Shown here piece after piece: positions 1 through 64,000 of a stretch of 64,000 bases of DNA. Source of the DNA: Oscillatoriaceae cyanobacterium Prado104 (GTDB taxonomy: Bacteria; Cyanobacteriota; Cyanobacteriia; Cyanobacteriales; Microcoleaceae); NCBI GenBank assembly GCA_025454405.1, contig JALOON010000003.1, positions 124,001 through 188,000 of the forward strand, in the 5' to 3' direction. The notes under the pieces are model-generated. The model saw only the letters and a list, made by a program, of their open reading frames with translations, made no database searches and had not been told where the DNA came from. Made by a program: the position numbers and the translations under genes. Position 1 is the stretch's first letter; each line of letters begins with the position of its first letter.

Positions 1-660
1 TCGCCGCACAGCTTCGAGCTAATTAAAATTATGTTTGTTAAATCTGCACCCCGATGTTTTGTTTGAGAGCTAGTCGGTCTCCTGCTTTTGTCACAGGTGT
101 TTTTGACTGCAACGCTGCGAAAGATGCAACAGGTCGCTGTTCTCCCAGTATTTTTGTAGTTATCAAGCTGTTCTTATTTTAAGTGTAAATTCTCAGCCCG
201 CGTAAATGCTTGCTGGGAAATCTTACAATTATTAAAAAAATTGTGCTACAATCATACTTTACAGTCTTTTGGAATTTTTGTTAGCAGCACATCGGGTCTA
301 ATTTTAGATCCTCTGCTGTTTTTGCTAAGCTAGGTTCGATCGGCTAGATTCATCGCTCTTGGCGAGCGATCGCTCTGAGACTGGGAAGGCGCTTTTAATC
401 GCCCTTCACATCTATCTTGAGAAGCATCATTTGAATTTCTGGCGCTACCGATCGAGCGAATGCAGCAGCGTTACGATAGTTCATCAAAAACTCAAGTAGT
501 ATTAAGTTTTGCTAATTTTTAAGTTTCCAAGGCGCGATCGCCCGCAGCTTGCAGCATCACAGCCAAGTTGTGAATTCGATCGCTTTCTTTGCGAAAACAC
601 TTCATGTCATAATGTAGCTATAGAAGAATGCATAAAAGTCCAACAGACTGAGGAGAAGCC
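1..660. other. Gene-free left edge of the window
   Basis: No convincing coding region is visible on either strand. The stretch is AT-rich with scattered CGATCG sites. The last 60 bases lead into the pentapeptide gene and contain a purine-rich GAGGAG ribosome-binding site just before the ATG at 661. A promoter is presumably here, but I cannot place -35/-10 boxes with confidence. Confidence 0.5.
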
Positions 661-1104
661 ATGATGAAACGCAATCTAATAGCAGCTACTTTCTTAGTTG
701 CGCCCCTACTGTTGGCAGGTCCCGCCCAAGCGAACAATCCCGAGCAAGTCAAACAATTGCTGTCAACCGGGCAGTGTTTCCAATGCGACTTGTCAGGAGC
801 AGATTTAACAGGAGCTCATTTAATTGGGGCAGATTTGAGAGAAGCCAATTTGCAAGGAGCAAATCTATCTTACGTCAATCTCGAAGGCGCAGACTTAACC
901 GGTGCCAACTTGACCGGTGCCAACTTAACAGCAGCTTTTCTAACTAACGCCAGTTTGAATGAAGCAGATCTCGATCGGGTAAATCTCACCGCAGCCATTA
1001 TTAACACGGCCGATGTATCGGGCGCTTCGATGGAAAACATGATTATTACTGATGCCAAAATCTACAACACCCAAATCGGCGTAGGCGGCAGCTACGATCA
1101 GTAA
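661..1104 (+). CDS. Secreted pentapeptide-repeat protein
   Basis: A 147-residue protein with an N-terminal signal peptide: two Lys/Arg-flanked residues, a hydrophobic run ending near GPAQA at about residue 24. From about residue 38 to 135 it is built of A(D/N)LXX pentapeptide repeats (for example SGADL, TGAHL, REANL, QGANL), which fold as a right-handed quadrilateral beta-helix. Two Cys residues (CFQC) precede the repeats and could bind a ligand or form a disulfide. Such periplasmic or thylakoid-lumen pentapeptide proteins are common in cyanobacteria and mostly of unknown function. The start is supported by GAGGAG about 5 bases upstream. The gene stands alone and ends in a clear terminator hairpin. 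Confidence 0.85.
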   Translation: MMKRNLIAATFLVAPLLLAGPAQANNPEQVKQLLSTGQCFQCDLSGADLTGAHLIGADLREANLQGANLSYVNLEGADLTGANLTGANLTAAFLTNASLNEADLDRVNLTAAIINTADVSGASMENMIITDAKIYNTQIGVGGSYDQ

Positions 1105-1143
1105 TAGTTTTGTGTGAAAGATGCTAACCGCTAAATTTAAGTT

Positions 1144-1177
1144 AAAAACCCGGTTTCTCAGTAAAAACCGGGTTTTT
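1144..1177. terminator. Palindromic terminator after the pentapeptide gene
   Basis: A perfect 13-bp stem (arms 1144-1156 and 1165-1177, core AACCCGGTT) with an 8-base loop ends in a run of five T. It looks like an intrinsic terminator. The same AAACCCGGTTT core recurs in other spacers here (about 31340, 36846, 36940, 57390), so it also belongs to a dispersed repeat family. Confidence 0.75.
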
Positions 1178-1303
1178 AATTGCTTGTTTTAGTCGATTTG
1201 CGATTTGCGATTTGCGATTTTGGATTTTCGATTGAGGGATTGAAAATTTTCGATCTTTAACTCAAAACTCAAAATTCAAAACTCAAAACTCCTTACCAAC
1301 TGT

Positions 1304-2848
1304 TTAAAAACCTAAATCTACAGCAATGCGGTGCGCGCAAGCAAAGCCAGAAAACGCTACCGCATTTAAACCCTGTCCCGGAAACGTACTGTCACCCACG
1401 CAATACAAACCGGGAATCGAAGTGCGGTTAAAAGGCATTCCCAACAAACCCATTAACTTGCGCTGCGGAATCGGTCCGTAAGTCCCGTCATCGCGTCCCA
1501 AAAAGCGGCGGTGCGATCGCGCCGTTCCCACTTCCATGTAATCCAAACCCGCATCCAAACCGGGGAAAATCTTCTCCAGTCGATCGATAATTCTTCCCGC
1601 AGCCATTTCTTTTTTCTCCTCGTATTCCTGCTGCGAAAGTCCTTCCCACTCTTCCATCCAACTCGATGTAAAAGCGTGAACGATGTGAAATCCTTCGGGT
1701 GCCAAATCCGGGTCTAACAGCGTGGGAATTGATACTAAAATAGTTCCTTCCGGCGCTTCCATTTTCTCCCAATCTTCTAACAAAATATGGTGGCAAGCCG
1801 TGCCGATAGGCAGGACATCGGCTGCTACTCCCAAATGCAAGCTCAAGAAACTGGGGGATTTTTGATATCTTTGCTGCCATTTTTGCTCGCTAGCAGGCAT
1901 TTCTTTAGCGGGCAGCAATTTTTCAAAAGTATCCCACCGCGTCGCGTTAGAAACTATGCGTTTTGCCCGGTAAACTTCGCCCGTTACTAACTCGACTCCG
2001 ATCGCCCGACCGTTTTCTGTAACAATCTTTGTTACCTTAGCTTTGTACTGAATTTGGCCCCCGGCTTTTTCCAATCCTTCTACTAATTTTTGGGCAATTT
2101 GACCGACTCCGCCCTTAGGATAGTTGATGCCGCCGTAATGGCGATCGGAACACACCATGCCAGCATTAATCATCGGCGTTAAATCTGCCGGAACTAATGA
2201 CCAGTAATAGCATTCCATGTCAATAAATTTCAGCAACTGCGGGTCTTTAATGTAGCGCCGCGCGATGTCGCCCGTGTTTTGAGGCAAGTATTTTACCAAT
2301 CCCAAACAGGCAAAAGGATGCTGGAAAAAGACTCGCATCAAATAGCCCGGTTCTTCCAGCGACAGCAGTTCCATCGCATTCAAGCAGTTAAAGACATTCC
2401 AGCATTCGCCGTAAAATTTGCGCAGGCCTTCGCGTTCGTGAGGGAATCTGTCAGTTAGTTCTTGCAAATATTTTTCATAAAGCCGGGGAACTTGCAGGTC
2501 GAGACCGCCCGGTAGATGATAGTGAAGCTGGATCGGATCGGGGATGGTTTCGAGGGTGACATCTACTGCTTGCAGGGCTCTGGTGAGGAGGTTGGTGGTG
2601 CCGTGTTGCCCGAAGCCAAAAATCATGGACGCCCCGACATCGAATCTGTAGCCCTCGCGATCGAAATATCCGGCGCTACCTCCGGGAATCAGGTAGCTTT
2701 CGAGGACGAGGACTTTTGCTTTTTTGGCAGCTAGCTGGGTGGCAGTGACGAGTCCGCCAATGCCAGAACCAATGACTATAACATCAAACTCTCGATCTGT
2801 GGGGCCCGAATTGGCAGAAAATAGCTGGGATGGGGTGGGGGCTGACAT
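1304..2848 (-). CDS. crtH: Carotenoid isomerase (prolycopene isomerase, CrtISO)
   Basis: An FAD-dependent isomerase of the phytoene desaturase-like family that converts poly-cis-lycopene to all-trans-lycopene in the membrane. An N-terminal dinucleotide-binding motif ([11 protein letters not shown]) is followed by the acidic end of the second strand (VLVLES). The C-terminal FAD/substrate signature [15 protein letters not shown] is intact. Length from the preferred start is 514 residues, normal for CrtISO. I chose the ATG at 2848 (MSAPTPSQ) because the 17 codons upstream add nothing conserved. The gene stands alone; its 3' side faces an AACTCAAA repeat run. Closely related CrtO-type ketolases are an alternative, but the C-terminus and length favour CrtISO. 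Confidence 0.85.
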
Positions 2849-3336
2849 TATGCAGGTTAGAAATCTTAATAATTTTTCAATTTTACAGTCGATCGCCATC
2901 CCAGATCTGTTTTGAAGAGGGGGGAGTGGAAGTTCTGAGTTTTAAGTTTTGAGTTTTGAATTGTGAACTGTCTTTAACTCAAGACTCAAAATTCAAAACT
3001 CTTCCTTCTTCCTTCAAAAAAAATGCGGGAACAGTCTACCATTGCCGACTGCCCCCGTCTGCCTATCCTTTGAGAGGAGAACACTAAAAGCTAATATAGC
3101 CTTATTGCAAATATCTGTCAATACTCTTGAAAGGAATTTTCAATAATTTGATAAAAGTGGTTGTCAACAGGGGCGGGCGGGGCGATCGACTTGTATTGTA
3201 AGCGCGATCGGGAATGTGGTAAGTTGCACAGACAGCAGGATGCGCGCGGTGCACATTTTCGCCCGATCGCCCCAATCGGGGCGGGCTCTCTTGGCACCGC
3301 CCCTACAAGCCAAAAATTTCGCTAATTTTCCAAATA
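2849..3336. other. Spacer between crtISO and upp
   Basis: About 490 bases without a credible gene. It holds a run of AACTCAAAA/TTTTGAGTT repeats (about 2935-3002) and GC-rich sequence with CGATCG sites. Both flanking genes point away from it, so it must contain their promoters. Confidence 0.5.
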
Positions 3337-3987
3337 ATGTCATTGCAACTGCGCGTATACGTTCCCCCTCACCCATTAATCAGGCACTGGCTGGCTGTCG
3401 CCCGCGATGCAGCCACACCTTCAGTTTTGTTTCGATCGGCAATGACAGAACTCGGGCGCTGGCTGGCCTACGAAGCGATTCGAGAATGGCTGCCGACGGT
3501 GGAAACAACGATACAAACGCCTTTAGCTGAATGTCCGGCAACCTTTATCAACCCGGAAGCCCCGTTAGTGGTGGTGCCGGTGTTGCGGGCGGGACTGGCC
3601 TTGCTGGAAGGAATTCAAACGGTAGTTCCGCTGGCGTCAATTTACCACCTGGGCATGGTAAGGAATGAGGAGACGCTGGAAGCTACTTGTTATTTAAATA
3701 AGTTGCCAGAACAGTTTCAGCCAGAAACGCGGGTAATAATTAGCGAACCGATGCTGGCAACTGGCGGGACGATCGCTGCGACAATGAAAGAATTGGTCGA
3801 TCGGGGAATTGACCCGAGTTTAATTCGGATTATCTCTGTAGTGGCTGCGCCTCCGGCTTTGCAGCGCCTGAGTGTGGAGTATCCGAGTTTGAATATCTAC
3901 ACGGCGACAATTGATGAAGTGGTAAACGAAAATGGCTTTATCGTGCCCGGATTGGGAGATGCGGGCGATCGAACTTTTGGCACTTAG
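3337..3987 (+). CDS. upp: Uracil phosphoribosyltransferase
   Basis: Converts uracil and PRPP to UMP in pyrimidine salvage. The 216-residue protein has the expected layout: an N-terminal basic region, VVPVLRAGLALLEG for PRPP and loop contacts, then EPMLATGGTIAATM, the phosphoribosyl-binding loop in the form typical of UPRTases (MLATGGT). The C-terminal IDEVVNENGFIVPGLGDAGDRTFGT is the uracil-binding end with the conserved GDAGDR. Length is normal and nothing is missing. It is transcribed alone and followed by CATCAGT repeats. Its substrate PRPP is made by prs at 17360. Confidence 0.93.
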   Translation: MSLQLRVYVPPHPLIRHWLAVARDAATPSVLFRSAMTELGRWLAYEAIREWLPTVETTIQTPLAECPATFINPEAPLVVVPVLRAGLALLEGIQTVVPLASIYHLGMVRNEETLEATCYLNKLPEQFQPETRVIISEPMLATGGTIAATMKELVDRGIDPSLIRIISVVAAPPALQRLSVEYPSLNIYTATIDEVVNENGFIVPGLGDAGDRTFGT

Positions 3988-4122
3988 AGAATCATTAATC
4001 ATCAGTCATCAGTCATCAGTCAATAGTTATTCGACTGATGGTGGGTGGTTGCTGTGAAAGCTCGCAACAAAAAGTTGTTAAAGTGAAAACGATCGGGAAA
4101 TATCGAGCAGTTGAGTTGAATT

Positions 4123-4446
4123 ATGAGCAATCGAGACGGTTTTGCAGGGGGATTTATTGCTGGGGCAGCAGTTGGGGGCTTGGTGGGCGCTGTTTTGGGC
4201 GCGGTATTGTCCCGGCGGGCGGCTGAAATTGCACTCCCCGAATCCCCAGAAGCAAAAGCTAAGAAGCGAAATAACAGAAAAGGCGGCCAACTCGAAGCGG
4301 AACGCATTGAAGTTGCAAGGCTGAGTTTGGAAGATAAAATAGCCCAACTCAATCAGGCAATAGACGACGTGCGCCTGCAACTGGGGGACGTTAACGGCAA
4401 CGTGCAGGTACAAAACAGCGAACGAACGGCTGCTGAAGATTCCTGA
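4123..4446 (+). CDS. Small glycine-zipper membrane protein, function unknown
   Basis: I do not recognise a named family. The 107-residue protein begins with a Gly/Ala-rich hydrophobic stretch (about residues 7-30, pattern GGFIAGAAVGGLVGAVLGAVL) that reads as one glycine-zipper membrane helix. A basic, charged region and a coiled-coil-like C-terminus (about residues 55-95, KIAQLNQAIDDVRLQL) follow. This layout, one N-terminal anchor and a cytoplasmic coiled coil, is like YtxH-type small proteins. It lies between upp and the YggT gene on the same strand, 122 bases before the latter. Confidence 0.65.
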   Translation: MSNRDGFAGGFIAGAAVGGLVGAVLGAVLSRRAAEIALPESPEAKAKKRNNRKGGQLEAERIEVARLSLEDKIAQLNQAIDDVRLQLGDVNGNVQVQNSERTAAEDS

Positions 4447-4568
4447 GGATCTGGGGAACGGGCGATCGATCTCTCTTGTTCTACCCTGAGAGCGTGAGGC
4501 TGACTTTCCCAACTATGCTAAACTCTATTCTAGCCCTCTCTCAACTTCACTCAAACCTCAAAAAAATT

Positions 4569-4868
4569 ATGAGTTATTCCATAGTCCTGCTGGCAAACAC
4601 GCTGCAGACATTTGTGCAAATCTATGTATTGTTGATGCTCGTGCGGATACTGTTAAGTTGGTTTCCCAACATCAACTGGTACGATCCTCCGTTTTCGATT
4701 TTGAGCCAGCTCACAGATCCTTACCTGAATCTATTTCGCTCTGTGATTCCTCCCTTGGGAGGCATGGACTTTTCGCCTATAATTGCCATCTTTGTACTGC
4801 AGATCGGAGCTCAATTCGCGATCGGTTTGCTCGGTTTGTTAGCCTCCGGAGTGCAAACAGCATTGTAG
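4569..4868 (+). CDS. YggT family membrane protein (Ycf19-like)
   Basis: A 99-residue inner-membrane protein with two hydrophobic helices, about residues 5-30 and 70-95. Between them is the family signature: VRILLSWFPNINWYDPPFSILSQ, then DPYLNLFRSVIPPLGGMDFSPI. These R-LSWFP and DPYL-FR-IP motifs define YggT/Ycf19, a family in cyanobacteria, plastids and other bacteria linked to membrane or cell-division functions. The ATG at 4569 (MSYSIVLL) is preferred: the 31 upstream codons are not conserved in character. Confidence 0.85.
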   Translation: MSYSIVLLANTLQTFVQIYVLLMLVRILLSWFPNINWYDPPFSILSQLTDPYLNLFRSVIPPLGGMDFSPIIAIFVLQIGAQFAIGLLGLLASGVQTAL

Positions 4869-5195
4869 TTAGTTTCTGCGATTTTTCAAGCATCTCGTCC
4901 CAAGCTTGTTGTCGGGGTAACGGTCGGGAACTGAATTTGAGATTTTTAGATTTGAGATTGTTAGATTGCTCTCCTGCTTTCGGGCGGGGGAGTTAATATT
5001 ATGTTGACAGTTGACAGTCGTTCGTTGGCAGTTGTTATTAGTCATCAGTCATTAGTCATTAGTTGTTCTTCCTTCTTCCTTCTTACTTCAAATAATGACA
5101 ACTGAAAAACACCCTTTTGAAAGTTTTGCTCCTGAAGTTGTTTAATTATCGAGCGAGCGTATTCAGTACGCCAAGTAGTTGTATTTAATAAAAAT
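4869..5195. repeat. Repeat-bearing spacer
   Basis: About 330 bases with no gene. It includes a short TTGACAG heptamer run (about 5003-5017), AGTCATTAGT repeats and a CTTCCTTCTT tract. Promoter elements for the downstream DUF1963 gene must lie at its right end. Confidence 0.5.
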
Positions 5196-6422
5196 ATGAC
5201 AGACTCATTCAACTACCCTTCAGACATGGCACTCTTATTCCCAGAAATTGAAAAAATCAAACGGAATGCTGATGACCTAATTAAAAGATATGAGGCAGGA
5301 GAGCGTGATTTTAGAGGCGTTTACTTAAATGGTGTAAAAACACTTCAAAACATCAATTTGAGTGGGGCAGACTTGAGAGACGCTAATTTAGGATCGGTGG
5401 ATTTGAGGGCGGCAAATTTAAGCGGTGCAAACTTAGAAAACGCTAATTTGTCGAGCGCAGAATTGAGTCAGGCAAATCTCAGCGGAACGAACCTGACAGG
5501 AACGGTGCTAACTGATGCAAGGCTGATTCGGGCTAATTTAACGAATGCGATACTCACAAATGCAGATCTAACAGATGCAAATTTTTCTGGTTGTATCATG
5601 CCTGACGGGATTCCAGATCCAGCATACGATCGAGTAATAAACGCGATCGGGCATTTGAAACGATCGGCGTGGCAGCCAATTATCAAAGAAGGCGATGGCG
5701 ATTTAAGAAGTTCTAAATTTGGAGGTAAACCCTGGCTGAGTGCAGGCGAACATTGGCCGTGTTGTCCGAATTGCGACAATCCAATGCGATTCTTTTTTCA
5801 ACTGAATTTACAAGAAATTCCAGCAGCACTAGATGAAAAATTTGGTAGGGGAATTCTCCAACTTTTTTATTGTACAAATCATGTTTATATCGAGCGCGAT
5901 CGACCAACTGACTCGACGTTTATTAGATTCGATAATTTTTTAGAAGGAACTGTTCGCTATATTGAGTATATAGGCTGCGGAAATGAGTGCTTCTTAGTAA
6001 GAATCGTGCAATCTCATGGAAGACCCGCAGAGTTTGAGATTCCGCAAACTGGAGAAAGTACGTCTAAGCTATGCGAAGGGGAATTTCCACCCCGACTAAT
6101 TGTTGGTTGGCAAGAGGTTGATGATTACCCAGATTCATATGAAATAGAAATTCAAGGCATTAGCATCAGTTGGGATGACTTTGATTTCTTTGATGACATT
6201 GGTATGTATCATCGTGGAGATAAGCTAGCTGGCTGGCCAGTTTGGGTGCAGAGTGAAGAATACCCTGACTGTCCGATTTGCCATCAAGAAATGAAACAGC
6301 TTATTTTTCAACTGGATTCTGACGATAACATTCCTTTTCTTTGGGGTGATGCCGGGAGGGGCTATATCTTGCAGTGTCCAAATCATCAAGAAGAAGTTGC
6401 TTTTCTTTGGCAGTGCAGTTAG
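5196..6422 (+). CDS. Pentapeptide-repeat protein fused to a DUF1963 (YwqG-like) domain
   Basis: A 408-residue cytoplasmic protein. Residues about 45-140 are pentapeptide repeats (SGADL, RDANL, SGANL, TNAIL), giving a beta-helix. From about residue 165 to the end it resembles DUF1963/YwqG: GGKPWLSAGEHWPCCPNC, then a Q-L region (FFFQLNLQEIP), GRGILQLFYC, and a mirrored second half (WPVWVQSEEYPDCPICHQEM, FQLDSDD). The two CPxC pairs could bind zinc. The function of DUF1963 is not established. A repeat scaffold fused to this domain suggests a binding or adaptor protein (inference). It stands alone. Confidence 0.7.
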   Translation: MTDSFNYPSDMALLFPEIEKIKRNADDLIKRYEAGERDFRGVYLNGVKTLQNINLSGADLRDANLGSVDLRAANLSGANLENANLSSAELSQANLSGTNLTGTVLTDARLIRANLTNAILTNADLTDANFSGCIMPDGIPDPAYDRVINAIGHLKRSAWQPIIKEGDGDLRSSKFGGKPWLSAGEHWPCCPNCDNPMRFFFQLNLQEIPAALDEKFGRGILQLFYCTNHVYIERDRPTDSTFIRFDNFLEGTVRYIEYIGCGNECFLVRIVQSHGRPAEFEIPQTGESTSKLCEGEFPPRLIVGWQEVDDYPDSYEIEIQGISISWDDFDFFDDIGMYHRGDKLAGWPVWVQSEEYPDCPICHQEMKQLIFQLDSDDNIPFLWGDAGRGYILQCPNHQEEVAFLWQCS

Positions 6423-6484
6423 CGTTCGATCGCTCAAGCCTGTGTTATGGTATCCATCGAACTTCTTCCTTCTGTTGTAATTTC

Positions 6485-6916
6485 TCAGCGCCGAACTTTG
6501 CCGGTAAAACCGGAAGCTTTAAATTGCTTTAACTTCAAAGGTGTGGGTTGATTGGCGGCAACAGAAATTCGCAGTTCAAAATCGCTGACTCCGGGAGGAA
6601 CTTCTTCGATCGAACCCAGACGAGTGCGGTTTTGCATCACTGGATTGTCATCAGCATCGTAAATGCGGCCGAAAATATCAGCATTAACAACGGTTTTGCC
6701 GGAGGTATTTTCTGCTTTGCCAACGATTAGAAAACAGTTGGCTTCCATCGAACTGCCGCTAGTAACTGTGCCGGCAGCCATTTCCGGCGGACATTCGCGA
6801 TAGGATAAGTTGGAAAGTTTAATCGGCGTCAGCGCCCAAGCTGGTGGGGCGAATATTAAACTAAAAATTCCTATCAGGCAAGTAGCAGCAACAAGAGCGA
6901 TCGCTCGAAATTTCAT
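6485..6916 (-). CDS. Secreted cyanobacterial protein of unknown function
   Basis: A 143-residue protein with a clear signal peptide (hydrophobic run to APPAWA at about residue 28). The mature part has two Cys residues (REC... and EANCF) about 20 residues apart, which may form a disulfide. It also has a beta-rich C-terminal half (LIVGKAENTSGKTVVNADIFGRIYD) like the FxLYD-type immunoglobulin-like fold found in secreted bacterial proteins. Function is unknown. It is on the same strand as aroE, 60 bases downstream of it, so co-transcription is possible. Confidence 0.7.
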   Translation of the reverse strand: MKFRAIALVAATCLIGIFSLIFAPPAWALTPIKLSNLSYRECPPEMAAGTVTSGSSMEANCFLIVGKAENTSGKTVVNADIFGRIYDADDNPVMQNRTRLGSIEEVPPGVSDFELRISVAANQPTPLKLKQFKASGFTGKVRR

Positions 6917-6976
6917 AATGGCAGAGAAATGATATTTTACTCCCTAGCTTAGCGCGAATTCACTGACAAATTGCAT

Positions 6977-7942
6977 TCATTCCAATCCTAAATGTTGGCG
7001 TAACGCTTGGCGCATGACATCCACGGGAACGGATGCTCGATCGAGCCAAATTTTCAAGGCGGAGGCCCCTTGTTGCACTAGCATTTCCAGTCCGTCAATG
7101 GCAATTGCTCCTCTGGCGCTGGCATCTTTGAGAAACTGAGTAGGACTTGGATTGTAAATTAGATCGTAAGCGATCGCGCCTGGGGAGATGCGGTCGATCG
7201 TTCCTGTATCTACAGGTGACTTTTCACAGTGCGGGTACATACCTACAGGTGTCGCGTTGACGAGCAAATCTGCCTGCGATATTAATGTTGACAAATTCTC
7301 CCAAGTATGGACTTGTAAATTGTTTGCAGGTAGTGGCGAATTCACCCAGCTTTCCCGAAATGCCGTTAAATTTTGCTTGCTGCGCCCGACAACATGAATT
7401 TCTGCACAGCGCAATTGAAGGCATCCAGCAACCACAGCCCTAGTCGCGCCGCCGTTTCCCAAGATTACCGCGACTTTCTGAGTCCAATCGGAACCCCCCC
7501 TAACCCCCCCTTGGTAAGGAGGGGAAGTAGATGCGACAGTAGTTTGAACCTCTTGAGTCCCCCCTTGGTAAGGCAGGGGGGTTGGGGGGGTGAAAGTCTG
7601 TAGCGGTGCGAGAAAGCCTTCAGCGTCTGTATTGGTGCCGCACCAACCTTTGTCAGTCATGTAAACTGTATTGACTGCACCGATTGCGCGGGCGATCGGG
7701 GAGATTTCCGCTAGCAGTGGTAAAATAGCTTGTTTGTGGGGAATTGTAATGCTAAATCCTCGAAGTTCGATCGCGCTAAATCCTGCAATAGCTGTTTTTA
7801 AATCCTCTGGTTTTACTGGCAATGGCAGGTAAACAAAATCTACTCCTAAATGGGAAATTGCTGCATTGTGCATCGCAGGCGAGAGAGAATGCGCGATGGG
7901 ATAGCCGATTACTCCGAGGAGTTTAGTAGTGCCTTTAATCAT
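6977..7942 (-). CDS. aroE: Shikimate dehydrogenase with an in-frame repeat insertion
   Basis: Reduces 3-dehydroshikimate to shikimate with NADPH in the chorismate pathway. The N-terminal substrate domain has the S-L-S motif (HSLSPAMHN), the catalytic Lys in TIPHK, and the Asp in GTNTDAEGF. The nucleotide-binding domain has VILGNGGATRAV. The protein has 321 residues against about 285-290 usual. The excess of roughly 35 residues lies between the two domains (about residues 117-152, with two PYQGG units) and is encoded by a dispersed C-rich repeat. The insertion sits at the interdomain hinge, so the enzyme may still be active. The 3' neighbour is a secreted protein on the same strand. Confidence 0.9.
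   Translation of the reverse strand: MIKGTTKLLGVIGYPIAHSLSPAMHNAAISHLGVDFVYLPLPVKPEDLKTAIAGFSAIELRGFSITIPHKQAILPLLAEISPIARAIGAVNTVYMTDKGWCGTNTDAEGFLAPLQTFTPPTPLPYQGGTQEVQTTVASTSPPYQGGVRGGSDWTQKVAVILGNGGATRAVVAGCLQLRCAEIHVVGRSKQNLTAFRESWVNSPLPANNLQVHTWENLSTLISQADLLVNATPVGMYPHCEKSPVDTGTIDRISPGAIAYDLIYNPSPTQFLKDASARGAIAIDGLEMLVQQGASALKIWLDRASVPVDVMRQALRQHLGLE
7488..7592. repeat. C-rich repeat cassette inside aroE
   Basis: Two copies of a CCCCCTTGGTAAGG-type element joined by about 40 bases. Read on the coding (minus) strand they give PLPYQGG and PPYQGGVRGG. A related C-rich element is in the spacer at about 19608-19645. It keeps the aroE frame open. Confidence 0.75.
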
Positions 7943-8530
7943 GTTTGATAGTTGATGTTGTTAAGAAGGAAGAAGGAAGAAGGAAGAAGGAAGAGGGAAG
8001 AAGGAAGAGGGAAGAGGGAAGAGTTAACAGTTAATTGTTGATAGTCGATCGTTGGCAAGCGGTTAAGGAAGTTTTATTGTTTGTTTTGATAGTTAGTTTA
8101 TTGTTTTGAGAGTCGGTCGATCGTTCCGAGAGTCCGACAGGGGTTGAAAACCCCTGTCTCATAGCTAAAGTCCTCTAAAAGAGGACTAAAATACATGGAA
8201 ATTGTTCGGGTAATTAACAGTCGGTTTTAACCGACTTTCGCTATGAGGCAGGGGTTTAAACCCCTGCCGGACTGTGGAACTGTGGGTTTAATCTGGTTGC
8301 GGGAAGCGATCTTTTTGTTTGTGCCAGCAAAGTTAATAGTTTACCAAAAAATAGAGTGATTTAGATAAAAATCCAACAGTAAACTACAACCTGTATGCAG
8401 TCAACGATCGACTGTCAACTGTCAACTTTGGGACGATCGCACTACCAACTGTCAACTATCGGGAGTTTTGAGTTGTGAATTAAGAAATGTCTTTAACTCA
8501 AAACTCAAAATTTAAAACTCAAAACTTTTC
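7943..8530. repeat. Repeat-rich spacer upstream of aroE
   Basis: Contains an AGAAGGA purine run (about 7963-8022), then a composite of hairpins. One arm pair is AGGGGTTGAAAACCCCT (about 8139-8155). Next comes GTCCTCTAAAAGAGGAC (about 8171-8187), and later AGGGGTTTAAACCCCT (about 8252-8267). The same composite recurs at 49816-50050. The right end has TTGACAG heptamers and an AACTCAAAA run. No gene seen. Confidence 0.7.
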
Positions 8531-9889
8531 TTAACTGTCAACTGTCAACTCTTTAGCGTCTGCCAAAATTGGATTGATATCAAACCAGTAATCTTCGCCG
8601 TAGCGGTATTCAAAAACCCACAGACTCCGCAACAAAGTTTGATATTTAGTTTCCCCACTGACAGTTTTGGTAGCAGCAACTTGGCGCAGCAAGTCCCATT
8701 CATCGTTTTCGATCGCTAAAGTTAGTTGGTGGCGGCGCTGCACGATTACTGTTTCCAAAGTTTCCCGAGAAAGTGGGGGATCTTCTCTTTGCAGGCAGCT
8801 ATAAAGCAGTTGCAATAAATTGCGAACGTGCCCGCCAGTAACTCGGCAAAGTCGATCGAGCGTTTCGGGAGCATCGAAAAGTCTTCCTACCAAATTATAG
8901 CGGTCGATCGGCTCTAAATCTGGGAAGGCGCGGGCGAGTACCATCTGCCTCAGCAATTCTACTCCTTCAGCGCATTCGGAACCGTCGCGAAACTGCACCG
9001 GCACCATCGGCAATACCTTCGGATCGACTCCAAATCGATTGGTAAGTTGTCCTAAATCGTTAGAGAAAATCAACACCAAAGGAATCGTATAAACTACGTG
9101 ACAGTTGAGTCTTGCTAACTGTTCTCCTCTGTCTACAAATAGGTATTCCGGCTGCAACCTGCCCGTCGGTTTCAAACACAAGTGGATGCGATCGAGGTTG
9201 TCGATAATTACGACAAGTCCCCGCTTGCCCTGGCGTTTCAGTTCTCTATTTGCCGGTTCGAGCAACTCTTTATTGAGCGCATCTAAAATGACGTTGGTGC
9301 GCGGTTCTAAATATTGCCGCAACTCCGATCGCAAATTGGGAGCATCTTTAGCTTTGGCGGTAATTTTACCGATTCCCAAAGATAGAGAAAATTCTCCTTC
9401 CGTACTGGCATTTAATTCGCCAACACCGGGCATTGCTGCTTCCGCTTTCAAGTCGATTTGAGTTTGAAAAACATCGGCTACTCCCTTCAACAAAGCTTTA
9501 AAACCTGTCGGTTGCAGCTTGATTTTCATTCTTTCAATGCTTTCGCTCACTTGGCGGGCAACGCTCAATAAAATGTCGGTAATATCGACATCCGCCATAT
9601 CCAAATCTTTGCTAGACTCGAAGTAAACTGCATGAAATCCTGCTTGCTCCAATTCTGCTTGCAAGCGCAACAATTCGGTAGATTTGCCGCAGCCGATATG
9701 GCCGGTAAAAAGTTGGCAAGTCGGTTCGTCGGGAGAGAGAAGGTCGATCGTCCGCTGCAATTGTTCTACGATTTTGCCTCCCCGAACTGGAGAGAAATCG
9801 ATATAATATTGTCTGTCCTCGGAATTTGCGATCGACAGCGTATAGCTGGGACTGCAAGCTTTATAAAATTTCTGTAAGTTTAATTCCAT
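8531..9889 (-). CDS. P-loop ATPase of the AAA/STAND-like type
   Basis: A 452-residue soluble ATPase. Walker A is GHIGCGKST at residues 63-71. Walker B is LVVIIDNLDRI at about residue 230. A later G-HVRNLLQLL motif resembles the sensor-2/lid region of AAA ATPases related to Orc/Cdc6 and KAP types. A C-terminal segment (about residues 370-445) looks helical. Proteins of this form are frequent in filamentous cyanobacteria, usually without known function. The last residues, LTVDS, are the translation of a TTGACAG repeat that also provides the TAA stop, so the native C-terminus may have been replaced. No partner gene lies beside it. Confidence 0.7.
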   Translation of the reverse strand: MELNLQKFYKACSPSYTLSIANSEDRQYYIDFSPVRGGKIVEQLQRTIDLLSPDEPTCQLFTGHIGCGKSTELLRLQAELEQAGFHAVYFESSKDLDMADVDITDILLSVARQVSESIERMKIKLQPTGFKALLKGVADVFQTQIDLKAEAAMPGVGELNASTEGEFSLSLGIGKITAKAKDAPNLRSELRQYLEPRTNVILDALNKELLEPANRELKRQGKRGLVVIIDNLDRIHLCLKPTGRLQPEYLFVDRGEQLARLNCHVVYTIPLVLIFSNDLGQLTNRFGVDPKVLPMVPVQFRDGSECAEGVELLRQMVLARAFPDLEPIDRYNLVGRLFDAPETLDRLCRVTGGHVRNLLQLLYSCLQREDPPLSRETLETVIVQRRHQLTLAIENDEWDLLRQVAATKTVSGETKYQTLLRSLWVFEYRYGEDYWFDINPILADAKELTVDS

Positions 9890-10674
9890 ACCCTGTTTGC
9901 CTCAAACAACATGATGCCTTATTACGTTATTCGCTCGATCTTTACAACGATCGGGATACAATTTAAAATTTATTCCGATTATTTAAAGAATTGAGGTTCG
10001 AGCAATTCGATCGGCAGCACTTGAGATGAATCCAGATGAATCCGCATTCTCATTCCCAAATCTCAAGTCTCAAATTGCATGACGGATATTTTACTGTAAT
10101 GTTCTCTGTTCGATCGCCCGTTTTGAGTGCGGTTAACCGAATCAAATCGAAACAGGTAAGAAAAAGGAAGAGTTGACAGTTGACAGTTGACAGTTGACAG
10201 TTTTCATCAGTCAGAAGCAAAAGCGAAGTTGGTGGTAGGTGGAACCGTGGTAGGTGTTATACCAATTTCATAAAGTCATACTACAGATATATCGGGCAAA
10301 TTTCCATGAATAAAGGGGTTAAGAGATTAGATGTGTAGTGCTATTGCGATGGATTTGGTATTAAAGACTAAAACCTACAACCTGAATCGGAAAGAAAGAA
10401 GAACCTACATCAAGTAAGCTTTTAAGTTATGCGGTTAAGCGACTTGAATCGGAACAGGTATTTACACCCATTCCGATTCGATTTGAAAATTAGGTTGTCT
10501 GGTTTCTCAAATTTTGGGTTGAGTTGCTCGATCGAGCCTGTTAAATTTGAGAATAAGTGCGATTAACTCGCAGTAACTGTCGATCGCCAGATCTTTGATA
10601 AACTTCGCTGTCAACTGTCAACGATCGACTAACGATCGCGATCGGGGACGCTCGCACGCTTCTACTATCAACTG
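9890..10674. repeat. 785-base spacer with heptamer repeats
   Basis: No gene seen. A run of GTTGACA heptamers occupies about 10173-10202 and another CAACTGT run lies at about 10608-10683, entering the 3' end of the next gene. The rest is AT-rich with scattered CGATCG sites. Confidence 0.6.
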
Positions 10675-11352
10675 TCAACTGTTTATCAATTTTACCATTT
10701 GTTCGCCGACACCAGCGGCTGATGCGGGATTTTGACCGGTGACGAGTCGATCGCTCGTTACAACGCTAACCTGAAAGTTAGGAACTTTGCTAAAATTAGC
10801 GCCGCGTTCAATTAATTTCGATTCCAGCAAAAAGGGTACTATTTCCGTCAGCCCAACTGCTGATTCTTCTTCATTAGTGAAAGCAGATACAGTCTTGTTA
10901 GCAACTAGATACTCGCCATTCGATAGCTTGATATTAACTAACGCGGCCGGTCCGTGACAAACAGCGCCAACGATTCCACCTGCTTCGTAGATATTAGCAG
11001 CAATAGCAGCAAGTCTCGCATCATCGGGAAAATCCCACATCGTACCGTGTCCGCCAGCATAGAAAATTGCACTGTATTCTGCGGGGTCAATTTGTGCGGG
11101 ATTGAGAGTATTTTCGACTCGGGAAACTAACTCGGAATTGTCTAAAAATGCTTTGTTTAGCGGGTCAGCTAAATCGATTCCTGTCATCGGGGCTTTGCCG
11201 CCTTTGGGGCTGACAAAATCTACCGCCAATCCCGCCCGAGTAAATACGTCTAGCGGGTGCGTTACTTCTGGGAGATAGAAGCCTGTTTCTTTGCCAGTTT
11301 CGCCAAGTGTATCGCGGCTGGTTAACACAATCAGAACTTTTTTAGCAGTCAT
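10675..11352 (-). CDS. DJ-1/PfpI (Hsp31-like) family protein
   Basis: A 225-residue protein of the class I glutamine amidotransferase-like fold. The nucleophile elbow is VGAVCHGPAAL with Cys132. The preceding YAGGHGTMWDF (about 98-108) carries the His/Gly residues seen in Hsp31/glyoxalase III-like members. Known relatives are chaperones, glutathione-independent glyoxalases or detoxification proteins, so a role in carbonyl or oxidative stress is plausible but not proven. It is divergent from a LysR regulator 248 bases away, the usual arrangement when the regulator controls it. The stop codon lies inside a TTGACAG repeat. Confidence 0.85.
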   Translation of the reverse strand: MTAKKVLIVLTSRDTLGETGKETGFYLPEVTHPLDVFTRAGLAVDFVSPKGGKAPMTGIDLADPLNKAFLDNSELVSRVENTLNPAQIDPAEYSAIFYAGGHGTMWDFPDDARLAAIAANIYEAGGIVGAVCHGPAALVNIKLSNGEYLVANKTVSAFTNEEESAVGLTEIVPFLLESKLIERGANFSKVPNFQVSVVTSDRLVTGQNPASAAGVGEQMVKLINS

Positions 11353-11600
11353 AATTTCTTCCAGGTAAATTGGGGATCGATCGCGGGGTGGGGGCGGGTT
11401 TTTGAGATTAACAATTATTGTCAGATATTGTTGGTAAACCCGCCCCTACAGGTTATCGATACTGGCGCAAGAACTTTGACGCAGAAACCGGGTTTTTAAG
11501 TCCGATCGCGCAAGTCTTGTTTTTGCTTGTTATTTCGATCCTAAGTCGAATTTATCTAAAATACAAATTATAAAAGTTTCGCGCGGCTATAAATAGATTT
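11353..11600. promoter_or_regulatory. Divergent control region between the DJ-1 gene and its LysR neighbour
   Basis: 248 bases from which both genes are read outwards. LysR regulators usually bind T-N11-A sites in such a spacer, but I cannot pick a specific one. It also holds a mobile-looking repeat, GGGGCGGGTTT ... AAACCCGCCCC (about 11391-11446), the same family as at 35769, 39593 and 51746. Confidence 0.5.
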
Positions 11601-12479
11601 ATGATTAATTTTGAATGGTATCGCAGTTTCATAGAGGTTTACAGGGTGGGAACCGTATCTGGGGCCGCGCAAGTTTTGCATCTCACGCAGCCCGCAGTCA
11701 GCCAGCATGTCGCGGCTTTAGAGTCTGCTTTGGGAAATCGCTTGTTTGACAGGACTCCGAGGCGGATGGTGGCGACGGAAGCGGGACAAAAACTTTATAC
11801 TCAAATTGTCGGGGCGATCGAACAGCTTGAATCAATTCCCCACAAAAATTCAGCGCTCGAAACTCCGCAAACAATTAGAATTGGCGCGCCGCAAGAGTTT
11901 TTTACAGAACGCATTCTCAGTCAATTACCGCAGGACGATCGCACTTTTTATACTGTTCGATTTGGGCTGACAAACGATTTAATACAGCAACTCAAAGAAG
12001 GGAAATTAGACTTGGTAATTGCCACGCAAAAAGTTACCTTATCCGATATTGAATGTCAATTAATATTTGAAGAAAGTTTCTGGTTGGTGGGGCCGCCGAA
12101 TCTTGAATTTCATGGGTTTAAAGGGGGCGATCGAGCCGATCTCAATGCACTCGATCGATGGCTATCATCCCAACATTGGATTGCTTACAGCGAGGAACTG
12201 CCAATAATCCGGCGTTTTTGGCGCGTTGTATTTGGCAGGAGGATTGACCTGCGTCCAAAATTGATTGTTCCCGATTTAAGAGCAATTAGACAAGCGGTTG
12301 AATCAGGATTTGGATTGAGCGTAATTCCCGATTATTTGTGTGCGGATTTAGTAGAAAAAAATCGGCTGACACTCATTTTCAAGCCCGATCGAGATGTTAC
12401 TAATTCCCTTTGGTTTGCTTTTAGAAAATCAGAAAAACAATTGCCAAAAATCAAACGGATGCTTGACTTCTACCTTTGA
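11601..12479 (+). CDS. LysR-family transcriptional regulator
   Basis: A 292-residue regulator. The N-terminal winged helix-turn-helix spans about residues 1-60, with GTVSGAAQVLHLTQPAVSQ followed by LESALGNRLFDRTPRR, both classic LysR signatures. The remainder is the two-lobed effector-binding domain (IRIGAPQEFF at about 91, LDLVIATQ at about 136, FGLSVIPDYL at about 232). The effector is unknown. Divergent orientation to the DJ-1/PfpI gene suggests it regulates that gene and itself. Confidence 0.88.
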   Translation: MINFEWYRSFIEVYRVGTVSGAAQVLHLTQPAVSQHVAALESALGNRLFDRTPRRMVATEAGQKLYTQIVGAIEQLESIPHKNSALETPQTIRIGAPQEFFTERILSQLPQDDRTFYTVRFGLTNDLIQQLKEGKLDLVIATQKVTLSDIECQLIFEESFWLVGPPNLEFHGFKGGDRADLNALDRWLSSQHWIAYSEELPIIRRFWRVVFGRRIDLRPKLIVPDLRAIRQAVESGFGLSVIPDYLCADLVEKNRLTLIFKPDRDVTNSLWFAFRKSEKQLPKIKRMLDFYL

Positions 12480-12489
12480 GATTAAACCA

Positions 12490-12885
12490 CTACAGCAGAT
12501 TCATTGACCGATCGATTAAACTCAACCTATCCTCGTAATCTCGCATTATCTTCTGCAAAACGTTCCGCAGCTTCTCAAAGTCAGCATCTTCTAAGGAGAA
12601 AGTAATTATAATTTCGTCTGGATCGGGAAGACTTACAGTATCGGAACCGAAACGAATAATAATTTGATGACGGCTAAGGATGACCGAATCTACACCTGCA
12701 TCTTCTGTCCAATTGTCATCATCCAGTTCGGCGTAGATATTTTTTCTATTAGGAACAGCCTCTTCTTGAGATGCTTCAGATCTCGTCATAATAAAATAAT
12801 GTTCCCCCCCTTCAGCTTCAGAAAAGCCAATATACAAGTTGGTTTCAATAGCTTCAAAGCTACTAGCAAAAAATTTTGTTATCAT
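12490..12885 (-). CDS. Imm10-like immunity protein (probable)
   Basis: A 131-residue acidic cytoplasmic protein. Its pattern fits the Imm10 family of immunity proteins from polymorphic toxin systems: FxAxxFEA.. start, YIGFSEAEGGEHYFIMTRS, a central Y.E..D..W block, then LSRHQIIIRF and IIITFSLEDADFEKLRNVLQKI near the end. This is recognition by eye and the family is loose. No toxin gene is adjacent: its neighbours are the LysR gene (convergent, 10 bases apart) and Uma2 genes. It may be an orphan immunity gene protecting against neighbours' toxins, or have been co-opted (inference). Confidence 0.5.
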   Translation of the reverse strand: MITKFFASSFEAIETNLYIGFSEAEGGEHYFIMTRSEASQEEAVPNRKNIYAELDDDNWTEDAGVDSVILSRHQIIIRFGSDTVSLPDPDEIIITFSLEDADFEKLRNVLQKIMRDYEDRLSLIDRSMNLL

Positions 12886-13035
12886 CAGAAAATACTATGT
12901 TGTTGAAAGCAAAATAATGTTGTTGAATAAATACAAATTTTTCTGTTGTTCTTTCCATGCCGTCGAAAATCTTTAAGTTCGATCGACCATTTCATAGGGA
13001 CGCGCCGCAAGATTCAGGCTTACCGAATCCTAAAT

Positions 13036-13638
13036 TTAAACATTTATAATTTGTTCGGCAGTCAAAGTTAGTTCGGGAAAAGTTCGCGACAGGATGCGAT
13101 CGCTCCCTTTAAAAGCACTTATTTGATAGTTGCCTTCGGCATCTAAAAGATAAACAAATACAGTCGGAATTTTGGGATTTCCTAAAAAGTCCCTGCTGCC
13201 GATCGCTAAGTAATCGACAATCCAATATTCGGGAATTCCCAAGCGTTGGTATTCGTCTAGTTTGTCAATGTAGTCGTCATCCCAATTTGTTGACGTAACT
13301 TCTACTGCTAATTGAATTGGTTCCCGCAATGCAGAGTAAGCTGTGCGGTTCGATCGCCACACATCTCGATCGATTACGCTGACATCCGGCCTGCGTCCTT
13401 GTTCGATTCCACTCTTAGTTACAGTTCGGATAACTGCTGTAGTTTTCACCACGTAATTTAAGCTCAAGCGCTTAATTTCATCCTTAAACGAGTCAGCAGT
13501 GAAGTCGGCGACATCATCGTGATTTCTCGTAGCATTCATCTGGATAATTTCTCCATTTACCAGTTCGTATCTCCCGTCTTCGGGACATTCTACAAGAAAT
13601 CGATCGAACGTTAGTTTTTGCGTTACTGTTGCAACCAT
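13036..13638 (-). CDS. Uma2 family (DUF820) putative nuclease, copy 1
   Basis: A 200-residue protein of the Uma2 family, which has a PD-(D/E)XK restriction endonuclease-like fold and is greatly expanded in cyanobacteria. The start FDRFLVECPEDGRYELVNGEI is the family's N-terminal motif. PDVSVIDRD (about 100-108) and LAVEVTSTNWDDDYIDKLDEY (about 128-148) supply the acidic catalytic pattern. GIPEYWIVD then completes the core. Substrate and role are unknown. This is the downstream copy of a tandem pair; it differs from copy 2 mainly at about residues 43-75. Confidence 0.88.
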   Translation of the reverse strand: MVATVTQKLTFDRFLVECPEDGRYELVNGEIIQMNATRNHDDVADFTADSFKDEIKRLSLNYVVKTTAVIRTVTKSGIEQGRRPDVSVIDRDVWRSNRTAYSALREPIQLAVEVTSTNWDDDYIDKLDEYQRLGIPEYWIVDYLAIGSRDFLGNPKIPTVFVYLLDAEGNYQISAFKGSDRILSRTFPELTLTAEQIINV

Positions 13639-13776
13639 CAGATTGACTCCGATCGAACAAGAACTATTAGTCTATTTTACCACTTTACCACCAATCTTTC
13701 ATTTTATAAATCTTGAAGTTCGATCGACCATTTCATAGGGACGCGCCGCAAGATTCAGGCTTACCGCATCCTAAAT

Positions 13777-14379
13777 TTAAGCATTTATAATTTGTTCGGC
13801 AGTCAAAGTTAGTTCGGGAAAAGTTCGCGACACGATGCGATCGCTCCCTTTAAATGCGCTTCTTTGATAGTTGCCTCCGGCATCTAAAAGATCAACAAAT
13901 ACAGTCGGAATTTTGGGATTTCCTAAAAAATCCCTGCTGCCGATCGCTAAGTAATCGACAATCCAATATTCGGGAATTCCCAGGCGTTGGTATTCGTCTA
14001 GTTTGTCAATGTAGTCGTCATCCCAATTTGTTGACGTAACTTCTACTGCTAATTGAATTGGTTCCCGCAATGCAGAGTAATCTGTGCGGTTCGATCGCCA
14101 CAAATCTCGATCGATTACGCTGACATCGGGTCTGCGTCCTTGTTCGATTCCAGTCTTAGTTACGGTTCGGATAACTGCTGTATTGTTGACCGTTAAATTT
14201 AAATTTAGTCGTTTGACTTCATCATTGAAGCCAAATAACATGAAATTAGCTACATCATCGTGATTTCTCGTAGCATTCATCCGGACAATTTCTCCATTTA
14301 CCAGTTCGTATTTCCCGTCTTCGGGACATTCTACAAGAAATCGATCGAACGTTAGTTTTTGCGTTACTGTTGCAACCAT
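13777..14379 (-). CDS. Uma2 family (DUF820) putative nuclease, copy 2
   Basis: The second member of the tandem pair, 200 residues from the ATG at 14379 (MVATVTQK). This start is chosen because it matches copy 1 exactly, with upstream sequence also duplicated. It has the same YELVNGEI, PDVSVIDRD, EVTSTNWDDDYIDK and EYWIVDYLAIGSRD blocks, so the catalytic pattern is complete. Differences from copy 1 cluster at about residues 43-75, where it reads FMLFGFNDEVKRLNLNL; the rest is nearly identical, which points to a recent duplication or gene conversion. Confidence 0.88.
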   Translation of the reverse strand: MVATVTQKLTFDRFLVECPEDGKYELVNGEIVRMNATRNHDDVANFMLFGFNDEVKRLNLNLTVNNTAVIRTVTKTGIEQGRRPDVSVIDRDLWRSNRTDYSALREPIQLAVEVTSTNWDDDYIDKLDEYQRLGIPEYWIVDYLAIGSRDFLGNPKIPTVFVDLLDAGGNYQRSAFKGSDRIVSRTFPELTLTAEQIINA

Positions 14380-14426
14380 CAGATTGACTCCGATCGCACA
14401 AGAATTATTAATTAATCTTACACTCA

Positions 14427-14576
14427 AATCCTCACTACGAACCTCAATTAGCGGACTGAAGTCCTCACTACGAAACTCAATTAGCGGACTGAAGTCCTCA
14501 CTACGAACCTCGATTGGCGGACTAAAGTTCTCACTACGAACCTCAATTAGCGGACTTTAGTCCTCACTACAAACCT
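14427..14576. repeat. 33-bp tandem repeat (GGACT...GAAGTCCTCACTACGAAC)
   Basis: GGACT recurs at 14453, 14486, 14519 and 14552, an exact 33-base period, giving about 4.5 units. Each unit contains GGACTGAAGTCC, a short palindrome. There are no variable spacers, so this is a minisatellite, not a CRISPR array. It runs into the stop of the kinase gene. Confidence 0.9.
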
Positions 14577-16237
14577 TAAATACCGGGCGATGCCGGGGCT
14601 GGACTTTCAGCAGCAGGGGGTTCAGGCGCGGGAGTTGATATCGGTTCGGGTGCAGGAGTCGGTTCGGGTGATGGCGCTGGCGCGGGGGTTGGTTCGGGCG
14701 ATGGCGCTGGCGCAGGAGTTGGTTCGGGCGACGGTGCGGGCGCGGGTGTTGGCGCGGGCGCGGGGGCGGGAGTTGGTGCGGGCGAGGGTTTGGGTGAAGG
14801 TTTGGGCGCGGGAGTTGGCGCGGGTGAGGGTTTGGGCGCGGGGGCCGGAGTCGGTGCGGGCGTGGGTTCGGGTGTCGGTTCTGGAGAGGGTTCGGGTACG
14901 GGGGTGGGTTCCGGCGGGAGTTCGGGTGTCGGTTCCGGCGGTAGTTCGGGTTCGGGTTCTGGCGGGAGTTCCGGTGTCGGTTCCGGTGGGAGTTCGGGTT
15001 CGGGAGTTGGTGTCGGAGATGGTTCGGGTGTCGGTGTCGGGGAAGGTGTGGGAGTTGGCAGGGGTGTCAGTCTCGGCGTTGGAGTTTGTAAAATCGGCGA
15101 CTCGGTAGGAGAGGGCTGCGGAGCTCGATCGCCATTGAGGAACGAACCTACTAAAGCCCAGGAACCGAAACCGGCCAATATGACTAAACCCGCACCGAGT
15201 CCGATCGCGGTGATGGGATTGTCCCAAATCGAACCAGTACCGGGTTCGATCGCCGGATCGGGTTGGTTTGGCGAGTGGGCACTTTGGGCGATCGGATCTG
15301 GTCTGCGCCCCACTGCTACGGTTGCTACTTGCGAAATATTTGCCGGGGCGGGCGCTTGTGATGGGGGCGGTGCGGTTTGAACGTTTGTAGAGTGAGGGTT
15401 GGTTTGTCCGTCGAGGGCTTGGGCGACTTCGCTGACTGATTGGTAGCGATCGCCCGGACTCCGACTCAGCATCCGATTCAGTACAGCAGCTAATTCGGGA
15501 GTTACTTGCACCCTCTGCTGCCAGTTCCACAGCAGGGTGGTTTGGTCGAGCAATTCTTGCGGTTCTTTCCCCGTCAGCAGGACGATCGCGCTGACGGCTA
15601 AAGCATAGAGGTCGCTGCTGGGTGTGGCGCGACCGCTTTGCAACTGTTCGAGTGGGGCGTAACCGACTTTACCGACGCTGGTGGCGTGGGTTGTACCGTC
15701 GGGAGACTGGACTTTGGTAGCGAGTTCTTTGACCACTCCAAAGTCAATCAGTACGGGCATTTGGTCGTTTTGCCGCCGGATGATATTGTCTGGGGAGATG
15801 TCGCGGTGAATGATGCCGCGGGCGTGGATGTGGGCGAGGACGGGCAGCATTTGCCGGATGAATACCAGGATTTCGGCTTCGGAGAAACTGCGACCGGTTG
15901 CTGCGCGATCGGCCAGCAGTTCGCGGTAAGTCATCCCTTCTACGTAATCTTGTACTAGAAATAAGCGTTGGTTTTCTTCAAATATTGCTCGAAATTGGGG
16001 AATTTGCGGGTGCTGAATTTGATAGAGAATTTCTGCCTCTCTTTTGAACAGTTCTTTGGATTTTTCTAGAACGTAAGGTCCGCTTTGAATGGGAATAAAT
16101 TCTTTGAGGGCGCAGCGTTCTTGAAACCGCCCTAAATCTTCTGCTAAATAAGTGCGGCCAAATCCTCCTTGACCTAAAATGTTTAGCAAGCGGTAGCGGT
16201 TTTGCAGGAGAGTTCCAATAGCAATAGGTGGCTGCAT
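14576..16237 (-). CDS. Membrane-anchored Ser/Thr protein kinase with Pro-rich tail
   Basis: A 553-residue Hanks-type kinase. The kinase domain spans about residues 13-275: glycine loop [10 protein letters not shown], the Lys of CALKEF, catalytic loop HRDISPDN (the K-to-S form common in cyanobacterial kinases) and IDFGVVKE. One membrane helix follows at about residues 340-365. The rest, about 180 residues, is an extracytoplasmic tail of Pro/Thr/Glu/Ala repeats ([11 protein letters not shown]). Tails like this span the wall or resist folding. No sensor domain follows the tail, so a ligand is not apparent. The GC-rich repeats also open long reading frames on the other strand; those are artefacts. 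The gene ends at the 33-bp repeat. Confidence 0.88.
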
Positions 16238-16605
16238 AATTTTAAGTAGACACTGTTAAAAAATAGGCGATCGCAGGCCGATCGAACTAATGACTGATGG
16301 CTGATGGCTGCTTTTGAGTCAACTGTCAACTGTCCATAGCATACTTCACAGTCATTAGCGCCCAGTCCCGATTGAAGTTAGCATTTTACGCTTTTTTGCA
16401 CGATTTTGAAAAAGCGGGTGGTTTGGGACCGATCGGGCGGCAGGCGCGATCGGCTATTTTTCCTTGGTTTTTCGGGGTTTTAGGGCGATCGAACAGCAAA
16501 CAGGGGATTTTCCCCTATTTGGCGCAAAAAGGTAGTTGGATGGGCGAATGGGGACGATCGCACTGCTGACTGCTGATCCCAGCCAACAACTTTCCTGCTT
16601 TCGAG
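16238..16605. other. Spacer upstream of the kinase gene
   Basis: No gene seen. It has CGATCG sites, a short CAACTGTC pair near 16320 and ATGGCTGATGGC. The kinase promoter must be at its left end. Confidence 0.45.
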
Positions 16606-16660
16606 TTAACTGTCAACTGTCAACTGTCAACTGTCAACTGTCAACTGTCAACTGTCAACT
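16606..16660. repeat. TCAACTG heptamer array at the 3' end of yqeY
   Basis: Six full TCAACTG units (16613-16654) with partial units on both sides. On the minus strand the array reads TTGACAG. It encodes the last residues, LTVDS, and the TGA stop of the YqeY gene. Confidence 0.95.
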
Positions 16661-17105
16661 TTGCTTTCACGATTTCTTGAATTTTTTTGCCGTCGGCTTT
16701 GCCTTTAAGTTGCTGCATGGCTGCGCCCATTACCTTACCCATATCTTTCGGGGAAGTTGCGCCAACTGATGCAATAATTTCGGCGATCGCTTTTTCCACA
16801 TCTTCCTCTGACATTTGCTGCGGCAAATACTCTTCCACAATTGCCAATTCCGCCGCTTCTTGGGCTGCTAACTCTTCGCGACCGGCTTTGCTGTACTGTT
16901 CGATCGAATCCCGGCGCTGCTTCGCGATTTGCATCAATATTTCCATTTCTTGGGCTTCTGTCAGCGTTTCTTGCCCCGAAGGACGCACGCTGACTTCTTT
17001 TTCCAGAATAAATTTTTTGATGCTGCGAACCGTTTCCAAGCGAACTTTGTCCTTGGACTTCATCGCTGCTTTGATTTCTGCGTCAATGCGTTCTTTTAGG
17101 CTCAT
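16641..17105 (-). CDS. GatB/YqeY domain protein
   Basis: A 154-residue YqeY protein from the preferred ATG at 17105; a GTG three codons upstream is an alternative. The family is related to the C-terminal tRNA-binding domain of GatB and is thought to act in tRNA-dependent amidation or translation. The helical N-terminus (LKERIDAEIKAAMKSKDKVR, LETVRSIKKFI) is followed by QRRDSIEQYSKAGREELAAQE and YLPQQMSEEDVEKAI. The last block, KDMGKVMGA and KGKADGKKIQEIVKAKL, is also conserved. The terminal TVDS comes from the heptamer array, not the family. Confidence 0.9.
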   Translation of the reverse strand: MSLKERIDAEIKAAMKSKDKVRLETVRSIKKFILEKEVSVRPSGQETLTEAQEMEILMQIAKQRRDSIEQYSKAGREELAAQEAAELAIVEEYLPQQMSEEDVEKAIAEIIASVGATSPKDMGKVMGAAMQQLKGKADGKKIQEIVKAKLTVDS

Positions 17106-17359
17106 CGATTTCACCCTTGCTTTGTTGGTATCAAAATATTGAGACTGTGCTTCAATTTCTTAACTTTTTTTACGGTTTTTTGCAAGTTTATGAGATTTTT
17201 ATCGCGATCGGGCGCGATCGAACGCAGATGCAGTTGCTCAATCTAACTTAACGCTTCCAACTGGAGCGTAAAGTTAAATATATCAAAAAAAAACGACCGA
17301 TATTTTGAGTTTGGGATGGTAAGATAGCGTTGGAATAAACATCCTGCAAGAGGCCTGCT

Positions 17360-18352
17360 GTGATCCGTTCTGCTACTTTACCGCTTCCGCTTTCTGAGCC
17401 ACCGGTTTCCGCTCACGACCGTTTGCGCTTGTTCTCCGGTTCTGCTAATGTTCCCCTCGCTCAAGAGGTGGCTAGATATTTAGGAATCGATTTGGGGCCG
17501 ATGGTTCGCAAGCGGTTCGCTGACGGGGAAGTCTACGTTCAAATTCAAGAATCGATTCGAGGTTGCGATGTTTACTTGATTCAGCCAACTTGCTGTCCGG
17601 TAAACGATCGCTTGATGGAATTGTTAATTATGATCGATGCTTGCCGTCGCGCTTCGGCAAGGCAAATAACTGCGGTAATTCCCTATTACGGGTATGCAAG
17701 GGCCGATCGAAAAACGGCGGGACGGGAGTCAATTACTGCAAAGTTGGTGGCGAATTTGATTACTGAAGCTGGTGCCAGTCGCGTTTTGGCGATGGATTTG
17801 CACTCGGCTCAGATTCAAGGTTATTTTGATATTCCTTTCGATCATGTTTACGGTTCGCCGGTGCTGTTGGATTATCTGGCTAACAAGCAGTTGCCGGATA
17901 TTGTTGTGGTTTCGCCGGATGTCGGTGGAGTTGCTCGTGCTCGTGCTTTTGCGAAAAAGCTCAATGATGCTCCTTTGGCAATTATTGACAAGCGCCGCCA
18001 AGCTCATAATGTGGCGGAAGTGATGAATGTAATTGGTGATGTAAAGGGCAAAACTGCGGTGTTGGTGGACGACATGATCGATACTGCCGGCACGATTTCT
18101 GAGGGGGCGCGATTGTTGCGCCGGGAGGGTGCGAGGCAGGTTTTTGCTTGCGCTACTCATGCGGTGTTTTCGCCTCCAGCGATCGAACGTTTGTCTAGCG
18201 GTGTGCTGGAAGAGGTAATTGTTACTAATACAATTCCCGTTCCTGAGGAAAACCGTTTCGATCGCTTGACGGTGCTTTCTGTGGCGAATTTGCTGGGAGA
18301 AACTATTTGGCGGATTCACGAAGATAGTTCTGTTAGCAGTATGTTTCGCTAA
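17360..18352 (+). CDS. prs: Ribose-phosphate pyrophosphokinase
   Basis: Makes PRPP from ribose 5-phosphate and ATP for purine, pyrimidine, His and Trp synthesis. The 330-residue protein starts with a GTG. It has the N-terminal FSGSANVPLAQEVARYL, the ATP-loop ADGEVYVQI, YGYARADRK, the MDLHSAQIQGYFDIPFDH signature, and the PRPP motif VLVDDMIDTAGTI. Length and motifs are those of class I enzymes. It ends in a perfect terminator hairpin. Upp at 3337 uses its product. Confidence 0.95.
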   Translation: MIRSATLPLPLSEPPVSAHDRLRLFSGSANVPLAQEVARYLGIDLGPMVRKRFADGEVYVQIQESIRGCDVYLIQPTCCPVNDRLMELLIMIDACRRASARQITAVIPYYGYARADRKTAGRESITAKLVANLITEAGASRVLAMDLHSAQIQGYFDIPFDHVYGSPVLLDYLANKQLPDIVVVSPDVGGVARARAFAKKLNDAPLAIIDKRRQAHNVAEVMNVIGDVKGKTAVLVDDMIDTAGTISEGARLLRREGARQVFACATHAVFSPPAIERLSSGVLEEVIVTNTIPVPEENRFDRLTVLSVANLLGETIWRIHEDSSVSSMFR

Positions 18353-18391
18353 AAGATATGGGGTGAGTGGCGCGATCGCCCCATATCTTTT
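18351..18391 (+). terminator. Terminator of prs
   Basis: A perfect 13-bp stem (18351-18363 and 18379-18391, arm AAAAGATATGGGG) with a 15-base loop that contains a HIP1 site. The right arm ends in TTTT. The left arm overlaps the prs stop codon. Confidence 0.8.
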
Positions 18392-18433
18392 ATAATATGT
18401 GTCGATCGGTTCAACAATCGCTGGCACTATTTA

Positions 18434-19501
18434 ATGTCTGAACTAACTACTTTAATATTAAATTTTAATTTATTTAGTAACTTCGATGTTGAAGAAGTGG
18501 CAATTATCAGCCAGTACCTATCCTGCTATCGATTTCAGGACAGGCAATTGCTGATGAAAAAAGGAGAGGTGGGAAACGATTTAGGAATTGTTTTGAGCGG
18601 AGATGTGAATATCCTTGACGGTGAGGTGCTAATTGCGACCCGCAAACCAGGGGAAATTGTTGGGGAAATGGCATTGATTCGATCGAGCAAGCGCATGGCA
18701 GATGTTGTGGCTGCTAGTGCGGGCGAATTGGCTGTGATGTCATTTACCAATATCGAACGGATTAAAAACGAACACCCTCCGATTGCTGTTAAATTGATTG
18801 TGCTGCTGACAGAATCAACCCTACGTAAATTGCAAGATACTGAAAAAGCTTTGCAGATCGAGCGAGAAAGATTGGAGTTTTTATTAGAAAATATTTTTCC
18901 TAAATCTATAGTAGCGCGGTTAAAATAAGGGCAAGATTTAATTGCTGAGAATTTTGATGAAGTAACAATTTTGTTTGCCGATCTTGTCGGTTTTACTAGC
19001 TTGGCAGAACAATTGCCGCCGAGAGATTTAGTTGATTTACTTAACGAAATTTTTTCAATTTTCGATTTACTTACTGAAAAGTACGGTTTAGAAAAAATTA
19101 AAACTATTGGCGATGCTTACATGGTAGTAGGAGGTTTGCCAATACCCACAGATGACCATGCAGAAGCAGTTGCAGAAATGGCTGTGGAAATGCAAGCTGC
19201 AATGCGTCGATTTGAGTCGCGGTTTGCTCATCCGCTGCAACTAAGAATTGGCATTAATACAGGAGAAGCGGTTGCTGGGGTAATTGGTATGAAAAAGTTT
19301 ACTTACGATTTGTGGGGCGATGCTGTGAATGTAGCTAGCCGGATGGAGTTTTTAGGAATTCCGGGCAGAATTCAAGTTACTGATGTTACTTACGATCGCT
19401 TAAAAGATAAGTATCTGTTTGAAAAAAGGGGTAAAATCGCAGTTAAAGGCAAGGGAGAAATGACAACTTATTGGCTGGTTGGAAAACAGGAAAATAGCTA
19501 A
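18434..19501 (+). pseudogene. Adenylate cyclase with cNMP-binding domain, split by an in-frame TAA
   Basis: Two open frames, 18434-18928 and from 18929 to 19501, are in the same frame and separated only by a TAA at 18926-18928. The first has a cyclic-nucleotide-binding domain (PGEIVGEMALIRSSKRMADV) and the helical linker that precedes class III cyclases (LEFLLENIFPKSIVARLK). The second continues at once with GQDLIAENFDEV and a complete cyclase domain: metal Asp in LFADLVGF, substrate Lys in KTIGDAYMVVGG, and TYDLWGDAVNVASRM. Family members usually read RLK-Q-G here, so a single CAA-to-TAA change explains the break. No ATG precedes the catalytic part; only TTG at 18971 is available. It could be a pseudogene, a readthrough gene or a sequence error. 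Confidence 0.8.
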
Positions 19502-19792
19502 GGAAGTATCAGGAAGAAGGAAGCATACCGAATTGCTCAACTGCAGGTAATATACGTCTCTGTTGGGTTTCACTTCGTTCAACCCAACCTACAAATCTTC
19601 GATCGCTTCCGGTCCCCCCCTTCTTAAGGGGGGCTAGGGGGGATCTAAATCTAATTTATTAGCTGCGATCGCCCTTTCTGCTGCAACAAATGGTAAAATC
19701 CTATGTTGTTGTCTGGAGTCGCGAACTTTTTCACATAGAAAAAGTCTCGTCAAAATAAGAGACTCAAAATAAGAGGCTAAGAGGGAAAATTT
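19502..19792. repeat. Spacer with two repeat types
   Basis: Contains the hairpin GTTGGGTT ... AACCCAAC (arms 19562-19569 and 19581-19588), a common dispersed cyanobacterial repeat, and a C-rich element (about 19608-19645) related to the one inside aroE. The right end holds the start region of the SLH gene. Confidence 0.65.
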
Positions 19793-21055
19793 ATGAAACT
19801 TTCACCACTAATTTCACCGCTAAGAACAGCCGTCGCGGCTGCTGCTTCAGCTATTTTAACATTCGGGGCGATCGACTCGGCAAGAGCATTTACTTTTGAA
19901 CAAACGGAAATCAGTCAAGATCGAGTAATTGCGATCGCGCAACCCCGTGGCTTGGGTGGCTACCAATTGTTAATTGTAGAACAGGTATCTAATAGGCGGC
20001 AATGCTGGAGCGAAAGCGGCTCGAATCCGGTGAGAGTCGATCCGCTGTTGGTAACGTTTGATTTTACGGGAATTTGCGGTCGCGCTACCGATAGCAACGG
20101 CTTTTCTATTCGGATGGCCGGCACCGATTTAGCATTAAAATACAGCTTAAATTTGCTAAGTGTTGATGGCAATGTGGTGCTGGTGGGCACCCCCAGCGAT
20201 CCGAATGCCGAACAGATTGTTATCGGCCGGACGAATGGCGATGCTAACGGGTTTATGAAAATTGTTTTAGATCCGGGCTGGCGCTTGACTAAAAGAACTT
20301 ATCAAGGTCGAGTTTTAGGTCATTTTTATTTTACGAGCGATCGAGCCGCACCGGGCGATACAGGAAATACAGGAGGAAATGGAAATACTGGAGGCAATAC
20401 TGGAGGAAATACCGGAGGCAATACTGGTGGCAATACCGGTGGCAATACCGGAGGAAATATTACATTTCGAGATATTGCTAACGATATTTACGCTGCGGAA
20501 ATTAGAGAAGCTGTGACGCTGGGATTTGTAGCGGGATTTTCTCAGGATAATACTTTTAGACCGCAACTTGCCGTTACCCGAGAGCAATTAGTATCTTTAG
20601 TATTGGAATCTTTAAAAGGAATACAAGGTGCTAATATAACATTTCCCAGTACAGTTGTTTCTCCTCCTTATCGCGATGTTGATATCTCGCGCTGGAGTGC
20701 GACTAAAGTTCTATTTGCGCGGGACAACAACATAGTTAGCGGCTATAAAGATGGAACTTTTAAACCCACGCAGCCCGTAACTCGCGCTGAATTGATGGCG
20801 GTACTGCGGAGGGCAGCAGAATTTGGTTTGACGGCGCGGGGAAAGCAACCGAATTTAGTTGCTGGAGTGCCTAAAACTTTTTCGGATACTCAAAATCATT
20901 GGGCTGCTGCTATTATCAATCAAATGTCTGGTTATTGTGCTGTTGCTTCGTCTCTTAATGAAGTGGGAACTCGCTTTGCTCCTGATGATTCTGCTAAACG
21001 CAATTACGCGGCGGCGGCTACTTTGCGAATGTTGAAATGCGTGAAAGCTCAGTAG
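19793..21055 (+). CDS. Secreted DUF3747 protein with S-layer homology domains
   Basis: A 420-residue exported protein. The signal peptide runs to about residue 32 (TFGAIDSARA). Residues about 33-185 match the DUF3747 region of cyanobacterial surface proteins (QPRGLGGYQLLIVEQ, GRATDSNGFSIRMAGTDL). A Gly-Asn-Thr repeat linker (GGNTGGNTGG) at about 196-224 leads to SLH modules: FRDIANDIYAAEIREAV, then YRDVDISRWSATKVL with GYKDGTFKPTQPVTRAELM, and FSDTQNHWAAAIINQM. SLH domains anchor proteins to wall polysaccharides, so this is likely a surface or outer-envelope protein. It is transcribed alone. Confidence 0.82.
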   Translation: MKLSPLISPLRTAVAAAASAILTFGAIDSARAFTFEQTEISQDRVIAIAQPRGLGGYQLLIVEQVSNRRQCWSESGSNPVRVDPLLVTFDFTGICGRATDSNGFSIRMAGTDLALKYSLNLLSVDGNVVLVGTPSDPNAEQIVIGRTNGDANGFMKIVLDPGWRLTKRTYQGRVLGHFYFTSDRAAPGDTGNTGGNGNTGGNTGGNTGGNTGGNTGGNTGGNITFRDIANDIYAAEIREAVTLGFVAGFSQDNTFRPQLAVTREQLVSLVLESLKGIQGANITFPSTVVSPPYRDVDISRWSATKVLFARDNNIVSGYKDGTFKPTQPVTRAELMAVLRRAAEFGLTARGKQPNLVAGVPKTFSDTQNHWAAAIINQMSGYCAVASSLNEVGTRFAPDDSAKRNYAAAATLRMLKCVKAQ

Positions 21056-21116
21056 AATTATTGTTTTGAAATCGGTAGTTTTCTAGTTTCTGGTTCCCAG
21101 TTTTTCTGGTTCCCAG

Positions 21117-21366
21117 GTGTTCTGGTTCCCAGGCTGTGCCTGGGAACCCATGCCCTGAGGCTCTGCCTCGCGAGACTCACGGGAGGCAGAGCCTCCAGAT
21201 CTGCATTACCAGGCAGAGCCTGGTAACGAGTCACCGAGTCACGAGTCATGAGTTTCTGGTTCCCAGGCTGTGCCTGGGAACCCATGCCCCGAGGCTCTGC
21301 CTCGCGAGACCCACGGGAGGCAGAGCCTCCAGATCTGCATTACCAGGCAGAGCCTGGTAACGAGTT
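21117..21366. repeat. Duplicated palindromic element (TTCCCAGGC / CCAGGCAGAGCCTGG family)
   Basis: Two copies of a roughly 112-base composite, starting at about 21117 and 21252. Each has three hairpins: GGTTCCCAGGC/GCCTGGGAACC, GAGGCTCTGCCTC/GAGGCAGAGCCTC and TTACCAGGC/GCCTGGTAA. Related copies flank the tRNA-His gene (26678-26851 and 27031-27107). Confidence 0.9.
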
Positions 21367-21415
21367 GACGAGTTGAAACGAGTTGAACGAGTCAATGCGG
21401 ACTTCAGTCCGCAGA

Positions 21416-22318
21416 TTACTTGTTACCTGACTCAGTTTCCTTGCGTTTCTTCTTTGATGTTTGTTTGCGAGTTTTTGGTTGCGGGATTATTTCTGCTTCT
21501 TGCAAGGTGGCATTTTCACTCGATTCGTACAAGTCATTTAAAGCAAGTTTTTGCTGCGATACCAGTTCGTTGAGCAAGTTTGAAGCTGTTTCTAATATTT
21601 TCTTACCCTGCCTGACTTGAATTGTAGTTTGATGTTCGATCGCATCTAACAAAACATAAATCGAGACTGTTTGCCAAACATCTAAATCGTCGCCAATAAC
21701 ATCGCATTTAGACACTATTTTACCAGATTCCGGTACGTGAATCCCCAAACCGGATGCTTGAATTAAGGGCTGAATTTCTGCTATGCTTAAATCGGCAAAA
21801 TCGGCAATTTGATGTTGCAGGGATATTAAATCTGCTAAATCCGGCAAGTCTGTTGTTTCTGCTGCTAAAGGCTCAAAATGAAAGCTAATAGTTTGGTTTA
21901 GCGGATCGGAAACTGCATAAATCGATCGCACTTGCGCTTGACTGACTCCGCCTTTATCGAAAAAATTTCGTCCTTGCGGCGCGATCGAAATTTCCCCGGT
22001 TGCCCCAATTTCCAAAGTATCTAAATTTGCCAGATTTGTTGCCGTACTTTTCACAAATATCTCGTCTAAACCCAACAAATCCGCCAATTCTGTCAGTGTC
22101 GGCGCGGGGACAAACTCAATTGCTGCCCGCAAAATGAATTCTTCAAGTACGTTAAACTCGCGGGGTTCGCTAACGGCTACTTCCAAGGGAGTTTGCCGCA
22201 CTGCCAAGCGGAATTGACGCGCTGCCAACACTGACAAACCCGGATTTTGTTGCTCGATTTTTGCAACTATTGAAGTTAAATTAGGGTCGATCGATTTAGT
22301 CGGTGACGCTGGCAACAT
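21416..22318 (-). CDS. Unknown protein overlapping the large helicase gene
   Basis: A 300-residue soluble protein I cannot assign. Residues about 45-125 have a helix-turn-helix rhythm (FNVLEEFILRAAIEF, LTELADLLGLDEIFVKSTATNL, ISIAPQGRNFF) that resembles a winged-helix domain. The C-terminus is very basic (KTRKQTSKKKRKE), suggesting nucleic-acid contact. Its ATG lies 23 bases inside the end of the upstream helicase gene, a translationally coupled arrangement, so the two almost certainly act together. An adaptor or DNA-targeting subunit for the helicase is my inference. Confidence 0.65.
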   Translation of the reverse strand: MLPASPTKSIDPNLTSIVAKIEQQNPGLSVLAARQFRLAVRQTPLEVAVSEPREFNVLEEFILRAAIEFVPAPTLTELADLLGLDEIFVKSTATNLANLDTLEIGATGEISIAPQGRNFFDKGGVSQAQVRSIYAVSDPLNQTISFHFEPLAAETTDLPDLADLISLQHQIADFADLSIAEIQPLIQASGLGIHVPESGKIVSKCDVIGDDLDVWQTVSIYVLLDAIEHQTTIQVRQGKKILETASNLLNELVSQQKLALNDLYESSENATLQEAEIIPQPKTRKQTSKKKRKETESGNK

Positions 22319-25300
22319 CTACAAAACCTCCGCAGCGGCGCACTGTTTTTGAAACTTCTTGATACATTTTTCCGACTGTACCTGTTTGTTGGGTAAATAA
22401 ATCGTGGCAGCCGACAACTACCAGCAATTCTTGGGCGCGGGAAAATGCCACGTTGACCCGTTCCGGTTCCTTGGCAAATCCAATGTCTCCCCTACTATTA
22501 TTGCACACCGTGCTGACAATAATTACAGGTCTTTCCATGCCTTGAAAAATATCAACTGTTCCGGTGCGGATGCTCAATGAGGGAAATTTTTCCAATTCTA
22601 TTCTATCTTGAATTGCGTTCAATTGCGCGCCGTAAAACGTGATAATTCCGATTTCTTTGGGAGGTTCGCCCGCAGCAACTTGCGGTTGCCAAGCTGTTTC
22701 CATTTGCTCGCACAAACGTTCGATCGCATCTATTTCTTTCCAATTCAATCGCGAAGTTCCTTGTTTTTCTTCTTCAAATCCGGGGGCGATCGGCGTTTTT
22801 ACCCAAATAATATGATTGTCTGGTTTAATAATTTTACCAGACAAATTGTGAGCGCGTTTGACATCGGGTTCTTGAATGCCGCAAGTAAGTTTTTCGTCGT
22901 AAAATTGATTGATGGCACCCATAATCTGCGGGTGCATGCGATACTGAGTTGTCAGCATTTTTTTGATGCTGTTGCTGGCATTTTCAAACAATACTTTAAA
23001 CAGCGATTGTTTGATAAATTCTAGTTCGTCTCCCGTACAGCCGATTTCTTCAGCAATATCCCCGATCGTACCTCGATCGAACATGGGCGGCAACTGTCTG
23101 TGATCGCCCACCAAGACTAATCTTTTGCCTTTCAATGCGGGAATTAACAACTCTGGCGGAGTGCATTTGCTAACTTCGTCGATGATGACTGCATCGAAAC
23201 TGGGAAAGTTTTTGGCAAACTCGAAACTCGCAGCTTGCACGCAGGTGATGCCGATGACGTTGGCATTGTCGATGTAAATTTGCCTTAAATCGTTTTGGTC
23301 TTTTTCTGAGGGATTGCGGAGTTTTTGAATCCAGTCGGTAACGAATTTTTCCGATCGCTTTAATTCTGCTGTATCTCGCTGCAATTCGCCCTGCCAACTG
23401 TCGAATTGCTGCTGGATTTTGCGCAGAAACTTTAAGTCGAACAATCCTTTATCGGGAACATCCGCTTTGTATTTTTCCGGGAGAGTTTGCCACGCCGACT
23501 CCCACCAACTGCGGCTGGCAATTAACTCGGCTGTTGGCTGTTGCTGTTGCAGCCGATCGCAAATTTCCCTCATTTCTTGCTGCAATTCTTGCAGTTGCTG
23601 TTGCGCAGTATCCGCTGCAGCTTGCAGGGGCGATAAAACTTCGCTAAGGCTGTTTTTGATATGTTCTAAAACACCAAACGGATCTAATATAGCGATCGAA
23701 CTTTCCAACTTAATCGCACTGGCTTTCCAAGCATCGATTTGCTTGATAAACTGCTGCGGCTGTTCCCAAATATGCGATGTTTTGGCGAGATACTGTCGGG
23801 CTAAATCCCGCAAGTTTTCCGGCATATTTGACTGTTGGGTAATGGCTTGTAGCAAGTTAGTAACTTCGCCAATCTTTAACTCAATTTTTTGTTGGGCTGC
23901 ATCTATCTGCTGCTGGATGGCGGATATTTCCTGCTGGTTAAAACTGAACTCTAGTCTCTCCAATAATTGTTGCTGTTTTTGAAGCTGCTGTTCGGTTTCA
24001 AATTTCAGCGGTTTCACGATTTCCCTGGCATTTCCCAAAATAACATGCAGCAATTCTTTTGCCGTTCGATCGACTGCAACTTGCAAATTATTGGGCTGCG
24101 ACAATTCCCGAGAAATTTCTTGAACTTTGTCTAACAAAATCCGAGTTTTTTCGATTACCAATTTGCGCCGATCGCCCCGCATTTGAGTATAATTAGCAAA
24201 GTCCGTTTCCAATTGCTGCCACAGGGCGCGATCGTCTGGTAAAAGGACGATCGGAGTTTGACTGAAATTCAGGCGCAAAAATTCGTTAAACCGAAATTGC
24301 TGCCCTTGAATGTTCTGACAACCGCCGTTTTCTTCATGGAATAATGCTTTTTGCAACCTCTCCAAATCAGGCAAATTAACGCGGCATTTCGGCGGGACGA
24401 TCGGCATTCTGAGCGATCGGGCAATTTTCAGCAATCCTGCTGGCAATTCTACCATAGTATCTGCTAGCAATTCGCCTGTTTCCCAGCAAGATTTGATGGC
24501 TTTATCTAATTTACTATCCGCTGTTTCGATCCATTGGGCAACGGCAACAACAACTTCCGCAATTTCTGCTTGGCGCTGTTGCAAATTCTGAATTTTTTGT
24601 TCGAGATTTTGGCGGTAAGTTTGATTTTCGCGATCGCCCAATTTTAGTTGAGTCAAGGCATCAGAATGCTTGCGGGAATTTTGCCTTAATTCTGCAACTT
24701 CCGCCATCGCTTTGCAAGCATTACTAGCGCCGTTAAATGCTGTCAGAAATTCCGGGATTTTGGGCGCTACATTTTCCCGCAACCAAACAGCAATCCCGAA
24801 GGAACCGCAATTAGGGCGATCGAACCCAATTTGAGTAGCATTAGTTGCTGCAACCCGCACGTTTGCCATAAAGTTTTCTACTAAAATATTGCCCTCTGAA
24901 TGCGGTTTGAGTCGGGGCATAAACTCGCCAACTTCGGGAGATTCCCAGTTGACTTGCGGCGCGTTCAGTAAATTTGTCAAGCCGGAAACCAAAGGTTCAA
25001 ATTCGCTTTTTTTTGCTGTTATTTCTAAATGGGTTGTCTCGATTTCACCGATTTTTGCTGCGAGTTCTGCTTGGCGATCGAGCAAGTGTTTCTGCTGTTT
25101 GTAAAAAGCTTTTTCGGCTGCCAAGTAACTTGTAAATTGCTCGGATTCAGCCAGCAACTGCTGCAAATACTTGACATTATTTTGACGCTGTGCTAATTTT
25201 TGTTCGCAGTCGATCGCCGTATTTTGCAACCAAGTGCCGATCGCGTTTTCTTCTAAAAACGGCTGCCCTTCTTCCTGCACCTTATGGGCTTTTCCCTTGC

Positions 25301-26600
25301 GCAAAGCCCGAATTGCGGGATTGTGAACTAACCTGCTTAAAGCATTATCTACTGCCAAATTAGCTTGAGAAGCAATTAAAGTTTTGCCGCCCAAACTGGC
25401 AATTTGATAGCAAATTTCCGCAATTACTGTTGTTTTTCCCGTTCCCGGCGGCCCTTGAATTAAAATTAAATCTCGCGCGGAAAGTACCATTTCAACAGCC
25501 GCAATTTGGTCGGGATTGGCATTGCGATTTAACAAACATTCCCGTTCCAATTTTACGATCTTTTTGGGCGATCGCGCTTGGGAAGCATCGAATAAAAAGT
25601 CGCTCAAATGAGGATTTTGAGCGCGCCCGTCTGCCAGCATTTTTAAAGCTTTTTTCTTGCGATCGATCTGGCTGAGATCGCCAGCAGCTTCAAAATACAA
25701 AAATCCTTGTTTGGGCAAATGAAATCGATCGCCCGCCATTCTATCTGCTAAATCCGCATCTAATTTAACTCGCAACTTGCTGCGATCGAAATCAATTTCG
25801 GCAACAGTTCCTAAAGTTTCTCCGTCTCGGCTGCTTCTGCCTCTAAGTTCCGAATCAAACAGGATAATTTCTTCATTGCGCGCCTTTTTCAACCTTTCGC
25901 GAAAGTCGCCAATTTGTAAGGAATTTTCCTCATAGCCGTCAAGAGTTGCGGAATTGGCATCTATTTCAAAAGTGACGATTTTCAGGCCGGAACCGTAATT
26001 ATGTCCGCGAAAACGCACGCAAAATTGACGGGCTGCTGCAATGCGTTCTTCTACTTTTAAAAAAGCGTTCCAAACTTTTAATTGTTCGTTAGTTGGAATG
26101 TGCCTGTCTTCCCAAAATGGCAATTTTTGAATGCGGGCGATCGACTTCGGCGGAATCGGCGATCTGTTGTTAGTTAAAAGTCGCAATTTAACTGGCAAAA
26201 CATACCCATCTTTTCTACCTCTGGGGAGGGGAACAAAGCCTGCATCGAGCAATTTTAAGCCGCCAATGCCATCTTCAATGCGTGCAGTTGCCAGCAAGCG
26301 CAAAGTGCGATCGGCTTTTTGCAATAATTCGGGCAATTCAAAATCATCTCGATCTGTAGCGACAATTAATTCCCAGATTTCTTCTTCCGAAAATCTCTCA
26401 TTTACCTTTTGGCGGCGCAGGTAGAAAAGATTGTGCGATTTTCCGGCAATTTCGGACATCAAAATTTCGGCGCGTTCCCTGCATTCCCAATCGCAATATT
26501 TTGCTAAAGCTGCTTCTCCTTCCAGATCGCGAATAAACTTATTAATAGCGCGATCGCCCGCAAATTTATATCCCCAATCTTCGGTTATTAAAGAAGGCAT
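22296..26600 (-). CDS. Very large SF1 (UPF1/DNA2-like) helicase
   Basis: A 1434-residue superfamily 1B helicase. Walker A is GPPGTGKTT at about residue 381. Motif Ia follows (LIASQANLAVDNAL). Motif II is DEVSK at about 1138 (DEAS in most relatives), followed by LVGDHRQLPP. Motif III/IV includes TTQYRMHPQIM. Motif V is VDIFQGMERPVIIVST and motif VI is RVNVAFSRAQELLVVVG. About 750 residues separate motifs I and II, far more than in UPF1, and much of this is Gln/Leu/Glu-rich coiled coil. The first 370 residues are unassigned. The gene is followed by an overlapping partner. RNA or DNA processing, or defence, are all possible. Confidence 0.85.
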   Translation of the reverse strand: MPSLITEDWGYKFAGDRAINKFIRDLEGEAALAKYCDWECRERAEILMSEIAGKSHNLFYLRRQKVNERFSEEEIWELIVATDRDDFELPELLQKADRTLRLLATARIEDGIGGLKLLDAGFVPLPRGRKDGYVLPVKLRLLTNNRSPIPPKSIARIQKLPFWEDRHIPTNEQLKVWNAFLKVEERIAAARQFCVRFRGHNYGSGLKIVTFEIDANSATLDGYEENSLQIGDFRERLKKARNEEIILFDSELRGRSSRDGETLGTVAEIDFDRSKLRVKLDADLADRMAGDRFHLPKQGFLYFEAAGDLSQIDRKKKALKMLADGRAQNPHLSDFLFDASQARSPKKIVKLERECLLNRNANPDQIAAVEMVLSARDLILIQGPPGTGKTTVIAEICYQIASLGGKTLIASQANLAVDNALSRLVHNPAIRALRKGKAHKVQEEGQPFLEENAIGTWLQNTAIDCEQKLAQRQNNVKYLQQLLAESEQFTSYLAAEKAFYKQQKHLLDRQAELAAKIGEIETTHLEITAKKSEFEPLVSGLTNLLNAPQVNWESPEVGEFMPRLKPHSEGNILVENFMANVRVAATNATQIGFDRPNCGSFGIAVWLRENVAPKIPEFLTAFNGASNACKAMAEVAELRQNSRKHSDALTQLKLGDRENQTYRQNLEQKIQNLQQRQAEIAEVVVAVAQWIETADSKLDKAIKSCWETGELLADTMVELPAGLLKIARSLRMPIVPPKCRVNLPDLERLQKALFHEENGGCQNIQGQQFRFNEFLRLNFSQTPIVLLPDDRALWQQLETDFANYTQMRGDRRKLVIEKTRILLDKVQEISRELSQPNNLQVAVDRTAKELLHVILGNAREIVKPLKFETEQQLQKQQQLLERLEFSFNQQEISAIQQQIDAAQQKIELKIGEVTNLLQAITQQSNMPENLRDLARQYLAKTSHIWEQPQQFIKQIDAWKASAIKLESSIAILDPFGVLEHIKNSLSEVLSPLQAAADTAQQQLQELQQEMREICDRLQQQQPTAELIASRSWWESAWQTLPEKYKADVPDKGLFDLKFLRKIQQQFDSWQGELQRDTAELKRSEKFVTDWIQKLRNPSEKDQNDLRQIYIDNANVIGITCVQAASFEFAKNFPSFDAVIIDEVSKCTPPELLIPALKGKRLVLVGDHRQLPPMFDRGTIGDIAEEIGCTGDELEFIKQSLFKVLFENASNSIKKMLTTQYRMHPQIMGAINQFYDEKLTCGIQEPDVKRAHNLSGKIIKPDNHIIWVKTPIAPGFEEEKQGTSRLNWKEIDAIERLCEQMETAWQPQVAAGEPPKEIGIITFYGAQLNAIQDRIELEKFPSLSIRTGTVDIFQGMERPVIIVSTVCNNSRGDIGFAKEPERVNVAFSRAQELLVVVGCHDLFTQQTGTVGKMYQEVSKTVRRCGGFVDVASVTD

Positions 26601-26677
26601 ATTTTGATTTTAGATTTGAGATTTTGGATTTTAGATTGAGGATTGAAGATTTGGGATTGAAGATTTGGGATTGGTAA

Positions 26678-26851
26678 TGCAAAGCCGGATTCACTGCCTC
26701 CTCTTCGCTAGAACTCGCGAGGCAGAGCCTCTAGACATGGGTTCCCAGGCACAGCCTGGGAACCAGTATACACTAGGCAAAGCCTGGTATTTTTAACTCG
26801 TTACCAGGCTCTGCCTGGTAATGCAGATCTAGAGGCTCTGCCTCGAATTTT
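26678..26851. repeat. Palindromic repeat cluster beside tRNA-His
   Basis: Same family as 21117-21366: GCGAGGCAGAGCCTC, GGTTCCCAGGC/GCCTGGGAACC and CCAGGCTCTGCCTGG units in a different order. The spacer left of it (26601-26677) has GATTTTAGA-type runs. Confidence 0.8.
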
Positions 26852-26864
26852 TCGGACTTAGAAG

Positions 26865-26938
26865 GGCGAACGAGGGGACTCGAACCCCCGAGTGGTGGAA
26901 CCACAATCCACTGCCTTAACCACTTGGCTACGCTCGCC
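26865..26938 (-). tRNA. trnH: tRNA-His (anticodon GTG)
   Basis: The minus strand folds as a cloverleaf. The acceptor stem is GCGAGCG/CGTTCGC with one G-U pair. An extra G at position -1 faces discriminator C73, the tRNA-His identity feature. The D arm is GCC...GGC, the anticodon arm GTGGA-TTGTGGT-TCCAC, and the T arm GGGGG-TTCGAGT-CCCCT. CCA is not encoded. Palindromic repeats lie on both sides. Confidence 0.95.
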
Positions 26939-27030
26939 GCGTTTTTTCACTCTAACATTTAATCGTATCACAAGTCTCAAAGAAAAGCAAATATTTTTTG
27001 AGAATTTGTCGGTAGGGGTCGATGGGGCCG

Positions 27031-27107
27031 ATCGAGGCAGAGCCTCTGGATCTGCATTACCAGGCAGAGCCTGGTAACGAGAAATTACCAGGCTCTGCCT
27101 GGTAATG
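27031..27107. repeat. Palindromic repeats on the other side of tRNA-His
   Basis: GAGGCAGAGCCTC followed by two CCAGGC-type hairpins (CCAGGCAGAGCCTGGTAACGAG and its inverted partner). Same family as 21117-21366. Confidence 0.8.
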
Positions 27108-27133
27108 AGAAAACTCTTCCTTCTACGTTCTAC

Positions 27134-27493
27134 TTAATAAATCGTTTCGTCTTCCTTGCGCCATGCGGGATCGACGATGCAAATGAATACTAGAGATTCC
27201 GTGCCGCAGTTGTGGATAAATTGTTTGGCATTGGGCGGAATGTAAACTGCATCTCCAGTTTCCACGAATTGACTTTCGCCGTCGATGTGCATTTCTCCAA
27301 CGCCGCTGATGATGTAGTAAACTTCAGAAGTTGTCAGCGAGTGCAGCGTTGAAGTTTCTCCCGCAGGCAAAATGGCATGAGCTAAACTGTAGCGCAAATC
27401 GACAGCTTGCTTGTCTGGATGCAGCAATTCTCGCAGTTGAGTGCCGTCCCCAGCAATGAATTCTTCGCAACTATTTAACTTTTGAACTAACAT
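27134..27493 (-). CDS. Single-domain cupin protein
   Basis: A 119-residue cupin from the preferred ATG at 27493 (MLVQKLNS); the longer frame upstream is repeat-like and unlikely to be translated. The two cupin motifs are visible: LPAGETSTLHSLTTSEVYYIISG with the conserved E-YY-I-G, and GDAVYIPPNAKQFIHNCG with P-N--H. The first motif has one His where most metal-binding cupins have HxH, so metal binding may be altered. Substrate is unknown. It stands alone on its strand, next to the small membrane protein. Confidence 0.8.
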   Translation of the reverse strand: MLVQKLNSCEEFIAGDGTQLRELLHPDKQAVDLRYSLAHAILPAGETSTLHSLTTSEVYYIISGVGEMHIDGESQFVETGDAVYIPPNAKQFIHNCGTESLVFICIVDPAWRKEDETIY

Positions 27494-27715
27494 TCTTGTT
27501 CCACTCCCCAACATCTCTTTCGCGCAAGTTAAGTTTAATCGAGATCTTGCACCAATGTCAGAAATCAAGACCGGAGGCAAAGACTCCGCACAAAAGCGTA
27601 TATTTCTCGTAAGGAACTTGGTTTCTCGCACGCTAATTGAGAATGGTGCAAGATGTCAGGTTTAATCGAGAAAGACAGAGATGTTAAGAAATGTTTCAAG
27701 AAGCGATCGAATTTT

Positions 27716-27991
27716 TCAACCGTAAGTTTTGGAGGGCGATCGATAATCGGGACAGTCGATCGCTTCTTCAGATAAAGCTATTTTAGGATTAACCGGACAC
27801 TTGAGGTGGTAGTCGCCGGTAAAAAATACGCAGTTAGCGCAAGGGATTTGGTGCATTCGTCGAGCTCGGCGCAGGGAAGTCGCGACACTACCGCCGACAC
27901 TCGAAAAAATCATAAAGATTAAACCCCAGGCGCAAACAAAACACAAGGGTACTAACACGGGCTGCATTGTTTTAATCAAAAAGTAAAGCAT
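27716..27991 (-). CDS. Small Cys-rich membrane protein, conserved type
   Basis: A 91-residue protein from the ATG at 27991; a TTG three codons upstream is less likely. One hydrophobic helix (about residues 9-32, PVLVPLCFVCAWGLIFMIF) precedes a cytoplasmic segment with four Cys: IPCANCVFFTGDYHLKCPVNP and EEAIDCPDY. The C-x2-C ... C ... C pattern suggests a zinc or iron-sulfur site. I recognise this as a conserved cyanobacterial small protein of unknown function. Confidence 0.7.
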   Translation of the reverse strand: MLYFLIKTMQPVLVPLCFVCAWGLIFMIFSSVGGSVATSLRRARRMHQIPCANCVFFTGDYHLKCPVNPKIALSEEAIDCPDYRSPSKTYG

Positions 27992-28159
27992 AGAAACCAA
28001 AGTCAGGATGGGGAAGCTACAGCAGATAAATTACAACAGTAAAGCAATTGCTGAGCGATCGCCCGCAAAGTTTAAAATCTTTTAACCGTTCGATCGCGAA
28101 ACCAGATAACTGTGAGATGATGGACACCTGTGGTTATATACAATTAGAGGAAACGATTT

Positions 28160-28798
28160 ATGGCTCTGCGATTGGGCGATACAGTTCCCAACTTTACCCA
28201 AGCCTCTTCAGAAGGGGAAATCAGTTTCTACGACTGGGCTGGAGATAGCTGGGTCGTATTATTTTCCCATCCGAAAGACTATACTCCAGTATGCACGACG
28301 GAACTCGGTGCCGTGGCCCGTCTCAAGTCTGAATTTGACAAGCGCGGGGTGAAGACTATTGCTTTGAGCGTCGATGATGTGGATTCTCACATGGGTTGGA
28401 TTAAAGATATTGAGGAAACTCAAAATGTTACTCTCAATTATCCGATTTTAGCCGATGGCGATCGCAAGGTTTCCGACCTTTACGACATGATCCATCCCAA
28501 CTCGTTGAATAACTTAACAATCCGCACGGTTTTTGTCATCGACCCGGCGAAGAAATTGCGTTTGAGCATTACTTATCCGGCGAGCACGGGCCGCAATTTT
28601 AATGAAATTCTGCGGGTAATTGATTCGCTGCAACTTACGGATAACTACAGCGTGGCTACGCCGGTAAATTGGCAAGATGGCGATGACTGTGTAATCGTTC
28701 CTTCGATTACCGATCCGAAAGAGTTGGAAGAGAAATTTCCGAAAGGTTTCACGCCTGTTAAGCCTTATTTGCGGATGACTCCCCAGCCGAATAAATAG
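28160..28798 (+). CDS. 1-Cys peroxiredoxin (Prx6 type)
   Basis: Reduces hydrogen peroxide and organic hydroperoxides. The 212-residue protein has the peroxidatic Cys45 in FSHPKDYTPVCTTELG, the Arg of the active site in NNLTIRTVFVIDP, and the long C-terminal Prx6 extension (PVNWQDGDDCVIVPSI ... KGFTPVKPYLRMTPQP). A second Cys (DDCVI) is present as in some Prx6 proteins but is not the usual resolving position. GAGGAA lies just before the ATG. Monocistronic, with a spacer full of GCGGACT repeats after it. Confidence 0.93.
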   Translation: MALRLGDTVPNFTQASSEGEISFYDWAGDSWVVLFSHPKDYTPVCTTELGAVARLKSEFDKRGVKTIALSVDDVDSHMGWIKDIEETQNVTLNYPILADGDRKVSDLYDMIHPNSLNNLTIRTVFVIDPAKKLRLSITYPASTGRNFNEILRVIDSLQLTDNYSVATPVNWQDGDDCVIVPSITDPKELEEKFPKGFTPVKPYLRMTPQPNK

Positions 28799-28813
28799 GT
28801 TTAATTGACTCCC

Positions 28814-29021
28814 CCGTTCGTAGTGAAGACTTTAGTCTGCAATCTTTTTTTGCGGACTGAAGTCCTCACTACGAACAGGCCAGGTTTGTAGTAGGGACTT
28901 TAGTCCTCAATCTTGTTTTGCGGACAGAAGTCCTCACTACGAACAGACTAGGTTTGTAGTAGGGACTTTAGTCCTCAATCTTAGTTGTTGCGGACTGAAG
29001 TCCTCACTACGAACCTTCACT
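28814..29021. repeat. GCGGACTGAAGTCC repeat cluster
   Basis: Three to four copies of CGTAGTGA/TAGTAGGGACTTTAGTCC ... GCGGACTGAAGTCCTCACTACGAAC. Each pair is an imperfect hairpin. The family also occurs at 14427, 31358, 36965, 38829 and about 50160. Confidence 0.9.
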
Positions 29022-29076
29022 GCGAACAGGTAAATTGTGCTATTTTATGAAGAAGTGAAATTTGAGGAAAGGCAAA

Positions 29077-29661
29077 ATGCTGTCATCTCCGATCGTACTG
29101 CGAATGCCGCCGCGCTTGCAAATGACAGAGGACGAATTTTTTGATTTTTGTCAATTAAATCGCAACCTGCGAATCGAACGCAACCAGCAGGGAGAATTAT
29201 TATTGTTGACTCTTGTTGGGGGAATCACCAGCAACCGCAATGCTATCTTAACCGGAGAACTGGGAATCTGGACAAGACAAGATGGAACGGGAATTAGCTT
29301 TGCTTCTTGTACGGGATTTACATTATCGATCGGCTCCGTGCGATCGCCCGATGCTTCTTGGATTAAACTGGAAAGGTGGAATGCTTTATCAAAAGCACAG
29401 CAAGAAAAATTTGCTCCGATTTGCCCGGATTTTGTAGTTGAACTAAGACCCGATTTTGAGGATTTAGAGCACCTGCAAGAAAAGATGCAAGAATATATGA
29501 GGGAACCCGGCGTGCGACTGGGATGGCTGATAGACCGCAAAAATCGCCGAGTTTACATATACCGTACCAATTTGTCAGAGGAATGTTTGGAAAATCCGGC
29601 GACAGTCAGCGGCGATCCGGTTTTGCCGGGATTTGTACTCAATATGAACGAGATTTGGTAA
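29077..29661 (+). CDS. Uma2 family (DUF820) putative nuclease, second pair, copy A
   Basis: A 194-residue Uma2 protein. The start at 29077 (MLSSPIVLR) follows GAGGAAAGG. The core is LQMTEDEFFDFCQLNRNLRIER, then RSPDASWIKLERW, FVVELRP and MREPGVRLGWLIDRKNRRVYIYR. In the position of the usual MSPTG motif it reads LLTLVGGITSNRN, a local divergence not seen in copy B, so this copy could be changed in function. It lies 36 bases upstream of copy B and is a different subfamily from the 13-14 kb pair. Confidence 0.88.
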   Translation: MLSSPIVLRMPPRLQMTEDEFFDFCQLNRNLRIERNQQGELLLLTLVGGITSNRNAILTGELGIWTRQDGTGISFASCTGFTLSIGSVRSPDASWIKLERWNALSKAQQEKFAPICPDFVVELRPDFEDLEHLQEKMQEYMREPGVRLGWLIDRKNRRVYIYRTNLSEECLENPATVSGDPVLPGFVLNMNEIW

Positions 29662-29697
29662 ACTGAAGTATGGCAGCAGCGATCGGGAAAATCAATT

Positions 29698-30282
29698 ATG
29701 TTGGCATCAAGAATCGTATTGCGAATACCGCCAAAATTGCAAATGACAGACGACGAGTTTTTCGAGTTTTGTCAAATCAATCGCGAATTGCGCATCGAAC
29801 GCAACAAATCGGGAGAATTGCTAATTATGTCACCCACTGGTTCGGAGACGGGAAATAGAGAAGGCAATATATTCGGGCCGCTGTGGGTGTGGTCAGAAGC
29901 AGATGGTACTGGTTTATCATTTACTTCAAGTACGGGTTTTACTTTGTCAACAGGCGCAGAAAGGTCGCCGGATGCTGCTTGGGTAAAGTTGGAAAGATGG
30001 AATGCTTTGTCACCGGAACAACAGCAAAAATTCGCCCCGATTTGCCCGGATTTTGTAGTTGAATTGAGGTCGGCTTCTGACAATCTCAAGCCATTGCAAG
30101 AAAAAATGCAAGAATATATGAGAGAACCAGGAGTACAGTTGGGTTGGCTTATAGACCGCAAAAATCGCCGAGTTTACATATACCGTCCCAGTTTGCCGGA
30201 GGAATGTTTGGAAAATCCGGCAACAGTCAGCGGCGATCCGGTTTTGCCGGGATTTGTACTCAATATGGGTAAAATTTGGTAG
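29698..30282 (+). CDS. Uma2 family (DUF820) putative nuclease, second pair, copy B
   Basis: A 194-residue Uma2 protein with the canonical motif LLIMSPTGSETGNREGN, then ERSPDAAWVKLERW, CPDFVVELRS and GVQLGWLIDRKNRRVYIYR. All family features are present. The C-terminal 70 residues are almost identical to copy A, while the N-terminal half differs more, which suggests partial gene conversion. Likely a PD-(D/E)XK-fold nuclease; substrate unknown. Confidence 0.88.
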   Translation: MLASRIVLRIPPKLQMTDDEFFEFCQINRELRIERNKSGELLIMSPTGSETGNREGNIFGPLWVWSEADGTGLSFTSSTGFTLSTGAERSPDAAWVKLERWNALSPEQQQKFAPICPDFVVELRSASDNLKPLQEKMQEYMREPGVQLGWLIDRKNRRVYIYRPSLPEECLENPATVSGDPVLPGFVLNMGKIW

Positions 30283-30347
30283 CAATGCTAGCCATAAGTA
30301 TCGATTTATTGTAATACTTAATAATATGATATAAAACTGCAAAAAAT

Positions 30348-31322
30348 ATGGATATCAAAAATGGTTTTGTAGGTTCGATCGGCAATACTCCCCTAATTCG
30401 CTTAAACAGCTTCAGCGATGAAACCGGCTGCGAAATTCTCGGCAAAGCAGAATTTCTCAATCCTGGCGGTTCCGTTAAAGATCGGGCCGCTCTTTACATC
30501 ATTAAAGACGCAGAAGAGAGAGGTTTGCTAAAGCCTGGGGGCACGGTTGTAGAAGGCACTGCGGGCAATACAGGCATCGGTTTGGCACACATTTGCAACG
30601 CTAAAGGTTACAAATGTTTGATAGTAATTCCCGACACTCAATCTCAAGAAAAAATCGATGCTTTGAGAACCTTGGGCGCGGAAGTTCGGACAGTTCCCGC
30701 CGTCCCTTACAAAGACCCGAATAATTATGTCAAATTGTCGGGAAGATTGGCGGCAGAAATGGAAAATGCAGTATGGGCAAATCAGTTTGACAATTTAGCA
30801 AACCGCCGCGCGCATTACGAGACAACTGGGCCGGAAATTTGGGAACAAACAGAAGGAAAAATTGATGCTTGGGTGGCTGCAACTGGTACGGGTGGCACTT
30901 TTGCCGGAGTATCAATGTTTTTGAAAGAACAGAACCCCGCGATTAAAACTGTGCTGGCAGATCCGATGGGCAGCGGGCTTTACAGTTATTTCAAAACCGG
31001 GGAAATTAAGACACAAGGCAGTTCGATTACTGAGGGAATCGGTACGAGTCGGGTGACGGGAAATATGGAAAATGCCCCGGTAGACGACGCGCTGCAAATT
31101 GACGATGCGGAAGCCGTGCGGGTGGTTTACCAATTGTTGAGAAAAGATGGGTTATTTATGGGTGGTTCGGTGGGAATTAATGTGGGGGCGGCTGTGGCTT
31201 TGGCGAAGCAAATGGGGCCGGGTCATACTATTGTAACGGTTCTGTGCGATGGGGGAGCGCGGTATCAATCGAGGTTGTTCGATCGAACCTGGTTGGCGGC
31301 AAAAAATCTGTTTCCAGATTGA
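30348..31322 (+). CDS. cysK: Cysteine synthase A (O-acetylserine sulfhydrylase)
   Basis: Makes cysteine from O-acetylserine and sulfide with PLP. The 324-residue protein has the PLP Lys44 in NPGGSVKDRAA, the substrate loop TAGNTGIGLA, the phosphate-binding GTGGTFAGV and the C-terminal GGSVGINVGAAVAL. The motifs are complete. The first 15 residues (MDIKNGFVGSIGNTPLIRL) fit this enzyme. It is convergent with the dynamin gene across a palindromic terminator-like repeat. Confidence 0.93.
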   Translation: MDIKNGFVGSIGNTPLIRLNSFSDETGCEILGKAEFLNPGGSVKDRAALYIIKDAEERGLLKPGGTVVEGTAGNTGIGLAHICNAKGYKCLIVIPDTQSQEKIDALRTLGAEVRTVPAVPYKDPNNYVKLSGRLAAEMENAVWANQFDNLANRRAHYETTGPEIWEQTEGKIDAWVAATGTGGTFAGVSMFLKEQNPAIKTVLADPMGSGLYSYFKTGEIKTQGSSITEGIGTSRVTGNMENAPVDDALQIDDAEAVRVVYQLLRKDGLFMGGSVGINVGAAVALAKQMGPGHTIVTVLCDGGARYQSRLFDRTWLAAKNLFPD

Positions 31323-31357
31323 TATCATTGAGTGGCAAAGAAACCGGGTTTCGATTG

Positions 31358-31415
31358 GTTTGTAGTGCGGACTTTAGTCCGCAGAATGTTGCGGACTGAA
31401 GTCCGCACTACAAAC
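31358..31415. terminator. 26-bp inverted repeat between convergent genes
   Basis: Arms 31358-31383 and 31390-31415 pair with one mismatch around a 6-base loop (arm begins GTTTGTAGTGCGGACTT). It belongs to the GCGGACT repeat family. Between cysK (plus) and the dynamin gene (minus) it could end transcription from both sides, though it has no T-run. Confidence 0.6.
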
Positions 31416-31440
31416 CTTACTTGACGCGAGTTTTATGGTC

Positions 31441-34035
31441 TTAGCCTCGCATCAAAATAGCCTCGATTTGATTTTGTATTTGTTCCAATTCCCGGCGTTT
31501 GTCAGCCAGCCAAGCTTTTTCGGCTTCGGATTTTGCTCGATCTTGTCGATCGAGCTTTTCCTGCTGTTCCAATAAATTCTCCCACAGTGAGATCGCTTGG
31601 TCGATCGCACTGCTAGCTGCTTCATATCGATCGTCAAATACCAAGCTAATTCTTTCAGTTATTTTATCAAAAATTGACTCCGAATTTTCCTGAAATTTCT
31701 CAAAGCCTAACTCGCAAACTTTTTGCTTGATCTGGTTATGAATTCCATCAACATCTAGCATTCCCAATCCAAATGCGCCACCCCCACCAGCAGCTAAGGC
31801 AGCCAAAATAATTGGAATAATACCAACTCCTAAAAACACCAATCCCGCCGCTACTAATCCACCAAGGCCTATACCGCCAAGATAACCTCCAGGACCTCCA
31901 ATATCTGAAATCGATGAAGCGATACCGCTTCCACCGATGCCAATTCCGCCCATATTACCTGCGGTCTCCCAATTATTAAATTGACTAACCAGGTTACTAC
32001 TCCGTTGCATATCGAACTTTTGAAACTCCTGCCGAATTGCATAAATATCTTCATTGATTTGGTTATTTAAAACAGTCGCATTTTGTTGTAAAATTGCTTG
32101 GATTTTTTGATTTGCCCAATATTCTATTTCTTTGGTTATGTCTAGGACAAATTGATTAGAATAATCTTTAATTAACTTGTTTTGACTCCAAATATGATTG
32201 TGTTCTGAAGTCCATTGAGAACTTTTTGCAATCAGGCGTCTTTTTAATCCTTCCACCCATTGATTCCAAGATTCAAGAGTTTCGTCTAAAGATTGCTGCA
32301 TCAATTCATCCGCTAAAAGTTTGATTTTCACATCCCGGCCGCTTACTTCCGCAATTTGTTCAAAAATATTCGCCTTATCTCCTTGAGAAACTGTCAATTT
32401 TCCTTCTAACATCTCCCGATATTGATTCAATTCATCGCAGCCAGTATTAATAATTTGCTTGATTCCGGCGGCGGATTGCTGAAGTTCGATCGCCCCTCGT
32501 TCAACTGTCAAAAACTGTTCCAGAGATTTGGTAAAATCCTGAAAAGATTTCAGATACTCATTCTCCGTTCCATCCAAAATAGCCTCCAGTGCAGATTGAG
32601 CCGAGATAAAATGAATCCGGTTTTCACCCGCGATCGCATTTTGACTCTTAACAATCGTTTCTACCCTTTGTCTTACCTGCTTGCGGCTTTCTTCCCGACG
32701 CAGCAAATCCGCAAAATTAACTAAAACAAAAATACTCTTCGCACCTTCACCATCTTTACCGGGATTCAACTCTTTTTTCAAATACAAAAGCAGTTCCCGC
32801 TCTTTTTCTGTCAAAGCATTTTGAGCGTGAGTCAAGAAAATCACCGCATCAGTTGTTTTGAGAACTTGTTCGGTGACTAACGTGCGTTCCGCTTGTTCGT
32901 TCAATCCGGGAGAATCAATAATTTCAACTCCATTGCGGCACAATTCGAGATTCGGATGCTCGAAACTGATTTCTTTGATTTCTGAGTTGACAATTTCATC
33001 TCCAAAAGAACCTAAAGCCGCTTCCTCAGAAATTGAAGCTTTCTCTTTGTATTGCTGTGGTGAAATCTCTTCCTCGCGGCCGTTTTTGTATTTGCAAATA
33101 ACTCGCTGCTGCGGCCCGTATTTCAAAACAGTCACCGTACCGCTACAGGGAATATCCCGCACCGGTTGGATTTCCTCACCTAACAAAGCATTGAGTAAAG
33201 TTGATTTGCCTTTGCTGAACTCGCCGACAACAGCAACGCGGAAACATTGAGATTCTAATTTACGAGATATTTTTGTGACTTCTTCTGTTAAATTAGGAGA
33301 TATGACGTTGCGATCGCTCCCATCTTGCAGGGTTGAATACAGCGGCTGACAAACAGCATTCAGTTGTTGCCTGTACTCCTGAAATTTTTTCAACTCCTGA
33401 TATGATGAAACTGAATGCTTTTGATTTGTTTTGTGTTTCGGTTTTGCTGGCAAATGTTGGAGAATGTGACTGGCTGCGCGGACAAACATCGCATCGAGAA
33501 ATTGAAATTGTGCCGGATCTAGTAACGATCGCACTTTTTCTAAAGCTGCTGTATCTTCGAGCGCCCTACTGCTAAAACTCGCCTCCAAAACAGTCAAATA
33601 TCGCCCATCGATTCCGAGTCGATCGGCAAGGTTTTTCAAATACTGTTTTTCGCTCTCGTCCATCGTTCCATCTGCCGCCGACATCTGATATCCAAAACTA
33701 ATTAGCAGCAGTTTTTCCTCATCAGAAAAACAAGCTGTCAGCGCCAACAACACCGGAAATTTATTGTAAACTTGATGTTGCGCCACGCTTTTAACCATTG
33801 GCATTACCAATTTTTGCAAGCTGTTATTAGCAGGAATAAGTTCCCTCAAAGTTGTCACCAGTTGCTGCTTTTCTTCAGCGCCAAAAGTACCGTCGGCATT
33901 AATGACTCCCAGCAACACAGTTATCAGCGCCGCCAGAAACAGAATCGGAGGATTAATATCCTCTTTGCGGATGTTTTGCCCTGTCAGCCGCGAAACAACC
34001 TCAACAGTTTGCGAACTAATTAGCGAAGTGTCCAT
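31441..34035 (-). CDS. Dynamin-like GTPase with TerB-like N-terminal domain
   Basis: An 864-residue protein. Residues about 80-190 look like a TerB-type helical domain (LLLISFGYQMSAADGTMDE, KYLKNLADRLGIDG). The GTPase has G1 GEFSKGKSTLLNALLG at about 267-282, G3 DSPGLNE at about 374 and G4 LVNFADLL at about 438, the layout of bacterial dynamin-like proteins. Long helical regions follow, with a Gly/Ala/Ile-rich membrane segment at about 720-770 (GLVAAGLVFLGVGIIPIIL) and a basic C-terminal coiled coil (DRQDRAKSEAEKAWLADKRRELEQ). It probably binds and remodels membranes on GTP hydrolysis. It shares an 85-base divergent spacer with the ACP-fused gene. Confidence 0.85.
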   Translation of the reverse strand: MDTSLISSQTVEVVSRLTGQNIRKEDINPPILFLAALITVLLGVINADGTFGAEEKQQLVTTLRELIPANNSLQKLVMPMVKSVAQHQVYNKFPVLLALTACFSDEEKLLLISFGYQMSAADGTMDESEKQYLKNLADRLGIDGRYLTVLEASFSSRALEDTAALEKVRSLLDPAQFQFLDAMFVRAASHILQHLPAKPKHKTNQKHSVSSYQELKKFQEYRQQLNAVCQPLYSTLQDGSDRNVISPNLTEEVTKISRKLESQCFRVAVVGEFSKGKSTLLNALLGEEIQPVRDIPCSGTVTVLKYGPQQRVICKYKNGREEEISPQQYKEKASISEEAALGSFGDEIVNSEIKEISFEHPNLELCRNGVEIIDSPGLNEQAERTLVTEQVLKTTDAVIFLTHAQNALTEKERELLLYLKKELNPGKDGEGAKSIFVLVNFADLLRREESRKQVRQRVETIVKSQNAIAGENRIHFISAQSALEAILDGTENEYLKSFQDFTKSLEQFLTVERGAIELQQSAAGIKQIINTGCDELNQYREMLEGKLTVSQGDKANIFEQIAEVSGRDVKIKLLADELMQQSLDETLESWNQWVEGLKRRLIAKSSQWTSEHNHIWSQNKLIKDYSNQFVLDITKEIEYWANQKIQAILQQNATVLNNQINEDIYAIRQEFQKFDMQRSSNLVSQFNNWETAGNMGGIGIGGSGIASSISDIGGPGGYLGGIGLGGLVAAGLVFLGVGIIPIILAALAAGGGGAFGLGMLDVDGIHNQIKQKVCELGFEKFQENSESIFDKITERISLVFDDRYEAASSAIDQAISLWENLLEQQEKLDRQDRAKSEAEKAWLADKRRELEQIQNQIEAILMRG

Positions 34036-34120
34036 TTGCCGCGCCTTTAGATAATTTTTTTTTATTTAATGTATCATAATTGATTAGTAATTCTTTGGGT
34101 ATGTTACGGGGTAAAAATCG
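34036..34120. promoter_or_regulatory. Divergent promoter between the dynamin and ACP-fusion genes
   Basis: An 85-base, very AT-rich spacer (a run of nine T near 34056-34064) from which the two large genes are read in opposite directions. Shared control is likely. No operator motif can be named. Confidence 0.55.
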
Positions 34121-35701
34121 ATGATGAACTTTGTATTTCCCCCTGCGGTACAGGCTGCGATCGAGGCTGGCAAGTACGTACAAGTGTTTACATCCGCTGG
34201 AGTGCCGATCGGCATGGCGAGAGATGCAGCGACGGGACAGTTTGCTGCCAATGCCGTTGGCGCGGTTGTCAACAACAGCCCGCTATCGCCATTAGTCTCT
34301 CCCGTGCAGCTTGCAATGGGCGGCTTGCAGATGTACCAAAACCACATGGGCTTTCAAGCCGTGCAAGCGAGTTTGGGGGTGCTGCAAGCGACAACAGCCG
34401 TCATTGGTGTGGGAGTTGCGGCTGGGGTAGCTTTGTCGGCGGTAAATTTACACCAAACATTGAAACTAAAAAAAGCAGTAGAAAGGCTGGATGTTAAAGT
34501 TGAAAATGGTTTCATCAATTTAGAACAACTTTTGAAAGGGCAAGGATCGGAAATTAAGCAATTAATTGTCCAAGTTGTCGAAGAGATGAAATTTGAGAAT
34601 CACCGACTTGTTTTAGTGCGGGCTTACGGGTTATTTACGCAAGCAATTCAACGAATGCGATCGGCCTTGCAATTGCAAGATATCAACCGCCGCAATGCGG
34701 AAATTGATGCAGCGCGGGGGATGTTGTTTGAGGCTTTAGCAGACTACAGAAACCCGCAGTTGTTGTCAGAAACTTGCGCGGCGGGACAGTTGCGGCGGTT
34801 AGAGTGCAGTTGGGCGATCGAGCAAAGTATTATCGCGACTTATCAGGTGCAAAATGAATTTGGGGCGGCGGGCGATCGGCTTGCTCAATTGCAGCAAGAA
34901 ATCCGTCAAGATGGCATCAATATCGTACAATGCTGTGACTCCGACGAAGAGCTTGATTTTCTATTTCCTGAAATCGCGCGAATTCACAACCACGATTTAG
35001 CCGGATTAGAGATTTGGTTTAATCAGATTGAATGGACGAAAGATTTGCCGCCAAGTGAGTTAAAGCAGTTGCAAAGTGCCGATTTCAGCAAATCAAACTT
35101 GGCTGTTGTGGAGGATAAAAAATCAGCCGTAACAGCTTTAGCAATACCCGACGAACAGTTATTTTATGAGAATTTGAGGCCGAAGTCTCATTTTTATGCG
35201 CTTCGCACTCAATTGGAATTGATGCTGGAACCGGAGCGACGTGAAGATTACGAAGATTATATCATCGAGCAAGGGGAAATAGCGGGTCATAAAAGTTTAG
35301 TAGCGTCGAATTTGGAAAAAGCCTCTGATTTGGCTGTTGCTAATCTCTTTTACTACTTCAGAGTTCGAGATGAATCGGAAGATGAATTAGAATTAGAGTT
35401 CGAGGGAACTACAACTGCTACTAATAGCATTGCGACGGAATCTTCCGCAAGCGATCGAGTCAAGCAGCAAATTTATGAAAAAGTCAAAGTCGTTGTTGCC
35501 AAGCAACTAGAAGCTGATGCAAGTAAAGTCACCATCAACGCTAATTTTGCCAATGATTTAGGAGCCGATTCTCTGGATGCAGTAGAGCTAGTCATGGCGT
35601 TAGAAGAGGAATTCGACATTGAAATTCCCGATGAAGTTGCGGAGAACATAGAAACAGTTCAACAAGCTGTTGATTACATTTACAAAAAAGTTGCTGTTTA
35701 A
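34121..35701 (+). CDS. Unknown membrane/coiled-coil protein with a C-terminal acyl carrier protein domain
   Basis: A 526-residue protein. Residues about 60-120 include a Gly/Ala/Val hydrophobic stretch ([18 protein letters not shown]) and then a coiled coil ([23 protein letters not shown]). A helical middle follows. After a Ser/Thr linker near residue 440, residues about 450-526 are a complete ACP domain: [30 protein letters not shown] with phosphopantetheine Ser484, then [14 protein letters not shown]. It closely matches stand-alone cyanobacterial AcpP, so the Ser is probably modified. I know no function for the N-terminal part. The divergent dynamin neighbour suggests a shared membrane role. 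fabG, 2 kb away, is probably unrelated. Confidence 0.8.
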
Positions 35702-35768
35702 AAAGAAAAGACCGTTAACACCCCGTAAGTTGGGTATGACTGAGATCTTGTACGCATTTCAACAATCC

Positions 35769-35850
35769 TGTAGGGGCGGGTTCGCCAATGGCTTTGAAGC
35801 TTGCAGATAGGTTAAAGAAACCCGCCTCCACCCCACAAATAACCCTCAAA
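35769..35850. repeat. GGGGCGGGTTT / AAACCCGCC dispersed repeat
   Basis: GTAGGGGCGGGTT at the left and AAACCCGCCTCCACCCC at the right form an imperfect inverted repeat around about 50 bases. Copies of the family also occur at 11391, 39593 and 51746. The spacer continues with GTTGGGTTTC and TTGCAAGATGTCAGG motifs that recur at 27640 and 51828. Confidence 0.75.
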
Positions 35851-36013
35851 GACCTCCTCTATTGAGACTGTTGCAAGATGTCAGGTATAACGAAGTGAAA
35901 CCCCAACGAAAAGTAACAAGTAGTGTTGGGTTTCGTTCATCGACATAGTTGGTGGTGGCATGGGCTAATACCCAAAAAAAACTTTGAATTTATAAATACG
36001 GAGCGATCGCAAA

Positions 36014-36355
36014 ATGGATGAATTTGTTAGAAAAGCAGCAGCACTAGGATTACCCGCAATTATGCTGGTAATTGTGATGGCAACTACAGGTTTAGCAGGT
36101 GCGGCTGCAATTACAGCAGCTTTAGCAGCTTTAGGTGGCCCAGCAGGTATGTTAGGCGGAATCGCACTGCTTGGAATCATCGGTTTAGCTACAGAAATGT
36201 TGTCTAAATACGGTCTTGAAGCGTTGCTAATTGCCATTTACCGACAGCGCATTCAAAACGGAGAATCAAGATCTGGTATCTGCAAAGAAATTCGCAAATT
36301 ACCTATCTCTAGAGAGTTAAGACTCAGACTTGACGAAGAGTTGGGCTGCCAATAG
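36014..36355 (+). CDS. Small Gly/Ala-rich membrane protein
   Basis: A 113-residue protein I do not recognise. Residues about 10-65 are hydrophobic and Gly/Ala-rich (IMLVIVMATTGLAGAAAITAALAALGGPAG), like two membrane helices with small-residue packing. The Gly-rich tail resembles the membrane segment of the dynamin-like protein at 31441. The C-terminus is basic and soluble (YRQRIQNGESRSGICKEIRKLPISRELRLRL). It follows the ACP-fusion gene by 312 bases on the same strand. A role with the GTPase is a guess from position and composition. Confidence 0.6.
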   Translation: MDEFVRKAAALGLPAIMLVIVMATTGLAGAAAITAALAALGGPAGMLGGIALLGIIGLATEMLSKYGLEALLIAIYRQRIQNGESRSGICKEIRKLPISRELRLRLDEELGCQ

Positions 36356-36447
36356 AGAAGTAGAATTAAGATTCATAAATCCTCTGTTTCTCAACGCATC
36401 AAGAAGTATTAGCCCTGTCATTTTTAGTACAACAATAATCAAAGAAA

Positions 36448-36784
36448 ATGAAGTCAAAATCAGTTACGCAAATCAGCGGTCTTCCCGGTCAATTAGTCGG
36501 TGTAGTTCCACTCCGAACCAGTGGTACAGGAACTATTAAAATAGTTGGGGAAACCTTACAAGGAAATTTTACTTCATTTTTTGGCTTTTGTTGTCAAACA
36601 GCGTTATATTGTCATTTACACGAGTACCATTAATCTGATTCTGTTTGGAAACAACAATGATAAACTCAACCTGTTTCGCAATGAAATTATAGAAGCTTGT
36701 CGTCCCAAACAGAGCTATATGCCCCGATCTTCTCAGCCTGCACCCCCACCACCTTCTTTGCCAAAGCGATCGACAATGAGCTAA
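36448..36784 (+). pseudogene. Remnant of a small gene, frameshifted
   Basis: Frame 1 from 36448 reads a Gly/Thr-rich segment (QISGLPGQLVGVVPLRTSGTG, then IKIVGETLQGN) and stops at 36633. Frame 2 then continues with plausible protein (FLAFVVKQRYIVIY, LFRNEIIEACRPKQSYMP) to 36784. Together they look like one small gene broken by a one-base shift near 36570. The family is unknown; a remote similarity of the first part to NfeD-type beta-barrel domains is only an impression. Confidence 0.35.
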
Positions 36785-36837
36785 ATTTACTAGGTCGATC
36801 GCTCTTGATAGCAACTGTTACTAATCGGCTCGAAAAT

Positions 36838-37022
36838 ATTGTGGAAAAACCCGGTTTCTGGCTAGCCGCAAGTCATTGAGTGGCAAAGAAACCGGATTTT
36901 TGTCCGAGTTTGTTGGTAAGTGCGAAAGATTGTGGAAAAAACCCGGTTTCTGGCTGTTCGATTAGTTTGTAGTGCGGACTAAAGTCCGCAAAATTCTGCG
37001 GACTGAAGTCCGCACTACAAAC
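36838..37022. repeat. AAACCCGGTTTC and GCGGACT repeats
   Basis: GTGGAAAAACCCGGTTTCTGGCT occurs twice in direct repeat, about 36840 and 36932. Then comes a 26-bp inverted repeat (36965-36990 and 36997-37022), the same element as at 31358-31415. Confidence 0.85.
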
Positions 37023-37110
37023 CTGACATCATTAAAAAATTATGCTTAAAATAGACGTTATATGCTTGCACTTATTCCCATGATAAAAATGTAGCATATA
37101 TTTAGTAAAT

Positions 37111-37377
37111 TTGCAAGTAAAAAAAGTGGAAAATTCAGAAATTTCTAAGCGAGTTCTGGTCTGTCAAAACCGCACTTGTCGCAAGCAAGGTTCGGCAAAG
37201 GTACTGGCTGCTTTTCAGTGTTTGGCGGATGCAGAAGTTGAGGTTGTTGCTAGCGGTTGTTTGGGACACTGCGGCAGCGGACCAATGGTTTTGGTGCTGC
37301 CGGAAAAGGTTTGGTACAGTCGCGTTTGCCCTGGGGATGTGGGGGCGATCGAATGCACATTTCGCACTCAGTCTTAG
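37111..37377 (+). CDS. Thioredoxin-like [2Fe-2S] ferredoxin
   Basis: An 88-residue protein of the thioredoxin-like 2Fe-2S ferredoxin family, related to the NuoE/HoxE C-terminal domain. The four ligand cysteines are in place: VLVCQNRTC (Cys-x4-Cys) and ASGCLGHCGSGP (Cys-x3-Cys). Short stand-alone forms are common in cyanobacteria and probably carry electrons. The ORF begins at a TTG; a GTG at 37126 is an alternative start, and neither has a strong ribosome-binding site. Confidence 0.85.
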   Translation: MQVKKVENSEISKRVLVCQNRTCRKQGSAKVLAAFQCLADAEVEVVASGCLGHCGSGPMVLVLPEKVWYSRVCPGDVGAIECTFRTQS

Positions 37378-37668
37378 CGAACGCAGTTGGAATCTCGATC
37401 GAGCATTCACAGGAGGAAATAGTGAGTAGAAATACGGGCGATCGGGTAATTTTAAGATGTATGCGACAAGATTAATAAGTCAAAACATAAAATTATAAAA
37501 TCGATATCAATGTCAGCATTAAGTTCGGCAAATTGCTGAACTATTTCTTTATTAAATCGCAATCCCGTAAGGTGCGCACCGCGCACCCTACAAACGATCT
37601 GAGTTAGATTCACAACCCCAAACATCCGCGTTCATCAGCGCGTTAATCTGCAGTTGCAAAATCCCTAT
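37378..37668. other. Spacer between the ferredoxin gene and fabG
   Basis: No gene seen. A GCGCACC repeat pair (GGTGCGCACCGCGCACCCTAC near 37580) forms a hairpin between the convergent genes. Confidence 0.45.
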
Positions 37669-38508
<840 letters not shown>

Positions 38509-38510
38509 CT

Positions 38511-38828
38511 ATGGCAGTGCAAAAACAGTTCAGCAGTTTTGAAGAGTTGCTATCGACCTCTGATGTGCCGGTACTGGTGGATTTTTACGCTACTTGGTGC
38601 GGCCCTTGTCAGATGATGGCACCGATTTTAGAGCAAGTCAGCGGTCAGTTGAAAGATCGGCTGATGGTTGTCAAAATTGACTCGGATAAGTACGAACAGT
38701 TGGCTTCGCAGCATCATATTTATGCTTTGCCGACTTTGGTGTTGTTTAAAAATGGTGCTGAGGTCGATCGCATTGAGGGTGTGATTCAAGCCGCGCAGTT
38801 GATCGATCGAATGCAACCTTTCTTATAG
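38511..38828 (+). CDS. trxA: Thioredoxin
   Basis: A 105-residue thioredoxin from the ATG at 38511 (MAVQKQFS). The active site ATWCGPCQMM and cis-Pro in YALPTLVLF are intact. It reduces disulfides in target proteins, using thioredoxin reductase or ferredoxin-thioredoxin reductase. The sequence looks like a cyanobacterial side-type rather than the main m-type, but the subtype is uncertain. The 25 upstream codons of the longer frame overlap the fabG leader and are not part of the gene. Confidence 0.9.
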   Translation: MAVQKQFSSFEELLSTSDVPVLVDFYATWCGPCQMMAPILEQVSGQLKDRLMVVKIDSDKYEQLASQHHIYALPTLVLFKNGAEVDRIEGVIQAAQLIDRMQPFL

Positions 38829-38952
38829 GTTCGTAGTAGGGACTTCAGTCCTCTCCAAAATGGACTAAAGTCCTCACTACAAACGTCATTATCGGTTCGT
38901 AGTAGGGACTTCAGTCCTCTCCAAAATCGACTAAAGTTTTCACTACAAACGG
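38829..38952. repeat. GGACTTCAGTCC repeat pair
   Basis: Two direct copies (about 38826 and 38895) of GTTCGTAGTAGGGACTTCAGTCCTCTCCAAAAT with a partly inverted GACTAAAGT/ACTACAAAC end. Same family as 28814-29021. Confidence 0.85.
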
Positions 38953-38971
38953 TATTTTGCTATCTTGTCGG

Positions 38972-39559
38972 ATGAATACACCAAGTCACGCAATTATTAA
39001 TTTAGCGATTCTCGGCAGAAACCAACATCCCGAGTGGAATTTGCTCATCGTTGCCGGCGGGATTTTGCCGGATATTCCGATATTTTTGTTTTACTTTTGG
39101 GCGAAATACATTGCGCGCTTGCCGGAGGCTACAATCTGGTCAACAGCCTATTACGAACCTGCCGTGCAAAATATTGTTGCTTTGTTTCATTCTATCCCTC
39201 TGGCTGGGATCGGCTGGCTGGTTGGTTATTATTTTGGCTGGCAAAGCTTGCAAATTCTTTGCCTGAGTACGATCCTCCACTCTCTGGGAGATTTGCCGGT
39301 GCATCATGATGACGCTCACAGACACTTTTTCCCGTTCAGCAATTACCGTTTTATTAGCCCGATTTCTTATTGGGATAGGAATCACTACGGCTCGATCGTT
39401 GCTGTTGTGGAAATGCTGTTAGTGATGCTGTCATCTTATCATGTTTTTGGCTTTGTTGATTCTTATGTTGGTAAGGGTTTGTTGATTTTAGTAAATGCTT
39501 TTTATTTAGTTGGATATGTGTTATTTTACGCGCGATCGGCGATCGTTAGTTTATTTTAA
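38972..39559 (+). CDS. Membrane protein resembling the YdjM/PF04307 family
   Basis: A 195-residue polytopic protein from the ATG at 38972 (MNTPSHAIIN). Four to five hydrophobic helices are visible, for example LLIVAGGILPDIPIFLFYFW, IPLAGIGWLVGYYFGW and VVEMLLVMLSS. Conserved-looking polar motifs include TPSHAIIN near the start, HSLGDLPVHHDDAHRHFFPF and PISYWDRNHYG. The His/Asp-rich stretch in the loop resembles the PF04307 family of membrane-bound predicted metal-dependent hydrolases. Function is not known. Confidence 0.7.
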   Translation: MNTPSHAIINLAILGRNQHPEWNLLIVAGGILPDIPIFLFYFWAKYIARLPEATIWSTAYYEPAVQNIVALFHSIPLAGIGWLVGYYFGWQSLQILCLSTILHSLGDLPVHHDDAHRHFFPFSNYRFISPISYWDRNHYGSIVAVVEMLLVMLSSYHVFGFVDSYVGKGLLILVNAFYLVGYVLFYARSAIVSLF

Positions 39560-39592
39560 CTCAACTCTTGCGCCAAGGTCAATTAGGGGTTT

Positions 39593-39740
39593 TTGGTGGG
39601 GTTTGGGCGGGTTTTTGAGACATTTAGTGTTACCGGAGATTGTTGAAAAACCCGCCCCTACAGGCTAAATATCCTCACGAAATCGTCGTGTATTTTCAGT
39701 CAAAAACGGGTTTCTATATCGCTCGATAATGGTGCAAGGT
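39593..39740. repeat. GGGGTTTGGGCGGGTTT repeat
   Basis: GGGCGGGTTTTTGAG ... AAAAACCCGCCCCTACAGG is an inverted repeat of the family seen at 11391, 35769 and 51746. It is followed by ATAATGGTGCAAGGT, also a recurrent tail. Confidence 0.75.
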
Positions 39741-39807
39741 TTGAGTTTTCAAGCATTGGCACTGCGACCCTTACCGCTGACAATTTTATCAATTAGGAGC
39801 TAAACAA

Positions 39808-40989
39808 TTGAATCGCGATCGACAACGCTTCTTGCAACTCTATGTAGCAGAAAATGAAGCCAACTCCGAGAGACACGCCACTTGGTTAGAACTATTCTTC
39901 GATTTGGTTTTTGTAGTTGCAATCTCGCAACTTGCCCATACACTCCACCACCATCTCGATTGGGCGGGAATCGGTAGTTTTGCAGTCTTGTTTGTTCCCG
40001 TATGGTGGCTGTGGATCGATTTCAGTTATTATGCCGATCAGTTCGATGTTGAATGGGGAATTTATCGATTGATTATGCTGGGCGTGATGTTTGGCACGAT
40101 CGTCCTGGCGCAAACAATTCCCGAAGCATTGCACGACGGTTCTGCTAGTTTTGCGGCTGCTTATACAGCGCTGCGATCGATTATTGTCGGTCTTTATTTT
40201 CAAGCGTGGCGGCTGGTTCCTCAATCTCGCGAACTCACTAAACGATATACCATCAGTTTTACAATTTCGCTTGTTTTGTGGGTGGCATCGATCGTTCTTC
40301 CGCCTCCAATTCGATTCATTCTTTGGGGCGTTGCGCTGTTTATTGAGATTAGTAACGGTCCGATTACCTACGCGACAATTCGTTCCGTACCCGTGCAGGT
40401 TTCGCATATGGACGAACGGTTCGGATTGTTCGTCATTATTGTTTTGGGCGAAGCCATTATTTCTGTTTCGAGTGGTGTCTCTGATATTAAATGGCAATTG
40501 CAAGAAACACTTACTGCTGCCAGTGGATTTATTACTGCTGTCAGTTTGTGGTGGTTGTATTTTGAATGTGCTGACAGTTCAGTTATCAATCAAGCATTGC
40601 AAAGCCAACAGAGGCGGGCGCTGTTGCGATCGTATGTTTACGGATACAGTCATGTGTTAGTTTTTGCGGGAATTGTAGCTGCAGGCGTAGGCATTCAAAG
40701 CGCGATCGAAGCAGCAGATACCGCACAGTTAAAGTTGGCTGCCCGCACGGTACTTTGCGGGGGAATTAGCTTGTATTTGGTGGGATTGTCTGTAGTTCAA
40801 TGGGCCGCGCCGCGACCGATTCCCAATCGGATTTTTGGCAGGCGAATGTTAGGCGCGATCGGGTGTTTTGTGCTTGTCTTGCTGGGCGGATTTCTTGCTC
40901 CTGTGGCGCTGATGGGATTGCTGGCAGTGATTTTAATTGGATTAGTTTGGTTGGAATCAATCGAGTCAAAAAACTATAAAAATGTTTGA
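39808..40989 (+). CDS. Low temperature requirement protein A (LtrA) family
   Basis: A 393-residue integral membrane protein. The N-terminal ERHATWLELFFDLVFVVAI with HTLHHHLDW is the LtrA signature, and about ten hydrophobic helices follow. LtrA was named from a Listeria gene needed for growth at low temperature; its biochemical activity is unknown. The start is a TTG at 39808. It is chosen because AGGAG at 39795-39799 lies 8 bases ahead and no better ATG is near. The gene is alone. Confidence 0.85.
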   Translation: MNRDRQRFLQLYVAENEANSERHATWLELFFDLVFVVAISQLAHTLHHHLDWAGIGSFAVLFVPVWWLWIDFSYYADQFDVEWGIYRLIMLGVMFGTIVLAQTIPEALHDGSASFAAAYTALRSIIVGLYFQAWRLVPQSRELTKRYTISFTISLVLWVASIVLPPPIRFILWGVALFIEISNGPITYATIRSVPVQVSHMDERFGLFVIIVLGEAIISVSSGVSDIKWQLQETLTAASGFITAVSLWWLYFECADSSVINQALQSQQRRALLRSYVYGYSHVLVFAGIVAAGVGIQSAIEAADTAQLKLAARTVLCGGISLYLVGLSVVQWAAPRPIPNRIFGRRMLGAIGCFVLVLLGGFLAPVALMGLLAVILIGLVWLESIESKNYKNV

Positions 40990-41118
40990 ATTTGTGACTC
41001 AGAAATTGCGCGGATTCGCTGCTGCATGTAGCGTACTAAAAGTTACGATCGCAAGCTATGTCACGGGCGATCGTTATCTGCTAGCAGTTTCCAATTCCCA
41101 ATTCCCAATTCCCAATTG

Positions 41119-42009
41119 TTAACTCCGCCGGATATTAAAACAGCACCAATCTTGGCGCTTCCAAAGAGTAGCCACTATCCAGCCGTGCTGTTCGAGAGTG
41201 TCAGCAATCGGTTTAGCTTGATCGAGCAAAATTCCGCTGAGAATTCCCCAGGTATTGGGCTTGCTAATTTCGGTGAAGTGCGGGATTAAATCGATGATTA
41301 CTTCTGCTAAAATGTTGCAAGTCAAACCGTCGATCGGCTCCTCGATAAGTTCTTTTAAGCGATCGACACTGCCAAGTTCGGCAACCAACTGTTGGGGACT
41401 AACCCGGTTGAGCTGCCTGTTGCTGACTGTAGAGCGTACTGCCAAAGGATCGGTATCCAAAGCATAAACCTTCGTAGCGCCCAGCAACACAGCGCCGATC
41501 GACAGAATGCCCGAACCGCAGCCGATATCGGCAATCGTGGACTTGCTGTCGTCAAAACCGAGGCGCATTTCCAAAGATTCCAGACAGAGTTGAGTAGTGG
41601 CGTGAGCTCCCGTACCGAAAGCGACTCCGGGATCTAAACGCAAAATGATGCGATCGGAAGTTTGCGGCACCGGCAGCCAAGCCGGATACACTAAAAATCG
41701 ATCGCCAACTTCTTGAGGTTCCCAGTGCTGCTTCCAACTGCTGGCCCAGTCTTCCTCTTCGATCAAATCCCACTGCATTGCTGGTAAAGGCAAGCCCGCA
41801 CACAGGGCATCTTGCCGCAGCCACAGAGACAGCGCCGCTAAATCCAGCAAACCGGCTCTTTCTTCCGGCAGGTAAGCCGACATCAAACAGGAATTGCTCT
41901 TCATTTGGCTGGCAGTTCCCCGACAGCCGAACAGTTCCAGCCGCCAGAAAATGATATCTTCCAGGGCCGGATCGCAAAGAACTCGAATTTCCCACCAGCT
42001 ATGTGCCAT
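41119..42009 (-). CDS. prmA: Ribosomal protein L11 methyltransferase
   Basis: Trimethylates L11 with S-adenosylmethionine. The 296-residue protein has the PrmA-specific N-terminal domain (residues about 1-120), then [34 protein letters not shown] (motif I), [10 protein letters not shown] and [14 protein letters not shown], the catalytic Asn-containing strand. All match the family. It lies downstream of serA on the same strand, 488 bases away. Its stop is within a short GTTAACAATTGGG repeat. Confidence 0.92.
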
Positions 42010-42497
42010 AACGATTTTAGATTTTAGGTTTGAGATTTTAGATTGGCTCAGGGAGACTGGTATTTGGTGGATGGGGCTGACTTAATAGCACAAATTCCTG
42101 CTTTTTTGCCGGTTCCCTCGTTTCGCTCGCCCGTTACCAATTACTAATTACCAATTATCAGTCACCGCATTCAAAACCAAAAATCTCAAACCCAGCAAAC
42201 GATTTTAGATTTTAGATTTTAGATTGGCTCAGGGAGACTGAGGGCTTGGCAGTTGGGATTGACATTATCGGTAGTTACACAAAACGCGGAGTCAACTTGC
42301 TATTGCTAGCATTAAGATTTGCCCGGCACGCCCTGCATTATTGCTAGCGGTAAGGTGCTTGTGGTACACCCTACATCTAGGATGGTTGCCTGAGTCCCGA
42401 TCGTCCTTAAATTTCAGCTTTTGTGCCAATTACTCGTTAACAATTACCGATCGCCAATTCTCAGTCCCCAAATTCACAACCCAAAATCTAAAATCCT
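42010..42497. repeat. Spacer between prmA and serA
   Basis: No gene seen. A GATTTTAGA/TTGGCTCAGGGAGACTG element occurs twice, at about 42012-42061 and 42202-42241. The rest is low-complexity AATTACCAATT and AACCCAAAATC runs. Confidence 0.6.
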
Positions 42498-44081
42498 TTA
42501 AAGATTTACCGTGTAAGCGTCCCGAATTCCCGGAACTTTGATAATTTCGGCCAGTATCCCCTCGGGCAGAGGGTCATCGAGGCTCAGAACCATCACCGCA
42601 TCACCGCGCACGATTTTGCGACCTACTTGCATACTGGCAATATTGACATTAAAACTCCCCAATTGGGAACCGATTTTGCCAATTATTCCCGGCATATCGC
42701 GGTGCAGGGTAAATAACATGTGGTGGGTGGGGGAAACGTTGATCGGGAATTCGTCAACGCTGGTAATCCGAATTTCGCTGTCGCCGAGCACTGCACCAGT
42801 CACAGTGTGTTCGCCGAGGGTTCCCTTGGCACAGAGGTGCACCGAGCCGGTATAGTCGCGAATTGAGGCATCTCGGGTTTCGACAACGCGAATGCCCCGT
42901 TCTTTGGCTTCGATGCTGGCGTTGACGTAGTTAACGCGCTCTCGCAGGGCTTGGGAGAGCAATCCTTTGAGGGCTGCAACGACTATGGGCTGGCTTTGGT
43001 TGTTGGCCAGTTCGCCTTGCAGTTGGACGTTGAGGAAATCGACGCGGCCTCCGGCTAGCTGGCTGACGAGGTTGCCCAGGGTTTCGGCGAGTTGGAGGTA
43101 GGGTTTGAGTTTTTCGATCGAATCTGGGAAAATTCCCGGTATGTTAACGGCCGATCGAGCGGGCAATCCCAATAACACATCGCGGATTTGTTCGGCAACA
43201 TCGATGGCTACATTCACTTGAGCTTCGGCTGTTGAGGCTCCTAAGTGAGGTGTCAGCACCAGGTTTTGACCGACATCGCGCAGCGGCGAATCGGCTTCTA
43301 GCGGTTCGTGTTCGTAAACATCTAAAGCCGCGCCCGCGATTTTCCCTTCTTTGATAGCTTCCGCGAGGGCTGCCTCGTCGATGATACCGCCCCTAGCGCA
43401 GTTGATAATCCGGGCGGTGGGCTTCATTTTCGCCAGGGTTTCAGCGTTAATCAGGTGGAGGGTTTCGGGGGTTTTGGGGATGTGCAGGGAAATATAGTCG
43501 GATTCGCGCATCAGCAAATCGAGTTCTACCAAGCGGCAGCCCAACTGATCGGCTCTTTCGGTGGAAATGAAGGGGTCGTAGGCTAGCAATTTCATGCCCA
43601 TTGCTTTAGCAGCGGCGGCCAGGTGGGAGCCGATTTTGCCCAAGCCGACGATGCCGAGGGTTTTTTTGTAAACTTCCACGCCCATGAAACGGTTGCGTTC
43701 CCATTTACCACTTTTGACAGATGCGGTGGCTTCTGGAATGTGGCGGGACATTGAGAGCATCATCGCGATCGCGTGTTCGGCAGCGGCGATCGTATTGCCT
43801 TCGGGGGAATTGACGACTACAATGCCTTTGCGGGTGGCTGCGGGTACATCTACATTGTCTACCCCGACGCCGGCTCTGCCGATAATTTTCAGGGCATTGG
43901 CAGCTTCAATGATTTCTTTGGTAACTTGAGTGCCGGAACGAATCATTAAAGCATCGTAATCTGCAATAATTCGTACCAGTTCTGCTGGCGGCAAACCAGT
44001 TTTTACGTCAACCTGAGCGACTTGAGAAAGGATGTCAAGTCCGGCTTGGTCGATCGGATCGGATACTAGAACTTTAGGCAT
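42498..44081 (-). CDS. serA: D-3-phosphoglycerate dehydrogenase
   Basis: Commits 3-phosphoglycerate to serine synthesis with NAD. The 527-residue protein starts at the ATG at 44081 (MPKVLVSD); the TTG three codons upstream is discounted. It has the type I/long form: catalytic domains with LGIVGLGKIGSHLA, NCARGGIIDEAAL and LTPHLGAST (Arg, Glu, His triad), then an intervening domain and an ACT domain (HRDMPGIIGKIGSQLGSFN). The ACT domain suggests allosteric control, as by serine. It precedes prmA. Confidence 0.94.
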   Translation of the reverse strand: MPKVLVSDPIDQAGLDILSQVAQVDVKTGLPPAELVRIIADYDALMIRSGTQVTKEIIEAANALKIIGRAGVGVDNVDVPAATRKGIVVVNSPEGNTIAAAEHAIAMMLSMSRHIPEATASVKSGKWERNRFMGVEVYKKTLGIVGLGKIGSHLAAAAKAMGMKLLAYDPFISTERADQLGCRLVELDLLMRESDYISLHIPKTPETLHLINAETLAKMKPTARIINCARGGIIDEAALAEAIKEGKIAGAALDVYEHEPLEADSPLRDVGQNLVLTPHLGASTAEAQVNVAIDVAEQIRDVLLGLPARSAVNIPGIFPDSIEKLKPYLQLAETLGNLVSQLAGGRVDFLNVQLQGELANNQSQPIVVAALKGLLSQALRERVNYVNASIEAKERGIRVVETRDASIRDYTGSVHLCAKGTLGEHTVTGAVLGDSEIRITSVDEFPINVSPTHHMLFTLHRDMPGIIGKIGSQLGSFNVNIASMQVGRKIVRGDAVMVLSLDDPLPEGILAEIIKVPGIRDAYTVNL

Positions 44082-44617
44082 AGCGAGCAATAGAGTGGAA
44101 TCACTAAAAATAGACTGAGTGCTGGCGAGCTCAAAGTTGAGACGTGGATTCGATCGCAGTATCTAACCGCTCAGATCGAGCTTGCCTTTGTGCAGTTTGA
44201 ATTGTATCTGCATTCGGTCTTGTCCGGCGGTTTTTAGATGAAAAGATTTTAGGTTTGCGGGCGCGAGTCTTTGCAGTCTTTGCTTGGGATCGCGAAGGCT
44301 AAAGCAGTCCGGGCGATCGGATTATGTTATTGTTTGCGATCGTATGAAATATCGCGTGAAATACTGTACGGCTGCGACACGGCATGGTTGCTACTCGATA
44401 TCGCTGCGAATGGAACTTACTCAAAAAAGCTCCGACCACCTGCAGCTTGAGTTTGAAAGATGTTTCTGCCCGGTTTACTGGATGCAAATTGACCGATCCA
44501 GTACGATCGCCCGCTAAAAGCCGATTTTTTTGAGCCTGCAACGAGAGTAAACTTATCATTAGGTAAATATCTGATTCATGAAATTTTGCTGAATTTGGCT
44601 TGCGGGATAAAACCCTA
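44082..44617. promoter_or_regulatory. Upstream region of serA
   Basis: About 535 bases without a credible gene; a 77-codon frame on the plus strand (44284-44517) has no protein character. The left end must hold the serA promoter. The right part ends the CheY gene. Confidence 0.45.
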
Positions 44618-44995
44618 TCAAAAACCTAAAACTTTTTGCGCTTTTTCCAACACTTCATCGGGATCGAAAGGCTTAGTTAAATATAAGTCTGCACCCATTT
44701 CTTGAGCTTTTTTTTTGTCAAATTCCTGACCTTTAGCGGTCAGCATAATAATATAAATGTCCTTAAGTTCGAGGACGTTCTTGACGCGGTGGCAGACATC
44801 AAAACCACTCATTTTAGGCATCATCACATCGAGAAAAACCAAGTTTGGTTGCTCGGATTGAATTTTTTCCAGGGCAATTTCTCCATCCTCGGCAGCGATT
44901 AATTCTACTCCCTCATCTTCGAGTTCTTCTAAAGTTTGCCGCAGCAGCAACCTGATATGAGGTTCATCGTCCACAATTAATATTTTTTGCACCAT
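44618..44995 (-). CDS. CheY-like single-domain response regulator
   Basis: A 125-residue receiver domain. The acidic pocket is VDDEP, the phospho-Asp is Asp56 in LVFLDVMMPKMSG, and the conserved Thr and Lys are in MLTAKG and LTKPF. It lacks an output domain, so it signals by binding partners or in a phosphorelay. It is downstream of the cyclase gene by 89 bases and of the histidine kinase gene, on the same strand. Confidence 0.92.
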   Translation of the reverse strand: MVQKILIVDDEPHIRLLLRQTLEELEDEGVELIAAEDGEIALEKIQSEQPNLVFLDVMMPKMSGFDVCHRVKNVLELKDIYIIMLTAKGQEFDKKKAQEMGADLYLTKPFDPDEVLEKAQKVLGF

Positions 44996-45002
44996 TTTAG
45001 TT

Positions 45003-45084
45003 GTAATTGGTAATTGACAGTTTACAGTTTACAGTTGACAACTCAAAACTCAAAACTCAAAACTCAAAACTCTCCAGCCCTTAC
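45003..45084. repeat. TTGACAG and AACTCAAA repeats
   Basis: ACAGTTTACAGTTTACAGTTGACA is followed by four AACTCAAA units. The heptamer family is the same as at 16606. Confidence 0.8.
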
Positions 45085-46491
45085 TTAATATATTACCTCA
45101 AAAACCTCTACACTTTGGCGTTTTCCTTTAACGGTAAGGCTGCCAAATTCCCGATAGCTAAAAAAGTCCCGCGTCGCCTCGTAGACGCTGCGGCTGACGA
45201 GAATTTGTCCGCCTTTGGCAATACCTTGCAGCCGCGACGCCAAATTGACCTCATCCCCGATCGCAGTATAGTCCAAATGCTGCGGCGATCCGATGTTGCC
45301 GATGACTACTTCGCCCGAACTAATGCCAATTCCTGTCAAGAAGTTTTCTCTAATCCAAGCAACGGGAATAGTTCTCAGTCGCATTTGCATCTCAATAGCA
45401 GCCGCGATCGCTTGTTTCTCATTATCGATCAGTTTAGCAGGTGCGCCGAACATCGCGACAATCATATCTCCCACAAACTTATTTACCGTCCCTTCGTGAC
45501 TGAAAATCACATCTACCATGTGAGTAAAATACTCGTTTAAATATCCGACGATCGTTTCGGGAGGCAGTTCCTCGCATTTAGTAGTAAAACCTCTAATATC
45601 AGAAAATAAAATTGCAATGTTTTGCCTCGTCGGTGCCAAAGAAATCTCTGCGTCAGTGGCAATAATCGCATTTACCAGTTGTGGCGGGATGTAGCGTTCC
45701 AATTGACTTTTAATCCTGGCTTCTTGCAGCTTGTTTTCGTGCAGCAGTGCATTTTCAATTGCCGCCGATGCTATAGAAGCAAGACCAGTGGCAAACTTCA
45801 AGTCTTGAGCAGTATAATTAACTGGCTGCTTGCTGCTAATAATAATTACGCCGATCGCTCCATTTTGAGTTTTGAGAGGAGCACAAATCAAAGAGCTAAT
45901 TGGTACTTCCCCAGGGATAAATCTCGCATCGCCGATCGCATCATTAACTATTTCTGCATTTTGGGAAACCAACACGCTGCCTACAATACCTCTGCCGGGA
46001 ATGAATGTAATTTGATTTTCGCTAGATTCGCCCCAATAACCCGCGAGTTCCAGTTGGTTCTTGGCAGTTAATAGCAGCAGGTAAATATTGGTAGCTTTAA
46101 TGATTCTTTGAGCTTCATAAATTACCAACTTAGAAATTTCTTTCACGTCCAAACAGGCAGTCAGTTTGTTAGACAGAGAATAAAGCAAGTTAATTTCTCG
46201 GTATTTGTCCAATACTTCCTTACCCAAAGCTTTTTTCTCGAGTTCTTGACTGGCTAAATAAGAAAGTAAAGATGCGATCGCGGTCGCAGAATTGCCTGCT
46301 ACCAATCCTATGACTTCGCCACCTAATTTTACTCGATCTTGAGGCAGCAAAGGTGCAGCAGAATCGCCCATCAAAATTGTGCCGTCAGCAGCTTGAATAG
46401 TTATAGCTGCGTCGCTGTCTTTGATAATTTCGCGGATCAGAGATGATACTTCTGGTTGAGAAACAAGGCGTTTAAGATTAATTTTGCTCAT
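45085..46491 (-). CDS. GAF-domain adenylate cyclase
   Basis: A 468-residue class III cyclase from ATG 46491 (MSKINLKR); an ATG four codons earlier is possible. Residues about 105-260 are a GAF domain ([41 protein letters not shown]). Residues about 290-465 are the catalytic domain: metal Asp in [15 protein letters not shown], substrate Lys in [13 protein letters not shown], and [16 protein letters not shown]. The Lys with Asp/Thr positions fits adenylate rather than guanylate specificity. The start overlaps the end of the hybrid kinase gene (46478-46491), so the two are translated together. Confidence 0.88.
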
Positions 46492-49400
46492 CGGTTTGTC
46501 CATCTGCCTGAATAGAAGTATCGGCTGCTTTTTCTCCTAACATCAGGAAGAAAGTATTTTCCAGGTCTTTTTCAAATCGCAAAGATTGAAAAATTTCCGA
46601 CTGCTGCCAAACATCAGCATTAGCAATCACCATATCCGGTTTGACTGACATTACCTTATTCCGGAACTCTTCACCCGTGAGGACTTCTGTCACGCTATAT
46701 CCTCTGGCTTTCAAAGCATCAGCTAAAGTTTTGGCATCCGAGACATTTTCATCCACAATTAAAACTTTTTTCTTAGAAGCACCTTGAGACAGCAGCAAGC
46801 TAATTTCTTCAAGCATAACTTCGCTATCACTTGACTTAATAAAATAGCGATCTACTCCTATTCGATAACCGCGTTGTCGATCTTCCACACCGGAATTAAT
46901 CGCGATCGGAATTCTCATTGTCATCGGGTCATTTTTGAGAATTGCCGCCACATCAAAACCATTCATATCTGGCATCAATACATCTAAAATTATCAGATCG
47001 GGAGGTTCCTGTTTGGCTGATGTAACTGCTTCTCTGCCGTCTTTTGCTTCCTTAACGGCGTAACCTTCTGTCTCCAATTGCTGCCTCAAAAGTTGGCGAA
47101 TGTTGGCATCGTCATCCACCACCATAATAGTTTTTTTGTGACTGCTACCTGTTGTTACAGTTGGCGATACTTGTTCTTTCAACTGTTCGATAAACGTATT
47201 TACTTCAAGTGTGGTAATGTTAACTTCCGATTCTGCTGCAACTTCCAAGGGAAGAGTAAACGAGAAGGTACTACCTTTGCCCCACTCACTTTCTACCCAA
47301 ATTCTGCCGCCGTGATGTTCGACAATTTGCTTGCAAATCGGCAGCCCCAAACCCGTACCTTTCGGCTTGTCTGTCAGGGTATCGCCCACTTGCTTAAATT
47401 TTTCAAACACTTTGGGTTGGTCTGCTTCTGCAATGCCCATACCTGTATCGATGATGCTAATCTTAATTTCACTGCCTATCCTATTAGCTTTACAGGTGAC
47501 AGAACCGGAATCAGTAAATTTTACCGAATTGGAAATTAAATTGATCGCCACCTGAATTAATCTGTCGCGATCGCCCGCAAACTCGGGCAGTCCCTCTTCT
47601 ATTTCTTTAATTAGCAGCAATCCTTTTTGTTCAAACAAAATAGAAGTTGCAGCTATTGCCCGATCGAGCAACTCATGCACCGTTAACGGCTCCATCTTCC
47701 AATCTATCTTTCCTGCCTCCATTTTGGCAAGATCCAACAGGTCGTTGATTAAATCGGTGAGGCGTTTGCCTTCGGCGAGAATTATATTCAAGTTCTCTCC
47801 GACTTGTTTGATGGCACGCTTGACTTTTTTGTCTTCTGTCTGGACGATCGGAAAAACATTTTCTTCAAGTTTCTTGTGAATTAATTTAGCAAAACCGAGG
47901 ACAGAAGTGAGGGGAGTGCGCAGTTCGTGGGAAACTGTCGAAATGAAATCTGTTTTCATGCGATCGACTTCTTTTTCCGCAGTAATATCTCTAATTAAAA
48001 CCACCGAACCGATATATATTGGCTCTTCGCCATCTGAGGGTGCTTGTTTGAGGATCGCAACTGCTGAAGCTTTAGCAAACTTGCCCCCCGCCAGCGATAA
48101 TTCTCTAGTACAAACCGTGCGGGGAGGCTGCATGGTATTAGCTATTAAGTCTGACACTTCACTGCCGAATATCTCCTCAGTCAGTTGACCGTTAATGTCA
48201 TTGTTTTGCATGTCGAACATCTGCGATAAAGCTGGATTAAATCGAGCAATCCTTCCGCTGGCATTTGTGACCAACAACCCGTCAGCAATCGTATCGATAA
48301 TTGAAGTCAAATAACTGAGAGTATCTTGCAGTTCTGCCGTAGCTGCTGTCACCCGATGTTCGAGAGTTTGGCTGTAATTTAACAACTCCTCATTCGAGCG
48401 TTTCAGTTGCCCGGTCATTTGGTTAAAAGCTTCTCCCAAAATGCCAATTTCGTCCTCAGTAAAGACAGGAGCTCTGGCATTGAGATTGCCGCTAGCGACT
48501 TCGATCGCCGCCCCAGCAATATTCAAAAGTGGCAGCGTAATCCGGCGAGAAATCAGATAAACTGCTGTCAATAAAATCCCTGCCGAACTCAATCCAATTA
48601 ACAAAATTTCTCGGGCCAGTTTGTTAGCAGGTTCAAAGGCTTCCTCTTGACTCATTTCTGCCAACAATGCCACGCCCTGCTTGCTCAACCAGCGATAGCT
48701 GCCGATCGCCGGAACTCCCTTATAATTTAAATAAACTCCCGTGCCGCTGATTCCTTTAACAGCCGTATCAATTCCAAAGCTGTTAATACCTTCAGAGAAC
48801 TCCTTAGCTCCGAATTTAGATCCTGATATAAACACATTTCTAATACCAGCTCTTCCTACTAAATAAGTTTCCCCGCTCTTGCCCAAACCAGTTCGCTCTC
48901 GAATTAAAGCATCTACTCGATCCAAATTTAAATTAACCGCCACAACACCGATCCGCTGACCGGCTAAATCCAGCAGAGGAGTAGCGAAAGTAACGATCGG
49001 TTTTCCAGTCCGGCGCGAGGTATAAAAGTTAGGTATAACTGTATCCGCACCTTCGCGAGTAAAGAAAGTTGTAGGATCGCCCAGGGGCAGGTATTTACCC
49101 ATCTTAGATTTGTCTGTAGAGAAGACAACAATGCCACCCTTAGTAGTAATAAAAATTTCTTGCATATCCGGCTTTACTGCGGCTAAATTTGACAAGAACT
49201 TAGCAATGGTTGTGTAAGCCATCAAACCGTTCCAATTGTCAAGCATAACTGCATTGCCCGCAGCTAAACTGACAGCATCTTTTAACTTAGAAATAGCAGC
49301 TTGCGTGCTTTCTCCATAAAAACCGTCTACCGTTCCGCTGTAGTATCCCAAGCTTTTTAGTTTGTTCTGCAGTTCGGCTACTTCAGGTGTCTGAGTACCT

Positions 49401-49714
49401 GGTTCGAGGTTAGGTTGCGCATCCAATTCCGAGTTATTTCGCGAATTTCTCATTTGTAAAAGCACTGCTGATTGAGTGCGTACTTCCGGCATGGCAGCTA
49501 TTAATAGAACATCTTGACGCTGAGTGTTAACCCATTCATTTAACTGAAATTCTTTAAGTGAAGTAGCAACATCAAGTCGATCGACAACCGATCTTTGCAA
49601 GGCATCTCTAGCTCGCACGTAAGCCGCAACTGCTACAATACTTACAGTTACCAACGACAGGAAAAAAAAGTAACTGACAAGCTGAGACAGCAAACTTTTT
49701 CTGATAAATTTCAT
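46478..49714 (-). CDS. Hybrid sensor histidine kinase with a PG-binding-like insert
   Basis: A 1078-residue membrane kinase. A membrane helix (about 12-34) and a second (about 369-390) flank an external sensor of the dCache type. The sensor starts with a segment at about 108-148 that closely matches a PG_binding_1 repeat ([22 protein letters not shown]). HAMP follows at about 390-440, PAS at 465-580, HisKA with His596 ([16 protein letters not shown]), and HATPase ([29 protein letters not shown]). The first receiver has [11 protein letters not shown] with a normal phospho-Asp. The second has MVIANADV, with Asn in the usual Asp position, so it is probably not phosphorylated. Confidence 0.87.
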
Positions 49715-50236
49715 TTTTTACTTCTCCCTAAATTTAGCTGTTAAGTTTAATTAGTGGAAATCGATCTAAAGGTTTTCTCTGTTGAGTAATGCGTTCTTGA
49801 GTCCTCTGGTCACATCTGCAGTCCGCCAGGGGTTGAAAACCCCTGTCTCAAAGCCAAAGTCCTCTGAAAGAGGACTAATATTAAATCCGGTTGCATCGTC
49901 CTGTGTTCATCTCTCTCTTCTCTCCCTCTGTGTCCTCTGCGTCCCCTGCGGTTCAATCATTCCGATGCTACCGGAAACGATATAATGCCTTCTTCAGTCC
50001 TCTAAAAGAGGACTTTAGCTATTAGCCAGGGACTTAAGTCCCTGGCGGGCTTTTGGCTATTTCACAGAATAGAAAACAGCTATAATTAGAACTTGCATAT
50101 CTCAATCTTATATCATGTCCGGTCGATTGAGAGCGATCTTGAATGTTCGCAGCATCAAACTTTAGTCCTTGATAGAAGAAGGACTAAAGTCCTCACTACA
50201 AACCGTTTTTTTAATTGTAATTGAACGGACACGATC
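49715..50236. repeat. Composite hairpin repeats between kinase and lipoprotein genes
   Basis: Holds the composite also seen at 8139-8267: AGGGGTTGAAAACCCCT (about 49827-49843), GTCCTCTGAAAGAGGAC (about 49859-49875), then GTCCTCTAAAAGAGGAC (about 49998-50014) and AGGGACTTAAGTCCCT. A GACTAAAGTCCTCACTACAAAC unit closes it near 50182-50203. No gene seen. Confidence 0.75.
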
Positions 50237-51634
50237 TTACTTCCAGTTAGCGAAAATTTGCTCGATCTCCTTGATAGCTCGATCGCCCGCTTGTTCCGAC
50301 GATAAACCCTCTTTAACAATACTCTTGAGAGCTTTGCCCCACACATTTTGCGATTGTACTTCGCCGTAAGCTGGGTTGAGAACTGTATAAAATTGGCGAG
50401 TTTGCTGGAGTTGCTTGGCTGCTGCTGCAATGTGCGGGTCTTTAGGGTTAGTTCCCTGCCAAAATGGCTCGTTTAGCAACTGCGGCATCACAGGAAAAAA
50501 GCTCGATCCAGAACTTTGTAAATAGGAATTTAAAATCTGGGGTTGAATCAAGTAAGACAAGAAATCCTTAGCTTCTTTTTTGTATTTAGATGACTCGAAC
50601 AGAGCGACTTGTTTTACCGCCGACAAGTCTATCATTGCTGTACCGTCCGGCTTTTTCGGCCAGTTTGCAGTCACGATCCGATCGAGGTATACATCAGCAT
50701 CTTCTCGCTGGGTAATGGGGATGGAAAGGGAGGGATTGACAGCCATTACTACCTCGCTGTTAAGAAAAGCAATATTATTGTCTGTGTCCGTCCATTCCGC
50801 TGCTTCTGGAGCGTTATATCCATTTTTGTAAGGTCTAGTGAAATCTGTTAAGGCAGCAATAATCCCCTGCCTAACTTTGGGGTTATTGACCAGAAGCTGA
50901 CCGTTTTCGTCTATAATTTTCGCATTGTAAGCTTCCAAGAAATATTCAAATTCAAAGAAAGTATCAGTAGCAGTCGGGGACAAGGTTAAACCAACTCCGT
51001 AGATTTCTTTTTGTCCTTTTTGGCGCAATGTTGACTGCACTTTTTGCCAAAACAGCCAAAAACCTTCCCAGTCTTGAGGTAGATTATTGCGATTGAAACC
51101 TCCCATTTCGATCGAGTTTTGCCAGTAATGAATGTGGGCGGTTTGTTGGGCGATCGGAACTGCATAGTAGCTGCGTTTTTTAGCGACATTATTCTGGTAA
51201 TAAGCCGCTGCTAAAGCGCTGGGGAGGTAGGTGTTTTTTACAGGTTCGAGGACATCAGCAACATCCGCTAATTTGTTCTCCCAAGCCAGACGGGGCAGCA
51301 GGATATAGTCGATCGTTCGGGCGAATACTAAATCGGGCGGTTTCCCTGCCTCAAGTGCAATTTTCACCTCTTTCATTAACACGTCGTTAGTAAATAGAGT
51401 CAGTTCGGCTTTGCTGCCACTCTTGTTTTGCCAATCTGCAACAATCTTTTGAATTGCTTCGTTTTCTAGGGGAAGAAAGCCTTGACTCCACCAAATGCGA
51501 AGCTGGGAATCGCTGGCAGAAACTTGAGTTGTTGATTGAGGGTTGCTGTGGCAGGCAACAAACAAACTAATAACAAATAGGGCAAGCAGTGGGAGTAGAT
51601 ATTGGCGCGCGATCGCTCTAAATAATTGTGGCAT
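50237..51634 (-). CDS. Solute-binding lipoprotein (family 1-like ABC substrate-binding protein)
   Basis: A 465-residue lipoprotein: a hydrophobic signal ends in the lipobox FVAC with Cys28. The mature part looks like an extracellular solute-binding protein of the sugar type (IRWWSQGFLPLENEAIQKIV-like start, LTLFTNDVLMKEVKIALEAGKPPDLVFA, PKVRQGIIAALTDF, DFLSYLIQPQILNSYL). No permease or ATPase gene is adjacent, so it is an orphan component. It precedes the hybrid kinase gene by 522 bases on the same strand; it might present a ligand to that sensor (inference). Confidence 0.8.
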   Translation of the reverse strand: MPQLFRAIARQYLLPLLALFVISLFVACHSNPQSTTQVSASDSQLRIWWSQGFLPLENEAIQKIVADWQNKSGSKAELTLFTNDVLMKEVKIALEAGKPPDLVFARTIDYILLPRLAWENKLADVADVLEPVKNTYLPSALAAAYYQNNVAKKRSYYAVPIAQQTAHIHYWQNSIEMGGFNRNNLPQDWEGFWLFWQKVQSTLRQKGQKEIYGVGLTLSPTATDTFFEFEYFLEAYNAKIIDENGQLLVNNPKVRQGIIAALTDFTRPYKNGYNAPEAAEWTDTDNNIAFLNSEVVMAVNPSLSIPITQREDADVYLDRIVTANWPKKPDGTAMIDLSAVKQVALFESSKYKKEAKDFLSYLIQPQILNSYLQSSGSSFFPVMPQLLNEPFWQGTNPKDPHIAAAAKQLQQTRQFYTVLNPAYGEVQSQNVWGKALKSIVKEGLSSEQAGDRAIKEIEQIFANWK

Positions 51635-52352
51635 AAATTTTACATAGGTGCGATTAAAAAATGGGCGGAGTGAAAATGTTGGTTCGTAATGCGGACTTTA
51701 TTCCGCACTATTCATATCTTGCAGCAATTTCAATAAAGGGATTTCGCGTGGGGTGGGGGCGGGTTTATTTAACCTGTTTGCAAGCTTCAAAGCCCTTGGC
51801 GAACCCGCCCCTACAGGATTCTTGATAATGGTGCAAGATCTGAACACTACGAACTGTTTTTATTAATGGTAATCGATCGAACGCGCGCTCAAACTCCTTA
51901 TGAGAATATCCTGCTTTAATTTGTGACAAGTATCATCTGAGCATTTAACACGCATCACATCTGTTACGATACCATTTCTAGTATATATATTAGAACAATA
52001 GTATTTGGTAAGTCGAACCGCGATCGCAAACAGGGTATACAAAATTTAACAGAATAGTCGCTCGATTGAATACGAGACTGGGAGTGTTTGAAAAATGCTC
52101 CTTCAGATTCAGATGATTTAAACTTCATCCTGAAATTACGATTATCTGCCGTAAATTAAAATTACGTACTGCGGTGAACGCAGGAAATTACGCTGGGGAA
52201 TCACTGCTGTCTTAATGCTTTCCAAGGGTTGCAAGTCGCATGGAGATTTGCCTTTTAGTTCGATCGACACCTGTCGAATTACGACGAGTTTGCAAACTAA
52301 AAATCCCCTTCATCAAAGGACGGGGAGTATCAACAATATAAATTTTTTAAAC
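51635..52352. other. Long leader region before the GAPDH-like gene
   Basis: About 720 bases between divergent genes. It includes the GGGGCGGGTTT/AACCCGCCCCTACAGG inverted repeat (about 51760-51820), the ATAATGGTGCAAGATCT tail, and an AT-rich section (TATATATAT near 51984) likely to contain promoters. No small gene is convincing. Confidence 0.5.
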
Positions 52353-53399
52353 ATGAATGTACCATCCGGCAAAACCAAAACCCTGAGAGTTGCCATTAAC
52401 GGCTTCGGCCGCATCGGCCGCGCGCTGTTTCGCATCTGCCTTAAAGATCCGGCTATCGAAATTGTTGCTATCAACGATTTTTATTTAACACAAGAAGAAA
52501 TTGCCTATCTGTGCAAATATGACTCGATTTACGGCGTACTTCCACAGGCAGTAGAATTAGCAAACGATCGACTATTTGTCGGCGGACAAGCAATCAAAAT
52601 ATTGCAAATCGGAGACTTGAAAAACCTGCCATTTGTTGCTGAGTTAGACATAGATGTCCTCGTAGATGCCAGCGGAGATAGCAGCAATTTTTACGCCAAA
52701 CTAGAATTTCTAGAAAAGTGTCCTTTTCGCACCGCCTTCACAAATTATCCAGCCAACAGGCGATCGCAAGTATACATTTACGGTGCGGAAAATAGCAATA
52801 TATCAACTCTCGGCAAAATAGTCTTCCTGGGAACCTGCGATGCCAATGCAGTTTTGCCGGTTTACAAACAGCTTGCTACCGCTTATGACATTAAGTCGGC
52901 ATCTATTGTAACTCTACATCCTTATCTCAGCCATCAAAACTTACTGGACGGCAAATCGCCAACGCAAGATTTAGAATTAGGCCGCGCCAGTCAGAACAAT
53001 TTAATTCCTAAAACTACTTCCCTTGAATATATAATGAAGGAATATTTTCCCGATCGCCAAGATGAAATCGCGATTATGTCTTTCCGCATCCCGACAAACG
53101 CTGTCGCTAATGCCAACCTGCATCTGGTATTTGAAGAATCAATAAGCAAACAGTTGTTACAGTCAACTTTAGCTGAATGGTGCGGTACAATATGGGCTGG
53201 TATCGGACTCTATTCTCAGGAAAAATGCGTGTCGATCGACTATTTAGCCGCGCCCTATTCATTCATTATCGACCATCACTGGATCGATACTGCTGGCAAT
53301 CAAGCCAGGATATCTTTATGGTACGACAATGAATGGGGATATTCTTCAAGGGTTTATGATTTTTTAAAAGATGTACTCGCACAAGAATCCCCTCGATGA
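52353..53399 (+). CDS. Divergent glyceraldehyde-3-phosphate dehydrogenase homologue
   Basis: A 348-residue GAPDH-family protein from ATG 52353. The Rossmann motif INGFGRIGR and AIND after strand 2 (NAD-type) are present. The catalytic region is FLGTCDANAVLP: Cys162 is kept but the usual SCTTN neighbours are not. His189 aligns to the catalytic His in VTLHPYLSHQ. GRASQNNLIP and WYDNEWGYSSRVYDF match the phosphate-binding and C-terminal signatures. The changed active-site surroundings suggest a side-pathway aldehyde or erythrose-4-phosphate-type substrate, not main glycolysis. It starts a same-strand run of GAPDH, two SDRs and an AEC permease. Confidence 0.78.
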   Translation: MNVPSGKTKTLRVAINGFGRIGRALFRICLKDPAIEIVAINDFYLTQEEIAYLCKYDSIYGVLPQAVELANDRLFVGGQAIKILQIGDLKNLPFVAELDIDVLVDASGDSSNFYAKLEFLEKCPFRTAFTNYPANRRSQVYIYGAENSNISTLGKIVFLGTCDANAVLPVYKQLATAYDIKSASIVTLHPYLSHQNLLDGKSPTQDLELGRASQNNLIPKTTSLEYIMKEYFPDRQDEIAIMSFRIPTNAVANANLHLVFEESISKQLLQSTLAEWCGTIWAGIGLYSQEKCVSIDYLAAPYSFIIDHHWIDTAGNQARISLWYDNEWGYSSRVYDFLKDVLAQESPR

Positions 53400-53488
53400 A
53401 TCGGCGGTTAAAATCATCTCTTGTCACGCAAAGACTCGGCGGTTTAAACCGCTTTGGGGGTGCCAAATCGAATGTGGCGAAGCGCCCT

Positions 53489-53540
53489 TTCGACCTCAAA
53501 CTCGGATATGCTTTGCTCGTTATCCGAGTTTGAGGTCGAA
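53489..53540. repeat. Perfect 20-bp hairpin between gapdh-like and SDR genes
   Basis: Arms 53489-53508 and 53521-53540 are exact inverted copies (arm TTCGACCTCAAACTCGGATA), with a 12-base loop. No T-run follows. It could cause attenuation or stabilise the upstream message. It is followed by AGTCGGCNNNCGCC repeats (about 53572-53625). Confidence 0.9.
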
Positions 53541-53680
53541 CATCCGATTTTCACCCCCAACTACACAAACAAAGTCGGCCTACGCCGACTCAAGAATCAA
53601 GTCGGCATGCGCCGATTCAAGAATTAAGAGGGCCAGAAATTCGATCGCGCGCAGTTTCAGATAGCAAATATAGTGTTTGT

Positions 53681-54463
53681 ATGGAAAATCAATTTATAAA
53701 ATATCCCGACTTGGCCGATCGAACAGTAGTAATTACTGGAACAAATAGAGGAATCGGCGAAACTCTCGTCAAAGCATTTCTCGGTTGTCAGTGTCGGGTT
53801 ATCGCCGTCTACCGCCAAGATAAACCCTGCATTAGCTTTCCAGATATCGCAGAAGATCGGTTAATTTTATTGAAAGCAGATATTGGCGATCGCACCGCAT
53901 TTGCCAATTGGCTAACTGAATTTGAATTGTCCGGAAATCGGGTGGACATACTTGTAAATAATGCAGGAGTGCTGAAAAATACGCCTTTGCTGGAGTGCGA
54001 TGAAAATGATTGGCACTATATTATGGATGTCAATCTGAAAAATACCTTCTTTTTGTCGCAATTATTTGCCAAACACATGAAAAAACACGGTGGTGGAGTA
54101 ATTATTAATGCCTCATCATTTGCTGCCAAAATTGCGGCCGGCAATTGCGGAATCTATGCTGCTTCAAAATCAGCTTTGCAGGCGCTGACAAAGTGCATGG
54201 CTGCGGAATGGGCTCCCTATGGAATTCGCGTCAACGGTTTTATGCCGGGAATGATTCCGACGAGAATGTCCGCACCCGCGATCGCCCGCAAACAAGACCA
54301 GTTAATTAATGATATCAGCCTGCACCGATTTGGCACAACTGAAGAAGTAGCTAATGCGGTATTATTTTTAGCATCCAATGCTGCCTCATATATCACCGGT
54401 ATCGACCTAGAAGTTAGCGGAGGTAAGTTTTTAATTCAAGATCCAGAATCACCTTGGCTTTAA
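53681..54463 (+). CDS. Short-chain dehydrogenase/reductase (cluster member 1)
   Basis: A 260-residue classical SDR. The cofactor loop is VVITGTNRGIGETLV. NNAGVLKN and the catalytic INASSFAAKIAAGNCGIYAASKSAL (Ser, Tyr, Lys) are complete. The C-terminal region ASYITGIDLEVSGGKFL fits the family. It belongs to the KR/sugar dehydrogenase group, but the substrate cannot be told. It follows the GAPDH-like gene, with a 281-base spacer that contains a strong hairpin. Confidence 0.85.
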   Translation: MENQFIKYPDLADRTVVITGTNRGIGETLVKAFLGCQCRVIAVYRQDKPCISFPDIAEDRLILLKADIGDRTAFANWLTEFELSGNRVDILVNNAGVLKNTPLLECDENDWHYIMDVNLKNTFFLSQLFAKHMKKHGGGVIINASSFAAKIAAGNCGIYAASKSALQALTKCMAAEWAPYGIRVNGFMPGMIPTRMSAPAIARKQDQLINDISLHRFGTTEEVANAVLFLASNAASYITGIDLEVSGGKFLIQDPESPWL

Positions 54464-54604
54464 ATAGTTGATAGTTGACAGTTGACAGTTGACAGTGGTA
54501 ATTGGTAATTCTCTCATTCTCCCACTCTCCCCATCTCCCACTCTCCCCATCTCCCACTCTCCCCATCTCCCCCTCTCTCTTCTTCCTTTTAAATCCGATA
54601 ACTT
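54464..54604. repeat. Short repeats between the two SDR genes
   Basis: A TTGACAG run (about 54470-54496) is followed by a CTCTCCCCATCTCCCA tract of pyrimidine repeats (about 54514-54585). Confidence 0.85.
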
Positions 54605-55372
54605 ATGTACAGTGTAGAAGACAAAATTGCAATAATTACAGGTGCGGCCGGAGGCATAGGATTCGAGCTAGCAAAAACCTTTGCTAAACTCGGCGCTAAA
54701 GTAGTAGCGATCGATGCCAAAGAACAAGACTCAGAAACCTTCAAATCGACTTTTTCTGGTGTCAAACACCAACCTCTAATAATTACAGCCGATTTGACTA
54801 AAATGGAAGAGATCGAACGATCGATCGCTTTAACCGAAACCCAATGGAATCGCCCCGACATTCTAATTAATTGTTTGGGAGTCAACACCCGAAAACCAAT
54901 TGAAAACTACACTCCTGAAGAATGGGACAAGATACTAGATGTTAATTTAAAGTCAGTTTTTTTTATGACTCAAAAAGTATCGGAACGGATGAAATTAAAT
55001 GCTTGCGGCAAGATAGTTAGCATCAGTTCGATGATGGGAATTATTACCTGGGATGGTGCGGGCAAGTTTTCTCTAGCCCCTTATTCAGCAAGCAAAGCAG
55101 GTTTAATTTCGATTACGAAATCCTTTGCTTTGGCACTGGCATCCCACAACATTACAGTCAATTCTGTATGTCCGGGTTTTGTGGATACTCCCTTAGTAGC
55201 TGCTGTGAAAAATGACCCCATTCTTTTTGAAGATATTATCTCTCGCACTCCCCTGCGAAGGTTCGCAGATACATCAGAAATAGTAGCACCAGTTCTGTTT
55301 TTGTCAACAGAAGCTAGCAGCTACATTACAGGTCACTCTTTGTTAGTTGATGGCGGTTGGAACGTGCAGTAA
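54605..55372 (+). CDS. Short-chain dehydrogenase/reductase (cluster member 2)
   Basis: A 255-residue classical SDR. Cofactor motif IAIITGAAGGIGFELA, then INCLGVNTRKP in place of the usual NNAG, VSISSMMGIITWDGAG, and APYSASKAG with Tyr and Lys. The end ASSYITGHSLLVDGGW is conserved. It is 55-58% of the same length class as cluster member 1 but a distinct subfamily. It is 20 bases before the AEC permease gene. Confidence 0.85.
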   Translation: MYSVEDKIAIITGAAGGIGFELAKTFAKLGAKVVAIDAKEQDSETFKSTFSGVKHQPLIITADLTKMEEIERSIALTETQWNRPDILINCLGVNTRKPIENYTPEEWDKILDVNLKSVFFMTQKVSERMKLNACGKIVSISSMMGIITWDGAGKFSLAPYSASKAGLISITKSFALALASHNITVNSVCPGFVDTPLVAAVKNDPILFEDIISRTPLRRFADTSEIVAPVLFLSTEASSYITGHSLLVDGGWNVQ

Positions 55373-55391
55373 ACTCTCCAGAAAGTTGCAT

Positions 55392-56417
55392 ATGTTAAAC
55401 GTGGAAAATCCGCTAATTCAACTTTATATTCGTCTCATAGGAGGAGTGCTATCCGGTTTCATTCTCGGTCGCCTGCTGCCAAAAAACTCTGCAACTTATC
55501 TAGCCAAATTTCTTTTTTTCTTTGGCACGCCATTTAGCATCCTAGCATTCATGCGGCGGGCTAACTTGTCCGGCGCTATTTTAATTGCTCCGCTAACCGC
55601 ATGGATTGCCATCTTAGTAGGTGCTGGATTGGCTTGGATTTGGATAGATTTAGGAGTGACTGAAGAACGGCTAAAATCGATTTCACGCGGCATAGAATCC
55701 GTAAATCAGTTAGAGCAAAAAAGTGCGATCGCCTGCGATATTTCAGAAATAAAAACCTCTTGGAGTCAGCGGACGCAAGGCAGTTTTTTGTTAGCCATGA
55801 TGGTTGGCAACACGGGATTTTTAGGCATCCCAGTCATCTTATCTTTATTGGGTTCAGATTTGTTTGCGTGGGCTTTGTTTTACGACTTGCTGGGAACGGG
55901 AATGGGACTTAACGTATTAGGAATTGCCCTAGCATCTCATTATGGCAACAGCACCCAGCACCGGGATAAATTCGCTCCGGTACTGGCAATATTAAAAAAT
56001 CCATCCCTCTGGGCTTTTGGCATAGGATTTGTATCGCGCAGTTTGCCACTACCATTACAGACAGAAAAGATTGTACAAACAGGAGCTTGGGGCGTCATTA
56101 CTTTATCATTAATTACGATCGGAATGCAGTTGAGCAAATTAACATCCTTACAGAACCTCAAACAAGGATTAACCTGCTTGGCAATTAAAATGTTCTTGAC
56201 TCCTTTAGTAGTTGGCACGGGATTAATGTTTTTCGGGGTGACAGGACCGGCCAGATTGTTGTTAGTCCTGCAAATGGCAATGCCGCCAGCTTTTGGCACT
56301 ACTTTGCTAGCAGAAGCATTCAATCTCGATCGCGAACTAGCAGTGACAACAGTTGCGATCGGCTGCGTTACTTTATTATTGACAATCCCGATCTGGATGT
56401 GGCTGTTTGGTTTCTGA
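55392..56417 (+). CDS. Auxin efflux carrier (AEC) family permease
   Basis: A 341-residue protein with about ten membrane helices from ATG 55392 (MLNVENPL). It resembles the AEC family, which moves organic acids such as malonate or malate and, in plants, auxin. Features are GGVLSGFILGRLLP at the start, GNTGFLGIPVILSLLG, and LQMAMPPAFGTTLLAEAFNLD near the end. Located right after an SDR gene on the same strand, it may export the product, or import a substrate, of the GAPDH/SDR cluster (inference). Confidence 0.8.
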   Translation: MLNVENPLIQLYIRLIGGVLSGFILGRLLPKNSATYLAKFLFFFGTPFSILAFMRRANLSGAILIAPLTAWIAILVGAGLAWIWIDLGVTEERLKSISRGIESVNQLEQKSAIACDISEIKTSWSQRTQGSFLLAMMVGNTGFLGIPVILSLLGSDLFAWALFYDLLGTGMGLNVLGIALASHYGNSTQHRDKFAPVLAILKNPSLWAFGIGFVSRSLPLPLQTEKIVQTGAWGVITLSLITIGMQLSKLTSLQNLKQGLTCLAIKMFLTPLVVGTGLMFFGVTGPARLLLVLQMAMPPAFGTTLLAEAFNLDRELAVTTVAIGCVTLLLTIPIWMWLFGF

Positions 56418-56631
56418 CAAAAAAATGATTTCCGCAAAAAACTAGATAAATACGATACCCGGATTTGGTATTAGTCGCGATCGCAGCAAGGTTCCTAGCC
56501 GAAGCGGGCCGAGATGTTCCCCAAGATTGTCTCTTCTGAGCTGCGAAGAATTAAATTCGATAGCTAGCAACTCTTATCGGGCTATAATAGACTTTGGCCG
56601 ATCGAGCCTAACTATCAGGAATCGTTGTCTC

Positions 56632-57138
56632 ATGAATTATCTTATTGCCGTACTGTCCGATCGAATAGCAGCCGAATCTGCCTACTGCGCTTTAGAAAAA
56701 GAAGGCTTGCCGATGAAACAAGTGAGCATTTTGGGTCGCGGCTACAAAACTGCCGATGAATTTGGCTTGATCGATCCAACTCAGGAAGCGAAGAAACAAG
56801 CTAAACTCATGGCGATTTGGCTGGTGCCCTTCGGCTTTTTTGCTGGCGCTACTTTCAGCTTGATTACCGATTTGAAAACTTTTGAATTTGCTGGAGAAAT
56901 CGGCAATCACTTAATAGGAGGATTGCTAGGTGCAATTTCTGGCGCGATGGGCAGTGTTGTGGTTGGCGGTTCTGGAGGCATGGCTTTTGGCAGCGGCGAT
57001 GCTTTGCCTTATCGCAACCGTTTGGAGGCTGGCAAATATTTGGTTGCTGTTAAAGGTTCGGAGGATTTGACCAAGCAAGCTGCTGGTATTTTGCAACAGT
57101 TTGAACCGGAAAATATTCAGGGTTATACACAGACTTAG
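56632..57138 (+). CDS. Conserved cyanobacterial protein of unknown function
   Basis: A 168-residue protein from the ATG at 56632 (MNYLIAVLSDR). It begins with a ferredoxin-like or stress-type motif (SAYCALEKEGLPMKQVSILGRG). A Gly/Ala-rich membrane pair follows: WLVPFGFFAGATFSLIT, then IGGLLGAISGAMGSVVVGGSGGMAFG. The C-terminus (GKYLVAVKGSEDLTKQAAGIL) repeats the soluble fold. The layout, soluble halves around a hydrophobic glycine zipper, resembles DUF1269 and GsiB/17M-type general stress proteins. The 35 upstream codons of the longer frame do not look like protein. Confidence 0.7.
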   Translation: MNYLIAVLSDRIAAESAYCALEKEGLPMKQVSILGRGYKTADEFGLIDPTQEAKKQAKLMAIWLVPFGFFAGATFSLITDLKTFEFAGEIGNHLIGGLLGAISGAMGSVVVGGSGGMAFGSGDALPYRNRLEAGKYLVAVKGSEDLTKQAAGILQQFEPENIQGYTQT

Positions 57139-57508
57139 TTATTATATAGCAATCCTAAATCATCTGTGAATTTCTGACTTCCTCCCCTTAGTAGGGTCCG
57201 GGTTGGGGTGGGGTAAAAACTTTACGACTCATTTAGGACTGCTATATCATGTCTGCTAGAATCGGACTTGTATATCCAACCCCTCACCCTTGATGAAAGA
57301 GCAGGTTGGGGATAAGGATTCAAGTCCGATATTACCGTACTTGATATTACAGCAGTTTTCAGATATCTGAGGTATACAGAAACAGCTTCAGAAACCCGGT
57401 TTCTTAAAGAAACCGGGTTTCTAGAGCGACAGTCCAGTAGAACAATCCGATCTTTTCCCGCTAATTCCTGATATCATAGTCTGCTAAAGGTTTTCTTTGG
57501 TACCACTT
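57139..57508. repeat. Spacer with a perfect 33-base palindrome
   Basis: No gene seen. Arms 57390-57405 and 57407-57422 (arm AGAAACCCGGTTTCTT) surround one A. It lies about 90 bases before the helicase gene and is the clearest copy of the AAACCCGGTTT family. CCTCCCC/GGGTAAAAA sequence precedes it. Confidence 0.8.
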
Positions 57509-60500
57509 ATGAAAATCCTGCACGGCACTTGGATTCCCCAAGCAGAAGACAGTTTTGTTCGAGGTGGAGCATTTTATGTTTGGGTTGAAACCACCGAACA
57601 TCGAAAGCAACGGGGCAACAATCATCCCCGGCAATTGGAGGCGGGAAAGTTAACAGAGTTTCTCACAAAAGAAGCAGGAATTCAACTGCCATCGCTCGCA
57701 ACTAGAAGTTCTCAGGGGCTAGAACTATCCCTCGCCCCTCGGTATTTCTTACTGCCAACTGCCGACAAGCAGCCGTTACCATCTTTAGAGTTAGCGCGAT
57801 ATTTAGAAACAAATTTACCCGAAACATTTGAGTTGGAGTATTGGCAAGTTGATTGCGCGTCGTTTGCCACTCACAGCCTCATCAAAATGTTGAATGACCT
57901 GCATTTTCTTACCCTCTACGATTTAGCAGAACTGCAATTCGGTTCCGATCTTTTGTTTTGGCATCACTACACGCAATTTTTCAAGCAAATTATTCTCAAG
58001 GATCGTTACATTCCGGCATTGCGCTATCGAGAAATTGGCGCGATCGCACTCACTGAAACAACACAAACCGCCGAGAAAACCGCGCGCGGGCGCAAGAAAA
58101 CTGGCGAGACAAAAACAACCACAAAAACAGCACCAAATTTTGAGATTTATCCGGGATGGGAAATTGTTTCATCGCAGTACGAAACCGATTTGCAACGCTA
58201 TGTTGAATGGATGCCGCTAGTTTGCGCTTCTGGTTTTAGCAAGCTAGAAGATCCGCCAAAGTTCTACGATCGCGAACGGCTGCTGCGGCATTTTTCCGAG
58301 AGTTTAATTGCAGAAATTATCGCTCAAATCTCCATCCCAGCAACGTTTGAAAATAAGATTTCGGGTTCCTTACTCGAACTTTGTCTCAAACAAAGACAAG
58401 CAATCGCGAGAACAGAAACAAGTTTAGAAGAATACCGAAAATGGCAAATTTGGCGCGATCGAATTACGCGCGATCGAGCTGCAGACTCATTCTCTCTCTG
58501 CTTCCAATTACAATCGCCTGAGGAACCCGATCGACCTTGGATTTTAGAATTTCAAGTTGCTGCTAAAACAGACCCTTCGCTGCGAGTGTCGCTGCACGAT
58601 TATTGGCGATCGCGATCGACTCAAAAACAACAGTTGCAAAAACAATTTGGTGGCAATTTCGAGCAACATTTGCTAACTAATCTCGGCTACGCTGCGCGCA
58701 TTTATCCCCAACTGTGGACGGGGCTAGAAACCGACAAACCCGCTAGCATTTCCCTCAATTTAGATGAGGCTTTTAACTTCCTCAACGAGTCCGCTTGGGT
58801 GCTAGAAGATGCCGGATATAAAGTGATTGTGCCTGCTTGGTGGACGCCGCAGGGACGGCAGCGGGCAAAGATTCGATTGCAAGTGAAAAAGAAAGGCAGC
58901 ACCAGCAGCAGCGGCGCGAGCAAAAGCTTGTTTTCGGCGGATTCTTTGGTAGAATATCAGTATGAATTGGCGATCGGGGGCGAACGGGTTAGCGAACAAG
59001 AATGGCAGGCATTAGTAAACTCTAAAACGCCTTTAGTGCAGTTCCGAGGACAGTGGATGGAACTGGACAAAGACAAGATGCAGGAGATGCTGGATTTTTG
59101 GAAAAAACATCGCGAAGAGCATCCCGAGATCGGCCTAATTGACTTTATGAAATTGACGGCAGAAGGAGAAGCCAGCGAACAGTTGGAAGTCGAGCGCGAT
59201 CGAGCTTTATCCGATATGTTGGAAAAGCTAAACGATAAGAGTCGGTTGGAGTTAATTTCAGATCCGGTGAGGTTTCAAGGCAAGTTGCGGGATTATCAAA
59301 AACGGGGTGTTTCTTGGTTGGGTTATTTAGAAAGTTTGGGATTAAATGGTTGCCTTGCCGACGATATGGGTTTGGGTAAATCGGCACAGGTAATTGCTCG
59401 ATTGTTGCAAGAGAGAGAAGTTTTAGCTAATTCAAAAGGGACAGAAATAGAGAAAGAAAATGCGATCGCACCTGCTGTTTTACCCACGCTGTTAATCGCA
59501 CCTACTTCCGTAGTTGGCAACTGGCAAAAGGAAATAGAAAAGTTTGCTCCAGAATTGCGATCGATCGTTCACCACGGCCCCCATCGCTTGCAAGATCCCA
59601 AGAAACTCAAAGCTGCCCTCGAAGATTGCGATGTTTTTATCACCTCGTTTACTTTAGCCCGCAAAGATGAGAAGCTGTTGGGCAGCGCAGCGTGGCATCG
59701 CTTGGTAATTGATGAAGCGCAGAATATTAAAAATCCGAAAGCGGCGCAAACAAAGGCGATTTTAAAGTTACCAGCCAACCATCGTTTGGCTTTGACTGGA
59801 ACACCTGTAGAAAATCGATTGTTAGATTTATGGTCGATTTTTAATTTCCTGAATCCGGGCTATTTGGGCAAAGAGACGCAGTTTCGGAAGTTGTTTGAAA
59901 TACCGATTCAAAAAAATAGCGATCGCGCGCAATCTGTCGCGCTGAAAAAATTAGTAGAACCGTTCATTTTGCGGCGCGTTAAAACCGATAAATCGATTAT
60001 TCAAGATCTGCCCGATAAAGTGGAACAAAAACTCTACTGCAATCTTACCCGCGAACAAGCTTCTCTTTATGAAGCGATCGTCAAACAGGTAGAACAAAAA
60101 ATTGATGGTGTGGAAGGGATCGAACGCAAAGGAATGATTTTAGCAACGCTGATGAAGTTGAAGCAAGTTTGCAACCACCCGCGCCAGTTTTTGCAAGATG
60201 AAAGTGAGTTTACACCAGATCGATCGCACAAACTGAAACGGCTGATCGAGATGATGGAAGAAGTCAAAGCAGAAGGCGAAAGTTTATTGGTATTCACGCA
60301 GTTTACAGAGCTCGGCAGCGCGTTGGAAAAATACCTCAAACAAACGCTAAATTACAATACTTATTACCTTCACGGAGGAACGAGTATCCAAAAACGGCAA
60401 CGGATGATTTCAGAGTTCCAAGATCCAGAATCAGAACCGTCGGTATTTATTCTGTCACTGAAAGCTGGTGGCGTGGGAATTACGCTGACAAAGGCAAATC

Positions 60501-60766
60501 ATGTATTCCATTTCGATCGCTGGTGGAATCCGGCGGTGGAGGATCAGGCAACGGATCGCGCGTTTCGGATCGGACAGGAAAAAAACGTTTTTGTCCATAA
60601 GTTTGTGGCAATTGGCACGTTGGAAGAAAAGATCGATCGCATGATTGAAGACAAAAAGAAATTGGCAGGTTCAATTATTGGATCTGATGAATCTTGGCTG
60701 ACAGAGTTGGATAATGAGGCGTTTAAGAAATTAATTAGACTCAATAAAAATGCTGTTTTAGATTAG
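57509..60766 (+). CDS. Snf2-family DEAD/DEAH-type ATPase
   Basis: A 1085-residue Snf2/Rad54-like ATPase from the ATG at 57509. A long N-terminal bacterial-SNF2 domain precedes the core: Walker A DDMGLGKSAQVIARL at about 619, LLIAPTSVVGNWQKE, DEAQ-box VIDEAQNIKNPKA at about 735, LTGTPVENRLLDLWSIF, then the C-terminal half with LVFTQFTELG, LKAGGVGITLTKANHV and DRAFRIGQEKNVFVHK. It translocates on DNA and remodels protein-DNA complexes. It is followed by a SWIM protein gene, the standard pairing in bacteria. Confidence 0.93.
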   Translation: MKILHGTWIPQAEDSFVRGGAFYVWVETTEHRKQRGNNHPRQLEAGKLTEFLTKEAGIQLPSLATRSSQGLELSLAPRYFLLPTADKQPLPSLELARYLETNLPETFELEYWQVDCASFATHSLIKMLNDLHFLTLYDLAELQFGSDLLFWHHYTQFFKQIILKDRYIPALRYREIGAIALTETTQTAEKTARGRKKTGETKTTTKTAPNFEIYPGWEIVSSQYETDLQRYVEWMPLVCASGFSKLEDPPKFYDRERLLRHFSESLIAEIIAQISIPATFENKISGSLLELCLKQRQAIARTETSLEEYRKWQIWRDRITRDRAADSFSLCFQLQSPEEPDRPWILEFQVAAKTDPSLRVSLHDYWRSRSTQKQQLQKQFGGNFEQHLLTNLGYAARIYPQLWTGLETDKPASISLNLDEAFNFLNESAWVLEDAGYKVIVPAWWTPQGRQRAKIRLQVKKKGSTSSSGASKSLFSADSLVEYQYELAIGGERVSEQEWQALVNSKTPLVQFRGQWMELDKDKMQEMLDFWKKHREEHPEIGLIDFMKLTAEGEASEQLEVERDRALSDMLEKLNDKSRLELISDPVRFQGKLRDYQKRGVSWLGYLESLGLNGCLADDMGLGKSAQVIARLLQEREVLANSKGTEIEKENAIAPAVLPTLLIAPTSVVGNWQKEIEKFAPELRSIVHHGPHRLQDPKKLKAALEDCDVFITSFTLARKDEKLLGSAAWHRLVIDEAQNIKNPKAAQTKAILKLPANHRLALTGTPVENRLLDLWSIFNFLNPGYLGKETQFRKLFEIPIQKNSDRAQSVALKKLVEPFILRRVKTDKSIIQDLPDKVEQKLYCNLTREQASLYEAIVKQVEQKIDGVEGIERKGMILATLMKLKQVCNHPRQFLQDESEFTPDRSHKLKRLIEMMEEVKAEGESLLVFTQFTELGSALEKYLKQTLNYNTYYLHGGTSIQKRQRMISEFQDPESEPSVFILSLKAGGVGITLTKANHVFHFDRWWNPAVEDQATDRAFRIGQEKNVFVHKFVAIGTLEEKIDRMIEDKKKLAGSIIGSDESWLTELDNEAFKKLIRLNKNAVLD

Positions 60767-60867
60767 AAAAACCCAGAAAAAAAGGAGACGATCGCGGGCA
60801 TTTGATTCGAGGATTATTTATCAGTCATTAGTCAATCGAAACATACAATTTAAATGCACAACAGCTT

Positions 60868-61695
60868 ATGTCGCAATTTACTCGGACTTGGTGGGGCAAT
60901 AAATTTATCAATGCGCTAGAAAGATTTACCGATCCCGGACGACTCGGGCGGGGACGTTCCTACGCGCGCAATGGCAAAGTAAAAAGCTTTAAAATGAATG
61001 ATGGTTTAGTAAGGGCAGAAGTCAGAGGTTCGGTTAATCCTTATTTTGGGGTTTATAAGGAACCACTCTACAAAACTAAAATTGAGTTTGAGCAAATTAG
61101 TCAGGAAAAATGGGCAAAAGCGATCGCTCAAATGGCATCAAAAGCCAGTTTCATTTCTCGGCTGCTGCTGAACGAAATGCCAGACAATATTGAGAATGCT
61201 TTCTCACCCCTCGGACTCCACCTTTTACCCAGCCGCCGCGAGGATTTTAAAACCTCTTGTTCTTGTCCGGATTGTAGCAATCCCTGCAAACATATTGCAG
61301 GAGTCTATTATTTAGTTGCCGCCGAATTGGACAAAGATCCATTTTTACTGTTTGAATTGCGCGGACTTTCTAAAGAAGTGCTGCACCGCGAATTAGCAAA
61401 AACGCCTTTAGGTTTGGCACTTGCAGCGGAGTTGACTGCTGGTACAGTGGAACCTGCGGCGGTGGATTCCTATTACACGCGGGCGATCGCGAATCAGGCA
61501 CAAACTGTTAGTTTAAAAGAGTTTTGGCACGGTGCAAAACGGTTGCCCCAAATAATTGAAATGGGGGTGCCCAGCGGCGTAAGCGCGATCGTGGTGAAGA
61601 AACAAGGAGATTTTCCGCCGTTTTGGCATAATGATAGTTCATTTATTGAGGTGATGGAAGAACTGTACGTGCGGGTGAAAAAGCAGAAGCTTTAG
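60868..61695 (+). CDS. SWIM zinc-finger protein
   Basis: A 275-residue protein. The SWIM motif is CSCPDCSNPCKHIAGVYYL (CxC-x7-CxH-like) at about residues 131-150. N-terminal FTRTWWGNKFINALERFTDPGRL and GRGRSYARNGKV are the usual start of SWIM partners of Snf2 proteins. The second half is helical. SWIM domains bind DNA or protein, so it likely guides the Snf2 ATPase whose gene ends 101 bases upstream. Confidence 0.9.
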   Translation: MSQFTRTWWGNKFINALERFTDPGRLGRGRSYARNGKVKSFKMNDGLVRAEVRGSVNPYFGVYKEPLYKTKIEFEQISQEKWAKAIAQMASKASFISRLLLNEMPDNIENAFSPLGLHLLPSRREDFKTSCSCPDCSNPCKHIAGVYYLVAAELDKDPFLLFELRGLSKEVLHRELAKTPLGLALAAELTAGTVEPAAVDSYYTRAIANQAQTVSLKEFWHGAKRLPQIIEMGVPSGVSAIVVKKQGDFPPFWHNDSSFIEVMEELYVRVKKQKL

Positions 61696-61767
61696 GCTGG
61701 GGAATGCCAGCCATAATTTTCATTTATCCCAGCAATACTGTTAGAAACAGGTGAATTTGTACGAGCA

Positions 61768-62535
61768 TTAACCAGCAGTATAACCCCCATCAATCACCAA
61801 TTCCGAACCAGTAACAAACTTAGATTCATCCGATGCTAAATAAAGAATGCCGTAAGCAACATCATCCGGTTCGCCAACATGACCCAAGGGATGCGCGCGA
61901 TCGAGCTTTTTCCGTCCTTCTGTCACGTCGCCTTGTTCGGCCAACAAATTCTCTACCAGCGGCGTCCAGATATATCCAGGATGCACTGAATTCACCCGAA
62001 TGTTGTTTTTAGCATACAGCAGCGCATCCGTTTTGCTCATCAACCGCACGGCTCCTTTTGAAGCATGATAAGGAGGCAGATCGGGTGCGCCAATCAGTCC
62101 GTAAACTGAAGATATATTAATAATGCTGCCACCTCCGGTTTCCAACATGGAAATCACAGCATATTTAGTGCAGAGGAAAACACCATTCACATTCACTGCC
62201 ATCAGCGCATTCCATTCATTTTCTTCGATTTCGTGGGTGGGTTTATTGACGCCAGCAAGTCCGGCATTGTTTACTAAAATGTCAATTTTTCCCCACTTTT
62301 CTCGAACTTCAGATATCACCTGTTTCACGTTTGCTTCTTGCGTAACATTGAGATGCCAGTATGCTGCCTGCCCTCCTTTTTCGACAATTTCTTTGACCAA
62401 ATCTCTACCTTCTTTGTCTAGCAAATCTGTTACCGCAACAGTGGCTCCTTCTTTTGCTAGCAGCAAACAGGTAGCCCGACCTATTCCGAGCGCGCCGCCC
62501 GTGACAACTGCAACTTTTCCAGCTACTCTATTCAT
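61768..62535 (-). CDS. Short-chain dehydrogenase (glucose 1-dehydrogenase-like)
   Basis: A 255-residue classical SDR from the ATG at 62535; GAAGGGG lies upstream. Cofactor loop VVTGGALGIGRATCL, NNAGLAG, SSVYGLIGAPDLPPYHASKGAV with Ser, Tyr and Lys, and the end FVTGSELVIDGGYTAG are all conserved. The sequence resembles the sugar/steroid dehydrogenase branch with glucose 1-dehydrogenase and 3-alpha-hydroxysteroid types. Substrate is unknown. Convergent with the SWIM gene. Confidence 0.85.
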   Translation of the reverse strand: MNRVAGKVAVVTGGALGIGRATCLLLAKEGATVAVTDLLDKEGRDLVKEIVEKGGQAAYWHLNVTQEANVKQVISEVREKWGKIDILVNNAGLAGVNKPTHEIEENEWNALMAVNVNGVFLCTKYAVISMLETGGGSIINISSVYGLIGAPDLPPYHASKGAVRLMSKTDALLYAKNNIRVNSVHPGYIWTPLVENLLAEQGDVTEGRKKLDRAHPLGHVGEPDDVAYGILYLASDESKFVTGSELVIDGGYTAG

Positions 62536-62755
62536 CAAAACCCCTTCAATAAATCAATTGAAACACTAAGAAATAATCTAGCAAATATTATAAAATAACT
62601 TTACAAAATCGACAATAACTAAATTGCTTGGGATTTGATGGCGATTCAGAATCGCGTCAATTATGACAAATTATTTTGAAAAAACCGTACAAAAAGCAAG
62701 TATTTTGTTAAGAATTATATCATCGCTGTTTTGTCAATGGAAATGTTCCTCGCCC

Positions 62756-63452
62756 TTAACTCCTGTTTCTAGATCGAGGTCGATCGCTCTTTATTTCTGG
62801 GTAGATGTTTTGTGGCCACCAATGATAATTAGTAAGATTTTTGATGGGTTCCGTCATCGTTGTCGATAAAATTTGACAGCGTTCTTCTAGAACTGATTCC
62901 AAGTCTTGTATTTTGTCGAAACTTTTGTTGACTAACGGTTCATCAGCTATAGACCACAGTCTTTAGGCGGGTTGCAATTCGGGAGAGTAAGGTGGTAAAT
63001 ATTCTACATAAATTCCTGATGGTAGAACCACTCGCTCGCTTGTGTGCCAGCCGGCTCGGTCCATGACTAATAAGATTATTTTCGATTTTCCAGCTTGGGT
63101 TTGTTTGGCAAACTTTTCTAATACTAGATTGTGCCATTCTATGTTAACCCTTGGAATAATAAACCATTCGGTTTGTCCGGTTGGAGGGTTAACAAATCCG
63201 AAAAGATATACCCATTCGTAACGGTGACAAACAACGGCAGATGATCTTTCTCCAATAGGGGCCCATACTTTACGGATAATTGGCTTGAGGCCAACTCTAT
63301 GTTCATCGAATGACCAGACCTCTATTTGAGGAGAGCGCAATTAACCAGAGTAAGTGCCAGCGACGTGCTTCGATCGGATTGGTTGCCTCTCGATAACGCT
63401 TCTTGAGTTCTGCGGCGCTCAAGTAAGGTTCCAGATGTGCTATTCTGGTCAT
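62756..63452 (-). pseudogene. IS630-family transposase, internally deleted and stopped
   Basis: The N-terminus (MTRIAHLEPYLSAAELKKRYREA) lies at 63452 downwards to about 63340. An internal deletion, with a change of frame near 63335-63345, joins it to the catalytic domain, which reads VWSFDEHRVGLKPI, VMDRAGWH and YLPPYSPELQPA. At 62963-62965 is a TAA where IS630 transposases have the Glu of PAERLW, the third acid of DDE. The remaining C-terminus stays in frame after it (RLWSIADEPLVNKSF to the TAA at 62756). So the element is dead. Flanking inverted repeats could not be delimited. Confidence 0.85.
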
Positions 63453-63516
63453 CTTTTTGTTTAAACTATCAACTCCTAAAGACTATTGTAGTTATTTTTG
63501 TTACCAGTTTTCTATT

Positions 63517-63813
63517 GTCGATCGCCCGCAGGGCATTCGATCGCCCGCAGGGCATTCGATTGCCCGCAAAGCATTCGATCGCCCGTAAGGCATTCGATCG
63601 ACTGCAGAGCATTCGATCGCCCGCAGGGCATTCGATTGCCCGCAAAGCATTCGATCGCCCGTAAGGCATTCGATCGCCCGCAAGGCATTCGATCGCCCGC
63701 AAGGCATTCGATCGACTGCAGAGCATTCGATCGCCCGCAGGGCATTCGATTGCCCGCAGAGCATTCGATCGCCCGCAAAGCATTCGATCGACCGCAGAGC
63801 ATTCGATCGACGG
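63517..63813. repeat. 19-bp tandem array of GCATTCGATCGCCCGCAGG type
   Basis: Fourteen full 19-base units start at 63533 and continue to 63798, with partial units at each end. Most contain CGATCG (the core of HIP1); a few read CGATTG. The variants (CAGG, CAAA, TAAG, ACTGCAGA) alternate in patterns, for example a block of four repeats that recurs. The array has no stop codons in several frames on both strands, so long open frames here are artefacts. Confidence 0.95.
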
Positions 63814-63829
63814 CTCTTCATAAACACAT

Positions 63830-63868
63830 AGATGGCGATTGAGCGCCCAGGGCGCTCAATCGCCATCT
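63830..63868. repeat. Perfect 39-base palindrome
   Basis: 19-base arms (63830-63848 and 63850-63868) are exact inverted copies (arm AGATGGCGATTGAGCGCCC) around one central A. It ends the 19-bp array region. No T-run follows, so a cruciform or mobile end is as likely as a terminator. Beyond it, to the window end, no gene is seen. Confidence 0.9.
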
Positions 63869-64000
63869 TAACGGGGGTAACTAACCCGGATTTGGTATCA
63901 CTCTCCAGAATTACAGCAATACTAATTCTTGTAGCAAAACTTGATGAAATCGGTATAATTTCCTAACAGCCCTGGCGGTTGCCATAGATGCGATTCACAA

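Follow-up and report, generated by a model that had tools for sequence, protein, structure and literature searches.

The window, the 64,000-nucleotide stretch of the genome of Oscillatoriaceae cyanobacterium Prado104 that was analysed here, carries three open reading frames of 864, 526 and 113 codons between positions 31441 and 36355. The preliminary description of this DNA had placed all three correctly, along with the gap of 85 bases that separates the first two, which are transcribed divergently. The features of the locus are listed below by position in the window, strand, identity and basis.

31441..34035, minus strand: DYN, a dynamin-like GTPase of 864 aa with an N-terminal TerB domain (open reading frame, Pfam and BDLP1 match)
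33601..33930, minus strand: TerB domain of DYN, aa 36-145 (Pfam PF05099, E 1.8e-12)
32785..33237, minus strand: dynamin GTPase domain of DYN (Dynamin_N), aa 267-417, with G1 and G3 motifs (Pfam, E 5e-28)
31444..32358, minus strand: helical neck/trunk ("stalk") of DYN, aa 560-864, common to the headless partners (profile comparisons)
31801..31857, minus strand: hydrophobic paddle-like segment of DYN, aa 727-745 (hydropathy only)
34036..34120, no strand: divergent intergenic region, 85 bases between the start codons (open reading frame coordinates)
34121..35701, plus strand: FUS, a 526-aa fusion protein of an adaptor core and a C-terminal ACP (open reading frame, Pfam)
34121..35395, plus strand: adaptor core, FUS aa 1-425 (alignment of 31 sequences)
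34367..34423, plus strand: single hydrophobic segment of FUS/adaptor, aa 83-101 (hydropathy)
35480..35680, plus strand: fused ACP domain (PP-binding), aa 454-520 (Pfam, E 2e-14)
35570-35572, plus strand: ACP attachment serine 484 (DSL motif)
35397..35883, no strand: tail region, most of which is missing from L190, a close relative (DNA comparison)
36014..36355, plus strand: small Gly/Ala-rich membrane protein of 113 aa, accessory (open reading frame, hydropathy)

DYN is a bacterial dynamin-like protein, with a GTPase domain that carries the P-loop and DxPG motifs. The Pfam matches bear out the TerB-like N-terminus and the dynamin GTPase domain that had been proposed for it, and the solved structure that it matches best is BDLP1 of Nostoc (2j68, phmmer E 7e-25, over residues 213-579). 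The TerB domain may have a sensing role.

The ACP domain of FUS, also recognised in the preliminary description, scores 105.5 bits against NCBIfam TIGR00517 (cut-off 70.45) and retains the serine of the DSL motif. For the adaptor core that precedes it (residues 1-425), no Pfam or NCBIfam family reaches its cut-off. The best profile match in the PDB, to a coiled-coil structure, has an E value of only 0.009 and was taken as chance. AlphaFold models built from three sequences were poor (mean pLDDT 42.4 and 47.5) and were not used for the adaptor fold. The small protein downstream does have two hydrophobic segments by hydropathy, in keeping with its earlier designation as a membrane protein, but it is an accessory rather than a constant member, following the adaptor in six loci of the fetched set. 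Neither Pfam nor NCBIfam gives a match for it and its PADLOC matches are weak, the best being PDC-M09A at E 0.004; its weak likeness to the Gly-rich stretch in the long tails described below is between Gly/Ala-rich sequences and is uncorrected for composition.

The pairing of dynamin and adaptor is a real, conserved unit. When genome contigs were scanned with the whole fusion protein, the adaptor was matched in only two of the best 80 loci (L003 and L004), the others being matched at the ACP. The set used for comparison comprises 122 adaptor loci, including these two and the window, mostly chosen for long matches and with one duplicate dropped, and the adaptor core is complete in 112. A gene of the dynamin/stalk family lies no more than 1.5 kb from the adaptor in 109 of the 112. 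This count was the one on which the preliminary description had staked the pairing, proposing that it be abandoned if adaptor homologues mostly lacked a dynamin neighbour; the neighbour is there, although in 38 cases it is a stalk without a GTPase. The partner is divergent in 106 of the 109 loci, across a gap with a median of 117.5 bases (85 in the window), and lies upstream of the adaptor on the same strand in the other three, so that divergence is not universal. Of the three loci scored as partnerless, one lies at a contig edge (L124), one has its partner about 1.5 kb away (L309) and in the third (L195) another gene pair takes the place of the dynamin and the N-terminus of the adaptor. Among loci with an incomplete core, one of ten has a partner.

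Of 386 genomes from the phylum Cyanobacteria, 38 have the adaptor core, 37 have the dynamin stalk and 31 have both, although in G048 and G064 the stalk match lies elsewhere than the adaptor. Within the order the core occurs in 133 of 388 genomes, a sample that is not random because the whole family was included. Divergence of the adaptor is correlated with that of the stalk (r 0.69, a value reached in none of 2000 permutations), as shared ancestry alone could also bring about.

Which part of the dynamin is it, then, that accompanies the adaptor so faithfully? Labels assigned by script to the 112 loci give 52 partners with TerB, GTPase and stalk, six with GTPase and stalk, seven with TerB and stalk, 44 with the stalk only and three loci with none. 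Most of the stalk-only partners (38 of 44, from 14 clusters) are proteins of 325-425 residues; the six shorter ones look broken or deleted. Among the seven labelled TerB-stalk, the genes look whole only in L203, L204, L310 and L313, the rest being short pieces, at a contig edge or frameshifted. In a single profile comparison the stalk-only proteins match the stalk of DYN with a probability of 99.7 and an E value of 4.9e-26, and the TerB-stalk type aligns to the full DYN with an E value of 1.4e-75, the GTPase domain being missing. Both types are therefore headless dynamins, in that they lack the GTPase domain and are homologues of the dynamin stalk only. All 57 GTPase-bearing partners tested carry the G1 and G3 motifs, as well as a G4 motif under a loose definition. 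A tree of 43 adaptors requires four changes to account for the stalk-only state, and strong branches leave no alternative for two of these. A membrane-like hydrophobic segment, as judged by hydropathy, is found in 101 of 112 adaptors and is lacking in 43 of the 44 partners labelled stalk-only. The GTPase is not the core of the pair; its constant parts are the adaptor and the stalk. By keeping the pair after the GTPase has been discarded, evolution has set scaffold and motor apart, which offers a direct handle on the role of these cyanobacterial dynamins.

The C-terminus of the adaptor varies in a similar way. Of the 112 core-complete loci, 15 have tails of more than 60 residues: eleven carry an ACP, four a long tail and one a GUN4 domain, with both an ACP and a long tail in L192. 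The long tail, which PADLOC matches to PDC-M09A at E 1.5e-12, is found in L118, L188, L189 and L192, in the last of these behind a degenerate ACP. Its full Gly-rich segment is present in L188 and L189, and in L288 it forms a separate downstream gene. The GUN4 tail was seen once only, in a more distant locus (L291, E 1.8e-32). Tails turn over between close relatives: that of the window differs from that of L118, a relative with 90% identity, and in close relatives that have no ACP directly after the core, homology to the window ends at positions 35382-35471. Against L190 it ends at 35396 and restarts at 35884, with a weak 20-base match at 35717-35736 between, and L004 and L122, which have 94% DNA identity over the compared stretch, diverge at residue ~415. 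On the 43-row adaptor tree the presence of the ACP is scattered, with seven changes against a mean of 6.6 for shuffled data. Counted by locus, the partners of tailed adaptors all bear a GTPase (15 of 59 versus 0 of 42, p 1.4e-4), although counted by cluster this difference is not significant (7 of 30 versus 0 of 16, p 0.08). The ACP is not the core of the system but one among several tails, and a role for it as the functional centre of the locus is not supported.

The pair also seems to have moved between lineages. The block of DNA homologous to the window begins at positions 31452-31466, in the last codons of DYN, in 13 of 18 close relatives, and within the DNA compared the left flank of the window has no homology in any of the 18; the right flank (36410-36803) is common to the window and seven of them. 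The adaptor of the window is 86-89% identical to those of three genomes of the same genus (G203, G416 and G410), and it is 86% identical to those of G442 and G470, from another family, and 83% identical to that of G457, from a third. The corresponding values for two housekeeping proteins encoded in the window are, for PrmA, 88% within the genus and 73, 73 and 70% for G442, G470 and G457, and for FabG 93-96% and 84, 84 and 80%. The high identity of the adaptor where PrmA and FabG have diverged points to movement of the pair from one family to another.

We considered three other explanations of the locus. That the pair is no more than an accident of gene order is scarcely credible. Close gene order can indeed persist in related genomes, but when adaptor cores are clustered at 80% identity every one of the 53 clusters has the partner family while other neighbours vary, the next most frequent family reaching only 8 of 53; moreover, the genome of the window has a second adaptor (C117), 44% identical to the first, which also has a divergent, headless partner. 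Coupling to lipid synthesis, with the ACP supplying or sensing acyl chains for the dynamin, has more in its favour. The ACP of the window has kept the serine of its DSL motif and shares 71% identity with the AcpP of its host, and a branch separates the 11 fused ACPs from 58 stand-alone ones (UFB 91, SH-aLRT 79; 96/94 for the same split when only seven fused rows are used). Since they group apart in this way the fusion looks old and kept in several lineages, a pattern that would fit one ancient capture followed by losses. Against this coupling, the ACP is fused in only 11 of the 122 loci, and the attachment serine is kept in eight of these but lost in three, L119 and L192 through insertions and L286 by replacement of Ser with Phe, so that an acyl-binding role cannot be general. 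The ACP also appears less constrained than the core, with dN/dS values of 0.30-0.78 against 0.14-0.25 in the window and four close relatives (over 11 pairs the ranges are 0.10-0.78 and 0.12-0.26 respectively). We regard this explanation as very unlikely.

An anti-phage or other conflict system, in which the dynamin would act on membranes at infection and the exchangeable tails would be baits or effectors, is a more serious possibility, although we consider it rather improbable. In its favour are the tail turnover, the patchy distribution in the phylum and the high identity of the adaptors of G442, G470 and G457, which indicates horizontal transfer. Within the window's genus, too, the adaptor occurs with a GTPase-bearing dynamin in only 12 of 29 genomes, with three more having a truncated adaptor and no dynamin, and in about 18 of the 122 loci one or both genes seem to be broken. 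A CdiA_C toxin-domain gene directly follows the adaptor in one genome (L120), and PADLOC matches DYN to LeoA (E 7e-23) and the long tail to PDC-M09A. DynA of Bacillus has a role in phage resistance, according to the part of PMC10104851 in which it is cited. On the other side, when 150 of 154 selected neighbours were compared with PADLOC at E 1e-15, no family had more than three matches, a raw count without control loci, and plasmids, phages and viral contigs gave no match. The adaptor of the kind found with headless partners is, in addition, near-core in the window's genus, where it is present in 26 of 29 genomes (its partner being seen in the 19 that were compared), unlike a typical defence gene. 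An HNH-like gene was noticed by eye after the adaptor in L203; it has no Pfam match.

The reading we prefer, with a probability of roughly 0.55, is that the pair encodes a membrane scaffold, a hetero-oligomer of a dynamin stalk and a membrane-anchored adaptor that is usually driven by a GTPase and carries a swappable docking tail. One gene would provide the stalk-based protein, of the TerB-GTPase-stalk type in the window, and the other, usually divergent from a short shared region, the helical adaptor. Stalk and adaptor core are proposed to form a complex because both persist while other parts come and go; they would hetero-oligomerise on the membrane, with the hydrophobic segment of the adaptor as the probable anchor. 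A membrane or lipid association of the pair is plausible. The GTPase head, when present, would drive assembly or remodelling, while headless versions may be static scaffolds; head, TerB domain and tails would all be modifiers of this common frame. The C-terminus of the adaptor would serve as an exchangeable docking or sensing tail, whether ACP, GUN4 or the long tail with its Gly-rich membrane segment. Both ACP and GUN4 are tied to the building blocks of thylakoid and photosynthetic membranes, through fatty-acid and tetrapyrrole metabolism respectively, and tails of these kinds, GUN4 having been seen once, suggest docking of the scaffold to membrane biogenesis, with the tails as its putative links to one or other of these pathways. 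The swapping of tails, among them a fatty-acid carrier and a tetrapyrrole-binding domain, offers a testable link to membrane building. By analogy with the integrated decoys of immune receptors, one might go further and envisage a new dynamin system, a mobile stalk and adaptor machine with an optional head, whose tail cassette (ACP, GUN4, membrane tail and perhaps toxin modules) would sense the core metabolism of lipids and pigments or serve as a bait for it; we think this extension unlikely.

How does this scaffold compare with known systems? With BDLP1 of Nostoc punctiforme (2j68/2j69) DYN shares a GTPase with G1 and G3 motifs, a hydrophobic paddle-like segment and possibly the helical stalk. 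The BDLP1 trunk matches the stalk profile of the pair at E 0.0019, and a Foldseek search with a poor model gave nothing below E 0.001, the best match being 2j69 at E 0.047. The pair differs in adding an N-terminal TerB domain, in having as partner an adaptor that is not a GTPase rather than a second dynamin, and in the absence of the GTPase from many members of its family. The fused ACP passes the cut-off for a family to which AcpP also belongs, but it differs from AcpP in being covalently joined to an adaptor and in the loss of the serine in three of 11 cases. LeoA/LeoBC, which we take to be the paired-dynamin system known as Eleos, resembles the present pair in that a dynamin forms part of a conserved gene pair. 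Here, however, the partner is an adaptor without a GTPase domain and the genes are divergent, whereas LeoA/LeoBC form an operon; the two adjacent dynamin-like GTPases that define Eleos/LeoABC are not present, and DYN scores only 26.3 bits against the NCBIfam LeoA family (cut-off 325).

Neither a TerB-dynamin, an ACP-dynamin pair nor PDC-M09 is described in the titles and opening lines of abstracts of the open-access matches listed. Cyanobacterial dynamins have been grouped by sequence and conserved neighbours, in the main text of PMC5827413, into KGK, Tandem A, Tandem B, HSR1, chaperone and unclassified groups. In section 7, where these groups are described, none is given a TerB domain or, as its neighbour, a divergent helical adaptor, and the word TerB is absent from the main text. 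KGK, HSR1, DnaK and a second dynamin are not among the best 25 of 163 Pfam families found in 150 neighbours of our loci, a comparison by neighbours. Judged by these descriptions the pair fits none of the clades, and its members may lie in the unclassified group. According to passages in PMC6104087 and PMC4159319, bacterial dynamins are usually paired with a second dynamin; the constant partner of the dynamin here is instead a different, unnamed protein family.

The site of the dynamin-like GTPase gene and its divergent adaptor is not always occupied by this pair. At three loci, each in a different genome of the window's genus, an ATPase-like gene of about 580 residues stands in place of the dynamin and part of the adaptor N-terminus:

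L195:2397-4715; L126:10301-12628; L197:2496-4217, sites of the replacement

The breakpoints differ among the three, and in each the ATPase-like gene is preceded by a 191-residue gene; the L195 copy, the one that was compared, gives a weak Mrr_N match.

The genes that follow the adaptor, and a TerB-domain gene at a further locus, include:

L120:8633-9097, (-), CdiA_C toxin-domain gene (E 7e-9)
window 36448-36803, remnant of a gene for a membrane protein of about 155 residues
L147:14467-15000, (+), free-standing TerB-domain gene (E 1.2e-7)

The CdiA_C-domain gene comes 64 bases after the adaptor and is followed by two small same-strand genes. Relatives, L118 and L119 among them, carry an intact copy of the membrane protein gene after the adaptor. 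The TerB-domain gene, whose family spans 14 loci in 3 adaptor clusters, lies a few genes from a headless pair, in which the dynamin-stalk partner lacks the GTPase domain. The window's genome holds three more dynamin-like matches, all consecutive (G000:C156:7773-13895).

Left of the pair lie:

window 29062-30282, (+), two tandem ORFs of 199 and 194 residues
window 22296-26600, (-), helicase of 1434 residues with AAA_11/AAA_12 domains (Pfam)

The tandem ORFs closely resemble one another and, judged by eye, look like putative members of the Uma2 family. The helicase, separated from the pair by about 5 kb, strongly resembles the PADLOC model of MkoA (E 1e-111), with the match covering parts of that model.
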